Below, one piece after another: positions 1-64,000 of a DNA stretch of 64,000 nt; within the stretch, counting starts at the first letter, position 1, and every line of letters starts with the position of its first letter. A model generated the notes under the pieces. That model made no database searches, was not told where the DNA came from, and worked only from the letters and a program-made list of their open reading frames with translations. The stretch comes from Rhodococcus sp. Leaf278. GTDB lineage: Bacteria > Actinomycetota > Actinomycetes > Mycobacteriales > Mycobacteriaceae. Where the stretch lies: assembly GCF_001426085.1 (NCBI RefSeq), contig NZ_LMRR01000005.1:1-64000 (forward strand), given 5' to 3'. The position numbers and the translations under genes are program-made.

Positions 1-152
1 CCACACCCCACACGATGTTCATTACGGCGCGGCCGCCGCACGCCAAGCTAGCCGCCAACACCATCTCGACACGTACTGGAGGGCCCACCCCGAACGATTC
101 CGGGCCCAACCCACCGCACCATCGTTACCAACACCGACCGGAATCAACATCC

Positions 153-169
153 ACCTGTCTCAGACAGGT
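153..169. promoter_or_regulatory. 17-bp palindrome, possible repressor operator
   Basis: The sequence ACCTGTCTCAGACAGGT has perfect 8-base arms around a single C. Arms of this size and spacing are usual for TetR- or GntR-family operators. A TTGACA hexamer begins at 169, overlapping the right arm, but no good -10 element was found at the expected distance. Its target gene is probably outside the window to the left. Confidence 0.4.
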
Positions 170-219
170 TGACAACTACCGAATAGCGAGGCGATCGGGC
201 ACGAATTCGCGCGCGGATG

Positions 220-239
220 GCAAACGCGCGCGCGTTTGC
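220..239. repeat. 20-bp perfect GC palindrome
   Basis: GCAAACGCGCGCGCGTTTGC is its own reverse complement. The same core, CAAACGCGCGCG, recurs in the gap at 9991-10072, which suggests a small dispersed intergenic element of this genome. It could also be an intrinsic hairpin; no T-run follows. Confidence 0.5.
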
Positions 240-388
240 GAGGACCGAGGCGGGGAGTCGGGGCGGGGAGTTGGTAGGCGAGGTCTGGGCGGCGAGAAAT
301 GAGCCGCCCGACCCCACGTGACCCCCGTCACGAACCGGTCAGCCGGTCGGTCGGAAAAGAATTCGAAATTATTTTCGCGAAAGCGCAT

Positions 389-404
389 GCGCAAGCGCTT
401 GTAT
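389..404. promoter_or_regulatory. LacI-family operator of the sugar operon
   Basis: A perfect 10-bp palindrome, CAAGCGCTTG (392-401), with a central CG, sits in GCGCAAGCGCTTGTAT. LacI-family operators typically centre on such a CG step. It lies about 65 bases upstream of the binding-protein start. The likely ligand is the LacI-type regulator encoded within the same operon at 4873-5895; that pairing is inferred. Confidence 0.6.
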
Positions 405-465
405 GCGCTTTAAGCTCCTGCAATCGAGCGACGCGACCGCGTGGCTAGGGGACAAGGGAGTCCAC

Positions 466-1464
466 ATGTTCAATCACCGTCGGAAGTCTGCGCTGACGAT
501 CGGCACCGCGCTCATGGCCGGTTCGCTGGTCTTGGGCCTGACCGCGTGCAGCAGCTCGGACTCGGACAGCGTCAAGGTCGGGCTCATCACCAAGACGGAT
601 TCCAACCCGTACTTCGTGAAGCTGCGCGAGGCCGCACAGGCGAAGGCGGATTCCAGCGGCGCCGAGCTGGTGGCTCTGGCCGGCGCGTTCGACGGTGACA
701 ACGAAGGACAGGTCGCAGCCATCGAGAACCTGGTGGGACAGGGCGTGAAGGGAATTCTGATCACCCCGAACTCCTCGACCGGAGTCCTGGACGCGATCAA
801 GAAGGCACGTGACGCCGGCGTTGTCGTCATCGCCCTCGACACCGCCACCGACCCCGAGGACGCGGTGGATGCCACGTTCGCGACCGACAACAAGGCGGCA
901 GGCGTCAGCCAGGGTGAGTGGGTCAAGGGCACGCTGGGCACCACCGCGCCCCAGGTCATCATGCTCGACGGCACCGCAGGCGGCACCGTGGACACATTCC
1001 GTCACGACGGCTTCCTCGAAGGAATGGGTCTGACCGACAGCTCGTCGGAGATCGTCGGCCAGGAGAACACCAACGGTGACCAGACCAAGGCGCAGACGGC
1101 CATGGAGAACCTGCTGCAGCGCGCTCCGGGCGTCAACGCGCTCTACACGATCAACGAGCCCGCCGCGGCGGGTGCCTACCAGGCGATTCAGTCCGCAGGC
1201 CGCGCCGATCAGATCACCATCGGCTCCATCGACGGCAGCTGCACCGGCATCGCGAACGTCAAGTCCGGAATCATCGGCGCAACGGTGCTGCAGTTCCCGG
1301 CGAAGATGGCCGAGCAGGGCGTCGACGCGGTCGTGAAGTTCGCGCAGGACGGCACCAAGCCCAGCGGATTCAACGACACCGGCTCGCAGCTCGTCACCGA
1401 CAAGCCGGTTGACGGCATCGAATCCCAGGACACCGCGTGGGGCGAAGCGAATTGCTGGGGCTGA
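466..1464 (+). CDS. Sugar ABC transporter substrate-binding lipoprotein (FrcB/RbsB-like)
   Basis: This is the 332-residue sugar-capturing subunit of a CUT2-class ABC importer. A lipoprotein signal with lipobox L-T-A-C puts the lipidated cysteine at residue 28. The rest is a periplasmic-binding-protein type 1 fold; segments such as LITKTDSNPYFVKL near the N terminus are typical of ribose/fructose binding proteins. The ATG at 466 is preferred over the in-frame ATG at 403 because a GGGAG ribosome site precedes it and the signal peptide starts there cleanly. It is followed by permease, ATPase, two kinases, a LacI regulator and an aldolase on the same strand. That order resembles the frcBCAK fructose locus of Sinorhizobium, so fructose is the favoured substrate, though ribose or another monosaccharide is not excluded. 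Confidence 0.9.
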   Translation: MFNHRRKSALTIGTALMAGSLVLGLTACSSSDSDSVKVGLITKTDSNPYFVKLREAAQAKADSSGAELVALAGAFDGDNEGQVAAIENLVGQGVKGILITPNSSTGVLDAIKKARDAGVVVIALDTATDPEDAVDATFATDNKAAGVSQGEWVKGTLGTTAPQVIMLDGTAGGTVDTFRHDGFLEGMGLTDSSSEIVGQENTNGDQTKAQTAMENLLQRAPGVNALYTINEPAAAGAYQAIQSAGRADQITIGSIDGSCTGIANVKSGIIGATVLQFPAKMAEQGVDAVVKFAQDGTKPSGFNDTGSQLVTDKPVDGIESQDTAWGEANCWG

Positions 1465-1498
1465 TCGCGAACTACCGGCGAACCCAGGGATTTGATTC

Positions 1499-2488
1499 GT
1501 GAGTACCGATACCGCTGCGCCTCCCAAGGCACCGAGCCGGTTCAACGTGGGGACCATCCTGCGTGAACCGCTGCTCGGGCCACTGGCCGCGCTCGTCATT
1601 GCCATCATCGTGTTCAGCTCGATTTCGAGCTCGTTCCTCAACCCGCAGAACGTTTCTCTGATTCTGCAGCAGTCGGTGGTCGTCGGCATTCTCGCCGTCG
1701 GCCAGACTCTGATCATTCTCACGTCGGGTATCGATCTGTCCATCGGCGCGGTCGCGGTGATGGGCACCATCGTGATGGCACAGTCGGCCGGGGCGAACGG
1801 CCCGGTCGTGGCGTTGGGTTCGACGCTCGCCGTGTGCGTTGCGTTCGGCGCCATCAACGGCGGATTGGTGACGATGCTGAGGCTGCCGCCGTTCATCGTC
1901 ACGCTCGGCACGTTCACGGCGATCCAAGCGGCCACCAGGCTGCTGGCCGGATCCGAGACCTATCAGGTTCCGAGCGGACCGCTGACACTGCTCGGCACCT
2001 CGTTCAAGATCGGTAGCTTCTCCACCACCTACGGCGTGGTGGTGATGCTGCTGGTGTACGCCGTGATGTGGTATGCCCTGTCCCAAACATCATGGGGCAG
2101 GCATATTTACGCGGTCGGCGGCAGTCCGCAGGCCTCGGACCGCTCCGGCATCAAGTCCGGTCGGGTGCTGTTCTCGGTGTACATCGTTACTGGTGTCATC
2201 GCAGCGATCGCGGCATGGGCAGCGCTCGGACGGATCCCCAACGCCGACCCGAACGCGTACCAGAACGCGAACCTCGAAACGATCACCGCGGTCGTGATCG
2301 GTGGAACCAGTCTGTTCGGTGGTCGAGGCACCGTGATCGGGACCCTCATCGGAACCCTGATCGTCGGTGTGCTGCGCAACGGGCTCACCCAGGCCGGCGT
2401 CGACAGCCTGTACCAGAACGTCGCGACCGGCATTCTTGTCATCGTCGCGGTGGCCGTCGATCAATTCGCACGTAGGAGGTCACAGTGA
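1499..2488 (+). CDS. Sugar ABC transporter permease (FrcC/RbsC-like)
   Basis: A 329-residue integral membrane protein of the branched-chain/monosaccharide permease family (BPD_transp_2), with about eight to ten hydrophobic segments. The family motif is visible as TSGIDLSIGAVAVMG in the first third and as GGTSLFGGRGTVIGTLIG near the C terminus. It forms the channel through which the sugar delivered by the upstream binding lipoprotein crosses the membrane. The start is GTG at 1499, preceded by AGGGA. Its end overlaps the ATPase start by four bases (GTGA), indicating coupled translation. Confidence 0.93.
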   Translation: MSTDTAAPPKAPSRFNVGTILREPLLGPLAALVIAIIVFSSISSSFLNPQNVSLILQQSVVVGILAVGQTLIILTSGIDLSIGAVAVMGTIVMAQSAGANGPVVALGSTLAVCVAFGAINGGLVTMLRLPPFIVTLGTFTAIQAATRLLAGSETYQVPSGPLTLLGTSFKIGSFSTTYGVVVMLLVYAVMWYALSQTSWGRHIYAVGGSPQASDRSGIKSGRVLFSVYIVTGVIAAIAAWAALGRIPNADPNAYQNANLETITAVVIGGTSLFGGRGTVIGTLIGTLIVGVLRNGLTQAGVDSLYQNVATGILVIVAVAVDQFARRRSQ

Positions 2489-3267
2489 GTGCCAACCTCG
2501 CTCTGGAAGCGCGTGGTCTGGTCAAGACCTACGGCAGCGTGACGGCAATCAACGGTGCGGATTTCGAGCTGCGTGCCGGTGAGGTGCTGGCGGTGATCGG
2601 CGACAACGGTGCCGGAAAGTCCAGTCTCATCAAGGCTTTGGCCGGAGCGGTCATTCCGGATTCAGGCGAGATTCTGATGAACGGCTCGCCGGTGTCGTTC
2701 AAGAACACGCGCGACGCACGCGCGGCCGGCATCGAGACGGTCTACCAGGACCTGGCTGTCATCCCGGCACTCGATATCGCGTCGAACGTCTATCTGGGCC
2801 GCGAGATCAAGCGTAAGGGCATCAGCGGCAGCATTTTTCGGCGTCTGGACATGCCGAGGATGCGTGAGGAGTCGTCGAAGCACCTGCAGGACCTGAAGAT
2901 CGGTATCAAGTCGGTCAACCAGGCTGTCGAGACGCTCTCCGGCGGTCAGCGTCAGGGCGTGGCCGTTGCGCGGGCAGCAGCATTCGGACGCGGAGTGATC
3001 ATCATGGACGAGCCGACGGCCGCACTCGGCGTTCGCGAATCGGGCATGGTGATCGACCTGATCCGAACCATTCGCGACCGCGGCATACCCGTGGTGCTCA
3101 TCAGCCACGACATGCCGCACGTGTTCGAGGTGGCCGATCGGATTCACATCCACCGCCTCGGCAAGCGCGCGGGCGTCGTCGATCCGAAGAACCGCACCAT
3201 GTCCGAGGTCGTTGCACTGATGACCGGTGCTGAGGAGCCGACCGACGATGAACGCGCCGGAGTCTGA
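2485..3267 (+). CDS. Sugar ABC transporter ATP-binding protein, single domain (FrcA-like)
   Basis: A 260-residue ATPase that powers the importer. It has one nucleotide-binding domain: Walker A GDNGAGKSS at about residues 39-47, signature LSGGQRQG, Walker B VIIMDEPTA and the H-loop VLISHDM. Many CUT2 ATPases (RbsA, XylG) carry two fused domains. The short single-domain form is what FrcA-type systems use, which supports the fructose assignment. It overlaps the permease by four bases and the following kinase gene by about 20 bases. Confidence 0.93.
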   Translation: MSANLALEARGLVKTYGSVTAINGADFELRAGEVLAVIGDNGAGKSSLIKALAGAVIPDSGEILMNGSPVSFKNTRDARAAGIETVYQDLAVIPALDIASNVYLGREIKRKGISGSIFRRLDMPRMREESSKHLQDLKIGIKSVNQAVETLSGGQRQGVAVARAAAFGRGVIIMDEPTAALGVRESGMVIDLIRTIRDRGIPVVLISHDMPHVFEVADRIHIHRLGKRAGVVDPKNRTMSEVVALMTGAEEPTDDERAGV

Positions 3268-4180
3268 AAACGATGCTCCGGTAGGAGTCTTCGTCGGACT
3301 GACGACACTCGACATCATCCATCGAGTGTCGTCCGCCCCGGCCCCGAACGAAAAGATCACGTCGAGTGCGCAGTTCGTCGCGGCGGGAGGTCCGGCCGCC
3401 AACGCGGCCGTCACCTTCGCCGCGCTCGGCGGCTCGGCGGTGCTCGTCACCGCACTCGGCGACGAGCCGGTGGCCGAGCTGATCAAAGCCGATCTGGCTG
3501 CGTACGGCGTCCGAGTGCTCGACGCGGCCCTCGGTACCAGTAGGTCGGTGCCGGTCTCGGCAGTGACGGTGATCGAATCGACCGGCGATCGGTCGGTCGT
3601 CTCGGCGGACGCCGTGCATTCCGAAGTTCCACCGCCGCAGGACCTCGAGACAGTAGTGGCCGGTGCCGATGTCGTTCTCGTCGACGGACATCACCCCCTG
3701 ATCGCCCGCGCCGCCGCCGAACATGCGGCGGCGCGGGTTACCACCTTGGTCGTCGACGCCGGTCGGTGGAAGCCGGTGATGAGCGAGCTGATTCCACATG
3801 TCACAGACATGGTGTGCTCGGCGGACTTTCGCACCCCCGGCACCTCCGACACGGCCGCCACGGCAGCGGAACTCGTCGGAGCGGGCGTGCGTACGGTCGT
3901 CACCACTCACGGCAGTGAGCCCGTCGAATGGTGGTCCGACGGTTCGTCGGGTTCGGTCGATGTGGAGCCGGTGACAGCGGTCGATACAGTGGGTGCCGGA
4001 GATGCGTTTCACGGTGCGTATGCCTACTACTCGACGCAGTCGTGCTCCCTGGCCGAACGCATCGACAGTTCGGCTCGCGTTGCGGCACTACGCTGCTCGA
4101 TGATCGGACCCAGGGCGTGGCTCGACGAACTTTCCGCTGACACACTTCACTACCCACGGACTCGGAAGCGACAACGGTGA
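3248..4180 (+). CDS. PfkB-family carbohydrate kinase
   Basis: A 310-residue cytoplasmic sugar kinase of the ribokinase/PfkB family. The C-terminal signature DTVGAGDAFHGAY (about residues 244-256) contains the catalytic Asp and the anion hole, and an N-terminal glycine pair (AAGGPAANAA) marks the sugar-binding lid. The ATG at 3248 is chosen because GAGGAG lies just upstream; a GTG at 3227 is possible. As part of the importer operon it presumably phosphorylates the incoming sugar. With an aldolase downstream, a fructose or fructose-phosphate substrate is plausible, but PfkB substrates cannot be read from sequence with confidence. Confidence 0.88.
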   Translation: MNAPESENDAPVGVFVGLTTLDIIHRVSSAPAPNEKITSSAQFVAAGGPAANAAVTFAALGGSAVLVTALGDEPVAELIKADLAAYGVRVLDAALGTSRSVPVSAVTVIESTGDRSVVSADAVHSEVPPPQDLETVVAGADVVLVDGHHPLIARAAAEHAAARVTTLVVDAGRWKPVMSELIPHVTDMVCSADFRTPGTSDTAATAAELVGAGVRTVVTTHGSEPVEWWSDGSSGSVDVEPVTAVDTVGAGDAFHGAYAYYSTQSCSLAERIDSSARVAALRCSMIGPRAWLDELSADTLHYPRTRKRQR

Positions 4181-4827
4181 GCACTGATCAGGATGTACAG
4201 AGAGCGACCCTCGGCGAGCTCGTGGAGCTGGCCGGGCAACTCGCCGTCGCCGGAGAACGGCGCATACTCGGCCTGACCGGCGCGCCCGGAGCGGGAAAGT
4301 CCACGGTGGCACAGCAACTCGTCGATGCGCTCGGTCCGGAGCTGGCGGTACTGGTTCCGATGGACGGATTCCACCTGGCCAACGAGGTGTTGATCGACCT
4401 GGGCCGGCTCGATCGTAAGGGTGCCCACGATACGTTCGACGACGGTGGATACGCGCGACTGATCGCGGCGATTCACGACCAGAAACCCGGTGATCCCATC
4501 GTCTACGCACCGAGGTTCAGGCGCGAGATCGAGGAGTCCATCGGTTCGGCGATCCCGGTTCCGTCGACTGTTCCGTTGGTGGTCACCGAGGGCAACTATC
4601 TGCTGATGGAGTCCGACGCGTGGCCTGCTGCACGGTCGATGATCGACGAGGTCTGGTTTCTCGCTCCGCACACACGGGTTCGGCACGAGCGCCTGGTTGC
4701 CCGGCACGAGGCTTACGGCAAGTCGCACGAGGACGCGGAGTTCTGGGCACTGGGCTCGGACGAGCGCAACGCCGAACTGATCGGATCGACCGCAGGCCGC
4801 GCCGACCGAATCCTGCGCCTGACGTGA
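4177..4827 (+). CDS. P-loop nucleoside/sugar kinase-like protein (FrcK-like)
   Basis: A 216-residue kinase of the uridine kinase/pantothenate kinase-like P-loop group. The Walker A motif GAPGAGKST spans residues 35-43, followed by VPMDGFHL, typical of this group, and an Arg-rich lid near RFRREIE. Its start overlaps the PfkB stop by four bases (GTGA). A similar P-loop kinase, FrcK, ends the Sinorhizobium frc operon. Having two unrelated kinases in one sugar operon suggests consecutive phosphorylation steps or two substrates; the exact reaction is unknown. Confidence 0.8.
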   Translation: MSTDQDVQRATLGELVELAGQLAVAGERRILGLTGAPGAGKSTVAQQLVDALGPELAVLVPMDGFHLANEVLIDLGRLDRKGAHDTFDDGGYARLIAAIHDQKPGDPIVYAPRFRREIEESIGSAIPVPSTVPLVVTEGNYLLMESDAWPAARSMIDEVWFLAPHTRVRHERLVARHEAYGKSHEDAEFWALGSDERNAELIGSTAGRADRILRLT

Positions 4828-4872
4828 CGATTCGGCAGAGCCACGAGTCACGCCAGTACCGGGCCGACTGAC

Positions 4873-5895
4873 ATGCCCACGATGGACGATGTCGCCCGCA
4901 TCGCCGGAGTATCGGTGTCGACGGTCTCGCACGTCCTCAACGGCACCCGAAACGTCAACCCGACCACCCGCCAGCGCGTCGACGCGGCAATTGTCGAGAT
5001 CGGGTACCGACGCAACGTTGTTGCCCGCTCGCTCGCCGCGGGACGGACCAACACGGTAGGTCTCTCGATAGCGGCGTTGACCAACCCGTATTTCGGCAGC
5101 CTGGTGCACGCTGTCGAGCGACGACTGTCGGAGGCCGGATACGTGTTGATTCTCGGTGATTCGCACGACGAGCCGGTGTCCGAGCGGAGAGTGACCGATT
5201 CACTGTTGGACCGTCAGGTCGACGGGATGCTTCTCGCGCCGTCGGCCGGATCGGAGTCTTCGGCCATTCCGGAGATTGTGCGCAGTGGCACCCCGCTGGT
5301 CCTGATCGACCGCATGCTCGATCTTCCCTGCGATCAGGTGGGTCCGGAGAACGACGCATCGGCCTACGAACTCACTGCCCACCTTCTCGATGCGGGCCAT
5401 CGGCGCATCGCCATCGTCCGCGGAATCGAGGGAATCTCCTCGACCACAGAACGATTCGATGGTTATGCTCGCGCGCTCGCCGATCGAGGGATCGAACTCG
5501 ATCCTGCCTTGGTTCTCGACGGTCGGTCGAACGTGGAGGTGGCCGAGTCTGCTGTGCGAGAGCTGATGTCGAGTCCTTACCATCCATCGGCACTGGTGTC
5601 GATGAACAACTCGATGACCATCGGATCGTTGAAAGCAGTTCGTGGACTGGGTATGTCGATACCGGCCGACTTGGCGTTCGTCTGTTACGACGATTTCGAG
5701 TGGTCGGATCTGTTCGAGCCTCGCCTGACGGCTGCGGCACAGGATGTGCAGACGATCGGCAGAACCGCGGCCGATCTACTTCTCGGACGTATCGAGGGTC
5801 GCGACGACGCGCCCCGATCCATCCGTGTACCGACCACCTTCGCTCACCGAAATTCCTGTGGCTGCAGTTCGACACCAGCCCCATCCGAAAGATAG
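4873..5895 (+). CDS. LacI-family transcriptional regulator of the sugar operon
   Basis: A 340-residue repressor-type protein. An N-terminal LacI helix-turn-helix (DDVARIAGVSVSTVSHVLNG, residues 5-24) is followed by a periplasmic-binding-like effector domain. It lies inside the operon, 45 bases after the P-loop kinase and 8 bases before the aldolase, so it is probably autoregulated through the palindromic operator at 389-404. The inducer is likely the transported sugar or a phosphorylated product. An ATG three codons further in is an alternative start. Confidence 0.92.
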   Translation: MPTMDDVARIAGVSVSTVSHVLNGTRNVNPTTRQRVDAAIVEIGYRRNVVARSLAAGRTNTVGLSIAALTNPYFGSLVHAVERRLSEAGYVLILGDSHDEPVSERRVTDSLLDRQVDGMLLAPSAGSESSAIPEIVRSGTPLVLIDRMLDLPCDQVGPENDASAYELTAHLLDAGHRRIAIVRGIEGISSTTERFDGYARALADRGIELDPALVLDGRSNVEVAESAVRELMSSPYHPSALVSMNNSMTIGSLKAVRGLGMSIPADLAFVCYDDFEWSDLFEPRLTAAAQDVQTIGRTAADLLLGRIEGRDDAPRSIRVPTTFAHRNSCGCSSTPAPSER

Positions 5896-5903
5896 GACAG
5901 CTC

Positions 5904-6926
5904 ATGCCCATTGCCAGTCCGGACCAGTACACGGCCATGCTCGACCGTGCGAAGGAAGGCGGGTTCGCATACCCGTCGATCAATGTCACCGGCTCGCAGA
6001 CGCTCAACGCAGCGCTGCAGGGGTTCGCCGAGGCCGAGAGCGACGGCATCATCCAGGTCTCCGTCGGCACCGCGCTGTATCTCTCCGGCAACGCCGTACA
6101 GAATCGCTTCGCCGGTTCCAAGGCGCTCGCCCAGTACGCCCACGAAGTGGCACAACACTATTCGATTTCGGTGGCGCTGCACACCGATCACTGCCCCGCC
6201 GAGAATCTGGACGACTGGGTGCGGCCGCTGCTGGCAGACGCGATCGACCGCCGTGGACGTGGACTCGACCCGCTGTACCAATCGCACATGTGGGACGGTT
6301 CGGCGGTGCCGCTCGACGAGAATCTGCGTGTCGCTCGGGAATTGCTCGATCTGTCGGTGCAGGCCAACACGATCCTCGAAATCGAGGTGGGCGTGATCGG
6401 CGGCGAGGAGGACGGAGTCTCACACGAGATCAACGAACAGTTGTACTCGACCGTCGACGATGCCCGGGCCACGATCGCCGCGCTCGGCGCGGGGGAGCGA
6501 GGTCGCTACATGACTGCCCTGACCTTCGGTAATGTGCACGGGGTCTACAACCCGGAATCGGTGCACCTACGGCCCGAGATTCTTGCCGAGATCCAGTCCG
6601 TCGTCGGAGCCGAGACCGGTAAGGAGAACCCGTTCGATCTGGTGTTCCACGGTGGATCGGGCTCCAGCGCAGAAGATATCGCCTCCGCAGTGGCAAGCGG
6701 AGTGATCAAGATGAACATCGACACCGACACCCAATACGCCTTCACCCGATCCATCGCGGGGCACATGTTGAGCAAGTACGACCAGGTCCTCAAGGTCGAC
6801 GGCGAATACGGCAACAAGAAGGCCTACGACCCCCGATCGTGGGGCAAACCGGCCGAGACGGCGATGGCGGCGAGAGTGGTCGAGGCGACGCAGATGCTCG
6901 GTTCGGCAGGCCGCACGATGCGCTGA
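5904..6926 (+). CDS. fba: Class II fructose-bisphosphate aldolase
   Basis: A 340-residue zinc-dependent aldolase that splits fructose 1,6-bisphosphate (or a related ketose bisphosphate) into two triose phosphates. ALHTDHCP at about residues 91-98 carries the catalytic Asp and a zinc-binding His; NVHGVY and FHGGSGSS supply further metal and phosphate contacts. It is the last gene of the importer operon, 8 bases after the LacI gene, so it likely feeds the imported sugar into glycolysis. This may be a second, inducible aldolase beside a housekeeping copy elsewhere. The ATG at 5904 has GGACAG upstream and gives the normal family N terminus. Confidence 0.93.
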   Translation: MPIASPDQYTAMLDRAKEGGFAYPSINVTGSQTLNAALQGFAEAESDGIIQVSVGTALYLSGNAVQNRFAGSKALAQYAHEVAQHYSISVALHTDHCPAENLDDWVRPLLADAIDRRGRGLDPLYQSHMWDGSAVPLDENLRVARELLDLSVQANTILEIEVGVIGGEEDGVSHEINEQLYSTVDDARATIAALGAGERGRYMTALTFGNVHGVYNPESVHLRPEILAEIQSVVGAETGKENPFDLVFHGGSGSSAEDIASAVASGVIKMNIDTDTQYAFTRSIAGHMLSKYDQVLKVDGEYGNKKAYDPRSWGKPAETAMAARVVEATQMLGSAGRTMR

Positions 6927-7021
6927 GAATTTTTTCTCGCGAACATGTCGAATTCTGCGGACCGGTTACGTCCCAGGGTCGAATGCAGAAAGAATGGCTG
7001 CATCCGACGCTAGGAGACATC

Positions 7022-7429
7022 ATGGCCAAGTACCTCATGCTCAAGCACTACCGCGGAGCCCCCGAGCCTGCCGACTGGATCCCGATGGATCGGTGGACTC
7101 CGGCCGAGGTGCGCGACCACATCCAGTTCATGCAGGACTTCGCCGCCGAGTTGGAGAAGACCGGCGAATTCGTCGATGCGCAGGCTCTGGCCCCTGAGGG
7201 AACGTGGGTGCGCTCGGACGGGGAGGGAAAGCCTCCGGTCACCGACGGTCCGTTCGCGGAGACGAAGGACCTCATCGCAGGGTGGATGGTGATCGACGTC
7301 GACTCGTACGATCGTGCACTCGAGCTGGCCGGGCAGTTGTCGGCAGCGCCCGGCGCCGGTGGGAAGCCGATCGACGAGTGGCTCGAGCTGCGTCCGTTCA
7401 TGGAGGCTCCTCCCACGATCGCCGACTGA
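7022..7429 (+). CDS. DGPF-domain (YCII-related) protein
   Basis: A 135-residue small cytoplasmic protein of the YCII/DGPF family; the defining motif is visible as TDGPFAETKD at about residues 78-87. Its biochemical role is not established. Members are characteristically encoded next to ECF42-type sigma factors, as here: the sigma gene starts 8 bases downstream. The ATG at 7022 has GGAGA in front of it. A role as partner or accessory of that sigma factor is inferred from the conserved pairing. Confidence 0.85.
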   Translation: MAKYLMLKHYRGAPEPADWIPMDRWTPAEVRDHIQFMQDFAAELEKTGEFVDAQALAPEGTWVRSDGEGKPPVTDGPFAETKDLIAGWMVIDVDSYDRALELAGQLSAAPGAGGKPIDEWLELRPFMEAPPTIAD

Positions 7430-7437
7430 CGTTCATC

Positions 7438-8595
7438 ATGGATCCCGGAGTGCTGCGGGCACTGACGCCCGCAGTGATCGGCGTCCTCGTCCATCGCGGA
7501 GCGGACTTCGCGTCGGCCGAGGACGCCGTCCAGGAGGCCCTGGTGCAGGCAACCTCGACGTGGGCTCTCTCGACCGGGTCAGCTGACGCGCCGGCCGACC
7601 CGAAGGGGTGGCTCGTCACCGTGGCCTGGCGAAAATTTCTCGATGCACAGCGCTCGGAGAAGGCGCGTCGGGATCGTGAGGATCGACTGGCGGCGCAGCC
7701 GGAACCGGAGTTCGTGGGTGGCGTCGACGACACGCTGCAGTTGTTCTTCCTGTGTGCACATCCGACGCTGACGCCGACGGCAGCGGTGGCACTGACCCTG
7801 CGTGCCGTCGGCGGATTGACCACTCGGCAGATCGCGCAGGCGTATTTGGTGCCCGAAAAGACCATGGCACAGCGCATCAGCCGAGCAAAACGTGCGGTGC
7901 GTGATGTGCGCTTCGATGCGCCGGGCGATCCGATCACGGTACGGCGGGTGCTGTATCTCGTGTTCAACGAGGGGTACACCGGAGATGTCGACCTCGCCGC
8001 GGAGGCGATCCGGTTGGCTCGGCAGCTGTCGACGCTGTCCGACGACGAGGAGACGGCGGGTCTGGTGGCGCTCATGGTGCTGCACCACGCGCGCCGTTCG
8101 GCAAGAACCGGATCCGACGGACAGCTCGTGCCTCTGGCCGAACAGGACCGATCCCGTTGGGACACAGCCCTGATCGCGGAGGGCGTGCAGATTCTTCAGG
8201 CGGCGCTGGCCCGCGATCGGTTGGGAGAGTTTCAGGCTCAGGCGGCGATCGCTGCCCTGCACGCCGACGCGATGCGAGTCGAGGAGACGGACTGGGTGCA
8301 GATAGTCGAGTGGTACGACGAGTTGCTCGCCCTCACCGGGAGCCCCGTCGTGCAGCTCAATCGCGCGGTGGCCGTCGGGGAGGCCGACGGCCCCGCCGCG
8401 GGGCTCGCGGCCTTGGCCGAGGTCGATTCCACGGTCCCGAGGCACACTGCGGCGGCCGCGCATCTGCACGAGAAGGCGGGTGACCTCACGCAGGCCGCAG
8501 AGCTGTACGCCCGAGCGGCACAGTCGGCTTCCTCGCTTCCCGAGCGGCACCATCTGACGCTGCAGGCGGCTCGGATCCGTGCTCGGAATCCGTGA
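7438..8595 (+). CDS. ECF42-type RNA polymerase sigma factor
   Basis: A 385-residue extracytoplasmic-function sigma factor, much longer than the usual 170-200. The N-terminal half carries sigma region 2 (FASAEDAVQEALVQA) and region 4 (GLTTRQIAQAYLV, then QRISRAKRAV). The C-terminal 200 residues are alanine-rich helical repeats of the TPR-like extension typical of the ECF42 group. Such factors have no classical anti-sigma; the extension is thought to control activity. The ATG at 7438 follows the DGPF stop by 8 bases, so the two genes form an operon. Confidence 0.88.
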   Translation: MDPGVLRALTPAVIGVLVHRGADFASAEDAVQEALVQATSTWALSTGSADAPADPKGWLVTVAWRKFLDAQRSEKARRDREDRLAAQPEPEFVGGVDDTLQLFFLCAHPTLTPTAAVALTLRAVGGLTTRQIAQAYLVPEKTMAQRISRAKRAVRDVRFDAPGDPITVRRVLYLVFNEGYTGDVDLAAEAIRLARQLSTLSDDEETAGLVALMVLHHARRSARTGSDGQLVPLAEQDRSRWDTALIAEGVQILQAALARDRLGEFQAQAAIAALHADAMRVEETDWVQIVEWYDELLALTGSPVVQLNRAVAVGEADGPAAGLAALAEVDSTVPRHTAAAAHLHEKAGDLTQAAELYARAAQSASSLPERHHLTLQAARIRARNP

Positions 8596-8615
8596 CGGTC
8601 CCGACCAAGCGTACG

Positions 8616-8627
8616 AACCGATCGGTT
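8616..8627. promoter_or_regulatory. Perfect 12-bp palindrome upstream of esterase
   Basis: AACCGATCGGTT is a perfect palindrome within an almost symmetric TACGAACCGATCGGTTTCGTA. The form is common for TetR-family operators. It lies 50 bases upstream of the esterase gene and 20 bases after the sigma-factor stop. No TetR gene is adjacent, so the regulator would be encoded elsewhere. Confidence 0.4.
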
Positions 8628-8676
8628 TCGTAATCTGATCGTTAGCGGTAGAAAGCGGAATCCGTGCGACCCTCGT

Positions 8677-9699
8677 ATGGTGCTGATGTTGCCAGTGGGA
8701 CTGAAGAGAAAGAGGCGAACTCGATCCGGGGCGGTCGTGACGGCTGCCGTGCTGGGAGCGATGCTGCTGTCCGGACCAACGGCCCAGGCCCTGCCGGGAA
8801 ACTCGGGATCGGCCGACGCGGCGGCGGGAGCCGTCGGGATCCATCAGGTGTCGGCCACCCGTGCAGTGCTGAACGTGTTCTCCCCGTCCATGAATCGCGT
8901 CATCTCCAACGAGGTTCTGCATTCGCCGGGGGGCGGACCTGCCCCGAGCCTGATCCTGCTCAACGGTGCGCTCGGCAACGAGGACGGCGTGGGGTGGCTC
9001 AACAACTCCGGCGTCGAGCAGTTCTTTCTCGACAAGAACGTCACGGTCGTAGCGCCGATCGGCGGCCGCTTCAGCTTCTATACCGATTGGCAGACAACCG
9101 ATCCGGTACTGGGCAGGAACATGTGGCAGACCTACCTGACTCGCGAGCTTCCTGCCGCCGTCGACGCCGCGTACGGATCCAACGGTCGGCGCGGGGTGGC
9201 AGGACTGTCGATGAGCGGTGGGCCTGCACTGGATCTGGCGATCCAGGCCCCGGATGTGTTCGACGCCGCCGCGTCGTTCAGTGGATGCCCGGCACCATCG
9301 AATCCACTTGCTACCGCAGGTATCTCGACGATGATCGCCGGCGGCCTCAACAACCCGTTCAACATGTGGGGGTTGCCGGGAAGTCAGGGCTGGCGCGATC
9401 ATGATCCGTCCCTCAACGTCGAACGACTGCGCGGAACAGCGGTGTACGTCAGCTCGTCCCGCGGACTTCCCGGACCGGTGGACCGGATCCCCGAGGGTGC
9501 GATTCCACCGTTCGGCGGGATGGCGGTCGAGGCGATGGTGAACTACTGCACGTCGATCTTCGTCGACGCGTTGCGCAGGGCCGATGTGCCGGCCACGATC
9601 TCCATGCGTGAGGAGGGCGCACACACGTGGCCGCTGTTCGAGGATCAGCTTCGCGAGGCCTGGTTCACCACGCTGGCACCGGCTCTGGGAACAAGGTGA
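8677..9699 (+). CDS. Secreted esterase, antigen 85/mycolyltransferase-like alpha/beta hydrolase
   Basis: A 340-residue exported alpha/beta hydrolase. A signal peptide is evident (KRKRR, hydrophobic core, cleavage near TAQALP). The nucleophile elbow is GLSMSGG with the likely catalytic serine at residue 178, and EEGAHTWPLF near the C terminus holds the likely catalytic histidine. The GLSM elbow and overall layout resemble the antigen 85 family, which moves mycolic acids onto trehalose and arabinogalactan in the cell envelope. A simple esterase role is also possible. ATG codons at 8677 and 8686 are both usable; no strong ribosome site decides. Confidence 0.8.
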   Translation: MVLMLPVGLKRKRRTRSGAVVTAAVLGAMLLSGPTAQALPGNSGSADAAAGAVGIHQVSATRAVLNVFSPSMNRVISNEVLHSPGGGPAPSLILLNGALGNEDGVGWLNNSGVEQFFLDKNVTVVAPIGGRFSFYTDWQTTDPVLGRNMWQTYLTRELPAAVDAAYGSNGRRGVAGLSMSGGPALDLAIQAPDVFDAAASFSGCPAPSNPLATAGISTMIAGGLNNPFNMWGLPGSQGWRDHDPSLNVERLRGTAVYVSSSRGLPGPVDRIPEGAIPPFGGMAVEAMVNYCTSIFVDALRRADVPATISMREEGAHTWPLFEDQLREAWFTTLAPALGTR

Positions 9700-9762
9700 T
9701 TGGTACCGGACTCTCGCGGGTACGCGTCGATGGACAAGCACCGACGAAGGGACCACACCGAC

Positions 9763-9978
9763 ATGGCGAAAGACGACTTGCACAAGGGTGACAAGGTCGA
9801 ATGGCAGACCCACGGGACCAAGACCGAGGGAACGGTGGTGGAGAAGATCACCTCCGAGACCGAAGCCGCAGGCAGAACCGTGAAGGCCTCGAAGGACGAA
9901 CCTCAGTACCGGGTCGAGAGCGACAAGTCCGGCAAGGATGCAGTACACAAGCCGGAGTCGCTCGACAAGAAGGACTGA
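9763..9978 (+). CDS. DUF2945 (TUDOR-like) small protein
   Basis: A 71-residue, highly charged protein matching the DUF2945/hypervirulence-associated TUDOR-type family: it starts KGDKVEWQTHG, continues with EGTVVEKIT and ends with YRVESDKSGKDAVHKPE. The likely fold is a small beta barrel; function is unknown. The ATG at 9763 has AAGGGA about 11 bases upstream. An earlier ATG at 9730 would add 11 mostly basic residues and is less typical of the family. Confidence 0.75.
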   Translation: MAKDDLHKGDKVEWQTHGTKTEGTVVEKITSETEAAGRTVKASKDEPQYRVESDKSGKDAVHKPESLDKKD

Positions 9979-9990
9979 GCGACCACGAGG

Positions 9991-10072
9991 CGCAAACGCG
10001 CGCGCATTCGTCGAGTGCGCGCGGATTCGCGGCCTGTTTCGCGCGCGTCTGGCAAGCGCGCGCGCGTTTGCG
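9991..10072. repeat. GC-rich inverted repeat sharing a core with 220-239
   Basis: A 15-base left arm, CGCAAACGCGCGCGC (9991-10005), is the exact complement of the right arm at 10058-10072. The interior is filled with further GCGCGC runs. The outer arms repeat the palindrome at 220-239. It sits between the convergent DUF2945 gene and the 682-residue protein, so it may act as a bidirectional terminator or be a copy of a dispersed palindromic element. Confidence 0.5.
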
Positions 10073-10099
10073 GATCTCGATGACGCACCACGGCCCCGC

Positions 10100-12148
10100 T
10101 CAGGCCTGAGGCACCGATCGTTCTGCGCCCCAACTTCGTTCGATGTAGCCGCGTATCCGATCGATGTCCTCGGCGGGGATTCTCTCCGGCTCCCCGTTCT
10201 CCAGCGGATCGGTGTGGAAGATGTACAAGCGTGAAGCGAACTGGTCGAACGGCAGCGAACCCTCGCCTGCGCGTTCGCCGTTGCCCGCCGTTCCCACGAC
10301 GACGCCGTCGCCCCAGTCCTGCCCGCTGTCGTTGTTCGGATTGAAGAAATAGACCCGCATGACGCCGTCGGGGTCGGTGGTCACGCGCAGAATTGTAATG
10401 GCGTGCCAGCCCACATACCGTGCAGCACTGTCGGTTACGGCCACACCGGCAGGCTGCGGATGGATCAACGGCTGATGCCCGTTGTACTCCGGGTGGTACG
10501 CGGCGTAGAACTGCCGTAGAAATGCGTCCAGGTCGATGATATTTCCGGTGGCCACGTCGACGTCGATGTGGAACTCGCGCGCCGACCACCACCCGTGGAA
10601 CTCCGGGTTGACCCAACGGTGCGGATCGCCGGGACGATCGGCGCAGCGCCTGACCATCTCGGCGTAGATGCGATCGAGATGCGGAACCAGCAGCAGAGAC
10701 ACGGGGTCGAGGTCCACCGGATCGGACGTGGCGACGCCGCTGACACTGTCGGTCGAGGAGATCGACTGCCCCTCGAAGTGCATGACGATCTCTTCGTCAC
10801 GCGCCGCCCACACCACCATCTGCAGCAGGTAGTCGGGATCGTTGTACGCCCACATCGACAGCGCTCGCGCCGACTGGCATGTCGGGTTGTCGCCCTGACC
10901 GACTCCGAGCGGTTGCCCGAGCATCGACAACAATCCACCCAGCAAGCGCGACTGCGGTGCCGGTACCGGACCGAACGTGGTGTTCAGCTTGTCCTGCACT
11001 GCCGGTGCGAGTTTCAGCGACATCTGCCGCCACAACGACGGCACGATCGGCGGCTGATGCAGAATTCCGCGATCGAGCAGCAGCGCCAATCCGTAGAGGC
11101 ACTGCGCGGTTTCGGGGAACACCGTCTCCTCGATGAGACGATGAACCAGTTCCGGGTAGCGCGTCAGACACGTGCGACCGGTATCGGACAGACCGAGTGC
11201 TTCGGGGAGAACGTACGAGTAGTGATCGACGAGGTACTGCGTCAACGTCGCGTGGTACGGCGAGACGAGTCCGGTGTCGTGCATCGCTCGCGCGAATCCG
11301 CGGGCCTCGAACTGCAATGCCTCGACGTCCATCGCCTCGAGGCGTGACCGATACACCTCGACGCCCGGATCCTCTCGGCACGCATCGGTGGTGCCGAACA
11401 AGGCTGTGATCAACCGATCCAGTCCCTGGCCCGACGTGCCGAGGTCGACGGTGGGGTCGTCACGATAGATTGCGATGCGGGTGACCATCGCCTTGATCGT
11501 GTCCACCTGGATCGGGCGCTGTCGCAGAATTCGCCAGATCTCCTCGACCAACTCGTCGAGCACACTGTCGTAGCCGATCTGCCCGGCCACGTACCCGAAA
11601 AGATCGCGAATCAGGTGGGCGGTACGGCCCAACCGAACTCGCTCCGACTCCGACGGAGGTGTGAACAGAACGTCGAGATTGACCGCGAGAACCTGCGAGA
11701 GGAATCGTCGCGCATCCTCGGCCGAGACGGCCGCATGCTCGTACTCGCCCGCGACGATCGCGACCATCCGGAGTTCGCTGGTCGCCTCGAGGACGAAGGT
11801 GTCGTCGTTGCCACTGCGCAGGCTCGGGCCCACGAACGCCGGTACGAGAATATCGGGCTGAGCCCAATCCGTACCGGCGAACAAGCCGGCCGTTTCCAGC
11901 GTCGCGGCGCGCTCCCGAATCGCATGACACCCGCCGGGCTGCAACAGAACTCGATGCAGCGCGTCGAGAACCCGCCGCACCTTGGTGTTCTTACTGAACT
12001 CGGGTGCACCGGCCAACGCCTCGGTGGCGTGGTCGAGTTGGGCCAGTCTCGACGCCAGAGCCTTGTCGACCGGTGCCTCATCGGCTCGTGCCGGCTCGCC
12101 CATAGTCTGCGTCGTGGGTTCGTGGTCGTTACCGAGTTGTTGCTTCAC
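10100..12148 (-). CDS. Large protein of unknown function, possible cysteine-type catalytic C-terminal domain
   Basis: A 682-residue soluble protein that I do not recognise as a named family. The N-terminal 400 residues are helix-rich. The C-terminal part has Cys424 in GDNPTCQSARALSMW, His582 in YVGWHAITILRV and an Asn cluster (603-606) in FFNPNNDSGQDWG. Cys, His and Asn in this order and spacing resemble a papain-like/transglutaminase-like triad. Catalysis is inferred and not shown by a family match. The start is GTG at 12148, overlapping the stop of the ATP-grasp gene (GTGA), so the two proteins are made together. The pair could build or cut a small peptide or modify a protein. Confidence 0.6.
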   Translation of the reverse strand: MKQQLGNDHEPTTQTMGEPARADEAPVDKALASRLAQLDHATEALAGAPEFSKNTKVRRVLDALHRVLLQPGGCHAIRERAATLETAGLFAGTDWAQPDILVPAFVGPSLRSGNDDTFVLEATSELRMVAIVAGEYEHAAVSAEDARRFLSQVLAVNLDVLFTPPSESERVRLGRTAHLIRDLFGYVAGQIGYDSVLDELVEEIWRILRQRPIQVDTIKAMVTRIAIYRDDPTVDLGTSGQGLDRLITALFGTTDACREDPGVEVYRSRLEAMDVEALQFEARGFARAMHDTGLVSPYHATLTQYLVDHYSYVLPEALGLSDTGRTCLTRYPELVHRLIEETVFPETAQCLYGLALLLDRGILHQPPIVPSLWRQMSLKLAPAVQDKLNTTFGPVPAPQSRLLGGLLSMLGQPLGVGQGDNPTCQSARALSMWAYNDPDYLLQMVVWAARDEEIVMHFEGQSISSTDSVSGVATSDPVDLDPVSLLLVPHLDRIYAEMVRRCADRPGDPHRWVNPEFHGWWSAREFHIDVDVATGNIIDLDAFLRQFYAAYHPEYNGHQPLIHPQPAGVAVTDSAARYVGWHAITILRVTTDPDGVMRVYFFNPNNDSGQDWGDGVVVGTAGNGERAGEGSLPFDQFASRLYIFHTDPLENGEPERIPAEDIDRIRGYIERSWGAERSVPQA

Positions 12149-13386
12149 ACGTAGAAGTCCAGTTCTTCCTGATGTTTCAACAAGTCACGCATGACATAGG
12201 TATCCTCGCCGAAGAAGTACAGCAGGCCCCAGTGGGTGCCGAATGCCGTTCTCTTGGTGACGGTTTCCTCGATAGGTGCCGAGAGGTCGTTGGTCTCGTA
12301 GTAATCGTGCCCGCTCGTCTCCTCCGGAATTTGGAGCTGGCTTACGACACGGCGTCGTGGATAGACACCGAAACATCCGGCGACACCGGTTGCATCGACG
12401 ACCTCCTTCGGGAAGAAGGCGTCGATCTCCTCCTCGGTGGTCTTCGGGTCGAACGCCAACGCCAGGCCCTGGTAGGCGTTGAATCCGTAGGCTCGTTCGA
12501 GGAGCTCGAACACCTTGAAACCCGGTGGACGATAAGCCACCTCACCGAAGTACATTTCACCGTCGCTGGTGACGAAGTACTCGGGGTGAATGAATCCGAA
12601 CTCGATGTCGAAGGTCTTGATCAGCTTCTCGATCTGCACCGTGATCTGCTCGCGGTACTTCTCCAGCTCGGGCGTCGCAGGAACGAACACCGAGTATCCG
12701 AGGGTGACGTACTCCGAGATGTTGAGGAACTTGATCTTGCCGTTGTGAATCCATGCTTCGACAGCGAACTCCCAGCCGTCGAGGTGCGATTCCATCAGCG
12801 CCGGAAATTCCTCGTCGGGAATGGAGTCGACCTCGTCAGGGGTACGAATGACGCGGTGGCCGAGGCAACCGGCCTTGTCGAAGGCCTTGACATGGATCGG
12901 GTCGTTGGGATCGCCGTCGAGCTTGAGCAGCGTCTGGTTGACACGTTTGAGGAATCGAATGACGTCCTCACGGTCGTGGGCTTCTTCGAAGATGCCCACT
13001 CGAATGCCGCCGAGCTGAGCGCGGCGCTTCATCAAGGACTTGTCGCGCAACAGCATTGCCTGACCGAACAGGCGTGGGTTGCCGAGCAACACCGAGTTGA
13101 TGGCGCCGGCCCACTCCACCGTCTCTTCGTACAACGGAATCGCGACATCGACACCTTTGTCCCGAAGGGTTTCGGCGATTTCCAGCGAGCGATCGTTGAG
13201 TCGCTCGAAGTTCCACGGGATGTAAGGAATGTCGTGCTCGGTGCAGTACGCCTCGGCCCACTCCGGGGCAACGACGACGTAGCGCCGATCGAACTTGTCC
13301 AGTGCTTCCACCGCGGCCAAACTCCACCCCAGCAGGGCCACGTAACCCTTGTTCGGGTCTTTCTCCAGCCTGTCTGGCTGAGCCAT
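12145..13386 (-). CDS. ATP-grasp domain protein of unknown substrate
   Basis: A 413-residue ATP-grasp enzyme, of the group that joins a carboxylate to an amine, thiol or similar through an acyl-phosphate. Central motifs are MESHLDGWEFAVEAW and IHPEYFVTSDGEMYFGEV; the latter ends GEVAYRPPG in place of the usual E-x-N-x-R, so the metal-binding Asn appears replaced. The N terminus has a Rossmann-like segment (YVALLGWSLAAVEAL). The ATG at 13386 has a strong GGGGAAGGAAC upstream. It is transcribed with the 682-residue protein at 10100-12148. The substrate is not identifiable from sequence; no purine, biotin or cell-wall gene is nearby. Confidence 0.8.
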   Translation of the reverse strand: MAQPDRLEKDPNKGYVALLGWSLAAVEALDKFDRRYVVVAPEWAEAYCTEHDIPYIPWNFERLNDRSLEIAETLRDKGVDVAIPLYEETVEWAGAINSVLLGNPRLFGQAMLLRDKSLMKRRAQLGGIRVGIFEEAHDREDVIRFLKRVNQTLLKLDGDPNDPIHVKAFDKAGCLGHRVIRTPDEVDSIPDEEFPALMESHLDGWEFAVEAWIHNGKIKFLNISEYVTLGYSVFVPATPELEKYREQITVQIEKLIKTFDIEFGFIHPEYFVTSDGEMYFGEVAYRPPGFKVFELLERAYGFNAYQGLALAFDPKTTEEEIDAFFPKEVVDATGVAGCFGVYPRRRVVSQLQIPEETSGHDYYETNDLSAPIEETVTKRTAFGTHWGLLYFFGEDTYVMRDLLKHQEELDFYV

Positions 13387-13602
13387 GAAGTTCCTTCCCC
13401 TAGATGATTCATCGGTCGAGGTCCTTCGCTCCACCGTACAGAGGCGGTATCGGTTGCTCGGCACCCCTGTATGCGACTGTCGATCGGGAACGCGCCGGAC
13501 CCAGGTGTTCACTACCGGCCACGATCGACAGATTTCCGCCGATCGTGCACGATCGTGAACAACCAGGTGCGAGTCGCGCCACCGAGGAACGAGGAGCACG
13601 AG

Positions 13603-13941
13603 ATGACGGTCGACAAAACCGGTGCCGAGGTGGAGATCGCCCAGCAAGCAGACCGTTTCACGGTCTCGGTCGAGGGCGCGCAGGTCGGCTTCACCGAGTT
13701 CGTCGACGAGGATGCGCGGCGCATCTTCTTCCACACCGAGGTCGACGCGGTATACGGCGGACGCGGTCTGGCAACGATTCTCGTACAGCAGGCACTCGAC
13801 GCCACCCGGGCCGACGCCAAGCGCATCGTTCCGATCTGTCCCTTGGTCGAGGCGTTCGTGGGTAAGCACTCGGAATTCGACGACATCGTCGAGCAGCCCA
13901 CCGACGAGGTCCGGCAATGGCTGGCCGACCAGCAGAATTGA
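13603..13941 (+). CDS. Small GNAT-like N-acetyltransferase
   Basis: A 112-residue protein of the short GCN5-like N-acetyltransferase type (YjdJ-like). The acetyl-CoA loop is visible as YGGRGLATILVQQALD, and the C-terminal segment IVPICPLVEAFVGKH is typical of this mini-GNAT group. The target is unknown. The ATG at 13603 is preceded by GAGGAG at a 6-base distance; an upstream in-frame extension to 13471 lacks such a site. It diverges from the ATP-grasp operon across about 215 bases. Confidence 0.8.
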   Translation: MTVDKTGAEVEIAQQADRFTVSVEGAQVGFTEFVDEDARRIFFHTEVDAVYGGRGLATILVQQALDATRADAKRIVPICPLVEAFVGKHSEFDDIVEQPTDEVRQWLADQQN

Positions 13942-13982
13942 GGCGGGAATAGCGTCCGGCACCGGTAGGTTGAGCTGTATTA

Positions 13983-14002
13983 GTAGTTGCAGAGTCAACT
14001 AC
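13983..14002. promoter_or_regulatory. Inverted repeat in the pirin promoter
   Basis: GTAGTTG and CAACTAC form exact 7-base arms around CAGAGT, 18 bases upstream of the pirin start. The shape fits a MarR-family operator. No MarR gene is adjacent, so the regulator is unknown. Confidence 0.4.
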
Positions 14003-14020
14003 CCAGCCGAAAGGGAAGCC

Positions 14021-14956
14021 ATGCCCGCAGTGACGGTCGACAACATCCTCGCGTTGCCCCGAATCCCCATGCCCGACGCCACCGCCGTCCCCCGGCCGGT
14101 CCGGTCCGTCACGACGGCCCCGACCGGGTACGAAGGCGAGGGCTTTCCGGTTCGCCGCGCGTTTGCAGGACTGGACATGTCGGCCCTCGACCCGTTCATC
14201 CACATGGATCAGATGGGCGAGGTGAACTACGCGCCCGGTGAGCCCAAGGGCACGCCGTGGCATCCGCACCGTGGATTCGAAACCGTGACCTACATGATCG
14301 ACGGGATCATGGAGCACAAGGACTCTCACGGTGGCGGCGGCATCATCAGCGGTGGCGACACGCAATGGATGACAGCCGGTGGGGGAATTCTGCACATCGA
14401 GGCCCCGCCCGAGCATTTGGTTCTCTCCGGCGGGCTGTTTCACGGCGTACAACTGTGGGTCAATCTGCCGCGGGAGAACAAGATGGCGCACCCGCGCTAT
14501 CAGGACATCACCGGTAGCAAGGTGGCGTTGGCGTCGAGTCCCGACGGCGGTGCGCTCGTTCGCGTCATCGCCGGTGAGATCGCCGGTATGCAGGGCCCGG
14601 GTTCGACATACACTCCGATTGCGCTCTCGCACAGTACGATAGCTCCCGGGGCGCAGCTGACCATACCCTGGAACAAGGACTTCAACGCTCTCGTCTATGT
14701 GCTCGCGGGCGAGGGCACCGTCGGTGCGGAGAAGCGCCCGATCCGGATGGGGCAGACGGCGTTGTTCGGCCGCGGCGACACCATCGAGATGGCCGCGTCG
14801 GCGGTGGGGGAGTCGCTCGAGGTGTTCGTTCTCGGTGGAAAGCCGATTCGGGAGCCCGTTGCCATGGCAGGCCCGTTCGTCATGAACACCAAGTCCGAAG
14901 TGCTGCAGGCCTTCGAGGACTACCAGGCCGGACGGCTGGGCGTTCCTGTCGAGTGA
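14021..14956 (+). CDS. Pirin family protein
   Basis: A 311-residue bicupin of the pirin family. The metal-binding set of the N-terminal cupin is complete: His81 and His83 in HPHRGFET, and His125 and Glu127 in GILHIEAPP. Bacterial pirins act as iron-dependent quercetin-type dioxygenases or as stress-linked regulators; sequence alone does not decide. The ATG at 14021 has AAGGGA upstream. The gene is followed after 4 bases by a small membrane-protein gene, suggesting co-transcription. Confidence 0.92.
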   Translation: MPAVTVDNILALPRIPMPDATAVPRPVRSVTTAPTGYEGEGFPVRRAFAGLDMSALDPFIHMDQMGEVNYAPGEPKGTPWHPHRGFETVTYMIDGIMEHKDSHGGGGIISGGDTQWMTAGGGILHIEAPPEHLVLSGGLFHGVQLWVNLPRENKMAHPRYQDITGSKVALASSPDGGALVRVIAGEIAGMQGPGSTYTPIALSHSTIAPGAQLTIPWNKDFNALVYVLAGEGTVGAEKRPIRMGQTALFGRGDTIEMAASAVGESLEVFVLGGKPIREPVAMAGPFVMNTKSEVLQAFEDYQAGRLGVPVE

Positions 14957-14960
14957 TCAC

Positions 14961-15560
14961 ATGAGCCGTGCAACGATTCGGGGTATGACCGACGCCGAGC
15001 CCCGTATTCGCAGAACCCGGTTGTATCGCCGGTTGGTCACCCGTGCCGGCGGTCCACTGACGCCCGCGCGGGCGGCAGCACGGTTGTCCGCCTACGTCTA
15101 CGGAAACATCCTCATCCTCGCGGCGGTTGCGGCGTCGACGCCCGGCTCGATCGAACACGGAACAGCTGCGGTCCTGGTTCTGGCCACGGCCGGGACGACC
15201 TTTCTGGCGCACGTGTTCGCCGATTTCGTGGCCGGTAGTCAGATACCCGAGGCGCACGGAGACGCCACCGACGAGCAACGCAAGTTCAAAGCTTTCGAGG
15301 AGCTTCGCGATGCCGTCCCCATCCTGAGTTCCGGAACCGTCCCGGCGCTGATGCTGGCGCTCGGCTGGTTGTCGGTGCTCCCGGCGCAGTGGGCGGAACT
15401 GTTGGCCGGTGGTGTCATCGTGGTGCGCATCGCCACGATCCAGATGGTCACCGAGCGAATTCGCGGCAACCGGTTGACCTTCCGTGCATTTCTCGGTGGG
15501 CTGGCCACCGCAGCGGTTGCGGCACTGATCGTGCTGGCGAAGGTGTTTCTGGGGCACTAG
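14961..15560 (+). CDS. Small integral membrane protein, function unknown
   Basis: A 199-residue protein with about four or five hydrophobic segments: ILILAAVAAST, AVLVLATAGTTFLAHVFADFV, VPALMLALGWLSVL, LLAGGVIVVRIAT and a C-terminal TAAVAALIVLAKVFL. The charged segment between helices 2 and 3 (about residues 94-114) probably faces the cytoplasm. I see no transporter signature; weak resemblance to VIT1-like proteins is not enough to name it. It starts 4 bases after pirin, and its stop overlaps by four bases the stop of the convergent PhlG-like gene. Confidence 0.7.
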   Translation: MSRATIRGMTDAEPRIRRTRLYRRLVTRAGGPLTPARAAARLSAYVYGNILILAAVAASTPGSIEHGTAAVLVLATAGTTFLAHVFADFVAGSQIPEAHGDATDEQRKFKAFEELRDAVPILSSGTVPALMLALGWLSVLPAQWAELLAGGVIVVRIATIQMVTERIRGNRLTFRAFLGGLATAAVAALIVLAKVFLGH

Positions 15561-16489
15561 CTCCCGAACTCGGCGTACAACTCGGGCAGGAAGCCGGCGA
15601 GGTGGTTCATCTCCTGTCCGCAGTGCAGCATCAGATCTCGGGCGAGATCGAGCCCGAGCACGAGGTCGGTAGGATCTACCGACGCTCCCCGGCGGACAGC
15701 GCACGCGGCCTGCTTCACGTCCGGTACGTGCAACCCGCGCAGGTTCAGGTGGAAGCGGCTGCGCATCTCGGCACCGCCGTCGACGGGTCTGACCTGATGG
15801 GCCAGCCACCCCAGATCCACCGGTGCGATGGAGCTTCCCACTCGGCCGAAGACGATCGTCTGATCCGTGGGCACGTCGAAGCCGTGCGCAATCGGATCAC
15901 GAAAGCCGATGCCCAGTTGCTGCAGTTTGGGGCCGACGTACTCGTCCACGAACGTCGTGTTGCCGACGTATTTGGCCTTGTCGGGTATGTCGAGTGCCGT
16001 CCGATCCTCCGCCAGAGCGGCGTACAGGTGGGCATCGGGGTGCCACAGCTTGTAGCGGGCCGCTTCGGTGGAGTGCCATCCGAACCACCAGTCCCACATG
16101 GCCGCCGTCACCCGAGGCATCACCGTGCGTACCGCCACGAACGTCACCCCGTCGGCTCGCTGCCCGTACCCGGTCTCGACTCGGGAGTACCCGGTGGGGC
16201 CGAGATCGGTTGTGATCGAATCGAATCCGGGTACCGCGTCGGGTGAGAGCGGGGGTGCCGCATAGGCATCGGCCACCGCAGTCGGTGCCGGACTCGTTCG
16301 CTCTGCCATGTAGCGGGCGTACGGCCGATCTCGATCGGCGTCTCGATAGCCCGCGTAACGCTCACCGCAGTCGTCCGCAGATCCGACCGTCGGTGCTGCG
16401 GCCGCCCTCGATGCAGTCCCGAGGACGGTCGCGGTCACCGCCGCTGCGGCCCCCAGGACGACCTGACGCCGTGTCGGCTTTCGTATCAT
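15557..16489 (-). CDS. PhlG/phloretin hydrolase-like secreted hydrolase (DAPG hydrolase family)
   Basis: A 310-residue protein whose mature part matches the family of 2,4-diacetylphloroglucinol hydrolase PhlG and phloretin hydrolase: zinc enzymes that cleave a carbon-carbon bond between an aromatic ring and an acyl group. Candidate metal ligands are His150, the Asp/Glu pair at 182-183, and His289-x3-Glu293 in LHCGQEMNHLAGF, close to the order in PhlG. The N terminus TRRQVVLGAAAAVTATVLG is a Tat-type signal, which would make this an exported form, unusual for the family. The ATG at 16489 has GGGGGAAC just upstream. It diverges from a TetR gene over an operator at 16503-16518, so it is probably induced by its aromatic substrate. 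Confidence 0.78.
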   Translation of the reverse strand: MIRKPTRRQVVLGAAAAVTATVLGTASRAAAAPTVGSADDCGERYAGYRDADRDRPYARYMAERTSPAPTAVADAYAAPPLSPDAVPGFDSITTDLGPTGYSRVETGYGQRADGVTFVAVRTVMPRVTAAMWDWWFGWHSTEAARYKLWHPDAHLYAALAEDRTALDIPDKAKYVGNTTFVDEYVGPKLQQLGIGFRDPIAHGFDVPTDQTIVFGRVGSSIAPVDLGWLAHQVRPVDGGAEMRSRFHLNLRGLHVPDVKQAACAVRRGASVDPTDLVLGLDLARDLMLHCGQEMNHLAGFLPELYAEFGS

Positions 16490-16502
16490 GTGTTCCCCCA
16501 TG

Positions 16503-16518
16503 CTCAACTTCCGTTGAG
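16503..16518. promoter_or_regulatory. TetR operator between divergent genes
   Basis: CTCAAC-TTCC-GTTGAG is a perfect inverted repeat in the 82-base gap between the PhlG-like gene and the TetR gene. Its location, 14 bases upstream of the hydrolase start, would let a bound repressor block that gene and possibly its own. Confidence 0.6.
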
Positions 16519-16571
16519 GATATGGCGTGGTCTCCGGGAGTGTCAACGACCTGGCCAGTACACTGCGCGGT

Positions 16572-17186
16572 ATGAGTCCTGCCACGCCCAAGGACGACGC
16601 ATCCAGAGTGCGGCGGCGCGACGAGATCGCGACAGCCGCGATCGAAGTGCTGGCCACCAAAGGCTTTCGTGGGCTGACGCATCGGGCCGTGGACGAAGCG
16701 GCCGGACTCGGCCCGGGGTCGGTCAACTATCACGCGCCCACTCGAAGTCGCCTGCTGCACCTGGCGTTGGGGCAACTGTTCGCCCGCGACTTCGAGATTG
16801 CCGGGGCGACGTTCGGAAGTCTGGTCGACGCCAAACCCCTCACGGTCGACGTCGTGGTGAGCCGAATCGTGGACTTCATCCAAGCGATGACGACGGGCGA
16901 CGCAGCCAAACGGGTCATCGCCCGGAGCATCATGCTCGGTGAGGCTCAGCATGATCACGAGGTCAGAGAACTCTTCGACACTCAGCGCGGCGCATTCGTG
17001 ACCTACACACAATGGATCGTCGCCTCGCTCGACTCCGAGGATCCGCAGGCGGAAGCCGAGACGCTGGTCGTCATGATCGAGGGCCTGATTCAGCGGCAGG
17101 TACTGATCGGATCACGCCTGCCCCGGTCGTTGGTGGAGCAGATGCTGCGCACAGTCGTGGCAACCTCACCGATCGTCGCGGATTAG
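16572..17186 (+). CDS. TetR-family transcriptional regulator
   Basis: A 204-residue regulator with an N-terminal TetR helix-turn-helix (RRRDEIATAAIEVLATKGF, then LTHRAVDEAAGLGPGSVNYH) and a helical C-terminal ligand domain. It is divergent from the Tat-exported PhlG-like hydrolase, with a perfect inverted repeat between them, so it most likely represses that gene until an aromatic ligand binds. The ATG at 16572 is preferred to the in-frame GTG at 16527 because the family fold begins shortly after it and the longer form would extend into the operator region. Confidence 0.88.
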   Translation: MSPATPKDDASRVRRRDEIATAAIEVLATKGFRGLTHRAVDEAAGLGPGSVNYHAPTRSRLLHLALGQLFARDFEIAGATFGSLVDAKPLTVDVVVSRIVDFIQAMTTGDAAKRVIARSIMLGEAQHDHEVRELFDTQRGAFVTYTQWIVASLDSEDPQAEAETLVVMIEGLIQRQVLIGSRLPRSLVEQMLRTVVATSPIVAD

Positions 17187-17199
17187 CGGAGCAGGGGCG

Positions 17200-17925
17200 T
17201 CAGCCCAGCAGTGAATTACGCTCGGTGTGGGTGAACGTGAAGATCGTCGCACCGAAGCTGATCAATGCCGTGAGAAGCAGTACCTGCGGTCCGGTGATGA
17301 CAACGCCGATGAAAGCGCCGACGACCCCGCCCAGTGCGAACGAACCGAGAAGCGCTGTGTAGCTGAGCCAGTCGTAATGGGTTCCACCACCGAACAGATG
17401 GCGCTCGATACCTTGGCCGAGTTTGACCAACGTTCCGGTGACGTAGCTGAGGGGAATGTACGTCTCTTCCTTCTTCGTGAACGCGGTGTTGAGAGCGCCG
17501 AGTGCGAAGGCCACCAACAGAATCGGGTAGAAGTTCACGTTCGCGGAAGACCAACCGGAGATCGCAATGTCGATCGTCCCTGCTGCCGCGAGTGCAATGG
17601 TGGTCAGCACCGTTGCTCCGTGCGGATGATTCGACCAGTAGCGCCGCCGGCAGATCGACGAGATCACCACACCCGCAAGAAACGACCCCATGAGGGCCAG
17701 CGCTGCCCACGGCGAAGCGCCCGGTGCAACCTCCTTGCCCTCCGGGTGTCCGAAGTGGCCGACGACCGCACGCTCGGTGTTCCCGGTCATGAACGTCACG
17801 AAATAGCCGGCGGAATGCAGGAACGCCACTGCGCCCACCATTCCCGCGAGTCCGGACAGGATCCAGGACAGACGAGCTTCGGCACCGATGGCTGTGTCGC
17901 GGCTGATCGACAGGGGTGAGGTCAT
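17200..17925 (-). CDS. DUF1275 (YoaK-like) membrane protein
   Basis: A 241-residue membrane protein with about six transmembrane segments and the family landmark FVTFMTGNTERAV near residues 42-54. The DUF1275/YoaK family is widespread and its function is not established. The start ATG at 17925 is clear. It lies convergent to the TetR gene with a 13-base gap, and downstream of the MAA operon on the same strand, 50 bases after that operon's last gene. It could be co-transcribed with the MAA genes, but nothing in the family points to that pathway. Confidence 0.85.
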   Translation of the reverse strand: MTSPLSISRDTAIGAEARLSWILSGLAGMVGAVAFLHSAGYFVTFMTGNTERAVVGHFGHPEGKEVAPGASPWAALALMGSFLAGVVISSICRRRYWSNHPHGATVLTTIALAAAGTIDIAISGWSSANVNFYPILLVAFALGALNTAFTKKEETYIPLSYVTGTLVKLGQGIERHLFGGGTHYDWLSYTALLGSFALGGVVGAFIGVVITGPQVLLLTALISFGATIFTFTHTERNSLLG

Positions 17926-17975
17926 GACTCGATTGTCCGGACCTCAGAGGAGGCGGCAACTCTTTGAGTCGTCGG

Positions 17976-18728
17976 TCACATAACCGACGCGTTCTCCGCA
18001 TTCGCGATCATTCCGCGGTGCATCACCCTGTTTCCCACTACGCCGCTGTGATCGGCCCGATGCATCACACATCGGTTGTCCCACATGACCAGATCACCGG
18101 GAGCCCATGCGTGCTGCAGTACGTTCTCCGCTCGAGTGGAGTGCTCGAAAAGGTACCGTATGGTCTCGCGCGTCTGCTCGGAGTTCATTCCGCTGATCGC
18201 GACACATCGGGCGGGTGCCGAGAGAGCCAGGGCGGTGCGGCCGGACAGCGGATGGACTGCGAACAAGGGATGTTCGGCGGAGGAATCGGTGTCCGACGCC
18301 ACCCCGGTCACCCGATGTGTCACCGTGCGTCCCGCCAGGTCCTCTTTCATTGCCGCAGGCAGCGTCTCGTACGCCGAGTACTGGTCGCTGAACTGCGTGC
18401 TGCCGCCGGCCGCCGGTACGGACACCGCCCGTAATGCCGTGTACGCGGGCGGATTCGGCACGTACGTCGTATCCACGTGGAACGTCGACTTCGGCGGCGT
18501 GGTGCGGCCGACGTTGCTCACGACGTTCAGGTCGGGAAATCCCGGGACCGGAGTCTCGCCCTCGGTGAACATCATCTCGCCGAACCGACGCAGAAACGCC
18601 AGGAAACGCTCGTCGTCCAGGGCCTGTTCTCGCAGTATCAGCACACCGTGTTCGGCCAGCTGCGTGCGTAATTCGTCCACCGAGGCCGAGGCGAGGTCCA
18701 GACCGCGGATTTCAATTCCCAACGTCAT
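17976..18728 (-). CDS. TauD/TfdA-family Fe(II)/2-oxoglutarate dioxygenase of the MAA operon
   Basis: A 250-residue non-haem iron dioxygenase. The 2-His-1-carboxylate site is complete: His84 and Asp86 in STFHVDTTY, and His223 in WDNRCVMH, with Arg238 (VMHRGM) as the likely 2-oxoglutarate ligand. It is the last gene of the mysA-D operon, and its ATG overlaps the mysD stop (ATGA), so it is made with that ligase. Cyanobacterial MAA clusters can carry MysH, an Fe/2OG enzyme of the phytanoyl-CoA family that trims the amino-acid arm to give palythines. This TauD-type enzyme may do a comparable oxidative tailoring; that role is an inference. Confidence 0.88.
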   Translation of the reverse strand: MTLGIEIRGLDLASASVDELRTQLAEHGVLILREQALDDERFLAFLRRFGEMMFTEGETPVPGFPDLNVVSNVGRTTPPKSTFHVDTTYVPNPPAYTALRAVSVPAAGGSTQFSDQYSAYETLPAAMKEDLAGRTVTHRVTGVASDTDSSAEHPLFAVHPLSGRTALALSAPARCVAISGMNSEQTRETIRYLFEHSTRAENVLQHAWAPGDLVMWDNRCVMHRADHSGVVGNRVMHRGMIANAENASVM

Positions 18729-19747
18729 GACGCCAACTCCTTGTTCGATAGTTCCGCGACCGACTTCGCGAACAAGCGGTCGATCGGGATGTCCGCTGCC
18801 GCAGCCATCACCGCGAGCACACTCGAAGGCGAGTACGAGCAGTAGAGACCGGCCTCGAGGAACCATGGTTCCCCGTCGGGGTCGATGCGAAAGTCGAACA
18901 GCCCGTAGTGCCGGCACCCCAGCGACCGATAGCATGATCGTGCTGCCGCCCACACCTTCTCGGTGATCGGATCCGAGGAGTCGACAATCCATGCCTTGGT
19001 CTGCTGCTTCGCGACCAGGTACAGATCTCCGTCCTCGGTTCGATTCAACTTGTCGGCACTCGTCCGCACGGAGTCGACGGCGTACTCCTCCAGGGGCAGG
19101 CACACCAGCTCACCGTCCATCGCGATGATGCCGCACCGAACCTCGCGCCCGAGTGGAACATACGATTCGACCAGTGCAGCAGACGAATACGCCAGCGCCT
19201 CGTCGATTGCGGAGATCAACGAGTCTTCGTCCTCCACGAGCGTGACGCCCATCGAATTGTCGGAGTCGACGGGCTTGACGACGACAGGCAATTCGAGATC
19301 GACGGTCCCGCCACTGTGCACCACCGTGCCGGCCGGGACGGCGACTCCGGCGGCGGCGACGACGGCACGGGCCAGTGCCTTGTCGGCCGTCATGGCCATG
19401 ACGGCCGGTATGTTACCCACATATGGCACATCCATCAGATCGAACAGGCTGCGGTAAGTCGTCATACCGGGTAAGCAGAACATCTGCGGCACCATGACGT
19501 CGAAGTGCCACGTAGACATGACCTCCACTGCCTGAGCCAGGGGTACCTGTTGCGCCGCAGCCACACTGGCAGCGTCGATACCGTCGGGAAAACTCCACAT
19601 CCCGCCGGGGGAGACGAACGCGATCACCAGCTGGTACGCGGGATCGTTACCGATCGCCTCGAGAAAGCCGCCTGCATACACCCGAGACAGATCGCAGTGG
19701 AACTCATCCACCGAGGATCCTACGAGCACCAGCACCGACAGTGCCAT
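18725..19747 (-). CDS. mysD: D-Ala-D-Ala ligase-like ATP-grasp enzyme, MysD homologue
   Basis: A 340-residue ATP-grasp ligase related to D-Ala-D-Ala ligase. LPVVVKPVDSDNSMGVTLVE is the ATP-grasp lysine and glycine loop, and GLFDFRIDPDGEPWFLEAG the metal-binding end. In mycosporine-like amino acid synthesis MysD attaches a second amino acid to mycosporine-glycine, giving an imine such as shinorine or porphyra-334. The assignment rests on its place directly after a MysC-type ATP-grasp gene, whose stop TGA shares one base with this ATG. A cell-wall ligase role is unlikely given the operon. Confidence 0.85.
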   Translation of the reverse strand: MALSVLVLVGSSVDEFHCDLSRVYAGGFLEAIGNDPAYQLVIAFVSPGGMWSFPDGIDAASVAAAQQVPLAQAVEVMSTWHFDVMVPQMFCLPGMTTYRSLFDLMDVPYVGNIPAVMAMTADKALARAVVAAAGVAVPAGTVVHSGGTVDLELPVVVKPVDSDNSMGVTLVEDEDSLISAIDEALAYSSAALVESYVPLGREVRCGIIAMDGELVCLPLEEYAVDSVRTSADKLNRTEDGDLYLVAKQQTKAWIVDSSDPITEKVWAAARSCYRSLGCRHYGLFDFRIDPDGEPWFLEAGLYCSYSPSSVLAVMAAAADIPIDRLFAKSVAELSNKELAS

Positions 19748-21033
19748 CAGTCGCCTCCGTTCTCCACGAGCTTGCCGATGTTGAAGTCGATACGAGACCA
19801 GCCGCGGCGCGCGGCGAGATTGCGCAGCAGTAGCGACGGGATCTGCAGGTGGTGCACCAGCAGGTAGGGCAGCGGATCCCACCCCGTGAGGATGGCGTCC
19901 TTGCCTCGAAAGATGGTGCGCAGCCGTGATACTCGATTGCCCTCGGTGATCAACCGCCACAGTTCGTGGTAGATCCAGTACGTCGGCCGGGCCGTCGGAC
20001 GCGGCACGGTCATCGGATGACCGTCGTCGAGGTATGCGGCAGCCAGTTCGGGGTGGTCGTAGAACATGGTGATCGCCGAGTGGGTACGCGGGTTGCATTC
20101 GATGGCGTAGATCTGGCCGTCGGCAGCGGACTCGATGAAGTCGAACGACAGCTGCCCGGTGGTGTCGAGCGAAGAGACGAATGTGTGCACCCAGCTCAGG
20201 ATTTCGGGTTTGTCCACCATCTCGTAGTTGACCTGGAACGCCGACGAGACGCAGCAGCCGTAGACCTGCAGGCGACCCTCGCGCACAGTGCCGTGCGTGC
20301 AGTACTCCTGTCCGGCGATGAATTCCTGCAGAATCCACGGATCGTCCTCGGTGATGTGCAGGCTTCGGGCGAACGAAGAGTTACGCTCCGGCGTGTGCGC
20401 CGTCAACCGCGTCAGATCCATTCGGCCGACCGGGTTGTACGAGATTCGCTTGAGGATGTACTCACGACCCGGCTCGAACTCGAACTCGTCGATCTGGGTC
20501 GGGTCGGTGATGCGCCTGAAGTCGGGAACCCGTAGCCCCAATGACGCTGCGTGCTCGGAGAATCGGGACTTGTCGTCCACCATCCGCACGGTATCGGCGT
20601 CACCGTGGATCACCTCGCAGTGCGCGTCGAGAATCGCACGTGCGTCCGCATCGTGAATGCTCGCGGCCGGGCTGGCCACAGGCACGAAGACATCGACCCC
20701 CTCGCGACGAACGATGTCCAGCAGAGCCTGCGCGTATCCCGGATCTCCCGGATCGGGTATGCAATGGAAGCGGTCGACGGCGCGCGAGAAGCGATGTCCG
20801 GTCCATCGGTACTTCGCGGATTCCACCAGGATCACTCGATGCCCGGCAAGATGAAAGGACCGTGCGAGTTGCAGGGCCTTGGTCATCTTTCCGCCGCTGA
20901 TCAGAACGGTTCGCGGTGCAGGAGTTCGATGTGTGGCGGGCCTGGTACCACGCAGAGCGGCCACCCCCACCACCGCAAGATCGACGGGGAGGGTGGCCGT
21001 CAGGCCGATCAGTGCTGCGACGGTACGGATCAT
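19747..21033 (-). CDS. mysC: ATP-grasp ligase, MysC homologue (mycosporine-glycine synthase)
   Basis: A 428-residue ATP-grasp enzyme with a short hydrophobic N terminus, as seen in MysC proteins. The nucleotide-binding N domain shows VLISGGKMTKALQLAR, the ATP-grasp core YILKRISYNPVGRMDL, then DPWILQEFIAGQEYCTHG, and the metal site YAIECNPRTHSAITMF has the full E-x-N-x-R. MysC activates 4-deoxygadusol and adds glycine to form mycosporine-glycine, the first UV-absorbing MAA. The ATG at 21033 overlaps the methyltransferase stop (ATGA). Confidence 0.88.
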   Translation of the reverse strand: MIRTVAALIGLTATLPVDLAVVGVAALRGTRPATHRTPAPRTVLISGGKMTKALQLARSFHLAGHRVILVESAKYRWTGHRFSRAVDRFHCIPDPGDPGYAQALLDIVRREGVDVFVPVASPAASIHDADARAILDAHCEVIHGDADTVRMVDDKSRFSEHAASLGLRVPDFRRITDPTQIDEFEFEPGREYILKRISYNPVGRMDLTRLTAHTPERNSSFARSLHITEDDPWILQEFIAGQEYCTHGTVREGRLQVYGCCVSSAFQVNYEMVDKPEILSWVHTFVSSLDTTGQLSFDFIESAADGQIYAIECNPRTHSAITMFYDHPELAAAYLDDGHPMTVPRPTARPTYWIYHELWRLITEGNRVSRLRTIFRGKDAILTGWDPLPYLLVHHLQIPSLLLRNLAARRGWSRIDFNIGKLVENGGD

Positions 21034-21830
21034 GTGCGCCGGATCAGCGTCACGCCGTCGCGCAGTGGGATCAGAACCTGTTGCACACGAGGGTCGTTGG
21101 CGACGTAGTCGTTGAATTCGGCGATGGCCCGGCCGTTCTCGTTCGGCTGCGCCGCGTAGGGCTGCCCTTGAAGCAGGGTGTTGTCGACGGCGATCACGGC
21201 ACCGTCGGAGAGCAGATCGCTCTCGAGCAGATACTCCACGTACTCGCGGTATCCAGTCTTGTCGGCGTCGATGAACACCAGGTCGAAGGTGCCGTCGAGC
21301 CTGCGAAGAGTGTCGAGCGCGGGACCTACCTGCACCGTGATGGCTGATCCTGCAGTCGACTCCGCGAAGCACGACTGCGCGAACTCGGCCACGTACGGGT
21401 CGACCTCGCACGCGACGACCTCGCCGCCGGCAGGCAGCGCCTCGGCCATGGCAAGCGCCGAGTACCCGGTGAACATACCGATCTCGAGCACCCGCGTCGC
21501 CCGGGTCATGAGTACGAGAAACGCCAGGAAGCGTCCCTCCACATGGCCGGAGAGCATTTCCATCTCCAGGGGCCCGGAACCGGAGACCACGTCACGTGAT
21601 CTCCAGTCCGCCGAGCGGGTCCGCGACGCCAACGTGGCCAATGCCGCAGATTCGGAGGTGGTGCAGGTATCGAGGTACGGGTCGAGTCCCGCCGCGAGAT
21701 CGCGGGCCCGATGAACACGGGTGATCAATGCGTCGGTCACCCCGGCGTCGGAATCGAGCAGCGCAGCTATCTCGCCGAGCTCGCGCGCCAGAATGGTCGT
21801 CGGGGTGACCGGTCGCGGTTCTACCGTCAC
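21030..21830 (-). CDS. mysB: SAM-dependent O-methyltransferase, MysB homologue
   Basis: A 266-residue class I methyltransferase of the caffeoyl-CoA/catechol O-methyltransferase group. The SAM site is [20 protein letters not shown], with acidic loop EVVACEVDP, and the metal-binding segment is [19 protein letters not shown]. In the MAA pathway it methylates desmethyl-4-deoxygadusol to 4-deoxygadusol. The GTG start at 21830 overlaps the mysA stop (GTGA). Position between DDGS and MysC homologues makes the assignment strong. Confidence 0.9.
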
Positions 21831-23038
21831 TGTGTCGGTGCGGTGAACATGTCCAGGCCCTCGCCGGCGCGGGGGAAGTCGAGGCAGATCTTCTTGTGCA
21901 GTGTCAGCACATCCGCCAGCTCGTTCGCGTCGAGATCGTTGAGGAACGTGCAGGTGCCGATCGGGTCGGGTACTGCGGCGCGCAGGATACCGTCGCGGGT
22001 CTTGAGGATCGATGCCGTTGCCTCGGAGAGCAATTCAGGGGTGAGGTACGGGCTGTCGAGTGCCAGTCCGATGCTGCTCATGACTCCCAGCACCCGATCA
22101 CGATCGGCAGTGGACAAATGGCCCCTCTGCTCGGCGACGGTCGTCGACAGTGCCATGTCGATGTTGATGGCGTGGCCGTGGAAGAACGGAGCGGGCGGCG
22201 TCAGCTCGAGCGTCGGGCTCCAGGTGTGGCCGAAGGCGATGACGCGATCGAGGTCGATCTCGTGGAGATTGGGGGCCTCGAGCTCGAGCATCGTCGCGAT
22301 GGCCGAGTACGTCAATCGATCTGCCACCGAACGCAATTCGGGCGTCCCGTCGAGGTGGCCGAAGCGAGTACGCAGCAGTTCGGGGCCGTACTGCTCCAGC
22401 ATCTCGAAGATCTCCAGGTTGCCGACGACGGAGATCTTGATCAGCTCGGCCATACCGTTGCGAACCTGGTCCTCGGGCAGTGTGCCGAGGAACGAGAAGT
22501 CGAGCAGCACCTTCTGCGATGCGTGATACGCACCCAGGCGGTTCTTGTGCTTGCCGTAGTTCACGGCAACCTTGATCGACACGCTTGCGTCGATCAGGCC
22601 GATCAGCGTCGTGGGAATGCGGATGTACGGGGTGTTGCGTCGGTAGCTGGCGCACGCGAAACCTGCTACGTCGGTGGTCAATCCACCACCGACCACCAGG
22701 ACCGGCTCGGTACGGACCAAGCCGTAGGCGTCGAATTCACCGACGATGCGCTCGAAGGTCTCGAGCGACTTCGCGGTTTCTCTGATCTGTACCGGGACCA
22801 CGGTCAGCGCGATGTCGTGATGGTCGAAGTACGCGTGGATGCGGTCGCCGTAGATCTCGTGAACCGATTCGTCGACGACCATCAGCGCGCGTCCGTACGG
22901 ACGGTAACTGTCGGCCAGTTCGGTGTTCTCGAGGGCGAAGACACCGTCGACGTAGATCAGGTCGTACTCGATTCGCTCGTATCCCTCGACACGAAAAGAC
23001 CTGTCCCCGGCAACGACCTGGGCCTGAAGATTGCTCAC
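21827..23038 (-). CDS. mysA: Desmethyl-4-deoxygadusol synthase, MysA homologue (sugar-phosphate cyclase)
   Basis: A 403-residue member of the dehydroquinate-synthase-like sugar phosphate cyclases. It would cyclise sedoheptulose 7-phosphate to desmethyl-4-deoxygadusol using NAD+ and a metal ion. The NAD loop is [18 protein letters not shown]. The segment [20 protein letters not shown], then [10 protein letters not shown], follows the DDGS pattern rather than the DAG-x2-K-TGVN pattern of valiolone synthases. Metal-binding residues lie in [19 protein letters not shown] and [12 protein letters not shown]. It starts the core mys gene set, 24 bases after the HAD-like gene. Confidence 0.9.
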
Positions 23039-23062
23039 AATTACTCCTGGGTTGATGAAGGG

Positions 23063-23728
23063 TCAGGCTGAGATCAGAGCGCGGACGCGCTCGGGATCGA
23101 GGGCCTCGACGGTATCGGTGGCCGAGCCGAACTCGGTGCCTGCAGTGTTCTCGTTCGGGAATGCGACGCACGTGATGCCCGCTGCCGTTGCCGCCTGCAC
23201 GCCGCCGGCGTTGTCCTCGATGGCCACACTGTCGGATGCGTTCTCGCCCAGCGTCTTCAGCGCGAACTCGTAGGACGCGGGATCGGGCTTGCCCGAGTCG
23301 ACCGAGGACGCGTCGACGATGACGTCGAACGAGTCGGCGGTGAGCTCAGGGCTCAGGGCCGCCAGCAATGCGTCGATGTTGTCGCGGGATGTGGTGGTCA
23401 CGAAGCCCACCTTCATGCCGTTCGCCTTCGCGGAGTCGATCGTATCGGCAACACCGGGGCGGGTTTTCACGTCGGATTCGCCGATCAGCCGTTGGAAGAT
23501 CTCCGATTTGGTGGCGTGTACCGCGGCGGCGTCGACCTCGGTGCCCGTGTCGGATGCGTACTCGCTGATGCGGTCGGCACCACCGTTGGACCCGAGCATG
23601 GAACGGTAGTCCTCACGAGACCAGTTCCAGTTCAGATCGTGAGCTGCGAATGCCTCGTTGAACGAGCGACGTTGCAGTTCGGACGTGTCGACGAGCGTGC
23701 TGATCGAACCGAACAGAATTGCGGACAT
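23063..23728 (-). CDS. HAD-like protein with altered catalytic motif I, first gene of the MAA operon
   Basis: A 221-residue CbbY/PGMB-type haloacid dehalogenase fold. The C-terminal motifs are intact: a Thr/Ser motif II in GFVTTTSRDN, the Lys of KPDPASYEF and the acidic pair in VAIEDNAGGVQAA. Motif I, normally D-x-D-G-T, reads F6-G-S-I-S-T11, so both catalytic aspartates are replaced by Gly and Ile. The protein is therefore unlikely to use the usual phospho-aspartate chemistry. It may be a non-hydrolytic binding protein, or use a different acid. It lies 24 bases upstream of mysA on the same strand, which ties it to sugar-phosphate or cyclitol metabolism. Confidence 0.85.
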   Translation of the reverse strand: MSAILFGSISTLVDTSELQRRSFNEAFAAHDLNWNWSREDYRSMLGSNGGADRISEYASDTGTEVDAAAVHATKSEIFQRLIGESDVKTRPGVADTIDSAKANGMKVGFVTTTSRDNIDALLAALSPELTADSFDVIVDASSVDSGKPDPASYEFALKTLGENASDSVAIEDNAGGVQAATAAGITCVAFPNENTAGTEFGSATDTVEALDPERVRALISA

Positions 23729-23769
23729 GAGTGCCTTTCGGGGCGAGAGACCTTGTACCAGTCAATGTC

Positions 23770-23783
23770 TCGCGCATGCGCGA
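23770..23783. promoter_or_regulatory. Perfect 14-bp palindrome upstream of the MAA operon
   Basis: TCGCGCATGCGCGA, an exact palindrome, lies 41 bases upstream of the HAD-like start in the 115-base gap that follows the cyclase gene. The same gap has an 8-base inverted pair, CCTTTCGG (23734-23741) and CCGAAAGG (23820-23827), and a GGGGTATGCCCC hairpin. It is the best operator candidate for the MAA genes; the regulator is unknown. Confidence 0.4.
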
Positions 23784-23843
23784 TGGGTGAGTTGGTTCGG
23801 GGGGTATGCCCCATCGGCACCGAAAGGGAAACCTTCGAATTTT

Positions 23844-25367
23844 CTACGGTGTGGTGGGCGCTCCATGTCGATGCGTGGGTGCGGCCAGCACCGTCGGTGT
23901 CGATCGTCCGCGCAGTGTGACCGACTCACCTGTTGTCCAGTGCTTCCTCTCGTCCGCGGTTGCGTGCTCGAGCACGATCGAGGACGTGAGCACATCGGTG
24001 TCGGGGTCGTCCTTGGCGAGATCGGTGAGCCGGGCCGCCTGATTCACGGTGTCGCCGATGACGGTGTACTCGAAGCGCGATTCGGCCCCGATGTTGCCCG
24101 CGATGACCGGGCCGTACGTCACCCCGATGCCGATCTCGAAGCCGCCGCCGGAAGCGAGAGCGACGGCCAGAGTGCGCGCGGTGCGGAGTGCTGCTGTGGC
24201 CGGATCGGGGTGATCGACCGGAGCGCCGAAGATCAGCAATGCGGCGTCACCCTCGAACTTGTTGACGAAGCCGCCGTGTCGTTCGCCGTGTTCGACCACC
24301 ACCGCGAAGAACCGATTGAGAAGGTCGACCACTGCCTCCGCGGATTCTCGCTCGGCCATGGCCGTCGAACCCACCAGGTCGATGAACAGCACCGCGACCG
24401 TCCGGTTCTCGCCGCCGAGGCGGGGAGCACTCGCCAGTGCCCGTTGCGCCACGTCGTGGCCCACGTGTCTGCCGAACAGAGAACGCAGTCGCTCGCGCTC
24501 GTCGAGACCGACCACCATCTTGTTGAACCCGTTCTGCAATCGGCCGATCTCGGACGCGTCGTAGACGTCGACGCGGGTGTCCGTCGCCCCGGCCTCCACC
24601 CGTTGCATGGCGCTACTGACCTGCTGTAGCGGGTCCGACACGGAACGGCCCACCAGAAACATGCCGCCGAATCCGACGACCAAGGCGATCGCGGACAGCG
24701 ACACCATCGCGGGAGACAGGTCGACGTCGGGTGGGATGACGGTGTCGATCAGTCTGCCGAGTCCGATGAGACCGAGACCCAGGATGGGGATGGCCGTGCT
24801 CAGTACCCAGATGAGGACCACGCGTAGCTTCACGCCGAGAGCAACCGTGTCGGTGACCTCGCTGACGTCCATCACCGCGGCGGTGATCGGTCGAAGCGTT
24901 CGTTCGGCGACCAGATAGCCCAACGAGCAGGTCGCCAATCCGCCGAAGCTCACGGCGATCGCGACGATGATCGACAATGCTGCGCCGGCCGACGCATTGA
25001 CCGCGACGAACACGGCGACGCCGAGGGCCCACAACAGAACGTGAACACCGAGCTGACGTAGAGGCAGTCGCACGACGGCGATCGCGGTGTCGTCCGACGG
25101 CGTTCCGCCGTTGTGCAGCCACAGTACGAGCGGTTTCGCGACGCGCAGCCCGAGGGCGATCCCGATACCGATCGCGACCGGCAGATAGACGAAGAACGCG
25201 AGGTAGTTCCGATTCGACAGGATCTCTTCGGATCCGACCGGCAACGGCAGGATGAAGCGCGCCAACACGAACACGATGACCGCCCCGATGGCGTTGGCCG
25301 ACACCATGCCCGCCGCGTACAGCCGCATCGGGGTGCGGCCGAGAGCGGACCGTAGAGCTGCGATCAC
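23844..25367 (-). CDS. Membrane-bound class III adenylate cyclase with HAMP domain
   Basis: A 507-residue protein of the mycobacterial Rv1318c/Rv3645 type. Six hydrophobic segments fill residues 15-240. A HAMP domain (about 240-290, SVSDPLQQVSSAMQRVEAG) leads into a catalytic domain. All class III catalytic residues are present: metal Asp in FIDLVGST and FEGDAALL, the adenine-selecting Lys in NKFEGD and Asp in IGDTVNQAARL, with the transition-state Asn and Arg of that motif. It makes cAMP from ATP in response to a membrane signal. The GTG at 25367 has CGGAGA at 7 bases; a TTG at 25460 is an alternative. The MAA operon follows on the same strand. Confidence 0.9.
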   Translation of the reverse strand: MIAALRSALGRTPMRLYAAGMVSANAIGAVIVFVLARFILPLPVGSEEILSNRNYLAFFVYLPVAIGIGIALGLRVAKPLVLWLHNGGTPSDDTAIAVVRLPLRQLGVHVLLWALGVAVFVAVNASAGAALSIIVAIAVSFGGLATCSLGYLVAERTLRPITAAVMDVSEVTDTVALGVKLRVVLIWVLSTAIPILGLGLIGLGRLIDTVIPPDVDLSPAMVSLSAIALVVGFGGMFLVGRSVSDPLQQVSSAMQRVEAGATDTRVDVYDASEIGRLQNGFNKMVVGLDERERLRSLFGRHVGHDVAQRALASAPRLGGENRTVAVLFIDLVGSTAMAERESAEAVVDLLNRFFAVVVEHGERHGGFVNKFEGDAALLIFGAPVDHPDPATAALRTARTLAVALASGGGFEIGIGVTYGPVIAGNIGAESRFEYTVIGDTVNQAARLTDLAKDDPDTDVLTSSIVLEHATADERKHWTTGESVTLRGRSTPTVLAAPTHRHGAPTTP

Positions 25368-25521
25368 CGGTGAATCTCCGTTCTGTGGTCGCTCGAACTC
25401 TAGGTGCCCGAAAAAAAGAAATCGAGGAGATTCGGCACGAGTGACTATCTGTGTCGGCAAGTACCTGGTAATCTTCGTAACAGTTAATCACTCCTGTTCG
25501 ACGATGAAAGGAACGACGGCG

Positions 25522-26427
25522 ATGACCAGCACACTCTCCAGGAACGACGTTCTCGAGCCCGAGGATGTTTCGGCGCGTTTGCTCGACTCTGCCGCCCAGC
25601 TTTCGTACGACCCGGCCGAGGAGGTCGACTGGGAGGCCGATCTCGATCCCGCCCTCTACGGCCTCAATCCGGAGTGGAGCACCCTCTACGGCACGAAGCT
25701 GTGGGACGAGATGAGCGAGGAACAGCGCATCACGCTCACGCGTCACGAGGTCTGCTCGATCATGAGCACCGGCATCTGGTTCGAGATGATCCTGCAGCAG
25801 ATGGTTCTTCGCGATCAGTACTGCAAGGACTCGTCGAACTCGGACTTCCAGTTCGCGCTCACCGAGATCGCCGACGAGTGCCGTCACTCGATCATGTTCG
25901 CTCGCGCGTGCCAGAAGATGGGCATCAAGGCATACCTGCCGCGCCGTTCGAGCATCGAACTCGGCCGTGGCTTCAAGGCTCTCGCGTCCGCCGAGGTCGC
26001 CTACGGCGGCATCCTCGTCGCCGAAGAGGTTCTCGACGTCATGCAGCGTGACTGGATGCGCGGCGAGAACGTGCTGCCGCTCGTGCGCACCACCAGCAAG
26101 ATCCACGTCGTCGAGGAATCGCGACACATGACCTTTGCCCGTGCACAGATGCGCGAGGACATCGCGGGGAAGAGCCCGGCTCGACGCAAGACCAGTGCTC
26201 TCGTCGTCGCTATCGCCGCTCGCCTGATCGTGTCCAACATGGTCAACAAAGAGGTGTACGCAGCCGCAGGCCTCGACGTCGACCGCGCGGTGAAGGAAGC
26301 CAAGAACAACGCCCACCACCACACGATGATGCGCACCTCGAGCGAGCATCTGATGGCATTCCTTCTCGATTGCGGATTGATCACCAAGCCGGCCGAGATG
26401 ATCTACCGTCGTCTGCACATGCTCTGA
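25522..26427 (+). CDS. AurF-like diiron oxygenase
   Basis: A 301-residue helical diiron protein of the p-aminobenzoate N-oxygenase (AurF) family. Iron ligands are visible: Glu119-x2-His122 in ADECRHSIMF, Glu168/169 in VAEEVLD, and His195, Glu199, His202 in IHVVEESRHMTFA, with Glu76 or Glu88 as the remaining one. The spacings match AurF. AurF converts an aryl amine to a nitro group; substrates of actinobacterial relatives are mostly unknown. The ATG at 25522 has AAAGGA upstream. A ferredoxin/NADPH reductase gene begins 38 bases downstream and is a natural electron source. Confidence 0.87.
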   Translation: MTSTLSRNDVLEPEDVSARLLDSAAQLSYDPAEEVDWEADLDPALYGLNPEWSTLYGTKLWDEMSEEQRITLTRHEVCSIMSTGIWFEMILQQMVLRDQYCKDSSNSDFQFALTEIADECRHSIMFARACQKMGIKAYLPRRSSIELGRGFKALASAEVAYGGILVAEEVLDVMQRDWMRGENVLPLVRTTSKIHVVEESRHMTFARAQMREDIAGKSPARRKTSALVVAIAARLIVSNMVNKEVYAAAGLDVDRAVKEAKNNAHHHTMMRTSSEHLMAFLLDCGLITKPAEMIYRRLHML

Positions 26428-26465
26428 CCACTCTTTTCGAGGCCGTGAAGGACATTCGATAACCC

Positions 26466-27962
26466 ATGCCGTTCGCGATCACGCAGAACTGTTGCAACGA
26501 CGCATCCTGCCTGTCGGTGTGCCCGGTCAACTGCATTCATCCGACGCCCGACGAGCCGGATTTCGGTAAGACCGAGCTGCTCTACATCGATCCGCGATCG
26601 TGCATCGACTGCGGGGCCTGCGCCGACGCGTGTCCGGTGGACGCGATCACGCGAGTGTCCCGCCTGACACCGGACCAGCAGATCTACGCCGACATCAACG
26701 CCGACTACTACCGGGACAAGCCGGCGGTTGCGGAGTGGGGTGAACCGCGTTTTCCGGTGGCAACGGTCAACGAGCTGCCGCCGGTCAGCATTGCGATCGT
26801 CGGGACCGGGCCGGCCGCCTGCTACACGGCGCAAGCCCTGCTGCGCGTACCCGGAACCACGATCACGTTCTACGACCGACTGCCGACGGCCGGCGGTCTC
26901 GCGCGCTACGGCGTCGCACCCGATCACCTCGGCACCCGACGTATCAGCGAGCACTTCCGGGGAATCTTCGCCCATCCACGCGTGACCATGAAGCTCGGCG
27001 TCGAGGTCGGTAAGGACGTCGATCACGTGGAGTTGGCTCGGAAGTTCGACTCCGTCGTCTATGCGGTCGGTGCCGACAAGGACCGAGCGCTCGACATCCC
27101 CGGCATAGATCTCGACAATTCCGTCAGCGCGCGCACCTTGGTCGGCTGGTACACCGGGCATCCCGATGTTCCCGCGGACGCCATCTCTCTCGCCGGCGTG
27201 GATCGAGTGACCATCATCGGAAACGGCAACGTCGCGCTGGATGCGGCCCGCATCCTCACCGCCGACCCCGATCGTCTGGACGGTACCGAGATCGCCCCGC
27301 ACGCTCTGGCCGAACTGCGTCGACACCGCGTCACCGAGGTCGTTGTTCTCGCCCGTCGCGGCCCCGAGTTCGCGGCCTTCACCCGTTCCGAGTGCAAGGC
27401 ACTGGTCGATCGCCCGGACGTCGACGTCGTGGTGGCCGGACCGGACGGAATTGTCGAGGCCATCGATCGCCTGCCGCTCTCGTCCTCGGCCTCTGCGCTG
27501 GCAGGAGCTCAGCGCGTCGATCTCGGCTCTCGCGCGCCAGGGCGTCGCATCGTTTTCGCGTTCGGGCGCGCACCATCTGCCCTGCACGGCAGCGGCTCGG
27601 TGGAGTCCATCGAGGTCGGCGTCGGTGACGCCGCCGTCGAACTGTCCACCGAGTTGGTACTGCTCGCCATCGGTTATCGCGGAACTCCGTCGCCGGGCGT
27701 TCCGTTCGACGACATCACCGGCACCATTCGCAACGACGGCGGCCGGATCACCGCTGCCGACGGCACTCCGGTTCCGGGTAGCTACGTGGTCGGCTGGGCA
27801 AAACGGGGTGCCACGGGCGGCATCGGCGACAACAAGATCGACGCCGAGGAAACGGCCGAGGCCTTGCTCGCCGACGTTCCCACCCGGGGGCCGGCGCGAC
27901 CGGTCGGCTGGTACGGCAAGGTGAGCGCCGCTCTCGGTGATCGAGTCTCGCGGGCCCGCTGA
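26466..27962 (+). CDS. Ferredoxin-NADP+ reductase with fused N-terminal ferredoxin (FprB-like)
   Basis: A 498-residue redox protein. Residues 1-60 form a ferredoxin with cysteine sets C-x4-C-x3-C (CCNDASCLSVCPVNC) and CIDCGACADACPVD for two iron-sulfur clusters. The remainder is a glutathione-reductase-like flavoprotein: FAD site SIAIVGTGPAACYTAQALL, NADPH site VTIIGNGNVALDAARIL and the C-terminal GWAKRGATGGIGDNK. It transfers electrons from NADPH through FAD to iron-sulfur acceptors, as in mycobacterial FprB and adrenodoxin reductase. It lies between the AurF-like gene and a desaturase system and could serve either. Confidence 0.92.
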   Translation: MPFAITQNCCNDASCLSVCPVNCIHPTPDEPDFGKTELLYIDPRSCIDCGACADACPVDAITRVSRLTPDQQIYADINADYYRDKPAVAEWGEPRFPVATVNELPPVSIAIVGTGPAACYTAQALLRVPGTTITFYDRLPTAGGLARYGVAPDHLGTRRISEHFRGIFAHPRVTMKLGVEVGKDVDHVELARKFDSVVYAVGADKDRALDIPGIDLDNSVSARTLVGWYTGHPDVPADAISLAGVDRVTIIGNGNVALDAARILTADPDRLDGTEIAPHALAELRRHRVTEVVVLARRGPEFAAFTRSECKALVDRPDVDVVVAGPDGIVEAIDRLPLSSSASALAGAQRVDLGSRAPGRRIVFAFGRAPSALHGSGSVESIEVGVGDAAVELSTELVLLAIGYRGTPSPGVPFDDITGTIRNDGGRITAADGTPVPGSYVVGWAKRGATGGIGDNKIDAEETAEALLADVPTRGPARPVGWYGKVSAALGDRVSRAR

Positions 27963-27966
27963 CCGG

Positions 27967-28054
27967 CGGTAACTCCCCGTTCTGTTCACATTGTGTAGCA
28001 GTCTGATTCGAGTCTGCGCGATTCGTACGCACGGCGAGCTTCTCGGAGTTACCG
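27967..28054 (+). promoter_or_regulatory. Inverted repeat covering the ribosome-binding site of the next gene
   Basis: CGGTAACTCC (27967-27976) and GGAGTTACCG (28045-28054) are exact 10-base complements. The right arm contains the GGAG ribosome site of the following reductase and ends directly before its TTG/ATG starts. If the arms pair in the mRNA, translation of the reductase would be blocked. The 68-base loop is long, so the structure may be conditional or form with intermediate stems. Confidence 0.4.
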
Positions 28055-28060
28055 TTGAGT

Positions 28061-29158
28061 ATGGCTGAACGGGGGGCCAAGCCCCAGGTTTCATTTGTAA
28101 GACGGACGATGCTGCGCGCAGTCCGATCATTGTTCAATCCGCTCCGGCCTGACGACTACTTGTCGATGATCAATCCGCTGTGGACAACTCGCGAACTTCG
28201 GGGGAAGGTCGAACGGGTGGTTCCCGAAGGTTCGGAAGCCGTCTCGGTGTACATCCGTCCTGGTTTCGAGTGGCAGGGCCACACGCCCGGGCAGTACGTC
28301 CGACTCGGAGTGCTGATCGACGGTCGGTACCACTGGCGGGCATATTCGCTGACATCCGATCCCGATCCTGTGGACGGTCTGGTGAGCGTCAGCCCCAAGC
28401 TGGTGCCGTCGGGCACGGTCTCGCCGTATCTGGTGGGTGCCATCAGAACCGGTGACATCGTGCGCCTCAGCGAGGTGGAGGGTGAATTCACTCTGCCGAG
28501 CCCCGTACCGGACAAGATGGTGTTCATCAGCGCCGGCAGCGGCATCACGCCGATCATCAGCATGTTGCGCGCCCTCGATCATCACGACCAGGTTCGTGAC
28601 GTGGTCGTGGTCCACTCGGTGCACGACCGTGAACAGTTGATGTTCGCGGATACGCTCGAGGAATTGGAAGCCAAGCACGACGGGCTGACGGTGAAGCTAC
28701 GTATCACCAGTGACGAAGGTCGGATGAAGGCCTCGGAACTGGACGAATTGGTCCCGGATTGGCGTAAGCGAGAGTCGTTCTGCTCCGGTCCGGGCGAACA
28801 TCTGGACGATCTGCGCTCTTACTGGAAGGACCAGGGAGAGTCGGATCGATTCCATTACGAAAGTTTCCAGCCCGTCATCGGCGGTGGAGACGATGCAGGC
28901 GAAGGCGGCGTCGTCAAGTTCCTGAACAGCAAGAAGGACGTCGAATGCGATGGCGGCACAACGATTCTCGCAGCAGGCGAGGAAGCCGGACTGGACCTGA
29001 CGTTCGGTTGTCGCATCGGCATCTGTCATACCTGTGTAGGTACCCTGAAAAAGGGGCGTTTACGTGACCTACGTAACGGGGATATCTCCGAACCTACGGG
29101 GCAAGCGGTTCGGATCTGTGTCAACACTGCTGAGGGCGACATCGAAATCGAGCTCTGA
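28061..29158 (+). CDS. Flavin/2Fe-2S oxidoreductase, electron donor for the desaturase
   Basis: A 365-residue three-part reductase: FAD-binding domain (RAYSLTSDP), NAD(P)H-binding domain (SAGSGITPIISML) and a C-terminal plant-type 2Fe-2S ferredoxin with C-x4-C-x2-C (CRIGICHTC) and the distant cysteine in VRICVNTA. It matches the Mycobacterium tuberculosis Rv3230c type, which supplies electrons to the stearoyl-CoA desaturase DesA3 encoded beside it, the same layout as here. ATG at 28061 is used; a TTG at 28055 is better spaced from the GGAG site and may be the true start. Confidence 0.9.
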   Translation: MAERGAKPQVSFVRRTMLRAVRSLFNPLRPDDYLSMINPLWTTRELRGKVERVVPEGSEAVSVYIRPGFEWQGHTPGQYVRLGVLIDGRYHWRAYSLTSDPDPVDGLVSVSPKLVPSGTVSPYLVGAIRTGDIVRLSEVEGEFTLPSPVPDKMVFISAGSGITPIISMLRALDHHDQVRDVVVVHSVHDREQLMFADTLEELEAKHDGLTVKLRITSDEGRMKASELDELVPDWRKRESFCSGPGEHLDDLRSYWKDQGESDRFHYESFQPVIGGGDDAGEGGVVKFLNSKKDVECDGGTTILAAGEEAGLDLTFGCRIGICHTCVGTLKKGRLRDLRNGDISEPTGQAVRICVNTAEGDIEIEL

Positions 29159-29182
29159 TCTTCACATCGAACAGGGGAATGT

Positions 29183-30625
29183 ATGTCTATCGACGAAACC
29201 ACCAGGCGAGTCACCCACACCGATGAGCCGGTGAACCCGCTGGCGCACCTGAGTAACGAGACCATCGCCGAACTCGCCAAGGAATTCGACGCCATCCACG
29301 ACGAGGTGTACTCCAGCCTCGGCGAGAAGGACCGCAAGTACATCACCTCGGTGATTGCTGCACAGCGTCAGTTGCTGGTTGCCGGCCGCGTGCTGTTGCT
29401 CGGCTCCACCAGCAAGCCGGCCTGGCTCGCCGGCACCGCATGCCTCGGAATTGCCAAGATTCTCGAGAACATGGAGATCGGCCACAACGTCATGCACGGC
29501 CAGTGGGACTGGATGAACGATCCGGAAATCCACTCGTCGGTGTGGGACTGGGATACCGCGTCCACCGCCAACTCGTGGAAGCACTCCCACAACTACGTGC
29601 ACCACACGTACACGAACATTCGCGGCAAGGACAAGGATCTCGGTTACGAGATCATGCGGATCGACCCACGTCAGAAGTGGAGTCCCGTCTACCTCGCGCA
29701 GCCGTTCTACAACGTGCTGTTGATGGCGTTCTTCGAGTGGGGCGTGGCCCTGCACGATCTCGACATCGAGGCTATCCGTCGTGGAGAGAAGCCGGTCAAG
29801 GATCTCGTCGAGGACCTCAAGGGCATCGGCGTCAAGGCACGCAAGCAGTTCGTGAAGGACTACATCGGTTGGCCCCTGATCAGTGCCGGTGCGTTCGCGT
29901 TGGCACAGCTGGCGTCGGGCGGTCGTCTGCCGGAAAGCAAGAGATCTCGTCTGGCGTCCAAGCTGCGTGGGTCGGCTCGGTTCGGCAAGAACCGTAAGAC
30001 CGCGGCGTTGCTGGATTCACGCCTCAGTGGTGTCGAGAGCACGTTCCTCTCGACGGTGGCCGCCAACTTCACCGCCAACATCATTCGCAACGTCTGGTCG
30101 AACGCCATCATCTTCTGCGGTCACTTCCCGGACCAGGCCTACACTTTCAGCCAGGAAGAGGTCGAGAACGAGACTCGCGGCGGATGGTACGTCCGTCAGT
30201 TGGTCGGAGCCGCGAACATCGATGGTGGTCCACTGTTCCACCTGATGAGTGGCAACCTGAGCTACCAGGTGGAACACCACCTCTACCCGGATATGCCCAG
30301 CACTCGGTACTCGGACGTCGCGCCGAAGATCAAGGACATCTGCGAGCGCTACGAATTGCCTTACAACACGGGACCGTTCTTTCAGCAGTGGGGCATGGTC
30401 CAGCGGACCATCGCACGGCTGGCGTTCCCGGGCGGCAAGGTTCGACCGAAGCCGGGCCCCTACCGTCCCGAGGAGAGTTGGCGTCGCAAGTTCGCCGAGG
30501 GTGCCACCAACGACAGCGAGGCCGCCAAGACTCGCGGTCGCGTTCCCGCCGGCCACCCTGCGGCTGGCCCGGAGCACAACTCCGGTGGCGTCGACGTCCA
30601 GCCGCCGCCCCGTGGCGACGACTGA
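29183..30625 (+). CDS. Membrane acyl-CoA/fatty acid desaturase (DesA3-like)
   Basis: A 480-residue integral membrane desaturase that introduces a double bond into a long acyl chain. The three histidine boxes that hold the diiron centre are present: HNVMH (101-105), HSHNYVHH (134-141) and QVEHHLYP at about residues 361-368. The C-terminal 60 residues are charged and Pro/Gly-rich and probably disordered. The reductase 24 bases upstream is the likely electron partner. Together they adjust membrane fluidity, and an inverted repeat over the reductase ribosome site hints at post-transcriptional control. Confidence 0.92.
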   Translation: MSIDETTRRVTHTDEPVNPLAHLSNETIAELAKEFDAIHDEVYSSLGEKDRKYITSVIAAQRQLLVAGRVLLLGSTSKPAWLAGTACLGIAKILENMEIGHNVMHGQWDWMNDPEIHSSVWDWDTASTANSWKHSHNYVHHTYTNIRGKDKDLGYEIMRIDPRQKWSPVYLAQPFYNVLLMAFFEWGVALHDLDIEAIRRGEKPVKDLVEDLKGIGVKARKQFVKDYIGWPLISAGAFALAQLASGGRLPESKRSRLASKLRGSARFGKNRKTAALLDSRLSGVESTFLSTVAANFTANIIRNVWSNAIIFCGHFPDQAYTFSQEEVENETRGGWYVRQLVGAANIDGGPLFHLMSGNLSYQVEHHLYPDMPSTRYSDVAPKIKDICERYELPYNTGPFFQQWGMVQRTIARLAFPGGKVRPKPGPYRPEESWRRKFAEGATNDSEAAKTRGRVPAGHPAAGPEHNSGGVDVQPPPRGDD

Positions 30626-30651
30626 GCTGAGTCGTAGTTCCAGCTGACAAG

Positions 30652-30688
30652 AACCGCGGCCACCCGACTTCCGGGTGGCCGCGGTTTT
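30652..30688 (+). terminator. Intrinsic terminator after the desaturase
   Basis: A perfect 15-bp stem, AACCGCGGCCACCCG pairing with its complement across the loop ACTTC, is followed by TTTT. It closes the desaturase transcript and lies between convergent genes, so it may also stop the MFS transporter transcript from the other side. Confidence 0.9.
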
Positions 30689-30703
30689 CTGTTTGTGTCG
30701 GGT

Positions 30704-32056
30704 TCACGCCATGTCGACATCCTTGGTCTCGATGAGCCTCTTGGTGCAGACCAGGCTCAACACCGACAGTAGAGCCAACATGACGCCGATCGAGATGCTG
30801 CCGAACGCGGCCGTGAGCGGCGCCGCGAGCATGGGCGGAATCGCGCCGCCGAGAACACCGGCGAGGTTGTAGCCCAAACCTGCTCCGGTATAACGGAATC
30901 GAGTCTGGAACAGCTCCGGGAGGAGAGCGCCGGTCGGTCCGTACGCAACGCCGAAGATCGCGAGCGTCACGCACATACCGATGACGAACGCTTCCGGTGA
31001 GCCCGTGTCGAGCAAGGGAAACAGTGCGATCGACCACGGCACCGCGACGATGCACGCCGCCATGATCACTCGACGTCGGCCGACGCGATCGGAGTAGGTC
31101 GCCGAGAGCGCGATTGCGACTCCGAATATCACCGCCGCGCCGATCCCGGTGACGAGCACGAACGGGCGGTCGAACCCGAGGGTTTTGGTGCCGTAACTCG
31201 TCAGGTACGCGGTCCCCATGTAGAAGAAGGCAAACAGTGACGCCAATGCGCCCGCAGCAGTGATGATTTCGCGCTTCTGGATACGCCACGCGTCGAAGAT
31301 CGGCAGCTTGGTCGGTGCCGAGCTCGCCTGAGCGTTCTCCTCGGCGAGCTTGTTGGCCCGAAAGACCGGGGTCTCCTCGATCGCCAACCGCATGTAGAGA
31401 CCGATGAGAACCAGAACGGCGCTGAGCAGGAACGGGATTCGCCAACCGTAGTTCAAGAACGTTTCGTTGGTATCGCCCAACAGCAGTCCCGTTGCGAGGA
31501 ACGTGGCGCTCGAGAAGATGAAGGCTGCCGAGGGTCCCAGCTGGGGGAACATTGCATAGAAGCCGCGTTTACCGGGAGGTGCGTACTCGGCCGTGAGCAG
31601 CGTCGCGCCGGCCCATTCACCGCCGACGGCAAACCCCTGCCCGAATCTGAGCAGCACCAGGATGATCGGCGCGGCCACGCCGATGGTCTCGGCACCGGGC
31701 AGCAAACCGATGGCGAAGGTGGACACTCCCATCAACAGCAGCGTCGAGATCAACGTCTTCTTTCGGCCGATACGGTCGCCGAAGTGCCCGAACAGGACTG
31801 CGCCGACGGGCCTGGCGATGAACGCGACGGCGAATGTCGCGAACGAAGCCACGGTGCCGGCCGTGCTGCCGAGGGCTGGGAAGAAGATGGTCGGGAAGAC
31901 CAAAGCGGCAGCGGTGCCGTAGATGAAGAAGTCGTAGAACTCGATCGTCGTGCCGATGCCACTGGCGACGGCGACCCGTCGAACACTGGTCCTGGTCTGC
32001 ACCGGCGGTCGTGTCGGTGCAGACACACCCGGGTCGTCGGGTGAGACAGCGGTCAT
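30704..32056 (-). CDS. MFS transporter, metabolite:H+ symporter family
   Basis: A 450-residue transporter with twelve predicted membrane segments. The signature GHFGDRIGRKKTL sits between helices 2 and 3, and the entry segment GTTIEFYDFFIYGTAAA is characteristic of the MHS group (ShiA, ProP and KgtP relatives), which import organic acids, betaines or shikimate with protons. The substrate cannot be read from sequence. It stands alone on the minus strand, with a terminator at its 3' side and a divergent methyltransferase gene at its 5' side. Confidence 0.9.
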   Translation of the reverse strand: MTAVSPDDPGVSAPTRPPVQTRTSVRRVAVASGIGTTIEFYDFFIYGTAAALVFPTIFFPALGSTAGTVASFATFAVAFIARPVGAVLFGHFGDRIGRKKTLISTLLLMGVSTFAIGLLPGAETIGVAAPIILVLLRFGQGFAVGGEWAGATLLTAEYAPPGKRGFYAMFPQLGPSAAFIFSSATFLATGLLLGDTNETFLNYGWRIPFLLSAVLVLIGLYMRLAIEETPVFRANKLAEENAQASSAPTKLPIFDAWRIQKREIITAAGALASLFAFFYMGTAYLTSYGTKTLGFDRPFVLVTGIGAAVIFGVAIALSATYSDRVGRRRVIMAACIVAVPWSIALFPLLDTGSPEAFVIGMCVTLAIFGVAYGPTGALLPELFQTRFRYTGAGLGYNLAGVLGGAIPPMLAAPLTAAFGSISIGVMLALLSVLSLVCTKRLIETKDVDMA

Positions 32057-32277
32057 GGTTCCTCCGTTTTGTCGGGTATCGGGCGAATGTGCGATACCGA
32101 ATGCGACGAACGGTAGTGACTCGGGTCACCCTGGGAATACCCCCGAAAGGGGGGACTGGCGGCGGGCTGTCTCGGCGGCCGCGGTGCGGGAGTTCGACGG
32201 GCATTCCCACGATTGTCGCTACCTCAGGCGCACCTCAGGGTTCGCCGGTACCGTCTGATCCCAGGGGTGGCAATCGT

Positions 32278-33132
32278 GTGTCAGCGGTCGAGAATGCGGA
32301 GGTGATCGGCGTGTCCTTGGACCACAATCGGGATGTGTTCGACAGTGCCCGGGTGGCTGCGGAGTACGTGGAATACGCCGGCCCCACGGATGGCTTTCTC
32401 GATCGAGGGGAAGCGGCAGCGTTGGTCGCCGCGGCCTCGGTTGCTCGCGGAACTCCGGTGCTGGACGTCGGCGTCGGCAGTGGACGAACCACGGCCCTGC
32501 TCCGACTCGTGAGCGACCAGTATGTAGCGATCGACTACGCGCCCAACATGATCGATGCATTCCGTCGCAATTTTCCGGACCTGCAGGCGCATGTGGCCGA
32601 CGCCCGCAGTCTGACGTCCTTCGCCGACGGCGAATTCGGCCTGATCGTGTTCAGCAACAACGGAATCGACACCGTCACCCACGAGGAGCGTGGCCGAGTA
32701 CTCGCAGAATTTTTCCGACTTCTGGCCAAGCCAGGGGTGCTGGTGTTCTCCACCCTGAACCGCAACGGCCCGTCGTTCGGGGAAAGCCCGTTCCAATTGA
32801 GTAGGCCGACAAAACGATTCAGTTTTTCGCCGAATCGAGCTCTGACGGCCGTCGGGCGGAAGCTGCTCGATCCTGCCGGTGTAGTTCGCAGCGTCCGAAA
32901 TTGGTTGTCGGCCAGATCCCGCGTCGACGATCGTGGATCATGGGCCGTTGCTCCACTCGCTGCCCACGACTTTGCGCCGTTCATGCACTTCACCACGGTG
33001 TCCGATGTGCGCTCGCTCGTGACGGACGCTGGGTTCACGATCGAGAAGATCTTTGCCGACGACGGCTCGATCGTGGCAGTCGATGCGGTGACGAGTTCGG
33101 CCGACAACTTCACGATCGTCGCGCGCAGATAA
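32278..33132 (+). CDS. SAM-dependent class I methyltransferase
   Basis: A 284-residue methyltransferase. The SAM-binding motif is TPVLDVGVGSGRTTALL at about residues 58-74, followed by the acidic loop YVAIDYAPNMID and the post-motif GEFGLIVFSNNGIDTV. The C-terminal half is less conserved and probably determines the unknown substrate. Several in-frame GTG codons could start it; the one at 32278 is chosen for the AGGGG site 9 bases upstream. It meets the convergent SRPBCC gene with a 4-base gap. Confidence 0.8.
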   Translation: MSAVENAEVIGVSLDHNRDVFDSARVAAEYVEYAGPTDGFLDRGEAAALVAAASVARGTPVLDVGVGSGRTTALLRLVSDQYVAIDYAPNMIDAFRRNFPDLQAHVADARSLTSFADGEFGLIVFSNNGIDTVTHEERGRVLAEFFRLLAKPGVLVFSTLNRNGPSFGESPFQLSRPTKRFSFSPNRALTAVGRKLLDPAGVVRSVRNWLSARSRVDDRGSWAVAPLAAHDFAPFMHFTTVSDVRSLVTDAGFTIEKIFADDGSIVAVDAVTSSADNFTIVARR

Positions 33133-33136
33133 GCCG

Positions 33137-33577
33137 TCAGTTCAGCCGCTCGAGTGCCTCGGTCATCTTCTCCACCGTGTCCGGCGCGACCTTCGCCTCG
33201 AAGCCCGCCTTCAGGAACGGGCCGGCAACCTTTGCGGCACCGTTGAACTCGACCTGTGCGTGATAGTCGATCCGCGTCGATCGGCCGCCTTCCGCTGTCA
33301 GCGTGATGTCGTCGACGCTGGTGGCCGTCTTGTTCCGGCCCTCGAGCACGATGTGATTCGGCTCGTCGGTGACCAAGGTGTAGGTCAACTCCGTGGTGAT
33401 ACCGAACAGCTTGGACACGTTGTGCCACTGCGTTCCGACGGCGACCGGCCCGTCCGAAATCTGGGTGCAGCTCTGAGTTCCGGGATCCCACGACGGTGCA
33501 TTGGAAAAGTCGCGAAGAAATGCGGCTGCCTTGTCGATGGGAACAGCGGCGGTGAAGGTGCGGGTGACGTCGACCAT
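33137..33577 (-). CDS. SRPBCC-family (START-like) protein
   Basis: A 146-residue single-domain helix-grip protein of the polyketide cyclase/Bet v1-like superfamily. It starts VTRTFTAAVPIDKAAAFL, has the W in PSWDPGTQ, and ends in a long helix (APDTVEKMTEALERLN). Members bind hydrophobic ligands in a central cavity; some cyclise polyketides. It is the second gene after another SRPBCC protein (28-base gap), but the two are only distantly alike. Confidence 0.8.
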   Translation of the reverse strand: MVDVTRTFTAAVPIDKAAAFLRDFSNAPSWDPGTQSCTQISDGPVAVGTQWHNVSKLFGITTELTYTLVTDEPNHIVLEGRNKTATSVDDITLTAEGGRSTRIDYHAQVEFNGAAKVAGPFLKAGFEAKVAPDTVEKMTEALERLN

Positions 33578-33605
33578 GAGAGTTCTTTCCTGTCGTTCGG
33601 TGGGG

Positions 33606-34073
33606 TCAGTCTTCGAGTGGGACGCCGAGGTGTTCTGCGAGCCGGCGCATGGTGCCGACGATCTGGTCCTCGGTCACCCGTGGAAACCCGGCCATTTTCC
33701 GGAACTCGGGGTCGGTCACGCGCGACCAGTCGTACACCTGAGTCAGTGCGGTCCGGTCGTCGGCAATCTCTTCGAGTTCCCAGGACCACCGGGTGCCACG
33801 AGGTTCCATGCCTCGGCGATTGGGAATCCAACCGATGCGACGGTCCTGCTCGAACACGAACACGGTGTTCTCCATGACGTATTCACCCAGCTCGGGTTGA
33901 TACATGTCCATCGCGAAGGTGTCGCCCACTGCGCTCAGCGGAGTCGGGTCGATCGCGCCCCACAGCATTTCCGAGCCGTCGACCGCGGCCTGGACCTCGG
34001 GGTTGGCGAGCGCGGTGAACACGGAGGCTGGGGGAGCGTCGATCACGCGCCGGACGGTCAACTCGTCGGTCAT
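33606..34073 (-). CDS. SRPBCC/AHSA1-like protein
   Basis: A 155-residue START-like protein beginning [19 protein letters not shown], typical of the AHSA1/SRPBCC group, with [22 protein letters not shown] in the C-terminal strands. A ligand-binding role is likely and the ligand is unknown. It is transcribed before the second SRPBCC gene and diverges from glutamine synthetase III across about 190 bases. Confidence 0.8.
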
Positions 34074-34106
34074 GGAGCACGCCTCTCAGTTGTTCGTTCC
34101 GGCTGC

Positions 34107-34141
34107 GGAGTTACCCCCGTCCGCGTGGAAAGAAACTCCGA
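34107..34141. promoter_or_regulatory. Inverted repeat upstream of glutamine synthetase III
   Basis: CGGAGTT (34107-34113) and AACTCCG (34135-34141) form exact 7-base arms in the gap between the SRPBCC gene and glutamine synthetase III. A classical GlnR box was looked for and not found. It may be an operator for either divergent gene. Confidence 0.3.
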
Positions 34142-34219
34142 TCGCCGTTTTTGCCTTGCAGTGGACACAACGACGAAACACGACCGCCACGTCGCATTCG
34201 TACAGTCGCCGGGTCGGAC

Positions 34220-34242
34220 TCCGCACAATCCAGGTGCGGAGC
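34220..34242 (+). promoter_or_regulatory. Leader hairpin of glutamine synthetase III
   Basis: CTCCGCAC and GTGCGGAG pair perfectly around a 7-base loop, ending 22 bases before the start codon. It could influence translation or mark a protein-binding site; no T-run follows, so termination is unlikely. Confidence 0.35.
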
Positions 34243-34264
34243 AGCACCTTGTCAAGGGGTAGCC

Positions 34265-36445
34265 ATGAGTGGAAATACCGTACGCCTGCAGGCGATCAAA
34301 GACGTCGAGGCGTATGTGCCGCCTGCGGTCAGCTTCGTCGGAGACGAGAAGCCGGGCGAGATCTTCGGCGAGAACGTCTTCAGCAAGGTCGTGATGCAGA
34401 AGCGTCTGCCCAAATCGGTCTTCAAGTCCGTGATGGCGACGATCGACAAGGGCAAGAAGCTCGATCCCATGGTCGCCGACGCAGTGGCGTCGGCGATGAA
34501 GGACTGGGCTTTGGAGAAGGGGGCGACGCACTACGCGCACGTCTTCTACCCGCTCACAGGCTTGACGGCCGAAAAGCACGACAGCTTCTTCGATCCCGTC
34601 GGTGACGGCAGTGCCCTCGCCGAATTCGCCGGCAAGACGTTGATCCAGGGTGAGCCCGACGCGTCGAGCTTCCCCAACGGCGGTCTGCGCAACACGTTCG
34701 AGGCTCGTGGGTACACCGGCTGGGACGTCACCAGCCCGGCGTACGTCCTCGAGAACCCGAACGGCAATACCCTGTGCATCCCGACGGTGTTCGTCTCGAT
34801 GACAGGTGAGGCCCTCGACCACAAGACACCCCTGCTGCGTTCGCAGCAGGCGATGGGCGGACACGCCGAGCGCATCCTGAAGCTGTTCGGACACGAGAAC
34901 ATCGAGAACATCGTCTCGTTCTGTGGTCCTGAGCAGGAGTATTTCCTCGTCGACCGGCACTTCTTCCTGGCCCGTCCGGACCTGCTCAACGCGGGCCGCA
35001 CCCTGTTCGGCTCGAAGCCGCCCAAGGGCCAGGAATTCGACGACCACTACTTCGGAGCCATCCCCGAGCGCGTGCTCGGCTTCATGATGGACACCGAGCG
35101 GGAGCTGTTCAAGCTCGGAATCCCGGCCAAGACTCGGCACAACGAAGTCGCTCCCGGACAGTTCGAGATCGCGCCGATGTTCGAGCGCGGCAACATCGCA
35201 GCCGATCACCAGCAGCTGTTGATGACGACGTTCAAGACGATCGCCAAGAAGCACGGTATGGAGTGTCTGTTCCACGAGAAGCCGTTCGAAGGCGTCAACG
35301 GCTCGGGCAAGCACGTCAACTTCTCGCTCGGCAACTCCGAGCTCGGATCGCTGCTGGTACCCGGCGACAACCCACACGACAACGCGCAGTTCCTGGTCTT
35401 CTGCGCCGCCGTCATCCGCGCGGTACACAAGTACGGTGGTCTGCTGCGCGCCTCGGTGGCGTCGGCGACCAACGATCACCGTCTCGGGGCCAACGAGGCT
35501 CCGCCCGCGATCATCTCGATCTTCCTCGGTGATCAGTTGGCCGACGTGTTCGATCAGATCGCCAAGGGCGCAGCGACGTCCTCGAAGGGCAAGGGCACCA
35601 TGATGATCGGTGCCGATACCCTGCCCGTCCTGCCGACCGATCCCGGCGACCGCAACCGGACCAGCCCGTTCGCGTTCACCGGCAACAGGTTCGAGTTCCG
35701 CGCTCCCGGCTCGATGCAGACCGTCAACGGCCCGATGGTCACGATCAACACGATCATGGCGGAGGCCCTCGACTACATGGCGACCAACCTCGAGGCCGCT
35801 GTCGCCGACGGCACCGATTTCGACACCGCCGTGCAGAACCTGCTGACGGAGATCATCACCGAACACGGTGCGGTGGTGTTCAACGGTGACGGTTACTCGG
35901 ACAACTGGCAGGTCGAGGCCGAAGCACGGGGACTGCCGAATCTGCGTACCACCCTCGATGCGTTGCCGGAGTTGATCTCCGAGTCGGCTATGGAACTGTT
36001 CGAGAAGTACAAGGTGTTCAACCACCGAGAGATGCACTCGCGCTACGAGATCGGGCTCGAACAGTATGCGCTGACGGTGTTCGTCGAAGCGCGGTTGACG
36101 CTGGAAATGGGTCAGACGTCCATCCTGCCCGCGGCGGTGCGCTATCAGACGGAACTGGCGCAGAATGTCAGTGCGCTCAAGGGTGCAGGCGTCGACGACG
36201 TGGACATGACGGCGCTGCAGGCGGTTTCGGCTCCACTGTCGGAGCTGCGCGCAGCGTTGGCGACATTGAAGAGCGCACTGGAAGCCGACCCGGGTGGCGA
36301 CGCGTTGGCCGAGGCCGAGCACGCCAAGGACGCCCTGCTACCCGCCATGGCTGCCGTCCGTGCTGCGTCGGACACACTGGAGGCGATGGTGGCCGACGAT
36401 CTTTGGCCGCTGCCGACGTACCAGGAAATGCTGTACATCCTGTAA
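34265..36445 (+). CDS. glnN: Glutamine synthetase type III
   Basis: A 726-residue enzyme of the large GSIII class, which makes glutamine from glutamate, ammonia and ATP. The length is normal for GSIII and far from the 450-480 of GSI. Diagnostic segments include [12 protein letters not shown] (metal-binding Glu), the glutamate/ATP region [18 protein letters not shown], and a C-terminal helical region specific to the class. Actinomycetes usually rely on GSI (glnA), so this is an additional isozyme. The ATG at 34265 has AAGGGG upstream, and two inverted repeats lie in the leader region. Confidence 0.93.
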
Positions 36446-36545
36446 TTGCGTGAGCAATGTCTCGGATCGGAATAGCTTCATGGATCTCGATCGTTCGAGT
36501 GGTCAGTGGCAAAGATTGTGCACGCACTCGTAAGGAGAGAGATCC

Positions 36546-37619
36546 ATGAAGCTGTTTACCCCGTTGGCCCTCGGTGACTTGAAGCTCGACAACCGGTTGG
36601 TGATGGCTCCGCTGACGCGGGTGCGTTCCGGCAAGGACGGGGTGCCTGGTCCGCTGGTGGTCGAGCACTACAAGCAGCGCGCATCCCTGGGTCTGATCGT
36701 CAGTGAAGGCACCTACCCGAGCCACGCGGGTCAGGGCTTCCCGGGCCAGCCCGGTCTGGTGACGGACGAGCAGATCGAGGGTTGGCGTAACGTTGCCGAC
36801 GCGGTGCACGCCGATGGCGGACGTATCGTCGCGCAGGTGATGCATGCGGGCCGCGTCACCCATGAGGCGACCACGGGTGGCCACGAGGTTGTCGGACCCA
36901 GCGCCATCGCCATCGAGGGCGAGACTCACACGTACGAGGGCAAGAAGGCGTACCCCACCCCGCGCGCCCTACGCGAGGACGAGCTGCCCTCGGTGATCGC
37001 CGACTTCGTGCAGGCGTCGAAGAATGCGATTGCCGCCGGCATGGACGGCGTCGAGATTCACGGTGCCAACGGGTACCTGCTGCACGAATTCCTCTCGCCG
37101 GCATCGAACCAGCGGGACGACAAGTTCGGCGGCTCGCCCGAGAACCGTGCGCGCTTCGTGGCCGAGGTGGTCGAGGCAGTGGTTGCCGCTCTGGGAGCAG
37201 GCAAGGTGGGAATTCGCATCTCACCTGAGCACAACATTCAGGATGCCCTCGAGACGGACGCCGACGACGTGCGTGCCACCTACCGCGCATTGGTAGACCG
37301 AATCGCACCGTTGGGTCTGGCGTACCTCAGTGTGCTGCACAAGGATCCGGCCGGTGAGCTGGTGCAGGATCTGCGCGCAGCGTTCGGCGGTGCCGTATTG
37401 GTCAATAGCGGTTTCGGTGAGATCACCACCCGCGACGAGGCGCTTTCGCTCCTGGACGACGGAATCGGCGAGGCCATCGTCGTCGGACGTCCGGCAATCG
37501 CCAACCCCGACCTCGCCTACCGCTGGCGCGAGGATCTGCCGTTGAACGAGCCCGATCCGAGCACCTTCTACACCGACGGTGCCAAGGGCTACACGGACTA
37601 CCCGGCGCTGCAGCACTGA
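36546..37619 (+). CDS. Old Yellow Enzyme family NADH:flavin oxidoreductase
   Basis: A 357-residue FMN-dependent ene-reductase with a TIM barrel. MAPLTRVRSGKDGVP near the N terminus belongs to the flavin site. The substrate-anchoring His/Asn pair is in GVEIHGANGYLLHEFLSP (about His172 and Asn175), and VGRPAIANPDLAYRWR closes the phosphate site. Such enzymes reduce activated C=C bonds, nitro-esters or quinone-like toxicants. The start has a very strong AAGGAGAGAG site. It stands alone between glutamine synthetase III and the convergent TctCBA genes. Confidence 0.92.
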   Translation: MKLFTPLALGDLKLDNRLVMAPLTRVRSGKDGVPGPLVVEHYKQRASLGLIVSEGTYPSHAGQGFPGQPGLVTDEQIEGWRNVADAVHADGGRIVAQVMHAGRVTHEATTGGHEVVGPSAIAIEGETHTYEGKKAYPTPRALREDELPSVIADFVQASKNAIAAGMDGVEIHGANGYLLHEFLSPASNQRDDKFGGSPENRARFVAEVVEAVVAALGAGKVGIRISPEHNIQDALETDADDVRATYRALVDRIAPLGLAYLSVLHKDPAGELVQDLRAAFGGAVLVNSGFGEITTRDEALSLLDDGIGEAIVVGRPAIANPDLAYRWREDLPLNEPDPSTFYTDGAKGYTDYPALQH

Positions 37620-37647
37620 CGAACGCGCTGGACGTTTGCCCATCAGA

Positions 37648-37685
37648 TATCCACATGCCCACCGTCACAGGTGGGCATGTGGATA
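37648..37685. terminator. Terminator-like hairpin between convergent genes
   Basis: A 16-bp perfect stem (37648-37663 with 37670-37685) encloses a 6-base loop between the ene-reductase and the convergent tctA gene. No T-run follows on either strand, so termination would depend on the stem alone, as is common in actinomycetes. Confidence 0.65.
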
Positions 37686-37712
37686 ATCTGTGGGCGAACC
37701 GTTCGGGCGCTG

Positions 37713-39218
37713 CTAGAAGTCCGCGGTCTTGCGGGCGCGGATCTTGCTGACGATCGAGAACACCACGGCGATGATCATCAGTGCGTACAGCACGATGGTG
37801 ATGCCGCTACTGACGAGGATCGACGGGTCGCCCTCGCTGACGGCCAGTGCGCGTCGAAGTGATTCCTCGGCGAGTGGGCCGAGGATCACCGCGATCAGCA
37901 CCGGGGCGAGCGGAATCTCGTAGCGCCGCATCATGAATCCGACGATGCCGAGCCCGAGCATGAAGATCAGGTCCACGATCGACGCACTCGATGCGTACAC
38001 GCCGAGGGCGGCGAACACCGAGATTCCGGCGTAGAGGTAGTTCTTCGGGATCTTGAGCAGCTGTGCCCACAACGGTGCGAACGGCAGGTTGAGAATCAGC
38101 AACACGATCATCGCCACGAACAGGCTGGCCAGCAGTGCCCAGACGATGTCGCCGCTGCGCTCGAACAACAGTGGTCCGGGCTGCATGCCGTACTGCTGGA
38201 AGGCCGCCAACATGATTGCTGCGGTGGCCGACGTGGGTAGACCCAGAGCCAGTAGCGCTCCCATTGCCGTACCCGCCGTGGAGTTACCGGCGGCTTCCGG
38301 TCCGGCGACGCCTCGAATCGCGCCCTTGCCGAACATGGGCTTCTCACGCTTGCGATCGAGCCTGCGCTCGGTGCCGTACGCCAGGAAACTCGGCACTTCG
38401 GCACCGCCCGCGGGGATCACGCCGAACGGCACACCGAATGCCGTGCCGCGCATCCACGCCGGCAAGGCATCGCGGAATTCGGCCTTGCTCAACCAGGGGC
38501 GGCCCTGCGACTTGATCAGGGTGCGGTCCTCGGGCCGGCCGATCTTCGACGCGATGTGGATGACCTCACCGAGCGCGAGCATCGCGACGGTGATCACGAC
38601 TATGTGGATGCCGTCGAACAGGGCCGGGACCTCGAAGGTGAAACGTGAAGCGCCCGAGGGGCCGTCGATTCCGATGACGGCGAGGGTGAGGCCGATGAGC
38701 AATGCGGTCAGGCCCTTGAGTGCCGAGTCGGAGACCACCGCCGAGGTGGCGATGAAGGCGAAGACTGCCAGTGCGAGGTATTCGGCCGGGCCGAAGTTGG
38801 TCGCCAACGACGCAAGCGTCGGGGCGAAGAACACCACCAGGGTGGTCGCAACGATGCCGCCGATGAAGGCACCGATGGCGGACGTTGCCAAAGCCTGTGG
38901 CGCTCTGCCGTTCTTGGCCATCCGGTGACCCTCGAACGTGCCAGCGATGGCCGTGCTGTTGCCGGGTGTGTTCATCAGGATGCCGGAGATCGAATCGCCG
39001 AACAGGCCGCCGAAATACACTCCGGCGAACATGATCAACGCGGCAGTGGGGTCGAGGGTGAAGGTGACCGGCAGCAGCAGGGCCACCGCCATGGCCGAAC
39101 CCAGACCGGGCAGGACACCCACGGCGGTGCCGAGCAGCGCGCCGACGAACACCCACACCAGGTTCATCGGTGTCAGCGCGGTGCCGAACCCGTCGAGAAG
39201 ATTACTCAATGAATCCAT
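37713..39218 (-). CDS. tctA: Tripartite tricarboxylate transporter, large permease TctA
   Basis: A 501-residue membrane protein with about twelve segments; it is the main channel subunit of a TTT-type, ion-driven importer for citrate-like carboxylates. Family landmarks are GVLPGLGSAMAVALLLP, GVYFGGLFGDSISGILMNTP and VFFAPTLASLATNFGPAEY. It is the last gene of a tctC-tctB-tctA operon, 16 bases after tctB. No citrate two-component system lies beside it, so the substrate could be another organic acid. Confidence 0.94.
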   Translation of the reverse strand: MDSLSNLLDGFGTALTPMNLVWVFVGALLGTAVGVLPGLGSAMAVALLLPVTFTLDPTAALIMFAGVYFGGLFGDSISGILMNTPGNSTAIAGTFEGHRMAKNGRAPQALATSAIGAFIGGIVATTLVVFFAPTLASLATNFGPAEYLALAVFAFIATSAVVSDSALKGLTALLIGLTLAVIGIDGPSGASRFTFEVPALFDGIHIVVITVAMLALGEVIHIASKIGRPEDRTLIKSQGRPWLSKAEFRDALPAWMRGTAFGVPFGVIPAGGAEVPSFLAYGTERRLDRKREKPMFGKGAIRGVAGPEAAGNSTAGTAMGALLALGLPTSATAAIMLAAFQQYGMQPGPLLFERSGDIVWALLASLFVAMIVLLILNLPFAPLWAQLLKIPKNYLYAGISVFAALGVYASSASIVDLIFMLGLGIVGFMMRRYEIPLAPVLIAVILGPLAEESLRRALAVSEGDPSILVSSGITIVLYALMIIAVVFSIVSKIRARKTADF

Positions 39219-39234
39219 CGAAAATTCAGCTCCG

Positions 39235-39765
39235 TCAGAAGATCTGGGCGAGGACGCCGCCGGGCAAGGTCAGGCCGAGGCCCGCGGAGAATGCGATCTG
39301 AATCGTGCTCGAGACCAGCAGTGCGACTGCCGCGTCGAACACGTAACGGCGACCGCCCAATCCGACCGACACACCCCAGAACAGCAGTGCGCCCGCGAGA
39401 ACCCAGCCCAGCGGGTCGAGGAGGGCGATGAACACAGCCACCGATCCGACGGTGATGGACAGCGTGCGCCAATTGCTGACGGAACCGGTGTGCGGCTGTC
39501 CGTCGTCGTCGACGCCACGATCGATCTCGTCGGGTTTGACCAGCAGTTGAATGGTGACCAGTATGGCGACGACGAAGCATCCGCCGGCCACGATGGCCGG
39601 AAATACCTGCGGGCCAGGGGAAGTGGCGGTCGGCGGAACTTCCATGGTGAGAGTTCCGTAGACCAGAAATACTCCCAGTGCGACGAGTAGCGCCGGAACG
39701 ATCAGTCCACTGCGTCCCGTCCAGAACGATCGGGATGTGTCCGTGTCGGTAGTCGTTGTTGTCAT
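39235..39765 (-). CDS. tctB: Tripartite tricarboxylate transporter, small permease TctB
   Basis: A 176-residue membrane protein with four hydrophobic segments and the family landmark PGPQVFPAIVAGGCFVVA. It is the small membrane subunit that works with TctA. The ATG at 39765 overlaps the tctC stop by four bases (ATGA). The N terminus is a threonine-rich stretch (MTTTTTDTDTSRS). A longer reading to 39888 would run inside tctC and is not supported. Confidence 0.88.
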   Translation of the reverse strand: MTTTTTDTDTSRSFWTGRSGLIVPALLVALGVFLVYGTLTMEVPPTATSPGPQVFPAIVAGGCFVVAILVTIQLLVKPDEIDRGVDDDGQPHTGSVSNWRTLSITVGSVAVFIALLDPLGWVLAGALLFWGVSVGLGGRRYVFDAAVALLVSSTIQIAFSAGLGLTLPGGVLAQIF

Positions 39766-40751
39766 ACCAGCCCCAGCTCCTCGAGAAGTCCGGTGATGCG
39801 TGTCTGCTCGACCTCGAGGAATTCGCCGAATTCGTCTCCGGTCAGAACCGATTCCTTCCAACGGTTGCGTTCGACCGCCGTCGCCCACTGCTCGGTCTCG
39901 ACCATCTCGGAGACGATGTCGATCAGAGTCTGGCGATCCTCGTCGGAGATGCCCGGTGCCGCAACGATTCCTCGCCAGTTCACGAGGTCGACGTTGTAAC
40001 CCTGTTCGATGAACGTGTCCACGTCGAAGCCCTCGAGCGGCTCGGGCGCGGCCACGGCGAGTGCACGCACGTTGCCGGCCTCGATCTGGTCCCGGAAGTC
40101 GTTGAACCCACTGACCGCGACGCCGACGGTGTTCGACAGCAGCGACGTCAGGACCTCGCCGCCACCGGAGTAGGCGATGTAATTGATTGCGGCCGGATCG
40201 ATGTCGGCTTCCTGCGCCAATTGGCCCGCCACGATGTGGTCGATGCCGCCGAGCGAACCGCCGCCGATCGGCAGGCCGCCGGGGTTCGCCCGCCAGGCCT
40301 CGATCATGTCCTCGAGATTCTGGAGCGGCGAGTCTTTCGGTACGACGAACACCTCGAAGTCCTCGGCGAGTTTGGCGATCGGAACGGTGTCGGCGAGGGT
40401 GGTCTCGGAGTTGTTGATCGCGATGCCGCCCAGCATCACGGTGCCGGTGATCATGACGGTGGTGGGCTGACCGCTGAGGTTCTCGAGTTGGCTCAACCCG
40501 ATGGTGCCGCCTGCCCCTGGAACGTTGACGACTTGGGCATTGTTGACGATGCCGTCGCTGCGCAGTGCTTGCTGCGATTCACGGGCGACGAGGTCCCAGC
40601 CACCGCCCGCGGCGGCCGGTGCAATCAACGTGAGCTTGGCGCGGGCGTCGGAGCCGCTGGCGCTGTTGGCGGCATCGATTCCCGCGACGGTCACCGCTCC
40701 CACCACCACCAGGGCTCCGGCCGTTCGTAGCAATGTGGGCGATATCGCCAT
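39762..40751 (-). CDS. tctC: Tripartite tricarboxylate transporter, solute-binding protein TctC
   Basis: A 329-residue extracytoplasmic binding protein with an N-terminal signal (LLRTAGALVVVGAVTVAG). The Bug-family pattern is clear: LIAPAAAGGGWDLVAR, NVPGAGGTIGLSQLE and GGGSLGGIDHIVAGQL. No lipobox cysteine was seen, so it is probably secreted or anchored by an uncleaved helix. It captures a carboxylate outside the cell for TctBA. It is the first gene of the operon and diverges from the universal stress protein gene. Confidence 0.92.
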   Translation of the reverse strand: MAISPTLLRTAGALVVVGAVTVAGIDAANSASGSDARAKLTLIAPAAAGGGWDLVARESQQALRSDGIVNNAQVVNVPGAGGTIGLSQLENLSGQPTTVMITGTVMLGGIAINNSETTLADTVPIAKLAEDFEVFVVPKDSPLQNLEDMIEAWRANPGGLPIGGGSLGGIDHIVAGQLAQEADIDPAAINYIAYSGGGEVLTSLLSNTVGVAVSGFNDFRDQIEAGNVRALAVAAPEPLEGFDVDTFIEQGYNVDLVNWRGIVAAPGISDEDRQTLIDIVSEMVETEQWATAVERNRWKESVLTGDEFGEFLEVEQTRITGLLEELGLV

Positions 40752-40864
40752 CAGAGACCTTTCGTGTGGTGTGTCACAGCGTCAGGTTAGATACAGTTTG
40801 TCCGATTAGTCCAGTTCACAACGTCGAGGGCGATCTTCGATGGATTCGAGCAAGGGGAACGACC

Positions 40865-41257
40865 GTGTCTGTAGGCAGCGCAGTGGCAGTAGCGATGAGC
40901 AACACCCCCGAGGGGCAGGAAGCGCTGCGACGCGGTGCCGCGGAGGCCGAGCTGCGTCAGGCCGAGCTGATCGTATTGTCCGTGGTGGACCGCGATTCCG
41001 TGTCGGCGGAGGACCGCAGCGCGGCGCAGGCCGAGGTGGAGCGAGCTCTTCCGGGAAAGGCGACGACCGTACGGGTCGAGCCGGACGGTGGTGACCCGGC
41101 GGGTGCCCTGGTGGATCTTGTCGCCGACGTCGGTGCTGGCATGGTCGTCATCGGCTCGAAGCGTCGATCGGCCGTCGGCAAGTTTCTGATGGGCAGCACC
41201 GTCCAGCGAGTGTTGCTGGACTGCCCGGTTCCCGTCCTCGTCGTGAAGGCGCCCTGA
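40865..41257 (+). CDS. Universal stress protein (UspA family)
   Basis: A 130-residue single-domain Usp. The ATP-binding pattern G-x2-G-x9-G-S/T is close to GSKRRSAVGKFLMGSTVQRV, followed by DCPVPVLVV, the usual final strand. Such proteins help cells survive starvation or redox stress. GTG at 40865 is chosen because AAGGGGAAC precedes it. It diverges from tctC; the link to that transporter is unclear. Confidence 0.85.
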   Translation: MSVGSAVAVAMSNTPEGQEALRRGAAEAELRQAELIVLSVVDRDSVSAEDRSAAQAEVERALPGKATTVRVEPDGGDPAGALVDLVADVGAGMVVIGSKRRSAVGKFLMGSTVQRVLLDCPVPVLVVKAP

Positions 41258-41313
41258 CAGTTCTCGGTCCGGTAGGATCGGACAAATCTCCCACCATTCG
41301 ACCCTGAGGAATC

Positions 41314-41391
41314 ATGGACAGCGATAAACCCGGGCCGGACACGGCTCCCCGCACCACAGCTACCACGTGCGAGGCGGTGTCCGGCGAATGA
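41314..41391 (+). CDS. Possible 25-residue leader peptide upstream of CNNM gene
   Basis: A short frame beginning ATGGACAGCGAT reads through 25 codons and ends with TGA exactly on the ATG of the following membrane-protein gene (ATGA overlap). An AGGA lies 3 bases before its ATG, closer than ideal. The peptide is Thr/Pro-rich with no membrane segment. The stop-start overlap is the main support: translating it would deliver ribosomes to the next gene, which has no good ribosome site of its own. It may be a chance frame. Confidence 0.35.
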   Translation: MDSDKPGPDTAPRTTATTCEAVSGE

Positions 41392-42794
41392 GCGTTCTGC
41401 TCACTCTTCTGCTCGGCCTGCTCGTCGTTTTTCTCATCACCGTCGCGACCGGTTACTTCGTGGCCCAGGAATTCGCGTACATGACCGTCGACCGGTCTCG
41501 GCTCAAAGCACGCGCCGAGGCCGGCGATGCCGTTGCAGCTCGCACGTTGACCGTCACCAAACGCACGTCGTTCATGCTTTCCGGCGCGCAGCTGGGCATC
41601 ACGGTCACTGGATTGCTGGTCGGCTACGTTGCCGAACCGCTGATCGGGCAATCGTTCGGCGCAATCCTCGGCGGTATCGGAGTGCCGACGGCCGTCGGTG
41701 TCGGACTCGGTGCCGTTCTGGCGATCACGTTCGCAACGTTCGTACAGATGCTCTTCGGTGAACTGTTTCCGAAGAACTTCGCGATCGCTCGTCCGGAGCC
41801 GGTGGCGCGATGGCTCTCGCTGTCGACGACCATCTATCTCAAGCTCTTCGGCTGGCTGATCACGATCTTCGATCAGTCGTCGAACCTCCTGCTCAAAGCG
41901 CTGAAGATCGAGCCCGTGCACGATGTGGAACATTCGGCCAGTCCCCGCGACCTCGAGCACATCGTCTCTGACTCCCGCGAGACGGGCGACCTGCCCGACG
42001 AGCTGTCGACCCTGCTCGATCGCATTCTCGACTTTCCTACGCGCAACGTCGAGCACGCCATGATCCCGCGTTCACGAGCCGCCACGGTGCGCGACACCGA
42101 CACGCTCGGTGAGGTGAAAGCGCTGATGGGCCAGGAGCATTCGCGTTATCCAGTGCTCGACGAGGACGACGGAATCGTCGGCGTGGTCCACCTGCACGAC
42201 GTGCTTGCTTCCCCGCAGCCCGACTCGACGCCGATCTCCGGACTCACCCGCGACGCACTGATTCTGCCCGAAATGCAGAGTCTGCCCGACGCGATGCGCG
42301 AGCTGCGGGCAACACGGAACCAATTGGCCTGTGTCATAGACGAATACGGCGGCCTCACCGGCGTGATCACCATCGAGGATCTCGCGGAGGAGCTCGTCGG
42401 TGAAATCACCGACGAGCACGACGACGGTGTACTCGACCCGAGCCCGGTCAGCGCCGACGACGGCAGCTGGACGATGGCGGGCGAGGTGCACGTCGACGAG
42501 GTCGAGCGTGCGATCGGGGTGGATCTGCCCGACGGTGACTACGAGACCATCGCCGGATTCGCAATCGCGCACCACGGTTCGCTGCCCGACGTCGGTACCC
42601 GCATCGAAGTGGATCTGCCGCCGGACAACGCAGATCTGGCCAATGACGACGAGACGCCCATTCGATTCGTCACGATCGAGGTGCAGGAGATCGACAGTCA
42701 CGTGCCGTCACTGCTCACCCTGACCATCGACGAGCGGGCAACCGAGCTCGACGAGAATGCGGCCGAGTCCGACATTGCAGGAGCACACCGATGA
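41388..42794 (+). CDS. CNNM/CorC (hemolysin C-like) family membrane protein with CBS domains
   Basis: A 468-residue protein. A DUF21/CNNM transmembrane domain fills residues 1-190 (GYFVAQEFAYMTVDRSRLK, GAQLGITVTGLLVGY, LFGELFPKNFAI). It is followed by a CBS pair (about 210-340: RNVEHAMIPRSR, ACVIDEYGGLTGVITIEDL) and a C-terminal CorC_HlyC domain. Relatives are linked to magnesium or cobalt efflux and to resistance to ion stress. The stop overlaps the ATG of a second CNNM protein, so the two likely form a hetero-oligomer. Confidence 0.9.
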   Translation: MSVLLTLLLGLLVVFLITVATGYFVAQEFAYMTVDRSRLKARAEAGDAVAARTLTVTKRTSFMLSGAQLGITVTGLLVGYVAEPLIGQSFGAILGGIGVPTAVGVGLGAVLAITFATFVQMLFGELFPKNFAIARPEPVARWLSLSTTIYLKLFGWLITIFDQSSNLLLKALKIEPVHDVEHSASPRDLEHIVSDSRETGDLPDELSTLLDRILDFPTRNVEHAMIPRSRAATVRDTDTLGEVKALMGQEHSRYPVLDEDDGIVGVVHLHDVLASPQPDSTPISGLTRDALILPEMQSLPDAMRELRATRNQLACVIDEYGGLTGVITIEDLAEELVGEITDEHDDGVLDPSPVSADDGSWTMAGEVHVDEVERAIGVDLPDGDYETIAGFAIAHHGSLPDVGTRIEVDLPPDNADLANDDETPIRFVTIEVQEIDSHVPSLLTLTIDERATELDENAAESDIAGAHR

Positions 42795-43810
42795 GCAACC
42801 TCTGGGTCTTTCTGGCCGTCACCATCGGGCTCATCGCGGCAAGTGCGTTCTTCGTCGCAGTCGAGTTCGCTCTGCTCGCAGCCAAGCGGCATCGCCTCGA
42901 AGATGCTGCACCGAACTCGCGATCCGCTCGGGCCGCTCTGCGCAGCTCCTCGGAGCTGACGGTGCTACTCGCCGGTTCGCAGCTCGGCATCACCGTCTGC
43001 ACGCTTGCACTCGGCGCGACCACCAAGCCGGCCGTGCACTACTGGCTCACACCGCTGTTCGAGCAAATCGGCCTGCCGTACTGGTTTGCCGACGTCCTCG
43101 GATTCGTCTTGGCCCTGATCATCGTCACGTTCCTGCACTTGGTCGTCGGCGAAATGGCTCCGAAGTCCTGGGCCATCGCACATCCGGAGAAGTCGGCCAC
43201 GATGCTCGCAATTCCGATGCGCGCGTTCATGTTCGTCACGCGTCCGGTGCTGACGGCGTTGAACAACATGGCGAACTGGTGCCTGCGCAAGGTGGGCGTC
43301 GAGCCGGCCGACACAGTGGGCACCGGTCAGAACGCGGACGATCTTCGTCAACTGGTGGAGCACTCCGTCAACGTCGGTGCACTCGACGCCAGCTACCAGG
43401 CTCAGATTTCGGGAGCGTTGGAACTGCAGGATCTCACGGTCGGTGACCTGGTTGCCGGTAGCGGCACGCCGACCTCGGTGTCGTCGTCGGCCTCGATCGA
43501 CGACGTGCGGGAGGCATCGCGGATCAGTGGACACCTGCGCATCCTTGTCAGCGACGGGGATGTTGTGAAAGGTGTTGTCCACGTTCGGGATACGTTGACC
43601 AATCCCGAGAACCTGGCCGAGATCACGCGTCCGGCCTACACGCTGGAGTCCACCACTCCGGTGTATGTGGCGCTCGCATCGATGCGTGAGACCCGGCACC
43701 ATCTGGCGCTGGTAGTGGATGCATCGGTGGGGGTGGGTGACACCGCGCGGACAATCGGCGTGGTGACACTGTCGGATGTGCTGACGCGGTTGCTGCCCGA
43801 ACCTGTCTGA
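42791..43810 (+). CDS. Second CNNM/CorC-type membrane protein, short form
   Basis: A 339-residue DUF21-CBS protein. The membrane domain repeats the landmarks of its partner (FFVAVEFALLAAKRHRLE, GSQLGITVCTLALGA, VVGEMAPKSWAIAHPEK), and a CBS pair follows. The C-terminal CorC_HlyC domain of the upstream protein is missing, so this is a naturally shorter paralogue. The ATGA overlap with its neighbour indicates coupled translation. A 19-bp hairpin follows the stop codon. Confidence 0.9.
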   Translation: MSNLWVFLAVTIGLIAASAFFVAVEFALLAAKRHRLEDAAPNSRSARAALRSSSELTVLLAGSQLGITVCTLALGATTKPAVHYWLTPLFEQIGLPYWFADVLGFVLALIIVTFLHLVVGEMAPKSWAIAHPEKSATMLAIPMRAFMFVTRPVLTALNNMANWCLRKVGVEPADTVGTGQNADDLRQLVEHSVNVGALDASYQAQISGALELQDLTVGDLVAGSGTPTSVSSSASIDDVREASRISGHLRILVSDGDVVKGVVHVRDTLTNPENLAEITRPAYTLESTTPVYVALASMRETRHHLALVVDASVGVGDTARTIGVVTLSDVLTRLLPEPV

Positions 43811-43830
43811 TTCGATTCCGGCATTCGAAC

Positions 43831-43873
43831 GAGATATCCCCGATCGGCCTGGACGGCCGATCGGGGATATCTC
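43831..43873 (+). terminator. Long hairpin terminator after the CNNM pair
   Basis: A perfect 19-bp stem beginning GAGATATCCCCGATC closes over the loop TGGAC, 20 bases after the CNNM stop and 22 bases before the convergent small gene. Only isolated Ts follow. It probably terminates transcripts from both sides. Confidence 0.75.
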
Positions 43874-43894
43874 TGTCGTATCGAGCCCTGATAC

Positions 43895-43990
43895 TCAGAT
43901 CGGGGCGACGACCAACAGGTGTGCCCAGTACGACGCGACGTCGTGGCCGAGCTGGGGGAGCAGCACGTCGTAGAGCAGGTAGGACATCAT
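43895..43990 (-). CDS. Possible 31-residue hydrophobic small protein
   Basis: A frame opening ATGATGTCC with AAGGAG 10 bases upstream encodes 31 residues starting MMSYLLYDVLLPQLG and ending AHLLVVAPI. It is hydrophobic with one His-Asp and one Tyr-Trp pair, long enough for a single short membrane helix. It lies 131 bases downstream of the secreted-protein gene on the same strand and just before a terminator. The strong ribosome site is the main support; I recognise no family. Confidence 0.45.
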   Translation of the reverse strand: MMSYLLYDVLLPQLGHDVASYWAHLLVVAPI

Positions 43991-44121
43991 TGCCGTCGAA
44001 CTCCTTGTTCAGCGGGTCGTTGCCGACTCGCATACCGAGACTTGTAGGTCATTGAAACTGTAGATGACCCGGCCTTCGGTGGCATCCATAACGCTCACTC
44101 GCGTGCGTCGCTCGGGACGTG

Positions 44122-44601
44122 TCAGCCGATGCAGCCCTGCAGGGTGGTGAAACTGCCCGCGATTCCGGCGCCGTTGCACACTGCGCCTTCCGGGGTGAGC
44201 GTGATGGTCGAGCCCGGAGCGGCCACTGCGATGGAGAGCCCGAGGCCGGCGGCGGTGTTCTGCGCAATGGCACCGGGACCGAAGGCGATTGCCGCGGGCG
44301 CGCCGCCGAAACTGGCGTTGCTGACGGCGGTTCCGCCGTTGAGTCCGAGCGCCAGTGCCGCTGCATTGTTCATGGCCTCCGCCGAGCCCCAGCCCTCGAG
44401 GCCGAGTCCTGCGGCTGCGCTTGCGATGTCCGCAGAGCTGTCGCACTGCGAGCCTCCGACCAGTGCGGCGATATCGGCCCCTCCGGGCGCAGTGGTGCAG
44501 GCGACCGGTGCTGCCGATGCTGTGCCGGGTACGAGTGCCGCGAAGGTACAGGCGAATCCGAATGCTGCCGCTCCGCCGAGAATTCTCTTGGTGTGGAACA
44601 T
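44122..44601 (-). CDS. Secreted Ala/Gly-rich protein of unknown function
   Basis: A 159-residue exported protein. The signal peptide is MFHTKRILGGAAAFGFACTF with cleavage near TASAAP. The mature part is rich in Ala, Gly, Asn and Ser, with four cysteines (ACTTAPG, SQCDSS, AVCNGAG, LQGCIG) that could make two disulphides, and a repetitive AxAxGxG pattern suggesting a beta-solenoid or flexible surface protein. It resembles small secreted proteins common in Nocardia and Rhodococcus (possibly DUF6764; not certain). The ATG at 44601 has GGGAGG upstream; a longer form to 44634 lacks one. Confidence 0.75.
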   Translation of the reverse strand: MFHTKRILGGAAAFGFACTFAALVPGTASAAPVACTTAPGGADIAALVGGSQCDSSADIASAAAGLGLEGWGSAEAMNNAAALALGLNGGTAVSNASFGGAPAAIAFGPGAIAQNTAAGLGLSIAVAAPGSTITLTPEGAVCNGAGIAGSFTTLQGCIG

Positions 44602-44900
44602 GGTGAATGCCTCCCGAGATCGATGCATCGGCACCGGTGCGCCGAGCGTGATGGTCGCTGGGCCGGTGTAGCTGGGGACCCGACTCCCTGACTCCGAGTC
44701 TCGACCTGCCGGGGCGCGGTGTGGGTTCGTCTACATCTCGAAAACGTCTCGGTAGAATAACGACGCGATAACGCACCACCCACCCCCGTTGGGATCAATG
44801 CGCCTTTCAGTCGGTCAGAGTGCAAGAAAGCCACATTGATTCATCCCGGGGGTGGCAGGTGCCCAACGTCTCGTGACTTGCGTGGACCTGATGTGCGACG
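44602..44900. other. Gap upstream of secreted protein, no gene seen
   Basis: These 299 bases carry no convincing coding frame. They should hold the promoter of the secreted protein on the minus strand; a TATTCT hexamer at about 44755 (minus strand) is a possible -10 element, without a clear -35. The left end of the HxlR gene reads into it, so its terminator may also lie here. No strong hairpin with a T-run was found. Confidence 0.45.
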
Positions 44901-45275
44901 TCAGCGAGCGTCGTGCTCGGCGCGCGACTCGAGAACCGTCGGCATCGATCCCTCGATCAATTCGATGAGGTCGGTCAATCGAGATCCGACCTCACGTCCG
45001 AGTGGGGTCAGGCTGTATTCGACCTTCGGCGGGATCGTTTCGAGAACGGTGCGGACCAGAAGACCGTCACGCTCGAGAGTCTGCAGCGTCTGCGCGAGCA
45101 TGCGTTCACTGACGCCGTCGACACGTCTGCGCAGTGCGTTGAAGCGATAGTCGCCTTCGGTGAGTGCGGCCAGGGCCAGGACTCCCCACCTGCTCGTGGC
45201 ATTTTGCAGAGTCTGTCGCGACGCGCAGTCCCGCGCGAAGACGGACGCTTCGAGGGAGTCAGCGGCATCGGGCAT
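44901..45275 (-). CDS. HxlR-family transcriptional regulator
   Basis: A 124-residue winged-helix regulator. The HxlR pattern begins with the redox-relevant cysteine in FARDCASRQTLQ, followed by SRWGVLALAALTEGDYRFNALRR (first helices) and VSERMLAQTLQTLERDGLL (recognition helix and wing). It diverges from an NmrA-type quinone-reductase gene, the same arrangement as ytfH/qorB (ytfG) in E. coli, so control of that neighbour, possibly by cysteine oxidation, is likely. Confidence 0.88.
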   Translation of the reverse strand: MPDAADSLEASVFARDCASRQTLQNATSRWGVLALAALTEGDYRFNALRRRVDGVSERMLAQTLQTLERDGLLVRTVLETIPPKVEYSLTPLGREVGSRLTDLIELIEGSMPTVLESRAEHDAR

Positions 45276-45390
45276 ATGCCAATGCTAGCGCATGCTGAAT
45301 CATCAGTAATGACTGTCTCGGTTGCACTGCACGAAAAGTAAGTGCATCATGAGAATGGAACTTGATACTTCAACCTCGGGAGCGCATCTC

Positions 45391-46245
45391 ATGACCACAG
45401 CTATCACCGGAGCAACGGGCAATCTCGGCGGCCTCGTCATCGCCGCACTCATCGAACGCGGCGTGGCACCCGCAGACATCGTCGCCGTCGTACGCAACGC
45501 GGACAAGGCCTCGGCATTGGCTGAACAAGGGGTTGTGGTTCGGGTTGCCGACTACAGCGACACTGCCGCTCTGACATCTGCATTCGCGGGCGTCGACAAG
45601 CTGCTGCTGGTCTCGGCAACGGAAGTGGGTAAGCGAATCGCGCAGCACAACAACGTGATCGACGCTGCCGAGGCAGCCGGAGTGGGCCTGATCGCGTACA
45701 CCAGCCTGCTCGCAGCAGACACCTCCGGCATCAGCCTGGCACCCGAGCACAAGGCCACCGAGGAGCGGCTGACGGCCTCGTCGATCCCCGCCGTGTTTCT
45801 GCGCAACGGCTGGTACTGGGAGAACTACCTGGGTTCGCTCGGTCAGACCATCGAGGGCGGGGTTCTGCTCGGCGCGGCGGGGAACGGCAAGATCGCGGCC
45901 GCATCGCGCGCGGACTATGCAGAAGCAGCTGCCGCCGTGCTGACCCACGACGATCAGGGCGGCAAGATCTACGAGCTCGGCGGCGACGAGCGGCTGACCT
46001 ACACCGATCTGGCCGCCGTCATCGGTGATATTTCCGGGAAGCCAGTTGTCTACAAGGATGTGGCGGAGTCCGAGTACGCCACAATTCTCGAGGGTGCAGG
46101 CCTTCCCGATTCGGTTGCGACCATGCTCGCCAGCGCCGACGCCGGCATCTCTCGGGGCGAGCTCGACACCGACTCCGGTGACCTACAGGGTCTGATCGGT
46201 CGAGCATCCACACCGGTCGCCGAGGTGCTTCGCGCCGCGGTGTGA
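45391..46245 (+). CDS. NmrA-type NAD(P)H:quinone oxidoreductase (QorB/YtfG-like)
   Basis: A 284-residue atypical short-chain dehydrogenase. The NADPH site ITGATGNLGGLVIAALIERG opens the protein, VDKLLLVSATEVGKR follows, and PAVFLRNGWYWENYL is a landmark of the QorB/YtfG group that reduces quinones. The ATG at 45391 has GGGAG upstream; longer in-frame starts at 45322-45358 are possible. It is divergent from an HxlR regulator, supporting a role in quinone or electrophile stress. Confidence 0.86.
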   Translation: MTTAITGATGNLGGLVIAALIERGVAPADIVAVVRNADKASALAEQGVVVRVADYSDTAALTSAFAGVDKLLLVSATEVGKRIAQHNNVIDAAEAAGVGLIAYTSLLAADTSGISLAPEHKATEERLTASSIPAVFLRNGWYWENYLGSLGQTIEGGVLLGAAGNGKIAAASRADYAEAAAAVLTHDDQGGKIYELGGDERLTYTDLAAVIGDISGKPVVYKDVAESEYATILEGAGLPDSVATMLASADAGISRGELDTDSGDLQGLIGRASTPVAEVLRAAV

Positions 46246-46279
46246 CGAGGGCGGGCAGGCTGCTTGTACCGTGGGCGCG

Positions 46280-46888
46280 GTGAATCAGACGAAGACCCGC
46301 ACCCTGTTCCTGGCCGCCTCGGCATCGCTCGTTCTTCTGACGGGTGCGTGCAGTTCGGATACGGACAGCACGTCCCCGGCGACGACGACGTCATCCTCTG
46401 CGTCCGTCTCGGCCGACGCTGCGTCGAGCGGAACCTGCCCCACGGCAGCCCCCGACTCGGCGGCAACCCCCGAGTGGACGCTGGCCGGGGACACCGGCAG
46501 CATTGCGGTCGTCGGATCCACCAACGCTGCGGCACCGTCGGTCACGGTGGAGGCTCCGTTCAGCGTCGCCGAGTCGCAGGTGAAGACGCTGACTGTCGGA
46601 GACGGTCCTGTCGTTGCGGACGACGCCGAGGTATCCGTCTGCTACCTGGGCGTCAACGGACGTGACGGATCCACGTTCGACAGCAGCTACGAGCGCGGCG
46701 AACCGGTCGATTTCCCGCTCGACGGAGTCGTGGCGGGCTTCCAGAAGGCCATCGCCGGGCAGACCGTCGGCTCGACCGTCGCCGTTGCAGTGACGTCGGC
46801 CGACGGTTACCCGAGCGGCCAGCCGCAGGCAGGAATCGAACCGGGAGACAGCTTGATCTTCGCCATCTCGATCCTGTCCGCTAGCTGA
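46280..46888 (+). CDS. FKBP-type peptidyl-prolyl isomerase lipoprotein
   Basis: A 202-residue exported protein. The lipobox LTGAC places the lipidated Cys at residue 24; a Ser/Thr-rich linker follows, then a region ending in an FKBP domain (about 100-202: VSVCYLGVNGRDGSTFDSSY, VDFPLDGVVAGFQKAIAGQTVG). It probably helps fold secreted proteins at the outer face of the membrane. GTG at 46280 is used because the signal peptide begins there; GTG at 46271 would add three residues. Some substitutions in the pocket make true isomerase activity uncertain. Confidence 0.8.
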   Translation: MNQTKTRTLFLAASASLVLLTGACSSDTDSTSPATTTSSSASVSADAASSGTCPTAAPDSAATPEWTLAGDTGSIAVVGSTNAAAPSVTVEAPFSVAESQVKTLTVGDGPVVADDAEVSVCYLGVNGRDGSTFDSSYERGEPVDFPLDGVVAGFQKAIAGQTVGSTVAVAVTSADGYPSGQPQAGIEPGDSLIFAISILSAS

Positions 46889-46906
46889 GTGCGGCACCGC
46901 CGCAGG

Positions 46907-46950
46907 TCGTGCGCGTTTTGCGTAGCTCTTGGTACGCAAAACGCGCACGA
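46907..46950. terminator. Bidirectional hairpin between convergent genes
   Basis: A perfect 18-bp stem beginning TCGTGCGCGTTTTGCG with an 8-base loop lies between the FKBP gene and the convergent lipocalin gene. The arms carry TTTT and AAAA inside the stem, not after it. It is likely a two-way terminator. Confidence 0.7.
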
Positions 46951-46973
46951 GGGGTGTTGCGGCTCCGCCGCAC

Positions 46974-47603
46974 TTACACCGTCGAGAGCTGCTGAATCGT
47001 CGTCGCGCCGCCCGGGGTGGGCGTCGTGGTGATGAAGTTCGAGTCGTAACCGAGCGATTCGACGACGCCGCGGATCTCGCGGAACTGTTCGACGGTGACG
47101 TCGGGCGTGCGCTTCAGTACGAATCCGGACGTGCGGGTGGGGCTGCCAACGAACGCCCACGAGTAGTCGTCGGCGATGTAGGCCACGATGTAGTTGGTCG
47201 GCCCTTCCTGGCTTTCCTGCGTGGGAACTCCCGGGAAGCTCACGTGCAGTTGGGCTTTGGTGACCGTGTCGTTCACCCGAGCGTTGCCGACGATGCGATT
47301 CTCGCCGCCGGTCCACGTGGTGCACGTGTTCTCGACGCGAATGTTCGAGTCGTCGATCTTCTGGTAGTTGGCCTGGGTGTCACGTGCGCAGATCAGATTG
47401 AACGGCTGCGGAACCGCCGCAACCTGATTCCAGGTACCGAGGTAACGGTCCACGTCCAACGACGGAATCGGGGCGAGCGGTTCGAGGCCGACCGATCCCA
47501 GAGGGCCGACCGGTTGCGCCTGCGCCGGCGCAGCGGCGAGCACTGCGCCTGCGGCGAACACTCCGGCAATTGCGGTGCGGCTCAGTGCGGTACGGATCTT
47601 CAT
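46974..47603 (-). CDS. Secreted lipocalin-like protein
   Basis: A 209-residue exported protein with a signal peptide cleaved near APAQAQP. The lipocalin signature is DVDRYLGTWNQVAAVPQPF (G-x-W), with the second conserved segment YIVAYIADDYSWAFVGSPTR and a C-terminal helix, matching the Blc/ApoD-type bacterial lipocalins that carry lipids. AAGGAG lies upstream of the ATG at 47603. That ATG shares a base with the stop of the MmpL transporter gene, so the two are probably made together, hinting at a lipid exporter with its carrier. Confidence 0.85.
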   Translation of the reverse strand: MKIRTALSRTAIAGVFAAGAVLAAAPAQAQPVGPLGSVGLEPLAPIPSLDVDRYLGTWNQVAAVPQPFNLICARDTQANYQKIDDSNIRVENTCTTWTGGENRIVGNARVNDTVTKAQLHVSFPGVPTQESQEGPTNYIVAYIADDYSWAFVGSPTRTSGFVLKRTPDVTVEQFREIRGVVESLGYDSNFITTTPTPGGATTIQQLSTV

Positions 47604-49726
47604 CAATTCACTCCTTGTGTTGCGGTTGTGGTTGCGGTCTCGCTGGAATCGATTCTGTTCGGCCACCAGATTCTCGGGCCGATGAGGGTGAACAGGGCTG
47701 GAATGACGACGGTACGCACCACGAAGGTATCGAGCAGGATGCCGAGACCGACGATGATGCCCAGTTGGGTGAGCGTGATGAGCGGTAAGACGCCCAGTAC
47801 GCAGAACACGGCTGCCAGAACGATTCCGGCGCTGGTGATGACACCACCGGTGGCCGACACCGCCCGCACGATGGCAGCCCTGGTGCCGTGCCGCGGCGTT
47901 TCCTCGCGCGTACGCGTGACCAGGAAGATCGTGTAGTCCACTCCCAAGGCCACGAGAAACAGGAACGCGAACAGTGGGGTGTTGTCGTCGAGCGCGGGGA
48001 ATCCGAAGATGTGCAGGCTCACCCAGCTGCCGATACCGATGGCGGCGACCGCACTCAATACGGTTGTCGCGACCAGGATCAGCGGCGCGACGATCGCCCG
48101 TAGCAGGATCAGAAGTACAGCGAGCACCACCGCGAGGATCGCGGGAATCACCACGAGACGATCACGAGCTGCGGCGTCGGTGGTGTCGAGCGCCTTGGCG
48201 TCACTGCCACCCACTCGAGCGTCGTCGACCCCGGCGAGTGCCGAGCGCAGGCTTTCGACCACGGTGAACGAATCCTCGGATGCGGGCGCCGCATCGGTGA
48301 CCACCGAGAGACGGGTCAGTCCGGTGCCGGAATCGGCGACACGATCGACCGAGACCACTCCGTCCGTGCCCTCGGTGATGCCGATGACCTCGTCGACGCT
48401 CGCGGTGGGCGCAAGAATGGTCGTCGGATCGGCCGAGCCGGCCGGAAAGTGTTGCGAGAGAGTGTCGAAGCCTTCGACGGATTCAGCGGTGACCCGGAAC
48501 TGCTCGGTCTGAGAGAGGCCGATCTGCGTGCCGAACAACGCTGCGCAGCACGCCAGCAGCACGACGATCGTGACCGAGGCCGTTGCCACCGGACGTCGCG
48601 AGACGCCTGCCGCGATCGAATGCCACACGCCTTCGGTGGTGGTGTCCCGGTCCGATTGCTTGGGGACGAACGGCCAGAACAGCTTCGGGCCGCACAGGGC
48701 CAGCAACGGCGGCAGCACGAACAACACGAATACCGCTGCGACGACGAGGCCGGCCGCAGCCAGCGCTCCGAGGCTTCGGGTGCTCGGCAGTATTGCCAGC
48801 AAGAGAGTGAGCAGGGCCAGCACGACGGTTGCGTTGCTGGCCAGGATGGCGGGCCCGGCCTGCCGGACGGCTTGGCGCAGGGCGAGGCGGTGGTCGGGCT
48901 CGCGACGCAGTTCCTCGCGGTAGCGGGAGATCAACAGCAGCGCGTAGTTGGTGCCGGCACCGAACACCAGGACGCTCGTGATTCCCGACGTCGACCCGTC
49001 GAACGAGAGGCCGGTGAGTTGAGCCAGAGCCGTGCCGACGGTGGTGGCGAACCGGTCTGCGAAACCGATGACCAGCAGTGGCACCAACCACAGGATGGGT
49101 GACCGGTACGTGACGATCAGGAGAACGGCGACCACGAGTGCGGTGACGGCTAGAAGCGTGAAGTTGGCACCGGAGAACGAGTTCGCGATGTCGGCACCGA
49201 AAGCAGGACCGCCGGTGACCTGAGCTTGCAATTCCGATGGAAGATCGCTCGTCGCGGCAGCTCGCAGGTCGGTGATCAGTTCGTTGAGGGTGAAGCCCGA
49301 CAGTGAGGAGTCGACCTGAACGAGGGCGATGGCGGCTTTGCCGTCGGGAGCCACGATCGGCGGGGGTCCCGGTTCATCGGGCACCGAACGGTCGACGGCC
49401 AACAGCTTGTTCTGGGCAGCGGCGGCGGCGTCGATGTCGGCCGGCGTCAGATCTGCACCGTCGGTACGGCTCAGCACCAAGATCACGGGGGCGGTATCGG
49501 AGTCCGGAAACTCGGTCAGTAGCTGATCCACCTGGTAGGACTCTGCGGAGGTCGGCAGTGAATTGGGCGACTGACCGGCAGAATCGTTGCTTCCGACCAG
49601 CCCCATGACGGCGGCCGAAAGAAGAAGGATCGCGAGCGCAATCGCCCATGATCGACGGTGCGTCACCGCTGCGGCGATGCGGTCCCAGGCGGCATTGTTC
49701 TCGGCTCGTGTGCTGTCCACGCTCAA
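47603..49726 (-). CDS. MMPL-family RND transporter
   Basis: A 707-residue membrane transporter of the MmpL type. The layout is classic: one N-terminal helix, an extracytoplasmic loop (about 45-180), five helices, a second loop and five helices. The proton-relay Asp-Tyr pair is in FLVALGVDYTIFLVTR in the second half; the first half has FGAGTNYALLLISRYRE, with Asn in place of Asp. MmpL proteins export lipids or drugs. TTG at 49726 has GAGA upstream; GTG at 49720 is also possible. It is divergent from a MarR gene over an operator at 49738-49756. Confidence 0.9.
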   Translation of the reverse strand: MSVDSTRAENNAAWDRIAAAVTHRRSWAIALAILLLSAAVMGLVGSNDSAGQSPNSLPTSAESYQVDQLLTEFPDSDTAPVILVLSRTDGADLTPADIDAAAAAQNKLLAVDRSVPDEPGPPPIVAPDGKAAIALVQVDSSLSGFTLNELITDLRAAATSDLPSELQAQVTGGPAFGADIANSFSGANFTLLAVTALVVAVLLIVTYRSPILWLVPLLVIGFADRFATTVGTALAQLTGLSFDGSTSGITSVLVFGAGTNYALLLISRYREELRREPDHRLALRQAVRQAGPAILASNATVVLALLTLLLAILPSTRSLGALAAAGLVVAAVFVLFVLPPLLALCGPKLFWPFVPKQSDRDTTTEGVWHSIAAGVSRRPVATASVTIVVLLACCAALFGTQIGLSQTEQFRVTAESVEGFDTLSQHFPAGSADPTTILAPTASVDEVIGITEGTDGVVSVDRVADSGTGLTRLSVVTDAAPASEDSFTVVESLRSALAGVDDARVGGSDAKALDTTDAAARDRLVVIPAILAVVLAVLLILLRAIVAPLILVATTVLSAVAAIGIGSWVSLHIFGFPALDDNTPLFAFLFLVALGVDYTIFLVTRTREETPRHGTRAAIVRAVSATGGVITSAGIVLAAVFCVLGVLPLITLTQLGIIVGLGILLDTFVVRTVVIPALFTLIGPRIWWPNRIDSSETATTTATQGVN

Positions 49727-49737
49727 AACAATCTCAT

Positions 49738-49756
49738 TTACTTAGATATTAAGCAA
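49738..49756. promoter_or_regulatory. MarR-type operator between MmpL and MarR genes
   Basis: TTACTTA-GATAT-TAAGCAA is a near-perfect inverted repeat (one mismatch per arm) that stands out as AT-rich in this GC-rich DNA. It sits 12 bases upstream of the MmpL start and 59 bases upstream of the marR start, so a bound MarR dimer could repress the transporter-lipocalin pair. Confidence 0.6.
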
Positions 49757-49814
49757 CTGAACCTGTTGCGGGCAGTAGTCTGACTGTGACCGCAGCGAAG
49801 GAGTTACCACCGTC

Positions 49815-50294
49815 ATGACCGACCGAAACCACCTCGAATCCGCGATATCGGCGGATCTGCGAGCGCTGTCTTCGGTCTCCGAGCAGATAGGCCAAGTATT
49901 CGGAGCGCTGCACAGCTTGCGGCCCAACGACTTTCGGGCTCTGCTTCATGTGATGGTCGCGGACGTCGAGGGGGCACCCCTCACTGCAGGCGAACTCGGC
50001 ACGATGTTGGGCCTCTCCTCTGCGGCCATGACTTACCTCGTCGAGCGCATGATCGCCTCGGGTCACATCCGACGTGAATCCGATGCGTCCGACAGGCGCA
50101 AAGTGATTCTGCGGTACGACGAGCACGGCATGGAGGTCGCTCGCGGGTTCTTCGGTCCCCTCGGAATGCGCACCAGCGCCGCGTTGGCGGACCTTCCCGA
50201 TGCCGATCTGGCCGCCGCGCATCGAGTGTTCGAATCACTCATCGGTGCCATGCGCGAACACCACGCCGACCTGGGTGACAGCGGTCGTACGTAG
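49815..50294 (+). CDS. MarR-family transcriptional regulator
   Basis: A 159-residue winged-helix repressor. The MarR domain is clear: LTAGELGTMLGLSSAAMTYL (recognition helix), then RRESDASDRRKVILRYDEHG (wing, with the conserved D-x-R-D/S-R-R). AAGGAG precedes the ATG. It faces the MmpL/lipocalin genes and probably releases them when a lipophilic or phenolic compound binds. Confidence 0.9.
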   Translation: MTDRNHLESAISADLRALSSVSEQIGQVFGALHSLRPNDFRALLHVMVADVEGAPLTAGELGTMLGLSSAAMTYLVERMIASGHIRRESDASDRRKVILRYDEHGMEVARGFFGPLGMRTSAALADLPDADLAAAHRVFESLIGAMREHHADLGDSGRT

Positions 50295-50411
50295 TGCGTG
50301 CGCGTGGTTTCGGCGTTCGAACGGCTGGTGGGCGGTCCGCTGAAACCAATGCTGGACTCTGGGCGTGCGAGTGCCGTAGGGTTGGTCGAGGTTGAGCTAA
50401 CAGCCGGTCAC

Positions 50412-50482
50412 GGGGAAACGCAGCGAAGTCGGCGTCCGGGTCAGGCAACAATTCTGCTCCCGCTGCGTCAATCGGTTTCCCC
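50412..50482 (+). promoter_or_regulatory. Two-part stem structure in the STAS gene leader
   Basis: GGGGAAAC (50412-50419) pairs with GTTTCCCC (50475-50482), and CGCAGCG (50419-50425) pairs with CGCTGCG (50461-50467), leaving a 7-base bulge on one side. The structure ends 29 bases before the STAS start codon. It resembles a structured 5' untranslated region; no known riboswitch class was recognised. Confidence 0.35.
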
Positions 50483-50511
50483 TTCAGTTCGACCGATCGA
50501 TGGGATCTGCC

Positions 50512-50910
50512 ATGAGTGTTGAATCTTCAGGCAACAAAGTTCGAACCACCCCGGTGACCGTCGCGGAGAAATCCGTGTCCGTCGCGGCAACCGGAGCAAT
50601 CTTCACTGCGCACGACGGCCCCGACGGTTCACTCGTCGTTGCCGTCCACGGTGACATCGACATGCGCAGTGCGCCGATGTTCTCCGATTTCGTCTGCAGT
50701 CGCGTGTCCAGCAAACGGCACGTCACCCTCGACCTGACCGATGTCGATTTCTTCGGTATCGCAGGTCTCACAGTCTTCGACGCAGTCCGCGGTTACACGG
50801 CCGGGATCGGTGCGTCATGGTCGGTCGTCGCAGGACGAGCGGTCTCGCGTTTGCTCCGGGTCGCGGACCTCGAGAACACTGTTCCGACGTCTCGTCCCTC
50901 GAGCAACTAG
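50512..50910 (+). CDS. STAS-domain protein without the usual phosphorylation serine
   Basis: A 132-residue anti-sigma-factor-antagonist-like STAS protein, with DGSLVVAVHGDIDMRSAP as the first strand and helix. At the place where antagonists carry D-S-S/T-G-L, this protein has G82-I-A-G-L86, so the regulatory phosphorylation site is absent. Similar variants occur in mycobacteria, where control is redox-based or constitutive. It may bind an anti-sigma kinase encoded elsewhere. ATG at 50512 is used (GGGA upstream); ATG at 50500 is possible. Confidence 0.82.
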   Translation: MSVESSGNKVRTTPVTVAEKSVSVAATGAIFTAHDGPDGSLVVAVHGDIDMRSAPMFSDFVCSRVSSKRHVTLDLTDVDFFGIAGLTVFDAVRGYTAGIGASWSVVAGRAVSRLLRVADLENTVPTSRPSSN

Positions 50911-51066
50911 AAGTACTCCGGCGATATTCGCCGCGACAAGAGGTGGGCAGCTCCGATACCGGGGCTGCCCACTGTCCGTTCTGGCCCTGGACCAGAAAGA
51001 AGAACGACCCTGCGTAACGGCGTAGCCGAATCGCAGGGTCGCCCCGACATGCTGGAGCGCAGGGAA

Positions 51067-51255
51067 CTAGTCCTTGGTTCCTTCGGAGTCGCTGAAGAAC
51101 GCCCACTCGCCGTCGTGCTCCACTTCCAGTCGCCAGCCCAACTCCTCGTTGTCTGCGCGGCTGTCCTTGAACCAGGCGTGTGCATCCTCGGAACTGGAGA
51201 TGTCCTTGGTGTCGACGACGGATCCATGCGGGTCGATAACTCTGTAGTTTGCCAT
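51067..51255 (-). CDS. Small conserved-looking protein of unknown function
   Basis: A 62-residue acidic protein starting MANYRVIDPHGSVVDTKD, with an aromatic-rich second half (AHAWFKDSRA, LGWRLEVEHDGEWAFF). The pattern of two strands, a helix and two strands suggests a tiny alpha/beta fold. The ATG at 51255 is chosen because an upstream extension would overlap the ANTAR gene. It is on the same strand and 49 bases after that gene, so it may be co-transcribed. Confidence 0.6.
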   Translation of the reverse strand: MANYRVIDPHGSVVDTKDISSSEDAHAWFKDSRADNEELGWRLEVEHDGEWAFFSDSEGTKD

Positions 51256-51304
51256 GACGTCGGGATGCCCCGATGTGGCGCAACCTAATCCAGCCAGGTC
51301 GAGA

Positions 51305-51862
51305 CTAGCGATGCTGTTGTTGTCGGCCGTCGCGCGGGTGAACGGACGCCACGATCTCTTGGGCAACCGCGACCAGTTTATTGTTGTCCATCTGCGATTG
51401 CGCCGACAGCATTTCGAAGGCCGCTTCGGGACCCACGCCGCGGATGGCCATCACGATGCCTTTGGCCTGTTCGATCGATGCGCGGGTGGCCATGGCAGTG
51501 CGCAGCCCGTCGAGTTCGGTCTCGAAGTACGCCGCGTCACGATGCATCCGGACCACGTCTTGAACCGCGGCTGTCAACGTTCTGATCAACCCCTCGTCCT
51601 CGTTCGAGAAGCCGATCCCGTTTGTGCTGTGCACGCTCACCGAGCCCCGCCAGGGACCGGCGTTCATCGGTAGCGACAGACATGCCTTCGTGGCCGCGGA
51701 CGAGCCGGCGACCGCCCGAGTAGTGCCCGACGCGTCAACGAGAACCGCATTCGCTGCCGCGACGGTCGGTAGTACGGCCACGAGGCGGTGGCACAGCCCG
51801 ACCAGCAGAACGGCTGTCACCTCACCTGGCGCTATCGGATCGGTGCCCGATCTGCCTGCCAT
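51305..51862 (-). CDS. GAF-ANTAR RNA-binding antiterminator-type regulator
   Basis: A 185-residue protein. The N-terminal 110 residues form a GAF-like sensor domain (VLVDASGTTRAVAGSS, LPMNAGPWRGSVSVHS). The C-terminal ANTAR domain shows LRTAMATRASIEQAKGIVMA and GPEAAFEMLSAQSQMDNNKL, with the A-K-G and aromatic positions of RNA-binding ANTAR proteins. ANTAR proteins bind paired hexaloop hairpins to prevent termination. ATG at 51862 is used; GTG at 51883 is possible. Its RNA target is not evident here. Confidence 0.85.
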   Translation of the reverse strand: MAGRSGTDPIAPGEVTAVLLVGLCHRLVAVLPTVAAANAVLVDASGTTRAVAGSSAATKACLSLPMNAGPWRGSVSVHSTNGIGFSNEDEGLIRTLTAAVQDVVRMHRDAAYFETELDGLRTAMATRASIEQAKGIVMAIRGVGPEAAFEMLSAQSQMDNNKLVAVAQEIVASVHPRDGRQQQHR

Positions 51863-51997
51863 GTCATCACCGATCCTTTGCACACGCTTCGACCCGAGAC
51901 GTGCATGGATGAGCTAGCGGCGAAGGCTTCACCGAGGGACGACAAATGTTACGACAGGGCAGATCGATGCCTTTCCATCAGGCCAGCGATGACCGGG

Positions 51998-52942
51998 TCA
52001 GCTGCGCGAGACCAGGGATCGCGCGAAGAACATCAGGTTGGCGGGCCGCTCGGCCAGCCTCCGCATGAAGTAGCCGTACCACTGCTCTCCGTACGGCACG
52101 TACACGCGAACGTGCCGATTGGCGACGACAAGCCGCCGCTGTTCCTGATCTCGGATGCCGTAGAGCATCTGGAACTCGAAGTCCTCGGACGACCTGCCGG
52201 CGGCCGACGCGAATGTCTCGGCGGCCTCGATCATCTCCGGATCGTGCGAGGCCACCATCGGGTAGCCGCGACCGTCCATCAGGATCTTCAGGCACCGGAG
52301 GTACGAGTCGGACACCTCCCGTGTTCCCTGAAACGCCACCGAGGACGGTTCGTTGTACGCCCCCTTGCACAGTCGGATCCGAGATCTCGGTCCCGACAAC
52401 TCCACGCAGTCCGCTTCGGTTCTCCTCAGGTACGCCTGCAGCACCGTGCCCAGATCGGGAAAGTCCACGCGGAGCTCACGCACGATCGACAGTGTCGAAT
52501 CGGTGGTCGTATGGTCTTCGGCATCGACCGTCACCCACACGCCTGCCGCTTCGGCTGCCGCGCAGATCCTCCGCGCGTTCTCGAGTGCAAGATCTCGATC
52601 GATTCCTTGGCCGAGGGCCGAGAGTTTGAGCGAGACCTCCAGTGCGTTGGTGGTGCCACGCCGGGACGAAAAGCGTTCTATCAGAGACAGATACGACGCG
52701 ACTGTGGCGCTCGCCTGAGCTCGGTCGGTGGTGTCCTCGCCGAGATAGTCCACGGACACGAACCGACCCGAGGCCAGCAGGGCGTCGACAGCGGTGACGG
52801 CCGCGGGCTCCGATTCGCCCGCTACGAAGCGGTCGACGAGAGCGCGAGTGGCGCGCATTCGCGTCACGGTCGCCTGCAGTTTGGGCGATCGTGCGGCCGC
52901 CAACAGCGCCGGCCGGAGGGGATTGTTCAGCAGGGTGGTCAT
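51998..52942 (-). CDS. pruB: Proline dehydrogenase (PruB/PutB type)
   Basis: A 314-residue FAD-dependent monofunctional proline dehydrogenase, which oxidises proline to pyrroline-5-carboxylate. The barrel landmarks are VTVDAEDHTTTDSTL, RIRLCKGAYNEP and the proline-binding YGYFMRRLAERPANL near the C terminus. The ATG overlaps the P5C dehydrogenase stop by four bases, an order seen in actinobacterial pru loci. Both enzymes channel proline to glutamate. Confidence 0.93.
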   Translation of the reverse strand: MTTLLNNPLRPALLAAARSPKLQATVTRMRATRALVDRFVAGESEPAAVTAVDALLASGRFVSVDYLGEDTTDRAQASATVASYLSLIERFSSRRGTTNALEVSLKLSALGQGIDRDLALENARRICAAAEAAGVWVTVDAEDHTTTDSTLSIVRELRVDFPDLGTVLQAYLRRTEADCVELSGPRSRIRLCKGAYNEPSSVAFQGTREVSDSYLRCLKILMDGRGYPMVASHDPEMIEAAETFASAAGRSSEDFEFQMLYGIRDQEQRRLVVANRHVRVYVPYGEQWYGYFMRRLAERPANLMFFARSLVSRS

Positions 52943-54588
52943 CGCGTGCCCTCGCCTTCCTGATGTGGGTAGCCGTGGGTGGTCGGCGGGACGAACGTTT
53001 CCTTCACGGTGCGGGCCGAGGTCCAGCGCAGCAGGTTCTGCGGTGAGCCGGCCTTGTCGTTGGTTCCCGACGCGCGGGCTCCGCCGAACGGTTGCTGACC
53101 CACCACTGCGCCGGTCGGCTTGTCGTTGACGTAGAAGTTGCCGGCTGCGAATCGCAGTGCCGCATGGGCCTGTTCGACGGCAGTGCGGTCGGTGGCGATG
53201 ACGGCACCGGTCAATGCGTACTTCGATCCGGTGTCCACGGTGCGCAGTGTCTCGGCGTAGGCACCGGGCTTGCTGTCGTCGTAGACGTGCACGGCCAGGA
53301 TGGGGCCGAAGTACTCGGTGGTGAACGCCTCGTCGGTGGGGTCGTCGCCGAGGAGAACGGTGGGGGAGACGAAGTAACCCTCGGAATCGTCACACGTTCC
53401 GCCAGCGGCAATGGTCAGGCTGGGCACGGATTTGGCTCGATCGAGTGCAGCCGCATTGCGGTCGAACGCCTTTCGGTCGATGACGGCTCCGCCGTAGTTC
53501 GACAGATCGGTCACGTCGCCGTACTTCAGCGCCGACACCTGCTCGATGAACGTCTCACCCATCGAAGCCCACAGCGATTTCGGAACGAAGGCCCGCGACG
53601 CGGCCGAGCACTTCTGACCCTGGAAATCGAAGGCACCGCGAATCATGGCCGTGGTCAACACATCCGGATCGGCGGAGCTGTGCGCGACGATGAAGTCCTT
53701 GCCGCCGGTCTCGCCGACCAGCCGGGGGTACGAGTGGTAGTTCGAGATGTTGTTGCCCACCTCGCGCCACAGCGTCTGGAAGGTTGCGGTGGACCCGGTG
53801 AAGTGGATGCCCGCCAATCGTGGATCGGCCAGAGCCACCTCGGACACCATCGGTCCGTCGCCGAGGACCAGGTTGATCACACCCGGTGGCAGACCGGCGG
53901 CTTCGAGAAGCTGCAGCGTCAGATACGCGGCGACGGCCTGGGTGGGGGAGGGCTTCCACAGTACGGTGTTGCCCATCAGTGCAGGCGCGGTGGGCAGGTT
54001 GCCGGCAATGGCGGTGAAGTTGAACGGGGTGATCGCGTAGACGAACCCCTCGAGTGGGCGGTACTCGACGCGATTCCACACTCCCGGGGCCGAGACCGGC
54101 TGATCGGCGAGAATCTGTCGAGCGAACGCGACGTTGAACCGCCAGAAGTCGATCAGCTCGCACGGCGCGTCGATCTCGGCCTGATACGCCGACTTGGACT
54201 GGCCGAGCATCGTTGCGGCAGCGATCCTTTCGCGCCAGGGGCCGGACAGTAGATCGGCTGCTCGAAGGAAGACGGCGGCGCGCTCGTCGAACGGGAGATC
54301 CCGCCACATCGGGGCGGCAACAGTCGCGGCGTCGATCGCGTCGCGCACGTCCTGATGGCCGGCATTGGCGAAACTGCCGATGATCGACGAGTGCCGGTGC
54401 GGCTCCACCACATTCTCGACAGCGCCGTCGGCGACGCGGTGAACCCCGCCGATGACCTGCTTGATCTCGACGGGCGAGGTCCGGAGCTCGGTCAGGCGTG
54501 TCCGCAGTCGGACACGTTCGGCGCTCCCCGGCGCGTAGGTGTTGACCGGCTCGTTGATGGGGGTGGGAACTGATGTGACGGCGTCCAT
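52939..54588 (-). CDS. pruA: 1-pyrroline-5-carboxylate dehydrogenase
   Basis: A 549-residue aldehyde dehydrogenase that converts glutamate semialdehyde to glutamate with NAD+. The catalytic Cys327 is in FDFQGQKCSAASR and the general-base Glu293 in VGETGGKDF; the NAD site includes FTAIAGNLPTAPALMGN. The length fits the PruA group rather than the short ALDHs. GAAGGAGC precedes the ATG at 54588. It is the first gene of the pruA-pruB operon and diverges from a PucR-type regulator. Confidence 0.94.
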   Translation of the reverse strand: MDAVTSVPTPINEPVNTYAPGSAERVRLRTRLTELRTSPVEIKQVIGGVHRVADGAVENVVEPHRHSSIIGSFANAGHQDVRDAIDAATVAAPMWRDLPFDERAAVFLRAADLLSGPWRERIAAATMLGQSKSAYQAEIDAPCELIDFWRFNVAFARQILADQPVSAPGVWNRVEYRPLEGFVYAITPFNFTAIAGNLPTAPALMGNTVLWKPSPTQAVAAYLTLQLLEAAGLPPGVINLVLGDGPMVSEVALADPRLAGIHFTGSTATFQTLWREVGNNISNYHSYPRLVGETGGKDFIVAHSSADPDVLTTAMIRGAFDFQGQKCSAASRAFVPKSLWASMGETFIEQVSALKYGDVTDLSNYGGAVIDRKAFDRNAAALDRAKSVPSLTIAAGGTCDDSEGYFVSPTVLLGDDPTDEAFTTEYFGPILAVHVYDDSKPGAYAETLRTVDTGSKYALTGAVIATDRTAVEQAHAALRFAAGNFYVNDKPTGAVVGQQPFGGARASGTNDKAGSPQNLLRWTSARTVKETFVPPTTHGYPHQEGEGTR

Positions 54589-54687
54589 AGCTGCTCCTTC
54601 TCGTCGCTGTGTGATGGCTATTGAAGTCCGATTCGGGGACCGATCAATCAGCTCGTCGGCCAAAGAATCCGTGGTGTACTTGTCCGT

Positions 54688-56259
54688 ATGGCCAACACCG
54701 TTTCACTGCGATCGCTGCTGACATCCCTGCACAGTGCTGTCGTGGAACTAGTGGTGGCGCCCGCGGGCATCGACATGACCGTCGAGTCCGTTGCGCTGCT
54801 CGACGCCGACGACCTGCGTCTGCCGCCGGGGGCGTCCGCCGATCTGACGCTGCTGGTGGGAGTCACCGAGGCGGACGTGGTTCGGTGGTTCGACGATCTG
54901 GCTCTGCGTGCCGCAACAGACCGGCCGCGTGCGGTGTTGACCAAGGTGGCCGACTCGACTGCCCTGACCCATGGTGCGCGCGAGACCGGTATCGCCTTGG
55001 TTGCCGTACATCGGCAGACGCGGTGGGAGTTGCTGTTGTCGATGACCCGGGGAGTTCTCGACCAGGTGCGCACGCACAGTCCGGACGATGGGACCTTCGG
55101 AGCCGACACCGATCTGTACGAACTCGCGCAGACGGTGGCGTCGCTGACGAAGGGGATGGTGAGTATCGAGGACGAGCGGTCACACGTGTTGGCGTATTCG
55201 GCATCGGACGATGCGGCCGACGAGTTGAGAACGCTGTCGATCCTGGGGCGTGAAGGCCCGGCCGATTACCTGCGACGGTTGCACGAGCGCGGCGTGTTCG
55301 ATCGCCTCCGGCGCACCGACGACGTCATCGACGTTCCCGCCGATCATCAACTGGGAATTCGACGACGCCTCGCCGTGGGGATACGGCGAATCTCCGGCAG
55401 TCCGACCACTCTCGGAACGATCTGGGTGCAGGAGGGTGCCAGTCCGCTCGCCGACGAAGCCGACGGTGTGCTCCGGGGTGCCTCGGCCGTCGCGGCACGT
55501 TTGATCACTCGCATCGCGAATGCCCCGACCAACGAGACCTTGCAGATCCAACGCCTGCTCGGGGCACGAGGGGGCGGAGTGGACGTCCCGTCGCTGGCGT
55601 CCGCGCTGTCGATCCCGGCGACCGGATCCTCGGCCGTCGTGGGGTTCGCGGCCTGTGGAGAATTCGACATAGGCGCACTGGCACCGGCGATCAGATTGCA
55701 CGCCAGTGCTTTTCGACGCGATTCATTGGTCACCACCATCGGCGAGAGAATCTACGCGCTGTTTCCCGGGGTGGCGTCGGGCACGGGGATTTCGGGATGG
55801 ACTGCCGACGCAGTGGGGCGAATCGAGAGGCGAACCTCACTGGCATTGCGTGCGGCGGTAGCGGCACCGATCGCCGACCTCGAAGCTGTCGCCGTGGCCC
55901 GATTCGAGGTGGACCGGGTTCTCGACGGCACCACCGGCGAGGTTCGTGTCACCACGCTGGAGGAATCGAGAACCTCGGTGCTGCTGGGAGAAATTCTCGA
56001 ATTGATCGGCAATCACGAGCAACTGCGGGACCCGCGTATAGCCGAGCTCGACCGATACGACGCATCCAACGATTCCCGGATGCGCGAGAGCCTCGAAACG
56101 TACCTGGCGTGCTTCGGTGACGTTCGCTCCGCGGCCGATCGTCTGCACGTCCACCCGAATACCCTGCGCTACCGCATTCGCCGCGTCGAGCAGATCCTGG
56201 ACCTCGATCTGACCGATTCCGATGCGCGACTGTTGGTGGAAATCCAGCTGCGCATGTAA
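54688..56259 (+). CDS. pruC: PucR-type regulator of proline catabolism (PruC-like)
   Basis: A 523-residue activator-type protein. A long N-terminal sensing region is followed by a C-terminal PucR helix-turn-helix: LETYLACFGDVRSAADRLHV, then HPNTLRYRIRRVEQILDLDL. It is divergent from pruA, as Rv1186c (pruC) is in mycobacteria, where such a protein activates proline catabolism genes. The 99-base gap between them should contain its binding site; I could not define it. Confidence 0.87.
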   Translation: MANTVSLRSLLTSLHSAVVELVVAPAGIDMTVESVALLDADDLRLPPGASADLTLLVGVTEADVVRWFDDLALRAATDRPRAVLTKVADSTALTHGARETGIALVAVHRQTRWELLLSMTRGVLDQVRTHSPDDGTFGADTDLYELAQTVASLTKGMVSIEDERSHVLAYSASDDAADELRTLSILGREGPADYLRRLHERGVFDRLRRTDDVIDVPADHQLGIRRRLAVGIRRISGSPTTLGTIWVQEGASPLADEADGVLRGASAVAARLITRIANAPTNETLQIQRLLGARGGGVDVPSLASALSIPATGSSAVVGFAACGEFDIGALAPAIRLHASAFRRDSLVTTIGERIYALFPGVASGTGISGWTADAVGRIERRTSLALRAAVAAPIADLEAVAVARFEVDRVLDGTTGEVRVTTLEESRTSVLLGEILELIGNHEQLRDPRIAELDRYDASNDSRMRESLETYLACFGDVRSAADRLHVHPNTLRYRIRRVEQILDLDLTDSDARLLVEIQLRM

Positions 56260-56273
56260 GAGGGCCTGCGGCC

Positions 56274-56319
56274 CACGTGCATAGAAATTCGTAGCAGGCT
56301 ACGAAGTTTCATGCACGTG
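56274..56319. terminator. Imperfect hairpin between pruC and LacI gene
   Basis: CACGTGCAT at 56274 pairs with ATGCACGTG ending at 56319, and TTCGTAGC pairs with GCTACGAA around a 3-base loop; three central mismatches interrupt a 22-bp stem. It overlaps the last codons of the convergent LacI gene and likely ends both transcripts. Confidence 0.6.
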
Positions 56320-57319
56320 CAGCACCGCTGCTCGCTCTGATCACCAAGCTCGGCTCGATGCTCGAACGCCTGGTGCTTCGGTTCCCGGTATCGATCTGGT
56401 CCAGCAAAATTTCGACACTGCGGACGCCCACCTCGCTGAATTCCTGGCGGATCGTCGTCAGCGGAGGTGAGAAGAACTCCGCGTCGGGAACATCATCGAA
56501 TCCGATGACGCTGACGTCCTGCGGTACACGTTTGCCCTGAACTTCGAGCGCACGAAGTACCCCGAGGGCCATGGAGTCGTTTCCGGCGAACACTGCTGTG
56601 ACGCCCGGGGTTCGGGCCAGCTCGGTTCCGGCCGCGAATCCCGATTTCGCGGTCCAATCGCCGCTGAGCGTGGGCGGCGGTTCGATGCCCGCATCCTCGT
56701 GGGCCAGCCGCCATCCGGTCACGCGATCGGCGGCCTCGTACCACCCGAGCGGTCCGGCGACGTGCCACACCGCACCGTGCCCGAGGTCGAGCAGATGTGC
56801 GGTGGCGGCCCGCGCTCCGGCGATCTGATCGACCGAGACCACTGCCAGTTCGCCTGCGGGAGAACCCTCGACGGCCACCAGCGGAAGTTCGCGGGCCAGC
56901 TCCGCGATGTCGCCGCCGTCGGTTCGCAGTGGTGCGATGACGACGACGCCGTCCACTCCCTGTTTCTGCAACCTACGGACGCACGTGATGATCGCCGACT
57001 CGTCGAACGACGTCGGAACGCCGACCACAACGGAGTAGCCCGCCTGCCTCGCTGCAGATTCGACGCTGTAGAGCGTCGACACCGGACCGTAGAGGGCGTT
57101 GCCGGTTCCGACGATTCCGATGGTGCTGCTGCGGCCGGTGACCAACGCGCGAGCGGCGGTGTTGGGGCGATAGCCGAGCTCCGAGATTGCTTGCTGCACT
57201 CGCGTTTTCGTCGTCTCGGTCACGTTGGGGTGACCGTTGATGACGCGAGAGACGGTCTGATGGGACACACCCGCGAGCCGGGCGACGTCGGTCATGGCCG
57301 GTCCGCGGGTCGGTGTCAT
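56309..57319 (-). CDS. LacI-family regulator of the multiple-sugar importer
   Basis: A 336-residue repressor with an N-terminal helix-turn-helix (MTDVARLAGVSHQTVSRVIN, residues 9-28) and a sugar-binding C-terminal domain. GAGGAG lies 10 bases upstream of the ATG at 57319. It follows the chvE-mmsA-mmsB genes on the same strand after a 76-base gap and is the obvious candidate to bind the two lac-like operators in front of chvE. Confidence 0.9.
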   Translation of the reverse strand: MTPTRGPAMTDVARLAGVSHQTVSRVINGHPNVTETTKTRVQQAISELGYRPNTAARALVTGRSSTIGIVGTGNALYGPVSTLYSVESAARQAGYSVVVGVPTSFDESAIITCVRRLQKQGVDGVVVIAPLRTDGGDIAELARELPLVAVEGSPAGELAVVSVDQIAGARAATAHLLDLGHGAVWHVAGPLGWYEAADRVTGWRLAHEDAGIEPPPTLSGDWTAKSGFAAGTELARTPGVTAVFAGNDSMALGVLRALEVQGKRVPQDVSVIGFDDVPDAEFFSPPLTTIRQEFSEVGVRSVEILLDQIDTGNRSTRRSSIEPSLVIRASSGAARA

Positions 57320-57394
57320 CTTGTCGCAGCTCCTCTGACGTCGTGGAGGACAATCACAGCATGTCCGGTCCCGCACCGCTCGAGACCGTGCCGA

Positions 57395-58723
57395 TCACGT
57401 CGTCTTCGTCATCGACGCCGACGTCGGCGGTGCTGTCTCCCCCGGTTGGCCGGGGGAGAACATCTCGGCCGGCACGGGGACGCCGAGGTAGCTGGTGGGT
57501 GACTTGGCCAAGTCGCCCTTACTGCCCTTACCGCTCGCTGCGCGACGCTTGGTCCAGATGTCGAACGCCACAGCGGCCAGCAGAACCAGGCCCTTGACCA
57601 ATTGCACTCTCTCGCTGGGTGAGCCGATGAGCGACATTCCACTGTTGATCACGGCGATGATCAGTCCGCCGGTGAGTGCGCCGACGATGCGGCCCACGCC
57701 GCCCTGCACTGCTGCGCCGCCGATGAATGCCGCCGCGATGGCGTCGAGCTCGAAGCCGTTGCCTGCGGTGGGGCCTGCCTGATTGAGTCGACCGGCGAAG
57801 ATGATTCCGGCCAGGGCCGACAGCACGCCCATGTTGACGAAGATCCAGAAGGTCACCGGCTTGACCTTGATGCCGGACAGTGATGCGGCATGGATGTTTC
57901 CGCCGATGGCGTAGACGTGCCGACCGAAGACCGTCTTGCCTGCGAGGGTGGAGTAACCCATGACCAGCACGGCCAGGAGGATGAGTACGTACGGGAGGTT
58001 CTTGAAGCGAGCCAATTGCACCGCGATGGCGAGTACGAGAGCGGCGGCGAATGTCATCTTGATCAGGAACAGCGGCATCGCGTCCACGGTCTGGCCGTAC
58101 TTCTGGCGGCCTGTTCGAGAACGCCACTGGCTGAACACGATTCCAACGACTGCGAGGATCGCGACGAGCAACGTGAAGATGTCCGCCCCACCCAGTGGTC
58201 CGAGTCCCACATTGCCCATGAAGCCGGGCAGAAAGCCGTTCGACAAGGTGCGCACCGGTCCGGGGAACGGCCCGATGCCCTGGTTGCCGAGAACGATGAG
58301 AGTGACTGCGCGGAACACGAGCATGCCTGCGAGGGTGACGATGAACGCAGGAATACCGAAGTATGCGACCCAATAGCCCTGCCAGGCACCGATCAAGCCA
58401 CCGACGATCAACGTGATCAGCACCGCCAGTGGCCACGGCACGTTCTGTTGAACCATGAGGACACCGGCAATGGCACCGGTGGCCGCCACGACCGATCCGA
58501 CGGACAGGTCGATATGGCCGGCGATGATGATGACGACCATGCCGATGGCCAGGATGAGAATGTACGAGTTCTGCACCACCATGTTGCTGATGTTCTGCGG
58601 CACCAGAAGCTGACCGCCCGTCAGCACGGTGAACAGCACGATGATCAGCGCGAAGGCGATGAAGATTCCGCTCTGGCGAAGGTTGCGTGTGAGCAACCCC
58701 CGCACGGTCGACAACTGATTCAT
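57395..58723 (-). CDS. mmsB: Multiple-sugar ABC transporter permease (MmsB/GguB-like)
   Basis: A 442-residue permease, longer than the 330-residue ribose type, with about eleven hydrophobic segments. Landmarks are [40 protein letters not shown] and [19 protein letters not shown]. The C-terminal 45 residues are polar and probably cytoplasmic. The length and order with ChvE- and GguA-like genes match the glucose/galactose/xylose/arabinose-type systems of Agrobacterium and actinomycetes. Its start overlaps the ATPase stop by four bases. Confidence 0.92.
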
Positions 58724-60270
58724 CGAAGTACTCCTGTTCCACGGGTCATGAGATGCATGAGCGATTCCTGGGTCGCGTCCTCGCGAGTGACCTCACCGGT
58801 GATGTGGCCTGCGGACAGTGCGTAGATCCGATCGCACAGTCCGAGCAGTTCGGGGAGCTCGGAGGAGATCACCAGCACCGCCTTGCCGGCATCGGCGAGA
58901 TCGTTGATGATCGAATAGATTTCGAATTTTGCGCCGACGTCGATTCCTCGCGTCGGCTCGTCGAGAATGAGCACGTCTGGATCACTGAAGATCCATTTGC
59001 TCAGCACGACTTTCTGCTGATTGCCACCGGAGAGTTTGCCGACCACGGCGGAGACGTTCGGTGCCTTGATGTTCATGCTCTTGCGGAAGCCCTCGGCGAC
59101 CTTGAACTCCTGGTTGTCGTCGACGAAGCCTCCCGTCACCAGTTTGTCCAGTGCCGCGGTGGAGATGTTGCGTTTGATGTCGTCGATCAGATTGAGGCCG
59201 TACCGTTTCCGGTCCTCGGTGGCGTAGGCGATCCCATGATGGATGGCATCGTTGACGGATTTGACGTGTATTTCCTTGCCGTACTTGTACAGCCGCCCCG
59301 AGATGTCGATACCGTAGCTTCGGCCGAAGACGCTCATGGCCAGCTCGGTGCGTCCGGCACCCATCAACCCGGCAAGGCCGACGATCTCACCGCGCCGCAA
59401 CGTGAGGTTGGCCTTGTCGACGACGGTTCGGCCCTGCTGCGTTGGACTGTGTACGGTCCAGTCCTCGATGCGCAGAACCTCCTCTCCCACAGTCGATTCG
59501 TGGGGAGGGAAGCGGTGCTCGAGATCGCGGCCGACCATCAGCGAGATGATGCGATCCTCGGTGACGTCGGGGTCTCGCATATCCAGCGTCTTGATGGTCC
59601 GGCCGTCACGGATGATCGTGGTTCGGTCGGCCACGGCCGCGATCTCGTTGAGCTTGTGCGAGATGATCACGCACGTGATGCCCTCGTCCCGGAGGCCGCG
59701 CAGTAGATCGAGAAGGTGCGCAGAATCGGAATCGTTCAGGGCCGCAGTGGGCTCGTCGAGAATCAGCAAGGTCACGTCCTTGGACAATGCCTTGGCGATC
59801 TCGACGAGCTGCTGCTTACCGACACCGAGGTCGCTGACGACGCTGACGGGGTTTTCCCGCAGCCCTACTCTTTTCAGCAGGGCTGCGGCCTCGGAATTGG
59901 TTCGGTTCCAGTCGATGAAACCGCGCTTCGACCGCTCGTTGCCGAGAAAGATGTTCTCGGCGATCGAGAGATGCGGACTCAGTGCGAGTTCCTGATGGAT
60001 GATGACGATGCCCTCGGCCTCGCTGCTCCGGATGTCGGAGAACTGGCACTCTCGACCGTCGAACACGATGTCGCCGTCGAATGTGTCGTGGGCGTACACA
60101 CCCGACAACACCTTCATGAGCGTCGACTTTCCTGCTCCGTTCTCGCCGCAGATCGCGTGGATCTCGCCGCGATTCACCGAGAGAGTGACATCCTGCAGCG
60201 CCTTGACGCCGGGAAATGTTTTGGTGATGCCGCGCATCTCCAGAATCGGGCTCGTCATCGCCGAACTCAC
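58720..60270 (-). CDS. mmsA: Multiple-sugar ABC transporter ATP-binding protein, two domains (MmsA/GguA-like)
   Basis: A 516-residue ATPase with two fused nucleotide-binding domains. The first has Walker [15 protein letters not shown] and Walker [12 protein letters not shown]; the second has the degenerate [19 protein letters not shown] typical of this class, signature [15 protein letters not shown] and Walker [13 protein letters not shown]. The start GTG at 60270 overlaps the chvE stop (GTGA); an ATG at 60258 is an alternative. It drives import of the sugar bound by ChvE. Confidence 0.94.
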
Positions 60271-61403
60271 TTCAACTGATCCTCGGTGTAGTAGCCACCC
60301 TCGACGAGCAGCTTCTCGTAGTTGTCCTTGTAGACGATTTCGGGCTGCAGCAGGTACGCGGGAACGACCTTGTCGCCGTTGTCGTAATCGGTGGTGTTGT
60401 TGGTCTCGGGGGTCTGACCGTTGAGCATCGCCTGAGCCATCTGGATGGTGACCTCGGCCAGCTGACGGGTGTCCTTGTAGATCGTGGCGTACTGCTCACC
60501 GGCGATGATGGACTTGACCGAGGGAACCTCGGCGTCCTGCCCGGTGACGATCGGGTAGGGCTGACCCGCCGTGCCGTATCCGTTGCTCTTGAGTGCGGAG
60601 AGGATGCCGATGGACAGGCCGTCGTACGGCGAGAGCACGCCCTGCACCTTCTGGCCCGAGGAATACGTCTTGGTGAGTAGATCCTCCATGCGCTTCTGGG
60701 CGGTGGCCGGATCCCAGCGCAGTGTTGCCGCCGTCTCGAAATCGGACTCGCCGCTACCGATCTTCAGAGTTCCCTTGTCCAGGTAAGGCTTCAGGGTTTC
60801 CATGGCACCGTCGAAGAAGAAGGTGGCGTTGTTGTCGTCGGGCGAACCGGCGAAGACCTCGATGTTCAGCGGGCCTGCGGGCGCGTCGGCCTTGTCGGTG
60901 CCGTCCTCGTTCTTCAGACCGAGACCGACGAGAAGCGACGTGGCCTGATCGACGCCGACCTTGTAGTTGTCGAACGTCGCGTAGTAGTCGACGTTGGGCG
61001 AGTTACGAATGAGGCGGTCGTAGGCGATGACGCCGATGCCGTTGTCCTTGGCTTCCTGCAGCTGGGTGGTGATGGCAGTGCCGTCCACCGAGGCCACGAT
61101 GAGAAGCTTTGCGCCCTGGGTGATCTGGTTCTCGATCTGGTTCACCTGGGTGGGAATGTCGTTCTCGGCGTACTGCAGATCGACCTTGTAGCCCTGACCC
61201 TCGAGTGCACTCTTGAGGTTGTCGCCGTCGGCAATCCATCGAGCCGAGGACTTCGTCGGCATCGTGACGCCGATCAGGGCGCCGGCGGTGCTGCCGCCTT
61301 CGGCCGGAGCCTCGTCTGCGGTCTTGGTGCTCGAGCCGCACGCGCCGAGCGTGAGGGTGAGTGCCACCGCGGCCGCGGCCATGGATAGGTGTCGAAACTT
61401 CAT
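60267..61403 (-). CDS. chvE: Multiple monosaccharide-binding lipoprotein (ChvE-like)
   Basis: A 378-residue lipoprotein. Lipobox LGAC places the lipidated Cys at residue 22. The mature N terminus [20 protein letters not shown] is the ChvE signature, and [20 protein letters not shown] belongs to the sugar pocket. ChvE-type proteins bind several aldoses such as glucose, galactose, arabinose and xylose. It is the first gene of the chvE-mmsA-mmsB operon and has a near-consensus promoter with two operators upstream. Confidence 0.93.
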
Positions 61404-61484
61404 CGTTTCTCCCTGCGTTGTGGAGTAGACCGTGAAGCGGGGCCGTTGGGGTGTCCCGTGTGGTTCGCATCACATCAAAACGAA

Positions 61485-61513
61485 AGTGTGAGCGATAACA
61501 ACGGCATTGTCAA
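61485..61513 (-). promoter_or_regulatory. Promoter of the chvE operon
   Basis: On the minus strand a perfect -35 hexamer TTGACA (61508-61513) is followed by a 17-base spacer and CACACT (61485-61490) as -10. The spacing is ideal. A lac-like operator covers the spacer and -10. Transcription would begin roughly 70-75 bases upstream of the chvE ATG. Confidence 0.6.
61487..61500. promoter_or_regulatory. lac-like operator overlapping the chvE promoter
   Basis: TGTGAGCGATAACA closely matches the classic LacI half-site arrangement. It overlaps the -10 region, so repressor binding would block RNA polymerase. The second copy lies 55 bases further upstream. Confidence 0.75.
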
Positions 61514-61541
61514 AGATTTCTTTTCGCACCTGCGTGAGCAG

Positions 61542-61555
61542 TGTGAGCGCTAACA
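61542..61555. promoter_or_regulatory. Second lac-like operator upstream of chvE
   Basis: TGTGAGCGCTAACA is an almost perfect palindrome around AGCGCT. It lies upstream of the -35 element. Centres of the two operators are 55 bp apart, about five helical turns, suitable for a DNA loop held by a repressor tetramer or two cooperating dimers. Confidence 0.75.
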
Positions 61556-61596
61556 TCAGAGACGCTTCACGGGTCCGGAAGGGCGAGTCGGACAGG

Positions 61597-62400
61597 TCAG
61601 TGCAGTTCGTGCACCGACTGCTTGCCGCTCTTGAGCCAACGACCCGGCAACCGGCCGACGAGCTCGCCGAGCGGGTGCACCGCTGCCGACAGGATTTCCA
61701 CGGAATCCTGCAGGATGTCGATCGAGATGCTCATGCGCTCGATGTTGGGAGCCACGGACGTCAGCGTCTCGGAGAGCTTCACCAACTGGTCCAGTGGCCC
61801 GCCCTTGGCCGTCAGCCGCTCGACGGCACCGTCCTCGGCCAACATCGTCTCGAGGATCCCGTTCTCGGCGATGGCCCTCTCGATCAATCCGTCCTGACGA
61901 GTCAGCACCTCGAGCGGACCGTCTGTGGCCGTCAGTCGTTCGAGTGGTCCGTTGGTGGCCGTGATGCGATCGAGCAGACCGCCTTCGGCCAGCAATCGTT
62001 CGAGTGGACCGTCCTCGGCCAGTAGCCGATCGAGCGGCCCGCCGGGAGCGAGGATCCGTTCGACCGGACCGCCCGGAGACAGCAGGCGCTCGAGGGTTCC
62101 GTCCTCGGACGTGAGGCGATCGACGACGCCGCCCTGGGCGAGCAGGCGATCCAGTGGCCCGCCCTCCTTGAGGGCGTTGCCCAGGGCGCGGTCGTCGGAG
62201 GTGAGCTGACCGAGTTGGGTGAGCAGTTGCATCGTGCCGCCGCGTGGATTGGCCAGCGAGGCCACTCCCGCGGTGCCGGACGCGCCGGTGGCCAGTGCCA
62301 TTCGGGTGGTTGCCAGCGCTACCTCGGCGACGCCGATCGCCTGTTCGGCAATGGCAATTCCGGCGCGCGCGGGAAGTGTGATCGCTGACACCCAGTTCAT
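61597..62400 (-). CDS. Decapeptide-repeat protein of unknown function
   Basis: A 267-residue protein. Residues 1-70 are helical and Ala-rich, with an amphipathic start (MNWVSAITLPARAGIAIAEQ). Residues 81-210 are thirteen exact-length 10-residue repeats with consensus G-[P/x]-[L/V]-[D/E]-R-[L]-[L/T]-A-x-[G/D/N], for example GPLDRLLAED and GPLERLTATD. The last 57 residues are again helical. A regular 10-residue period with leucines at fixed places suggests a rod or solenoid for protein or membrane interaction. I recognise no named family. No ribosome site is seen, but TACAGT lies 6 bases before the ATG at 62400, as expected for a leaderless transcript. Confidence 0.75.
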   Translation of the reverse strand: MNWVSAITLPARAGIAIAEQAIGVAEVALATTRMALATGASGTAGVASLANPRGGTMQLLTQLGQLTSDDRALGNALKEGGPLDRLLAQGGVVDRLTSEDGTLERLLSPGGPVERILAPGGPLDRLLAEDGPLERLLAEGGLLDRITATNGPLERLTATDGPLEVLTRQDGLIERAIAENGILETMLAEDGAVERLTAKGGPLDQLVKLSETLTSVAPNIERMSISIDILQDSVEILSAAVHPLGELVGRLPGRWLKSGKQSVHELH

Positions 62401-62432
62401 GGTTTTACTGTAACTGCTTGTAGCTCGGAAAA

Positions 62433-62747
62433 TCAGTGAAGAACTTTCAGTCCCACCACACATCCGACGATGCCGACCAGAAGCGCGACCTTGAGCAGCG
62501 ACGCCGCCTCGGCCCCGGTGATCATGGCGTATGCGACGGTGAGGGTGGCACCGATTCCGACCCAGACGGCGTAGGCGGTACCGGTGGGCAACGACCGCAT
62601 CGCGATCGCGAGACCGACCATGCTGAGTACCACCGCGATTCCGAAAACGACGGACGGTCCGAGTTTGGTGAAGCCCTCGGACTTACCGAGCGCGGTTGCC
62701 CAGATCGCTTCGAGAACGCCGGAGACGACAAGAATCAGCCAAGCCAT
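62433..62747 (-). CDS. sugE: SMR-family exporter (SugE/Gdx-like)
   Basis: A 104-residue protein with four membrane helices. The essential Glu13 sits in GVLEAIWATALGKSEGFTKL, the helix-1 pattern of SugE/Gdx, which exports guanidinium or quaternary ammonium compounds as an antiparallel dimer. The ATG at 62747 has AGAGGAG upstream. A 12-bp palindrome lies about 73 bases upstream; a guanidine riboswitch was looked for and not recognised. The preceding gene in the same direction is the TIGR03943-type gene, across a 120-base gap. Confidence 0.9.
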   Translation of the reverse strand: MAWLILVVSGVLEAIWATALGKSEGFTKLGPSVVFGIAVVLSMVGLAIAMRSLPTGTAYAVWVGIGATLTVAYAMITGAEAASLLKVALLVGIVGCVVGLKVLH

Positions 62748-62819
62748 CAGAAATCACTCCTCTGACACCGTCTTGTCCAGCGGGTACGGTGCCCCTCGTC
62801 CGATTGTCGGAAGTGACTT

Positions 62820-62831
62820 GTACGATCGTAC
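62820..62831. promoter_or_regulatory. Perfect 12-bp palindrome upstream of sugE
   Basis: GTACGATCGTAC, flanked by ACTT and CAAT, lies about 73 bases upstream of the sugE start. The form fits a TetR-family (QacR-like) operator. No regulator gene is adjacent. Confidence 0.5.
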
Positions 62832-62867
62832 CAATTTCGGCCGGCGGTGGCCACGGGTTTCGGATTG

Positions 62868-63608
62868 TCAGTACGCGTACGTGTTCGCCGGTGCCTCGAT
62901 TCGCTCTACCGTCGACACCGTCATCGTGGGCGTGAATGCGGTGTCCTCGGTCGCCGTGGCCGCGTCGACGACCCCCTGAATCTGTACCCAGGTGCCGTCC
63001 GGAATGTCGTCGAGAGCGTCACTACCTGCGTCGAGATGGATTCGAATCGACCTCGCGTCCGCCGCGCAGCAGATGATCAGAATGCGGGCGAGGTCGAGGC
63101 CTCTCGTCGTACCGTCGGTGCGCGGCGAGCCGCCGTTCGCGGTGGCGACAGTGAATCCGGTGACGCGAATCTCCCGGCCGTCGAGACTGCGTTCGGAGTC
63201 CCTGACCGCGCGTTGCACGACATCGAGCAGCGGCACTTCGGGTGCAGGCTCGCTCGGCAGGGGCGGAAATGCAGTCTTCTGCTGATCGGCTGCGGAGGTG
63301 ACCGAACGATCGCCGACCGCCGAGACTCCCAACGCGGGAGGTGCGATGAACAGGATGACCGCGACCGGCACCAGCAACAGCCAGTACGGGCGCGCGTCGT
63401 GATCGTGACCGTCACCGTCGTCCGGCCCGCCGCGCCGGATGTCGGCGACGATCGAGGCGACGGCGAGGACCACGATCAACACCCCGGCGGTCAGCAGGAA
63501 CGGATGCAGTGAGGGTTTGACGTATCGCACAAAGCTGCCGTCCACCGAGATCTTCACCATGGCTCCGCCGAGGAGCAGAAGCAGAAGGTTCTGCACTTCC
63601 CGCTTCAT
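62868..63608 (-). CDS. TIGR03943/DUF1980-type membrane-anchored protein
   Basis: A 246-residue protein with two N-terminal membrane helices (NLLLLLLGGAMVKISV and LLTAGVLIVVLAVASIVADI), a His/Asp-rich loop DDGDGHDHDARP, a third helix (LLLVPVAVILFIAPPALG) and an extracytoplasmic beta domain containing the ILIICCAADA cysteine pair. The TIGR03943 family (YcgQ type) is nearly always paired with a YcgR/DUF318-type permease, which is the gene upstream here; its ATG overlaps that gene's stop (ATGA). The loop and cysteines suggest metal handling, but the substrate is not established. Confidence 0.85.
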   Translation of the reverse strand: MKREVQNLLLLLLGGAMVKISVDGSFVRYVKPSLHPFLLTAGVLIVVLAVASIVADIRRGGPDDGDGHDHDARPYWLLLVPVAVILFIAPPALGVSAVGDRSVTSAADQQKTAFPPLPSEPAPEVPLLDVVQRAVRDSERSLDGREIRVTGFTVATANGGSPRTDGTTRGLDLARILIICCAADARSIRIHLDAGSDALDDIPDGTWVQIQGVVDAATATEDTAFTPTMTVSTVERIEAPANTYAY

Positions 63609-64000
63609 CGCGCGCCCACGACGAGGTAGCCGCACACCGAGGCGCACACGATAGCGACGACGAAGGTCAGTGGCGCGAAGCGCGCAACGAAACCCCGCCC
63701 GAAACTGCCTGCCTGCATCGCCATCAGCTTCACGTCGACAGCAGGTCCGACGACGAGGAAGACCAGACGCGGTAGCAGCGGCAGCATCGACATGCTCGCG
63801 GCGACGAACGCGTCGGCCTCCGAGCACAGCGCGAGTATCACCGCCAGGACCGCCATCACCAGGATCGACAGCAACACTTGCCCCGCGAGATGCGCGAACA
63901 CCCAGTCCGGAATCACCAGGTGCAGCAGGGCGGCGGCAGCCGCTCCGAACACGAGGAACGCCCCGGCCTGCAGCAGATCCGCACGCGCGGATTCGCGGAA
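63605..64000 (-). CDS. Permease (DUF318/YcgR-like), truncated by the window edge
   Basis: Only the C-terminal 131 codons are inside the window. Four hydrophobic segments are visible, with LALCSEADAFVAASM in one, a landmark of the DUF318/ArsP-like permease family that contains a cysteine in the membrane and the conserved S-x-A-D. The open frame continues past the right edge without a stop or a preferred start (the GTG at 63952 is internal). It forms an operon with the TIGR03943-type gene, the usual two-component arrangement. Confidence 0.82.
   Translation of the reverse strand, partial: FRESARADLLQAGAFLVFGAAAAALLHLVIPDWVFAHLAGQVLLSILVMAVLAVILALCSEADAFVAASMSMLPLLPRLVFLVVGPAVDVKLMAMQAGSFGRGFVARFAPLTFVVAIVCASVCGYLVVGAR

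Follow-up and report, generated by a model that had tools for sequence, protein, structure and literature searches.

A Rhodococcus operon for mycosporine-like amino acids begins with a CbbY-type HAD protein that lacks both catalytic aspartates

We describe a six-gene locus in Rhodococcus sp. Leaf278 that comparison of its genes supports as an operon with the full gene set for making disubstituted mycosporine-like amino acids (MAAs), with products known from orthologues only. The first gene encodes a HAD-like protein in which both catalytic Asp residues are replaced and the substrate pocket is kept. On balance we favor a reading in which this protein is a non-catalytic binder of a ketose phosphate acting near MysA, the cyclase of the pathway, with a ligand and a partner that we infer. 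The layout of the operon has been described already (PMC11888242), and what is new in our account rests on the HAD protein.

Results

The operon occupies positions 23728 to 17976, on the minus strand, of the window (the whole 64,000-nucleotide stretch of contig NZ_LMRR01000005.1 that was analysed). Its genes and the HAD codons discussed below are as follows.

23063..23728, minus strand: operon gene 1, HAD-like protein of the CbbY type, catalytic Asp residues replaced (221 aa; HAD_2)
23699..23710, minus strand: HAD codons G7-S8-I9-S10, aligned to CbbY D8-V9-D10-G11 (HAD motif I; from sequence and alignment)
23672..23674, minus strand: HAD codon Q19, aligned to CbbY H20 (from alignment)
21827..23038, minus strand: MysA, desmethyl-4-deoxygadusol synthase (DDGS) type of sugar phosphate cyclase (403 aa; DHQ_synthase)
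21030..21830, minus strand: MysB, SAM-dependent O-methyltransferase (266 aa; Methyltransf_3, PF01596)
19747..21033, minus strand: MysC, ATP-grasp amino acid ligase (428 aa; NCBIfam PRK06849)
18725..19747, minus strand: MysD, D-Ala-D-Ala-ligase-like amino acid ligase (340 aa; Dala_Dala_lig_C, PF07478)
17976..18728, minus strand: TauD-type Fe(II)/2-oxoglutarate dioxygenase (250 aa; TauD, PF02668)

HAD and MysA are separated by a 24-base gap, and the next four junctions overlap by 4, 4, 1 and 4 bases. An earlier sequence-only reading had given this gene order and these tight junctions, and open reading frames, sequence and family scans bear it out. Families were assigned with Pfam and NCBIfam scans; in these and in the locus comparison the MysD query was one residue longer than the 340 aa listed. 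MysC scored below the threshold for Pfam ATP-grasp_3 but passed the NCBIfam PRK06849 cut-off, and no sequence relative of it was found in the PDB at E 1e-3. A scan of 17700-23960 returned 0 promoters and 0 terminators, against means of 1.1 and 2.4 in shuffled sequence.

MysA scored 565 bits against PDB 5tpr, which we take to be the Anabaena DDGS, and 273 bits against the EEVS structure 4p53. At A268 and T347, which we assume to be the sites of the DDGS/EEVS fingerprint, the alignment shows the same residues in MysA and 5tpr, whereas 4p53 has D and H. In a tree of 35 cyclase rows, made with a quick method, MysA falls within the 5tpr clade (SH-aLRT 97), apart from the EEVS-like rows and from the other cyclase match of the genome. 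These two residues and the tree rule out MysA as an EEVS or a DHQS. The sequence-only reading, which had called MysA a DDGS and proposed this comparison, was thus right: MysA groups with 5tpr and not with valiolone or dehydroquinate synthases. The EEVS used for comparison, 4p53, is ValA (PMC4426668). The genome has one copy of the DDGS-type cyclase; its other match, at 30%, is presumably AroB. The cyclases of two more distant loci (L099 and L100) attach to the DDGS side of the tree through long branches, and we do not rely on their position.

Genes for the O-methyltransferase, the ATP-grasp ligase and the D-Ala-ligase-like protein adjoin the DDGS-type cyclase gene. MysA to MysD have the same order in the plasmid cluster of Nostoc HK-01 (L003), with 62, 55, 54 and 50% identity and scores of 559, 279, 493 and 381 bits; this 17 kb locus has neither a HAD match nor a TauD match. 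MysA is 96-98% identical to its counterpart in eight full-length fascians-clade loci, including that of R. fascians NBRC 12155. The operon of Rhodococcus (Rhodococcoides) fascians D188 and the HAD-TauD clusters of the GATOR-GC preprint have the same kinds of genes as ours, with no difference in gene content seen when compared by description (PMC11888242). S. coelicolor M1152 expressing the D188 operon produced shinorine, palythine and palythine-serine (unpublished 2018 abstract by Osborn and Mahmud, cited in PMC11888242). The earlier identification of the locus as an MAA operon is upheld by the DDGS type of MysA, the gene order shared with the cyanobacterial cluster and the published products of the D188 orthologue. 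Its statement that such clusters were already described in actinomycetes agrees with the preprint (PMC11888242). An MAA cluster is also known from a Nakamurella strain, and the available parts of that text mention no dioxygenase and no dehalogenase (PMC9789016).

The presumed metal ligands of TauD (H84, D86 and H223) and the Arg that we take to be its 2-oxoglutarate ligand are kept in 40/40 sequences. The predicted fold is a jelly-roll (pLDDT 91.1), and dN/dS is 0.161. TauD matched only PF02668 at a cut-off of E 0.001; the PhyH domain of the MysH type was not found in it. MysH and MysI, which are distinct from each other, are both 2-oxoglutarate dioxygenases of MAA clusters (PMC10510106). The cyanobacterial MysI is, by description, TauD/TfdA-type like the dioxygenase of this operon, whereas MysH belongs to the phytanoyl-CoA type; MysI occurs with MysF and the NRPS MysE, both absent from this operon (PMC10510106).

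The closest solved relative of the operon HAD is CbbY, a xylulose-1,5-bisphosphate phosphatase (PDB 4uar, 4uat). The fold is shared from end to end, 79 of the 209 aligned residues are identical, and cap and pocket residues are kept. CbbY D8, D10, G11 and H20 are replaced in the operon protein by G, I, S and Q. Two CbbY-like rows (L123 and L124) adjoin Rubisco genes, whereas the operon HAD gene sits in an MAA operon. The replacements are general among the 226 relatives listed: the nucleophile Asp is Gly in 226/226, none has Asp at the site of the second Asp, and Gln takes the place of His20 in 226/226. The new loop is itself conserved (G7 in 226/226, S10 in 223/226), and 15 further shared residues that we tabulated are kept in 225-226 of the same relatives. 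The motif II Thr, the motif III Lys and the Glu-Asp of motif IV are retained, with the DxDG of motif I absent. HAD N-termini are longer or odd in 2/120 proteins, both covered by the 226-relative alignment, and in one locus (L020) the HAD gene is split over two frames, the N-terminal part likewise reading GSIS. No fusion of HAD and cyclase genes was found among the 17 open frames listed (226-296 aa).

The known HAD mechanism needs both Asp residues of motif I. Hence the operon protein is very probably no working phosphatase, although loss of motif I is no proof that all catalysis is lost. The label “HAD-like protein” in the sequence-only reading is right for the fold; that reading did not note the loss of both catalytic Asp residues. 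Nor is the gene a decayed pseudogene, a possibility ruled out by residue invariance and by a dN/dS of 0.066, the second lowest of the six genes, which indicates strong purifying selection. A plasmid of Roseobacter litoralis encodes a protein from which these residues are likewise missing, and it has no match to the other five operon proteins, so the lost motif extends beyond MAA operons. We found no report of the catalytic loss in searches of the open-access literature and in the parts of PMC11888242 consulted. Among the open-access matches listed, nothing useful appeared on HAD proteins lacking the catalytic Asp or on HAD residue roles, and the GATOR-GC preprint was the only one to join HAD with mycosporine (PMC11888242).

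We collected 67 loci in one scan of one-per-species genomes with short peptide patterns from the window's MysA. A gene was counted as intact at >=80% coverage on the plus strand, and absence was judged on open frames of at least 60 residues in the fetched DNA; with collections of one genome per species, counts follow sampling. All six genes occur in the window's order in 53 of the 67, so the order is not due to chance. MysB is absent from three (L027, L032 and L047). HAD and MysA-MysD occur without a full TauD in four others: L016 has none, L055 has weak partial matches, L061 has the gene split over two frames, and L036 reaches a contig end. Contig ends also cut L035, L066 and L067, and L058 is an MAA cluster with neither HAD nor TauD. 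In L054 and L059 TauD has moved to between MysB and MysC, and HAD remains beside the cyclase gene. Close matches to the flanking genes occur mainly in R. fascians-clade loci (exceptions are L011 and L014, with weak matches in L009, L010 and L050-L052), which marks the six genes as the conserved unit. A flanking DUF1275 gene at 17925-17200 was considered as a seventh member and rejected, having a match in 9/70 loci, all of the fascians clade.

Of 394 genomes of the class, 10, counting the window's own, have this HAD (57-100% identical), and exactly these 10 have a DDGS-type MysA (65-100%). The remaining hits show 32-35% identity for HAD at E 1e-20 and 33-44% for the cyclase at E 1e-60. MysC is present in seven of 396 genomes of the phylum, again including the window's own, with HAD in 7/7 and TauD in 6/7. 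MAA clusters outside the window's class (L097-L100) also keep HAD, and there, too, its gene is next to that of the cyclase. L101 has HAD without an intact TauD. HAD is thus retained where TauD or MysB has been lost. In L099 and L100 it is kept though the cyclase is of another type; this fits a shared ligand and not a contact specific to MysA.

Discussion

The gene families and published expression of orthologues support the steps from MysA to MysD. MysA would convert sedoheptulose 7-phosphate to desmethyl-4-deoxygadusol, which MysB would methylate before MysC adds glycine. A further amino acid would then be attached by MysD, and this would be serine if the enzyme acts as it does in the D188 operon of R. 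fascians. For TauD the most likely reaction is hydroxylation of the glycine with removal of its carboxymethyl part; this would give palythine-type products, and TauD may in this way set the final form of the MAA in this strain. The GATOR-GC authors suggested the same reaction for TauD (PMC11888242), and MysH and MysI have been proposed to form palythines by hydroxylating the glycine (PMC10510106).

What is the function of a HAD protein without its catalytic aspartates? HAD and TauD genes are conserved in actinobacterial MAA clusters, and the role of HAD was called unvalidated and left open (PMC11888242). The loss of catalytic residues beside a kept pocket recasts the question as one of ligand binding. 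The substrate of the CbbY family is a ketose bisphosphate and that of the pathway is a ketose phosphate, which points to HAD as a ketose-phosphate binder at the first step. Action near that step is also suggested by the position of the gene next to the cyclase gene and by its persistence where TauD or MysB is lost. We propose that HAD binds a ketose phosphate without hydrolysis, most likely sedoheptulose 7-phosphate or a close relative, and that it would deliver this ligand to MysA or gate MysA. MysABC of R. fascians D188 alone, without HAD, gave ~150 mg/L of mycosporine-glycine in Streptomyces albidoflavus (PMC11284840), so HAD is not required in that host and should be a modulator. That result, together with the absence of HAD from the Nostoc HK-01 cluster and from L058, is counter-evidence to a strict need for HAD. 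The Roseobacter litoralis protein and the other cyclase type of L099 and L100 also weigh against the proposal, the latter as regards a contact specific to MysA.

An alternative explanation is that HAD does have enzyme activity, of an unusual kind, in which the GSIS loop, together with the Thr, Lys, Glu and Asp that remain, would serve other chemistry; its target may be a phosphorylated intermediate of MysC or MysD, or the TauD product. A dead site under neutral decay would have kept neither these residues nor the near-invariant loop, and both count for activity. However, both Asp residues of the mechanism are absent, His20 is Gln, and MysABC makes mycosporine-glycine without HAD (PMC11284840). 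We regard an active enzyme as unlikely.

Still less probable, in our judgment, is that HAD works with TauD in palythine formation. The two are highly co-localised (PMC11888242) and L058 lacks both, but HAD persists in loci whose TauD is missing or not intact (L016, L055 and L061 of the 67, and also L101), and it stays beside the cyclase gene where TauD has moved to a position after MysB. A tie between HAD and TauD is hence disfavored. We give least credence to the view that this is an ordinary MAA cluster with HAD as a passenger without a role. The known layout (PMC11888242) and the sufficiency of MysABC for mycosporine-glycine (PMC11284840) would fit it, whereas the low dN/dS of HAD, the invariance or near-invariance of its pocket residues in the 226 relatives listed, and its retention in MAA clusters outside the window's class (L097-L100) speak against a passenger.

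Our preferred reading, a non-catalytic ketose-phosphate binder, can be extended tentatively. HAD might be a substrate-trap CbbY: a pseudophosphatase of actinobacterial MAA operons that keeps hold of sedoheptulose 7-phosphate, or of a related ketose phosphate, and either supplies the cyclase or gates it. We put this forward as a possibility that is more doubtful than binding as such. If it is true, HAD would control the amount of pentose-phosphate carbon that enters the sunscreen, and would act as a pseudoenzyme that regulates a natural-product pathway, having either a long history in the phylum or a spread that followed the operon.

The annotation of the operon HAD as a “hydrolase” is likely wrong. 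If HAD feeds MysA, adding it could raise microbial sunscreen yields. The catalytic loss in HAD and in all of its listed close relatives suggests that an unrecognised non-enzyme helper takes part in sunscreen synthesis.

HAD protein and cyclase type

The dead HAD protein that opens the operon is a CbbY-type protein whose catalytic Asp residues and His20 are replaced. The same kind of dead HAD is present in two MAA clusters whose source genomes do not belong to the window's class, despite their different cyclase type. By fingerprint, both cyclases have A at the first site and K at the second, and are neither DDGS-like nor EEVS-like. A HAD protein that has lost the same residues is also encoded on a Roseobacter litoralis plasmid, next to TrkH/TrkA genes; a search of this plasmid matched none of the remaining five operon proteins (MysA, MysB, MysC, MysD and TauD).

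L099:12792-15128, MAA cluster with other-type cyclase and dead HAD
L100:12490-14328, MAA cluster with other-type cyclase and dead HAD
L122:8992-9663, HAD protein with the same residues lost, R. litoralis plasmid

Two genomes, G214 (locus L120) and G703 (locus L121), encode a second, EEVS-like cyclase alongside the DDGS one.

Operon surroundings and variants

The next gene downstream matches at 9 of the 70 loci, every one from the R. fascians clade.

Window 17200-17925, minus strand (as the operon), gene for a DUF1275 membrane protein, 50 bases downstream of the operon

Locus L004, from a contig titled Rhodococcus ruber IEGM 1391, resembles the R. fascians clade in its operon and flanks. Its MysA is 98% identical to that of the window. 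These similarities suggest that the species name may be wrong.

The Kineosporia babensis cluster (L058) has neither HAD nor TauD, and an ORF resembling an IS605-type transposase sits between MysA and MysB.

Window MysC (19747-21033, minus strand) starts, as read by eye, with a hydrophobic stretch some 25 residues long, a possible membrane anchor; a search for PDB sequence relatives found none at E 1e-3.

MysB is missing from four MAA clusters of mycobacteria, as judged from protein matches at the locus for L027, L032 and L047. For the fourth cluster, that of G703 (L108), the whole genome was searched, and the best match to MysB was partial, at 40%. This suggests that the MAA product of G703 may lack the usual O-methyl group.
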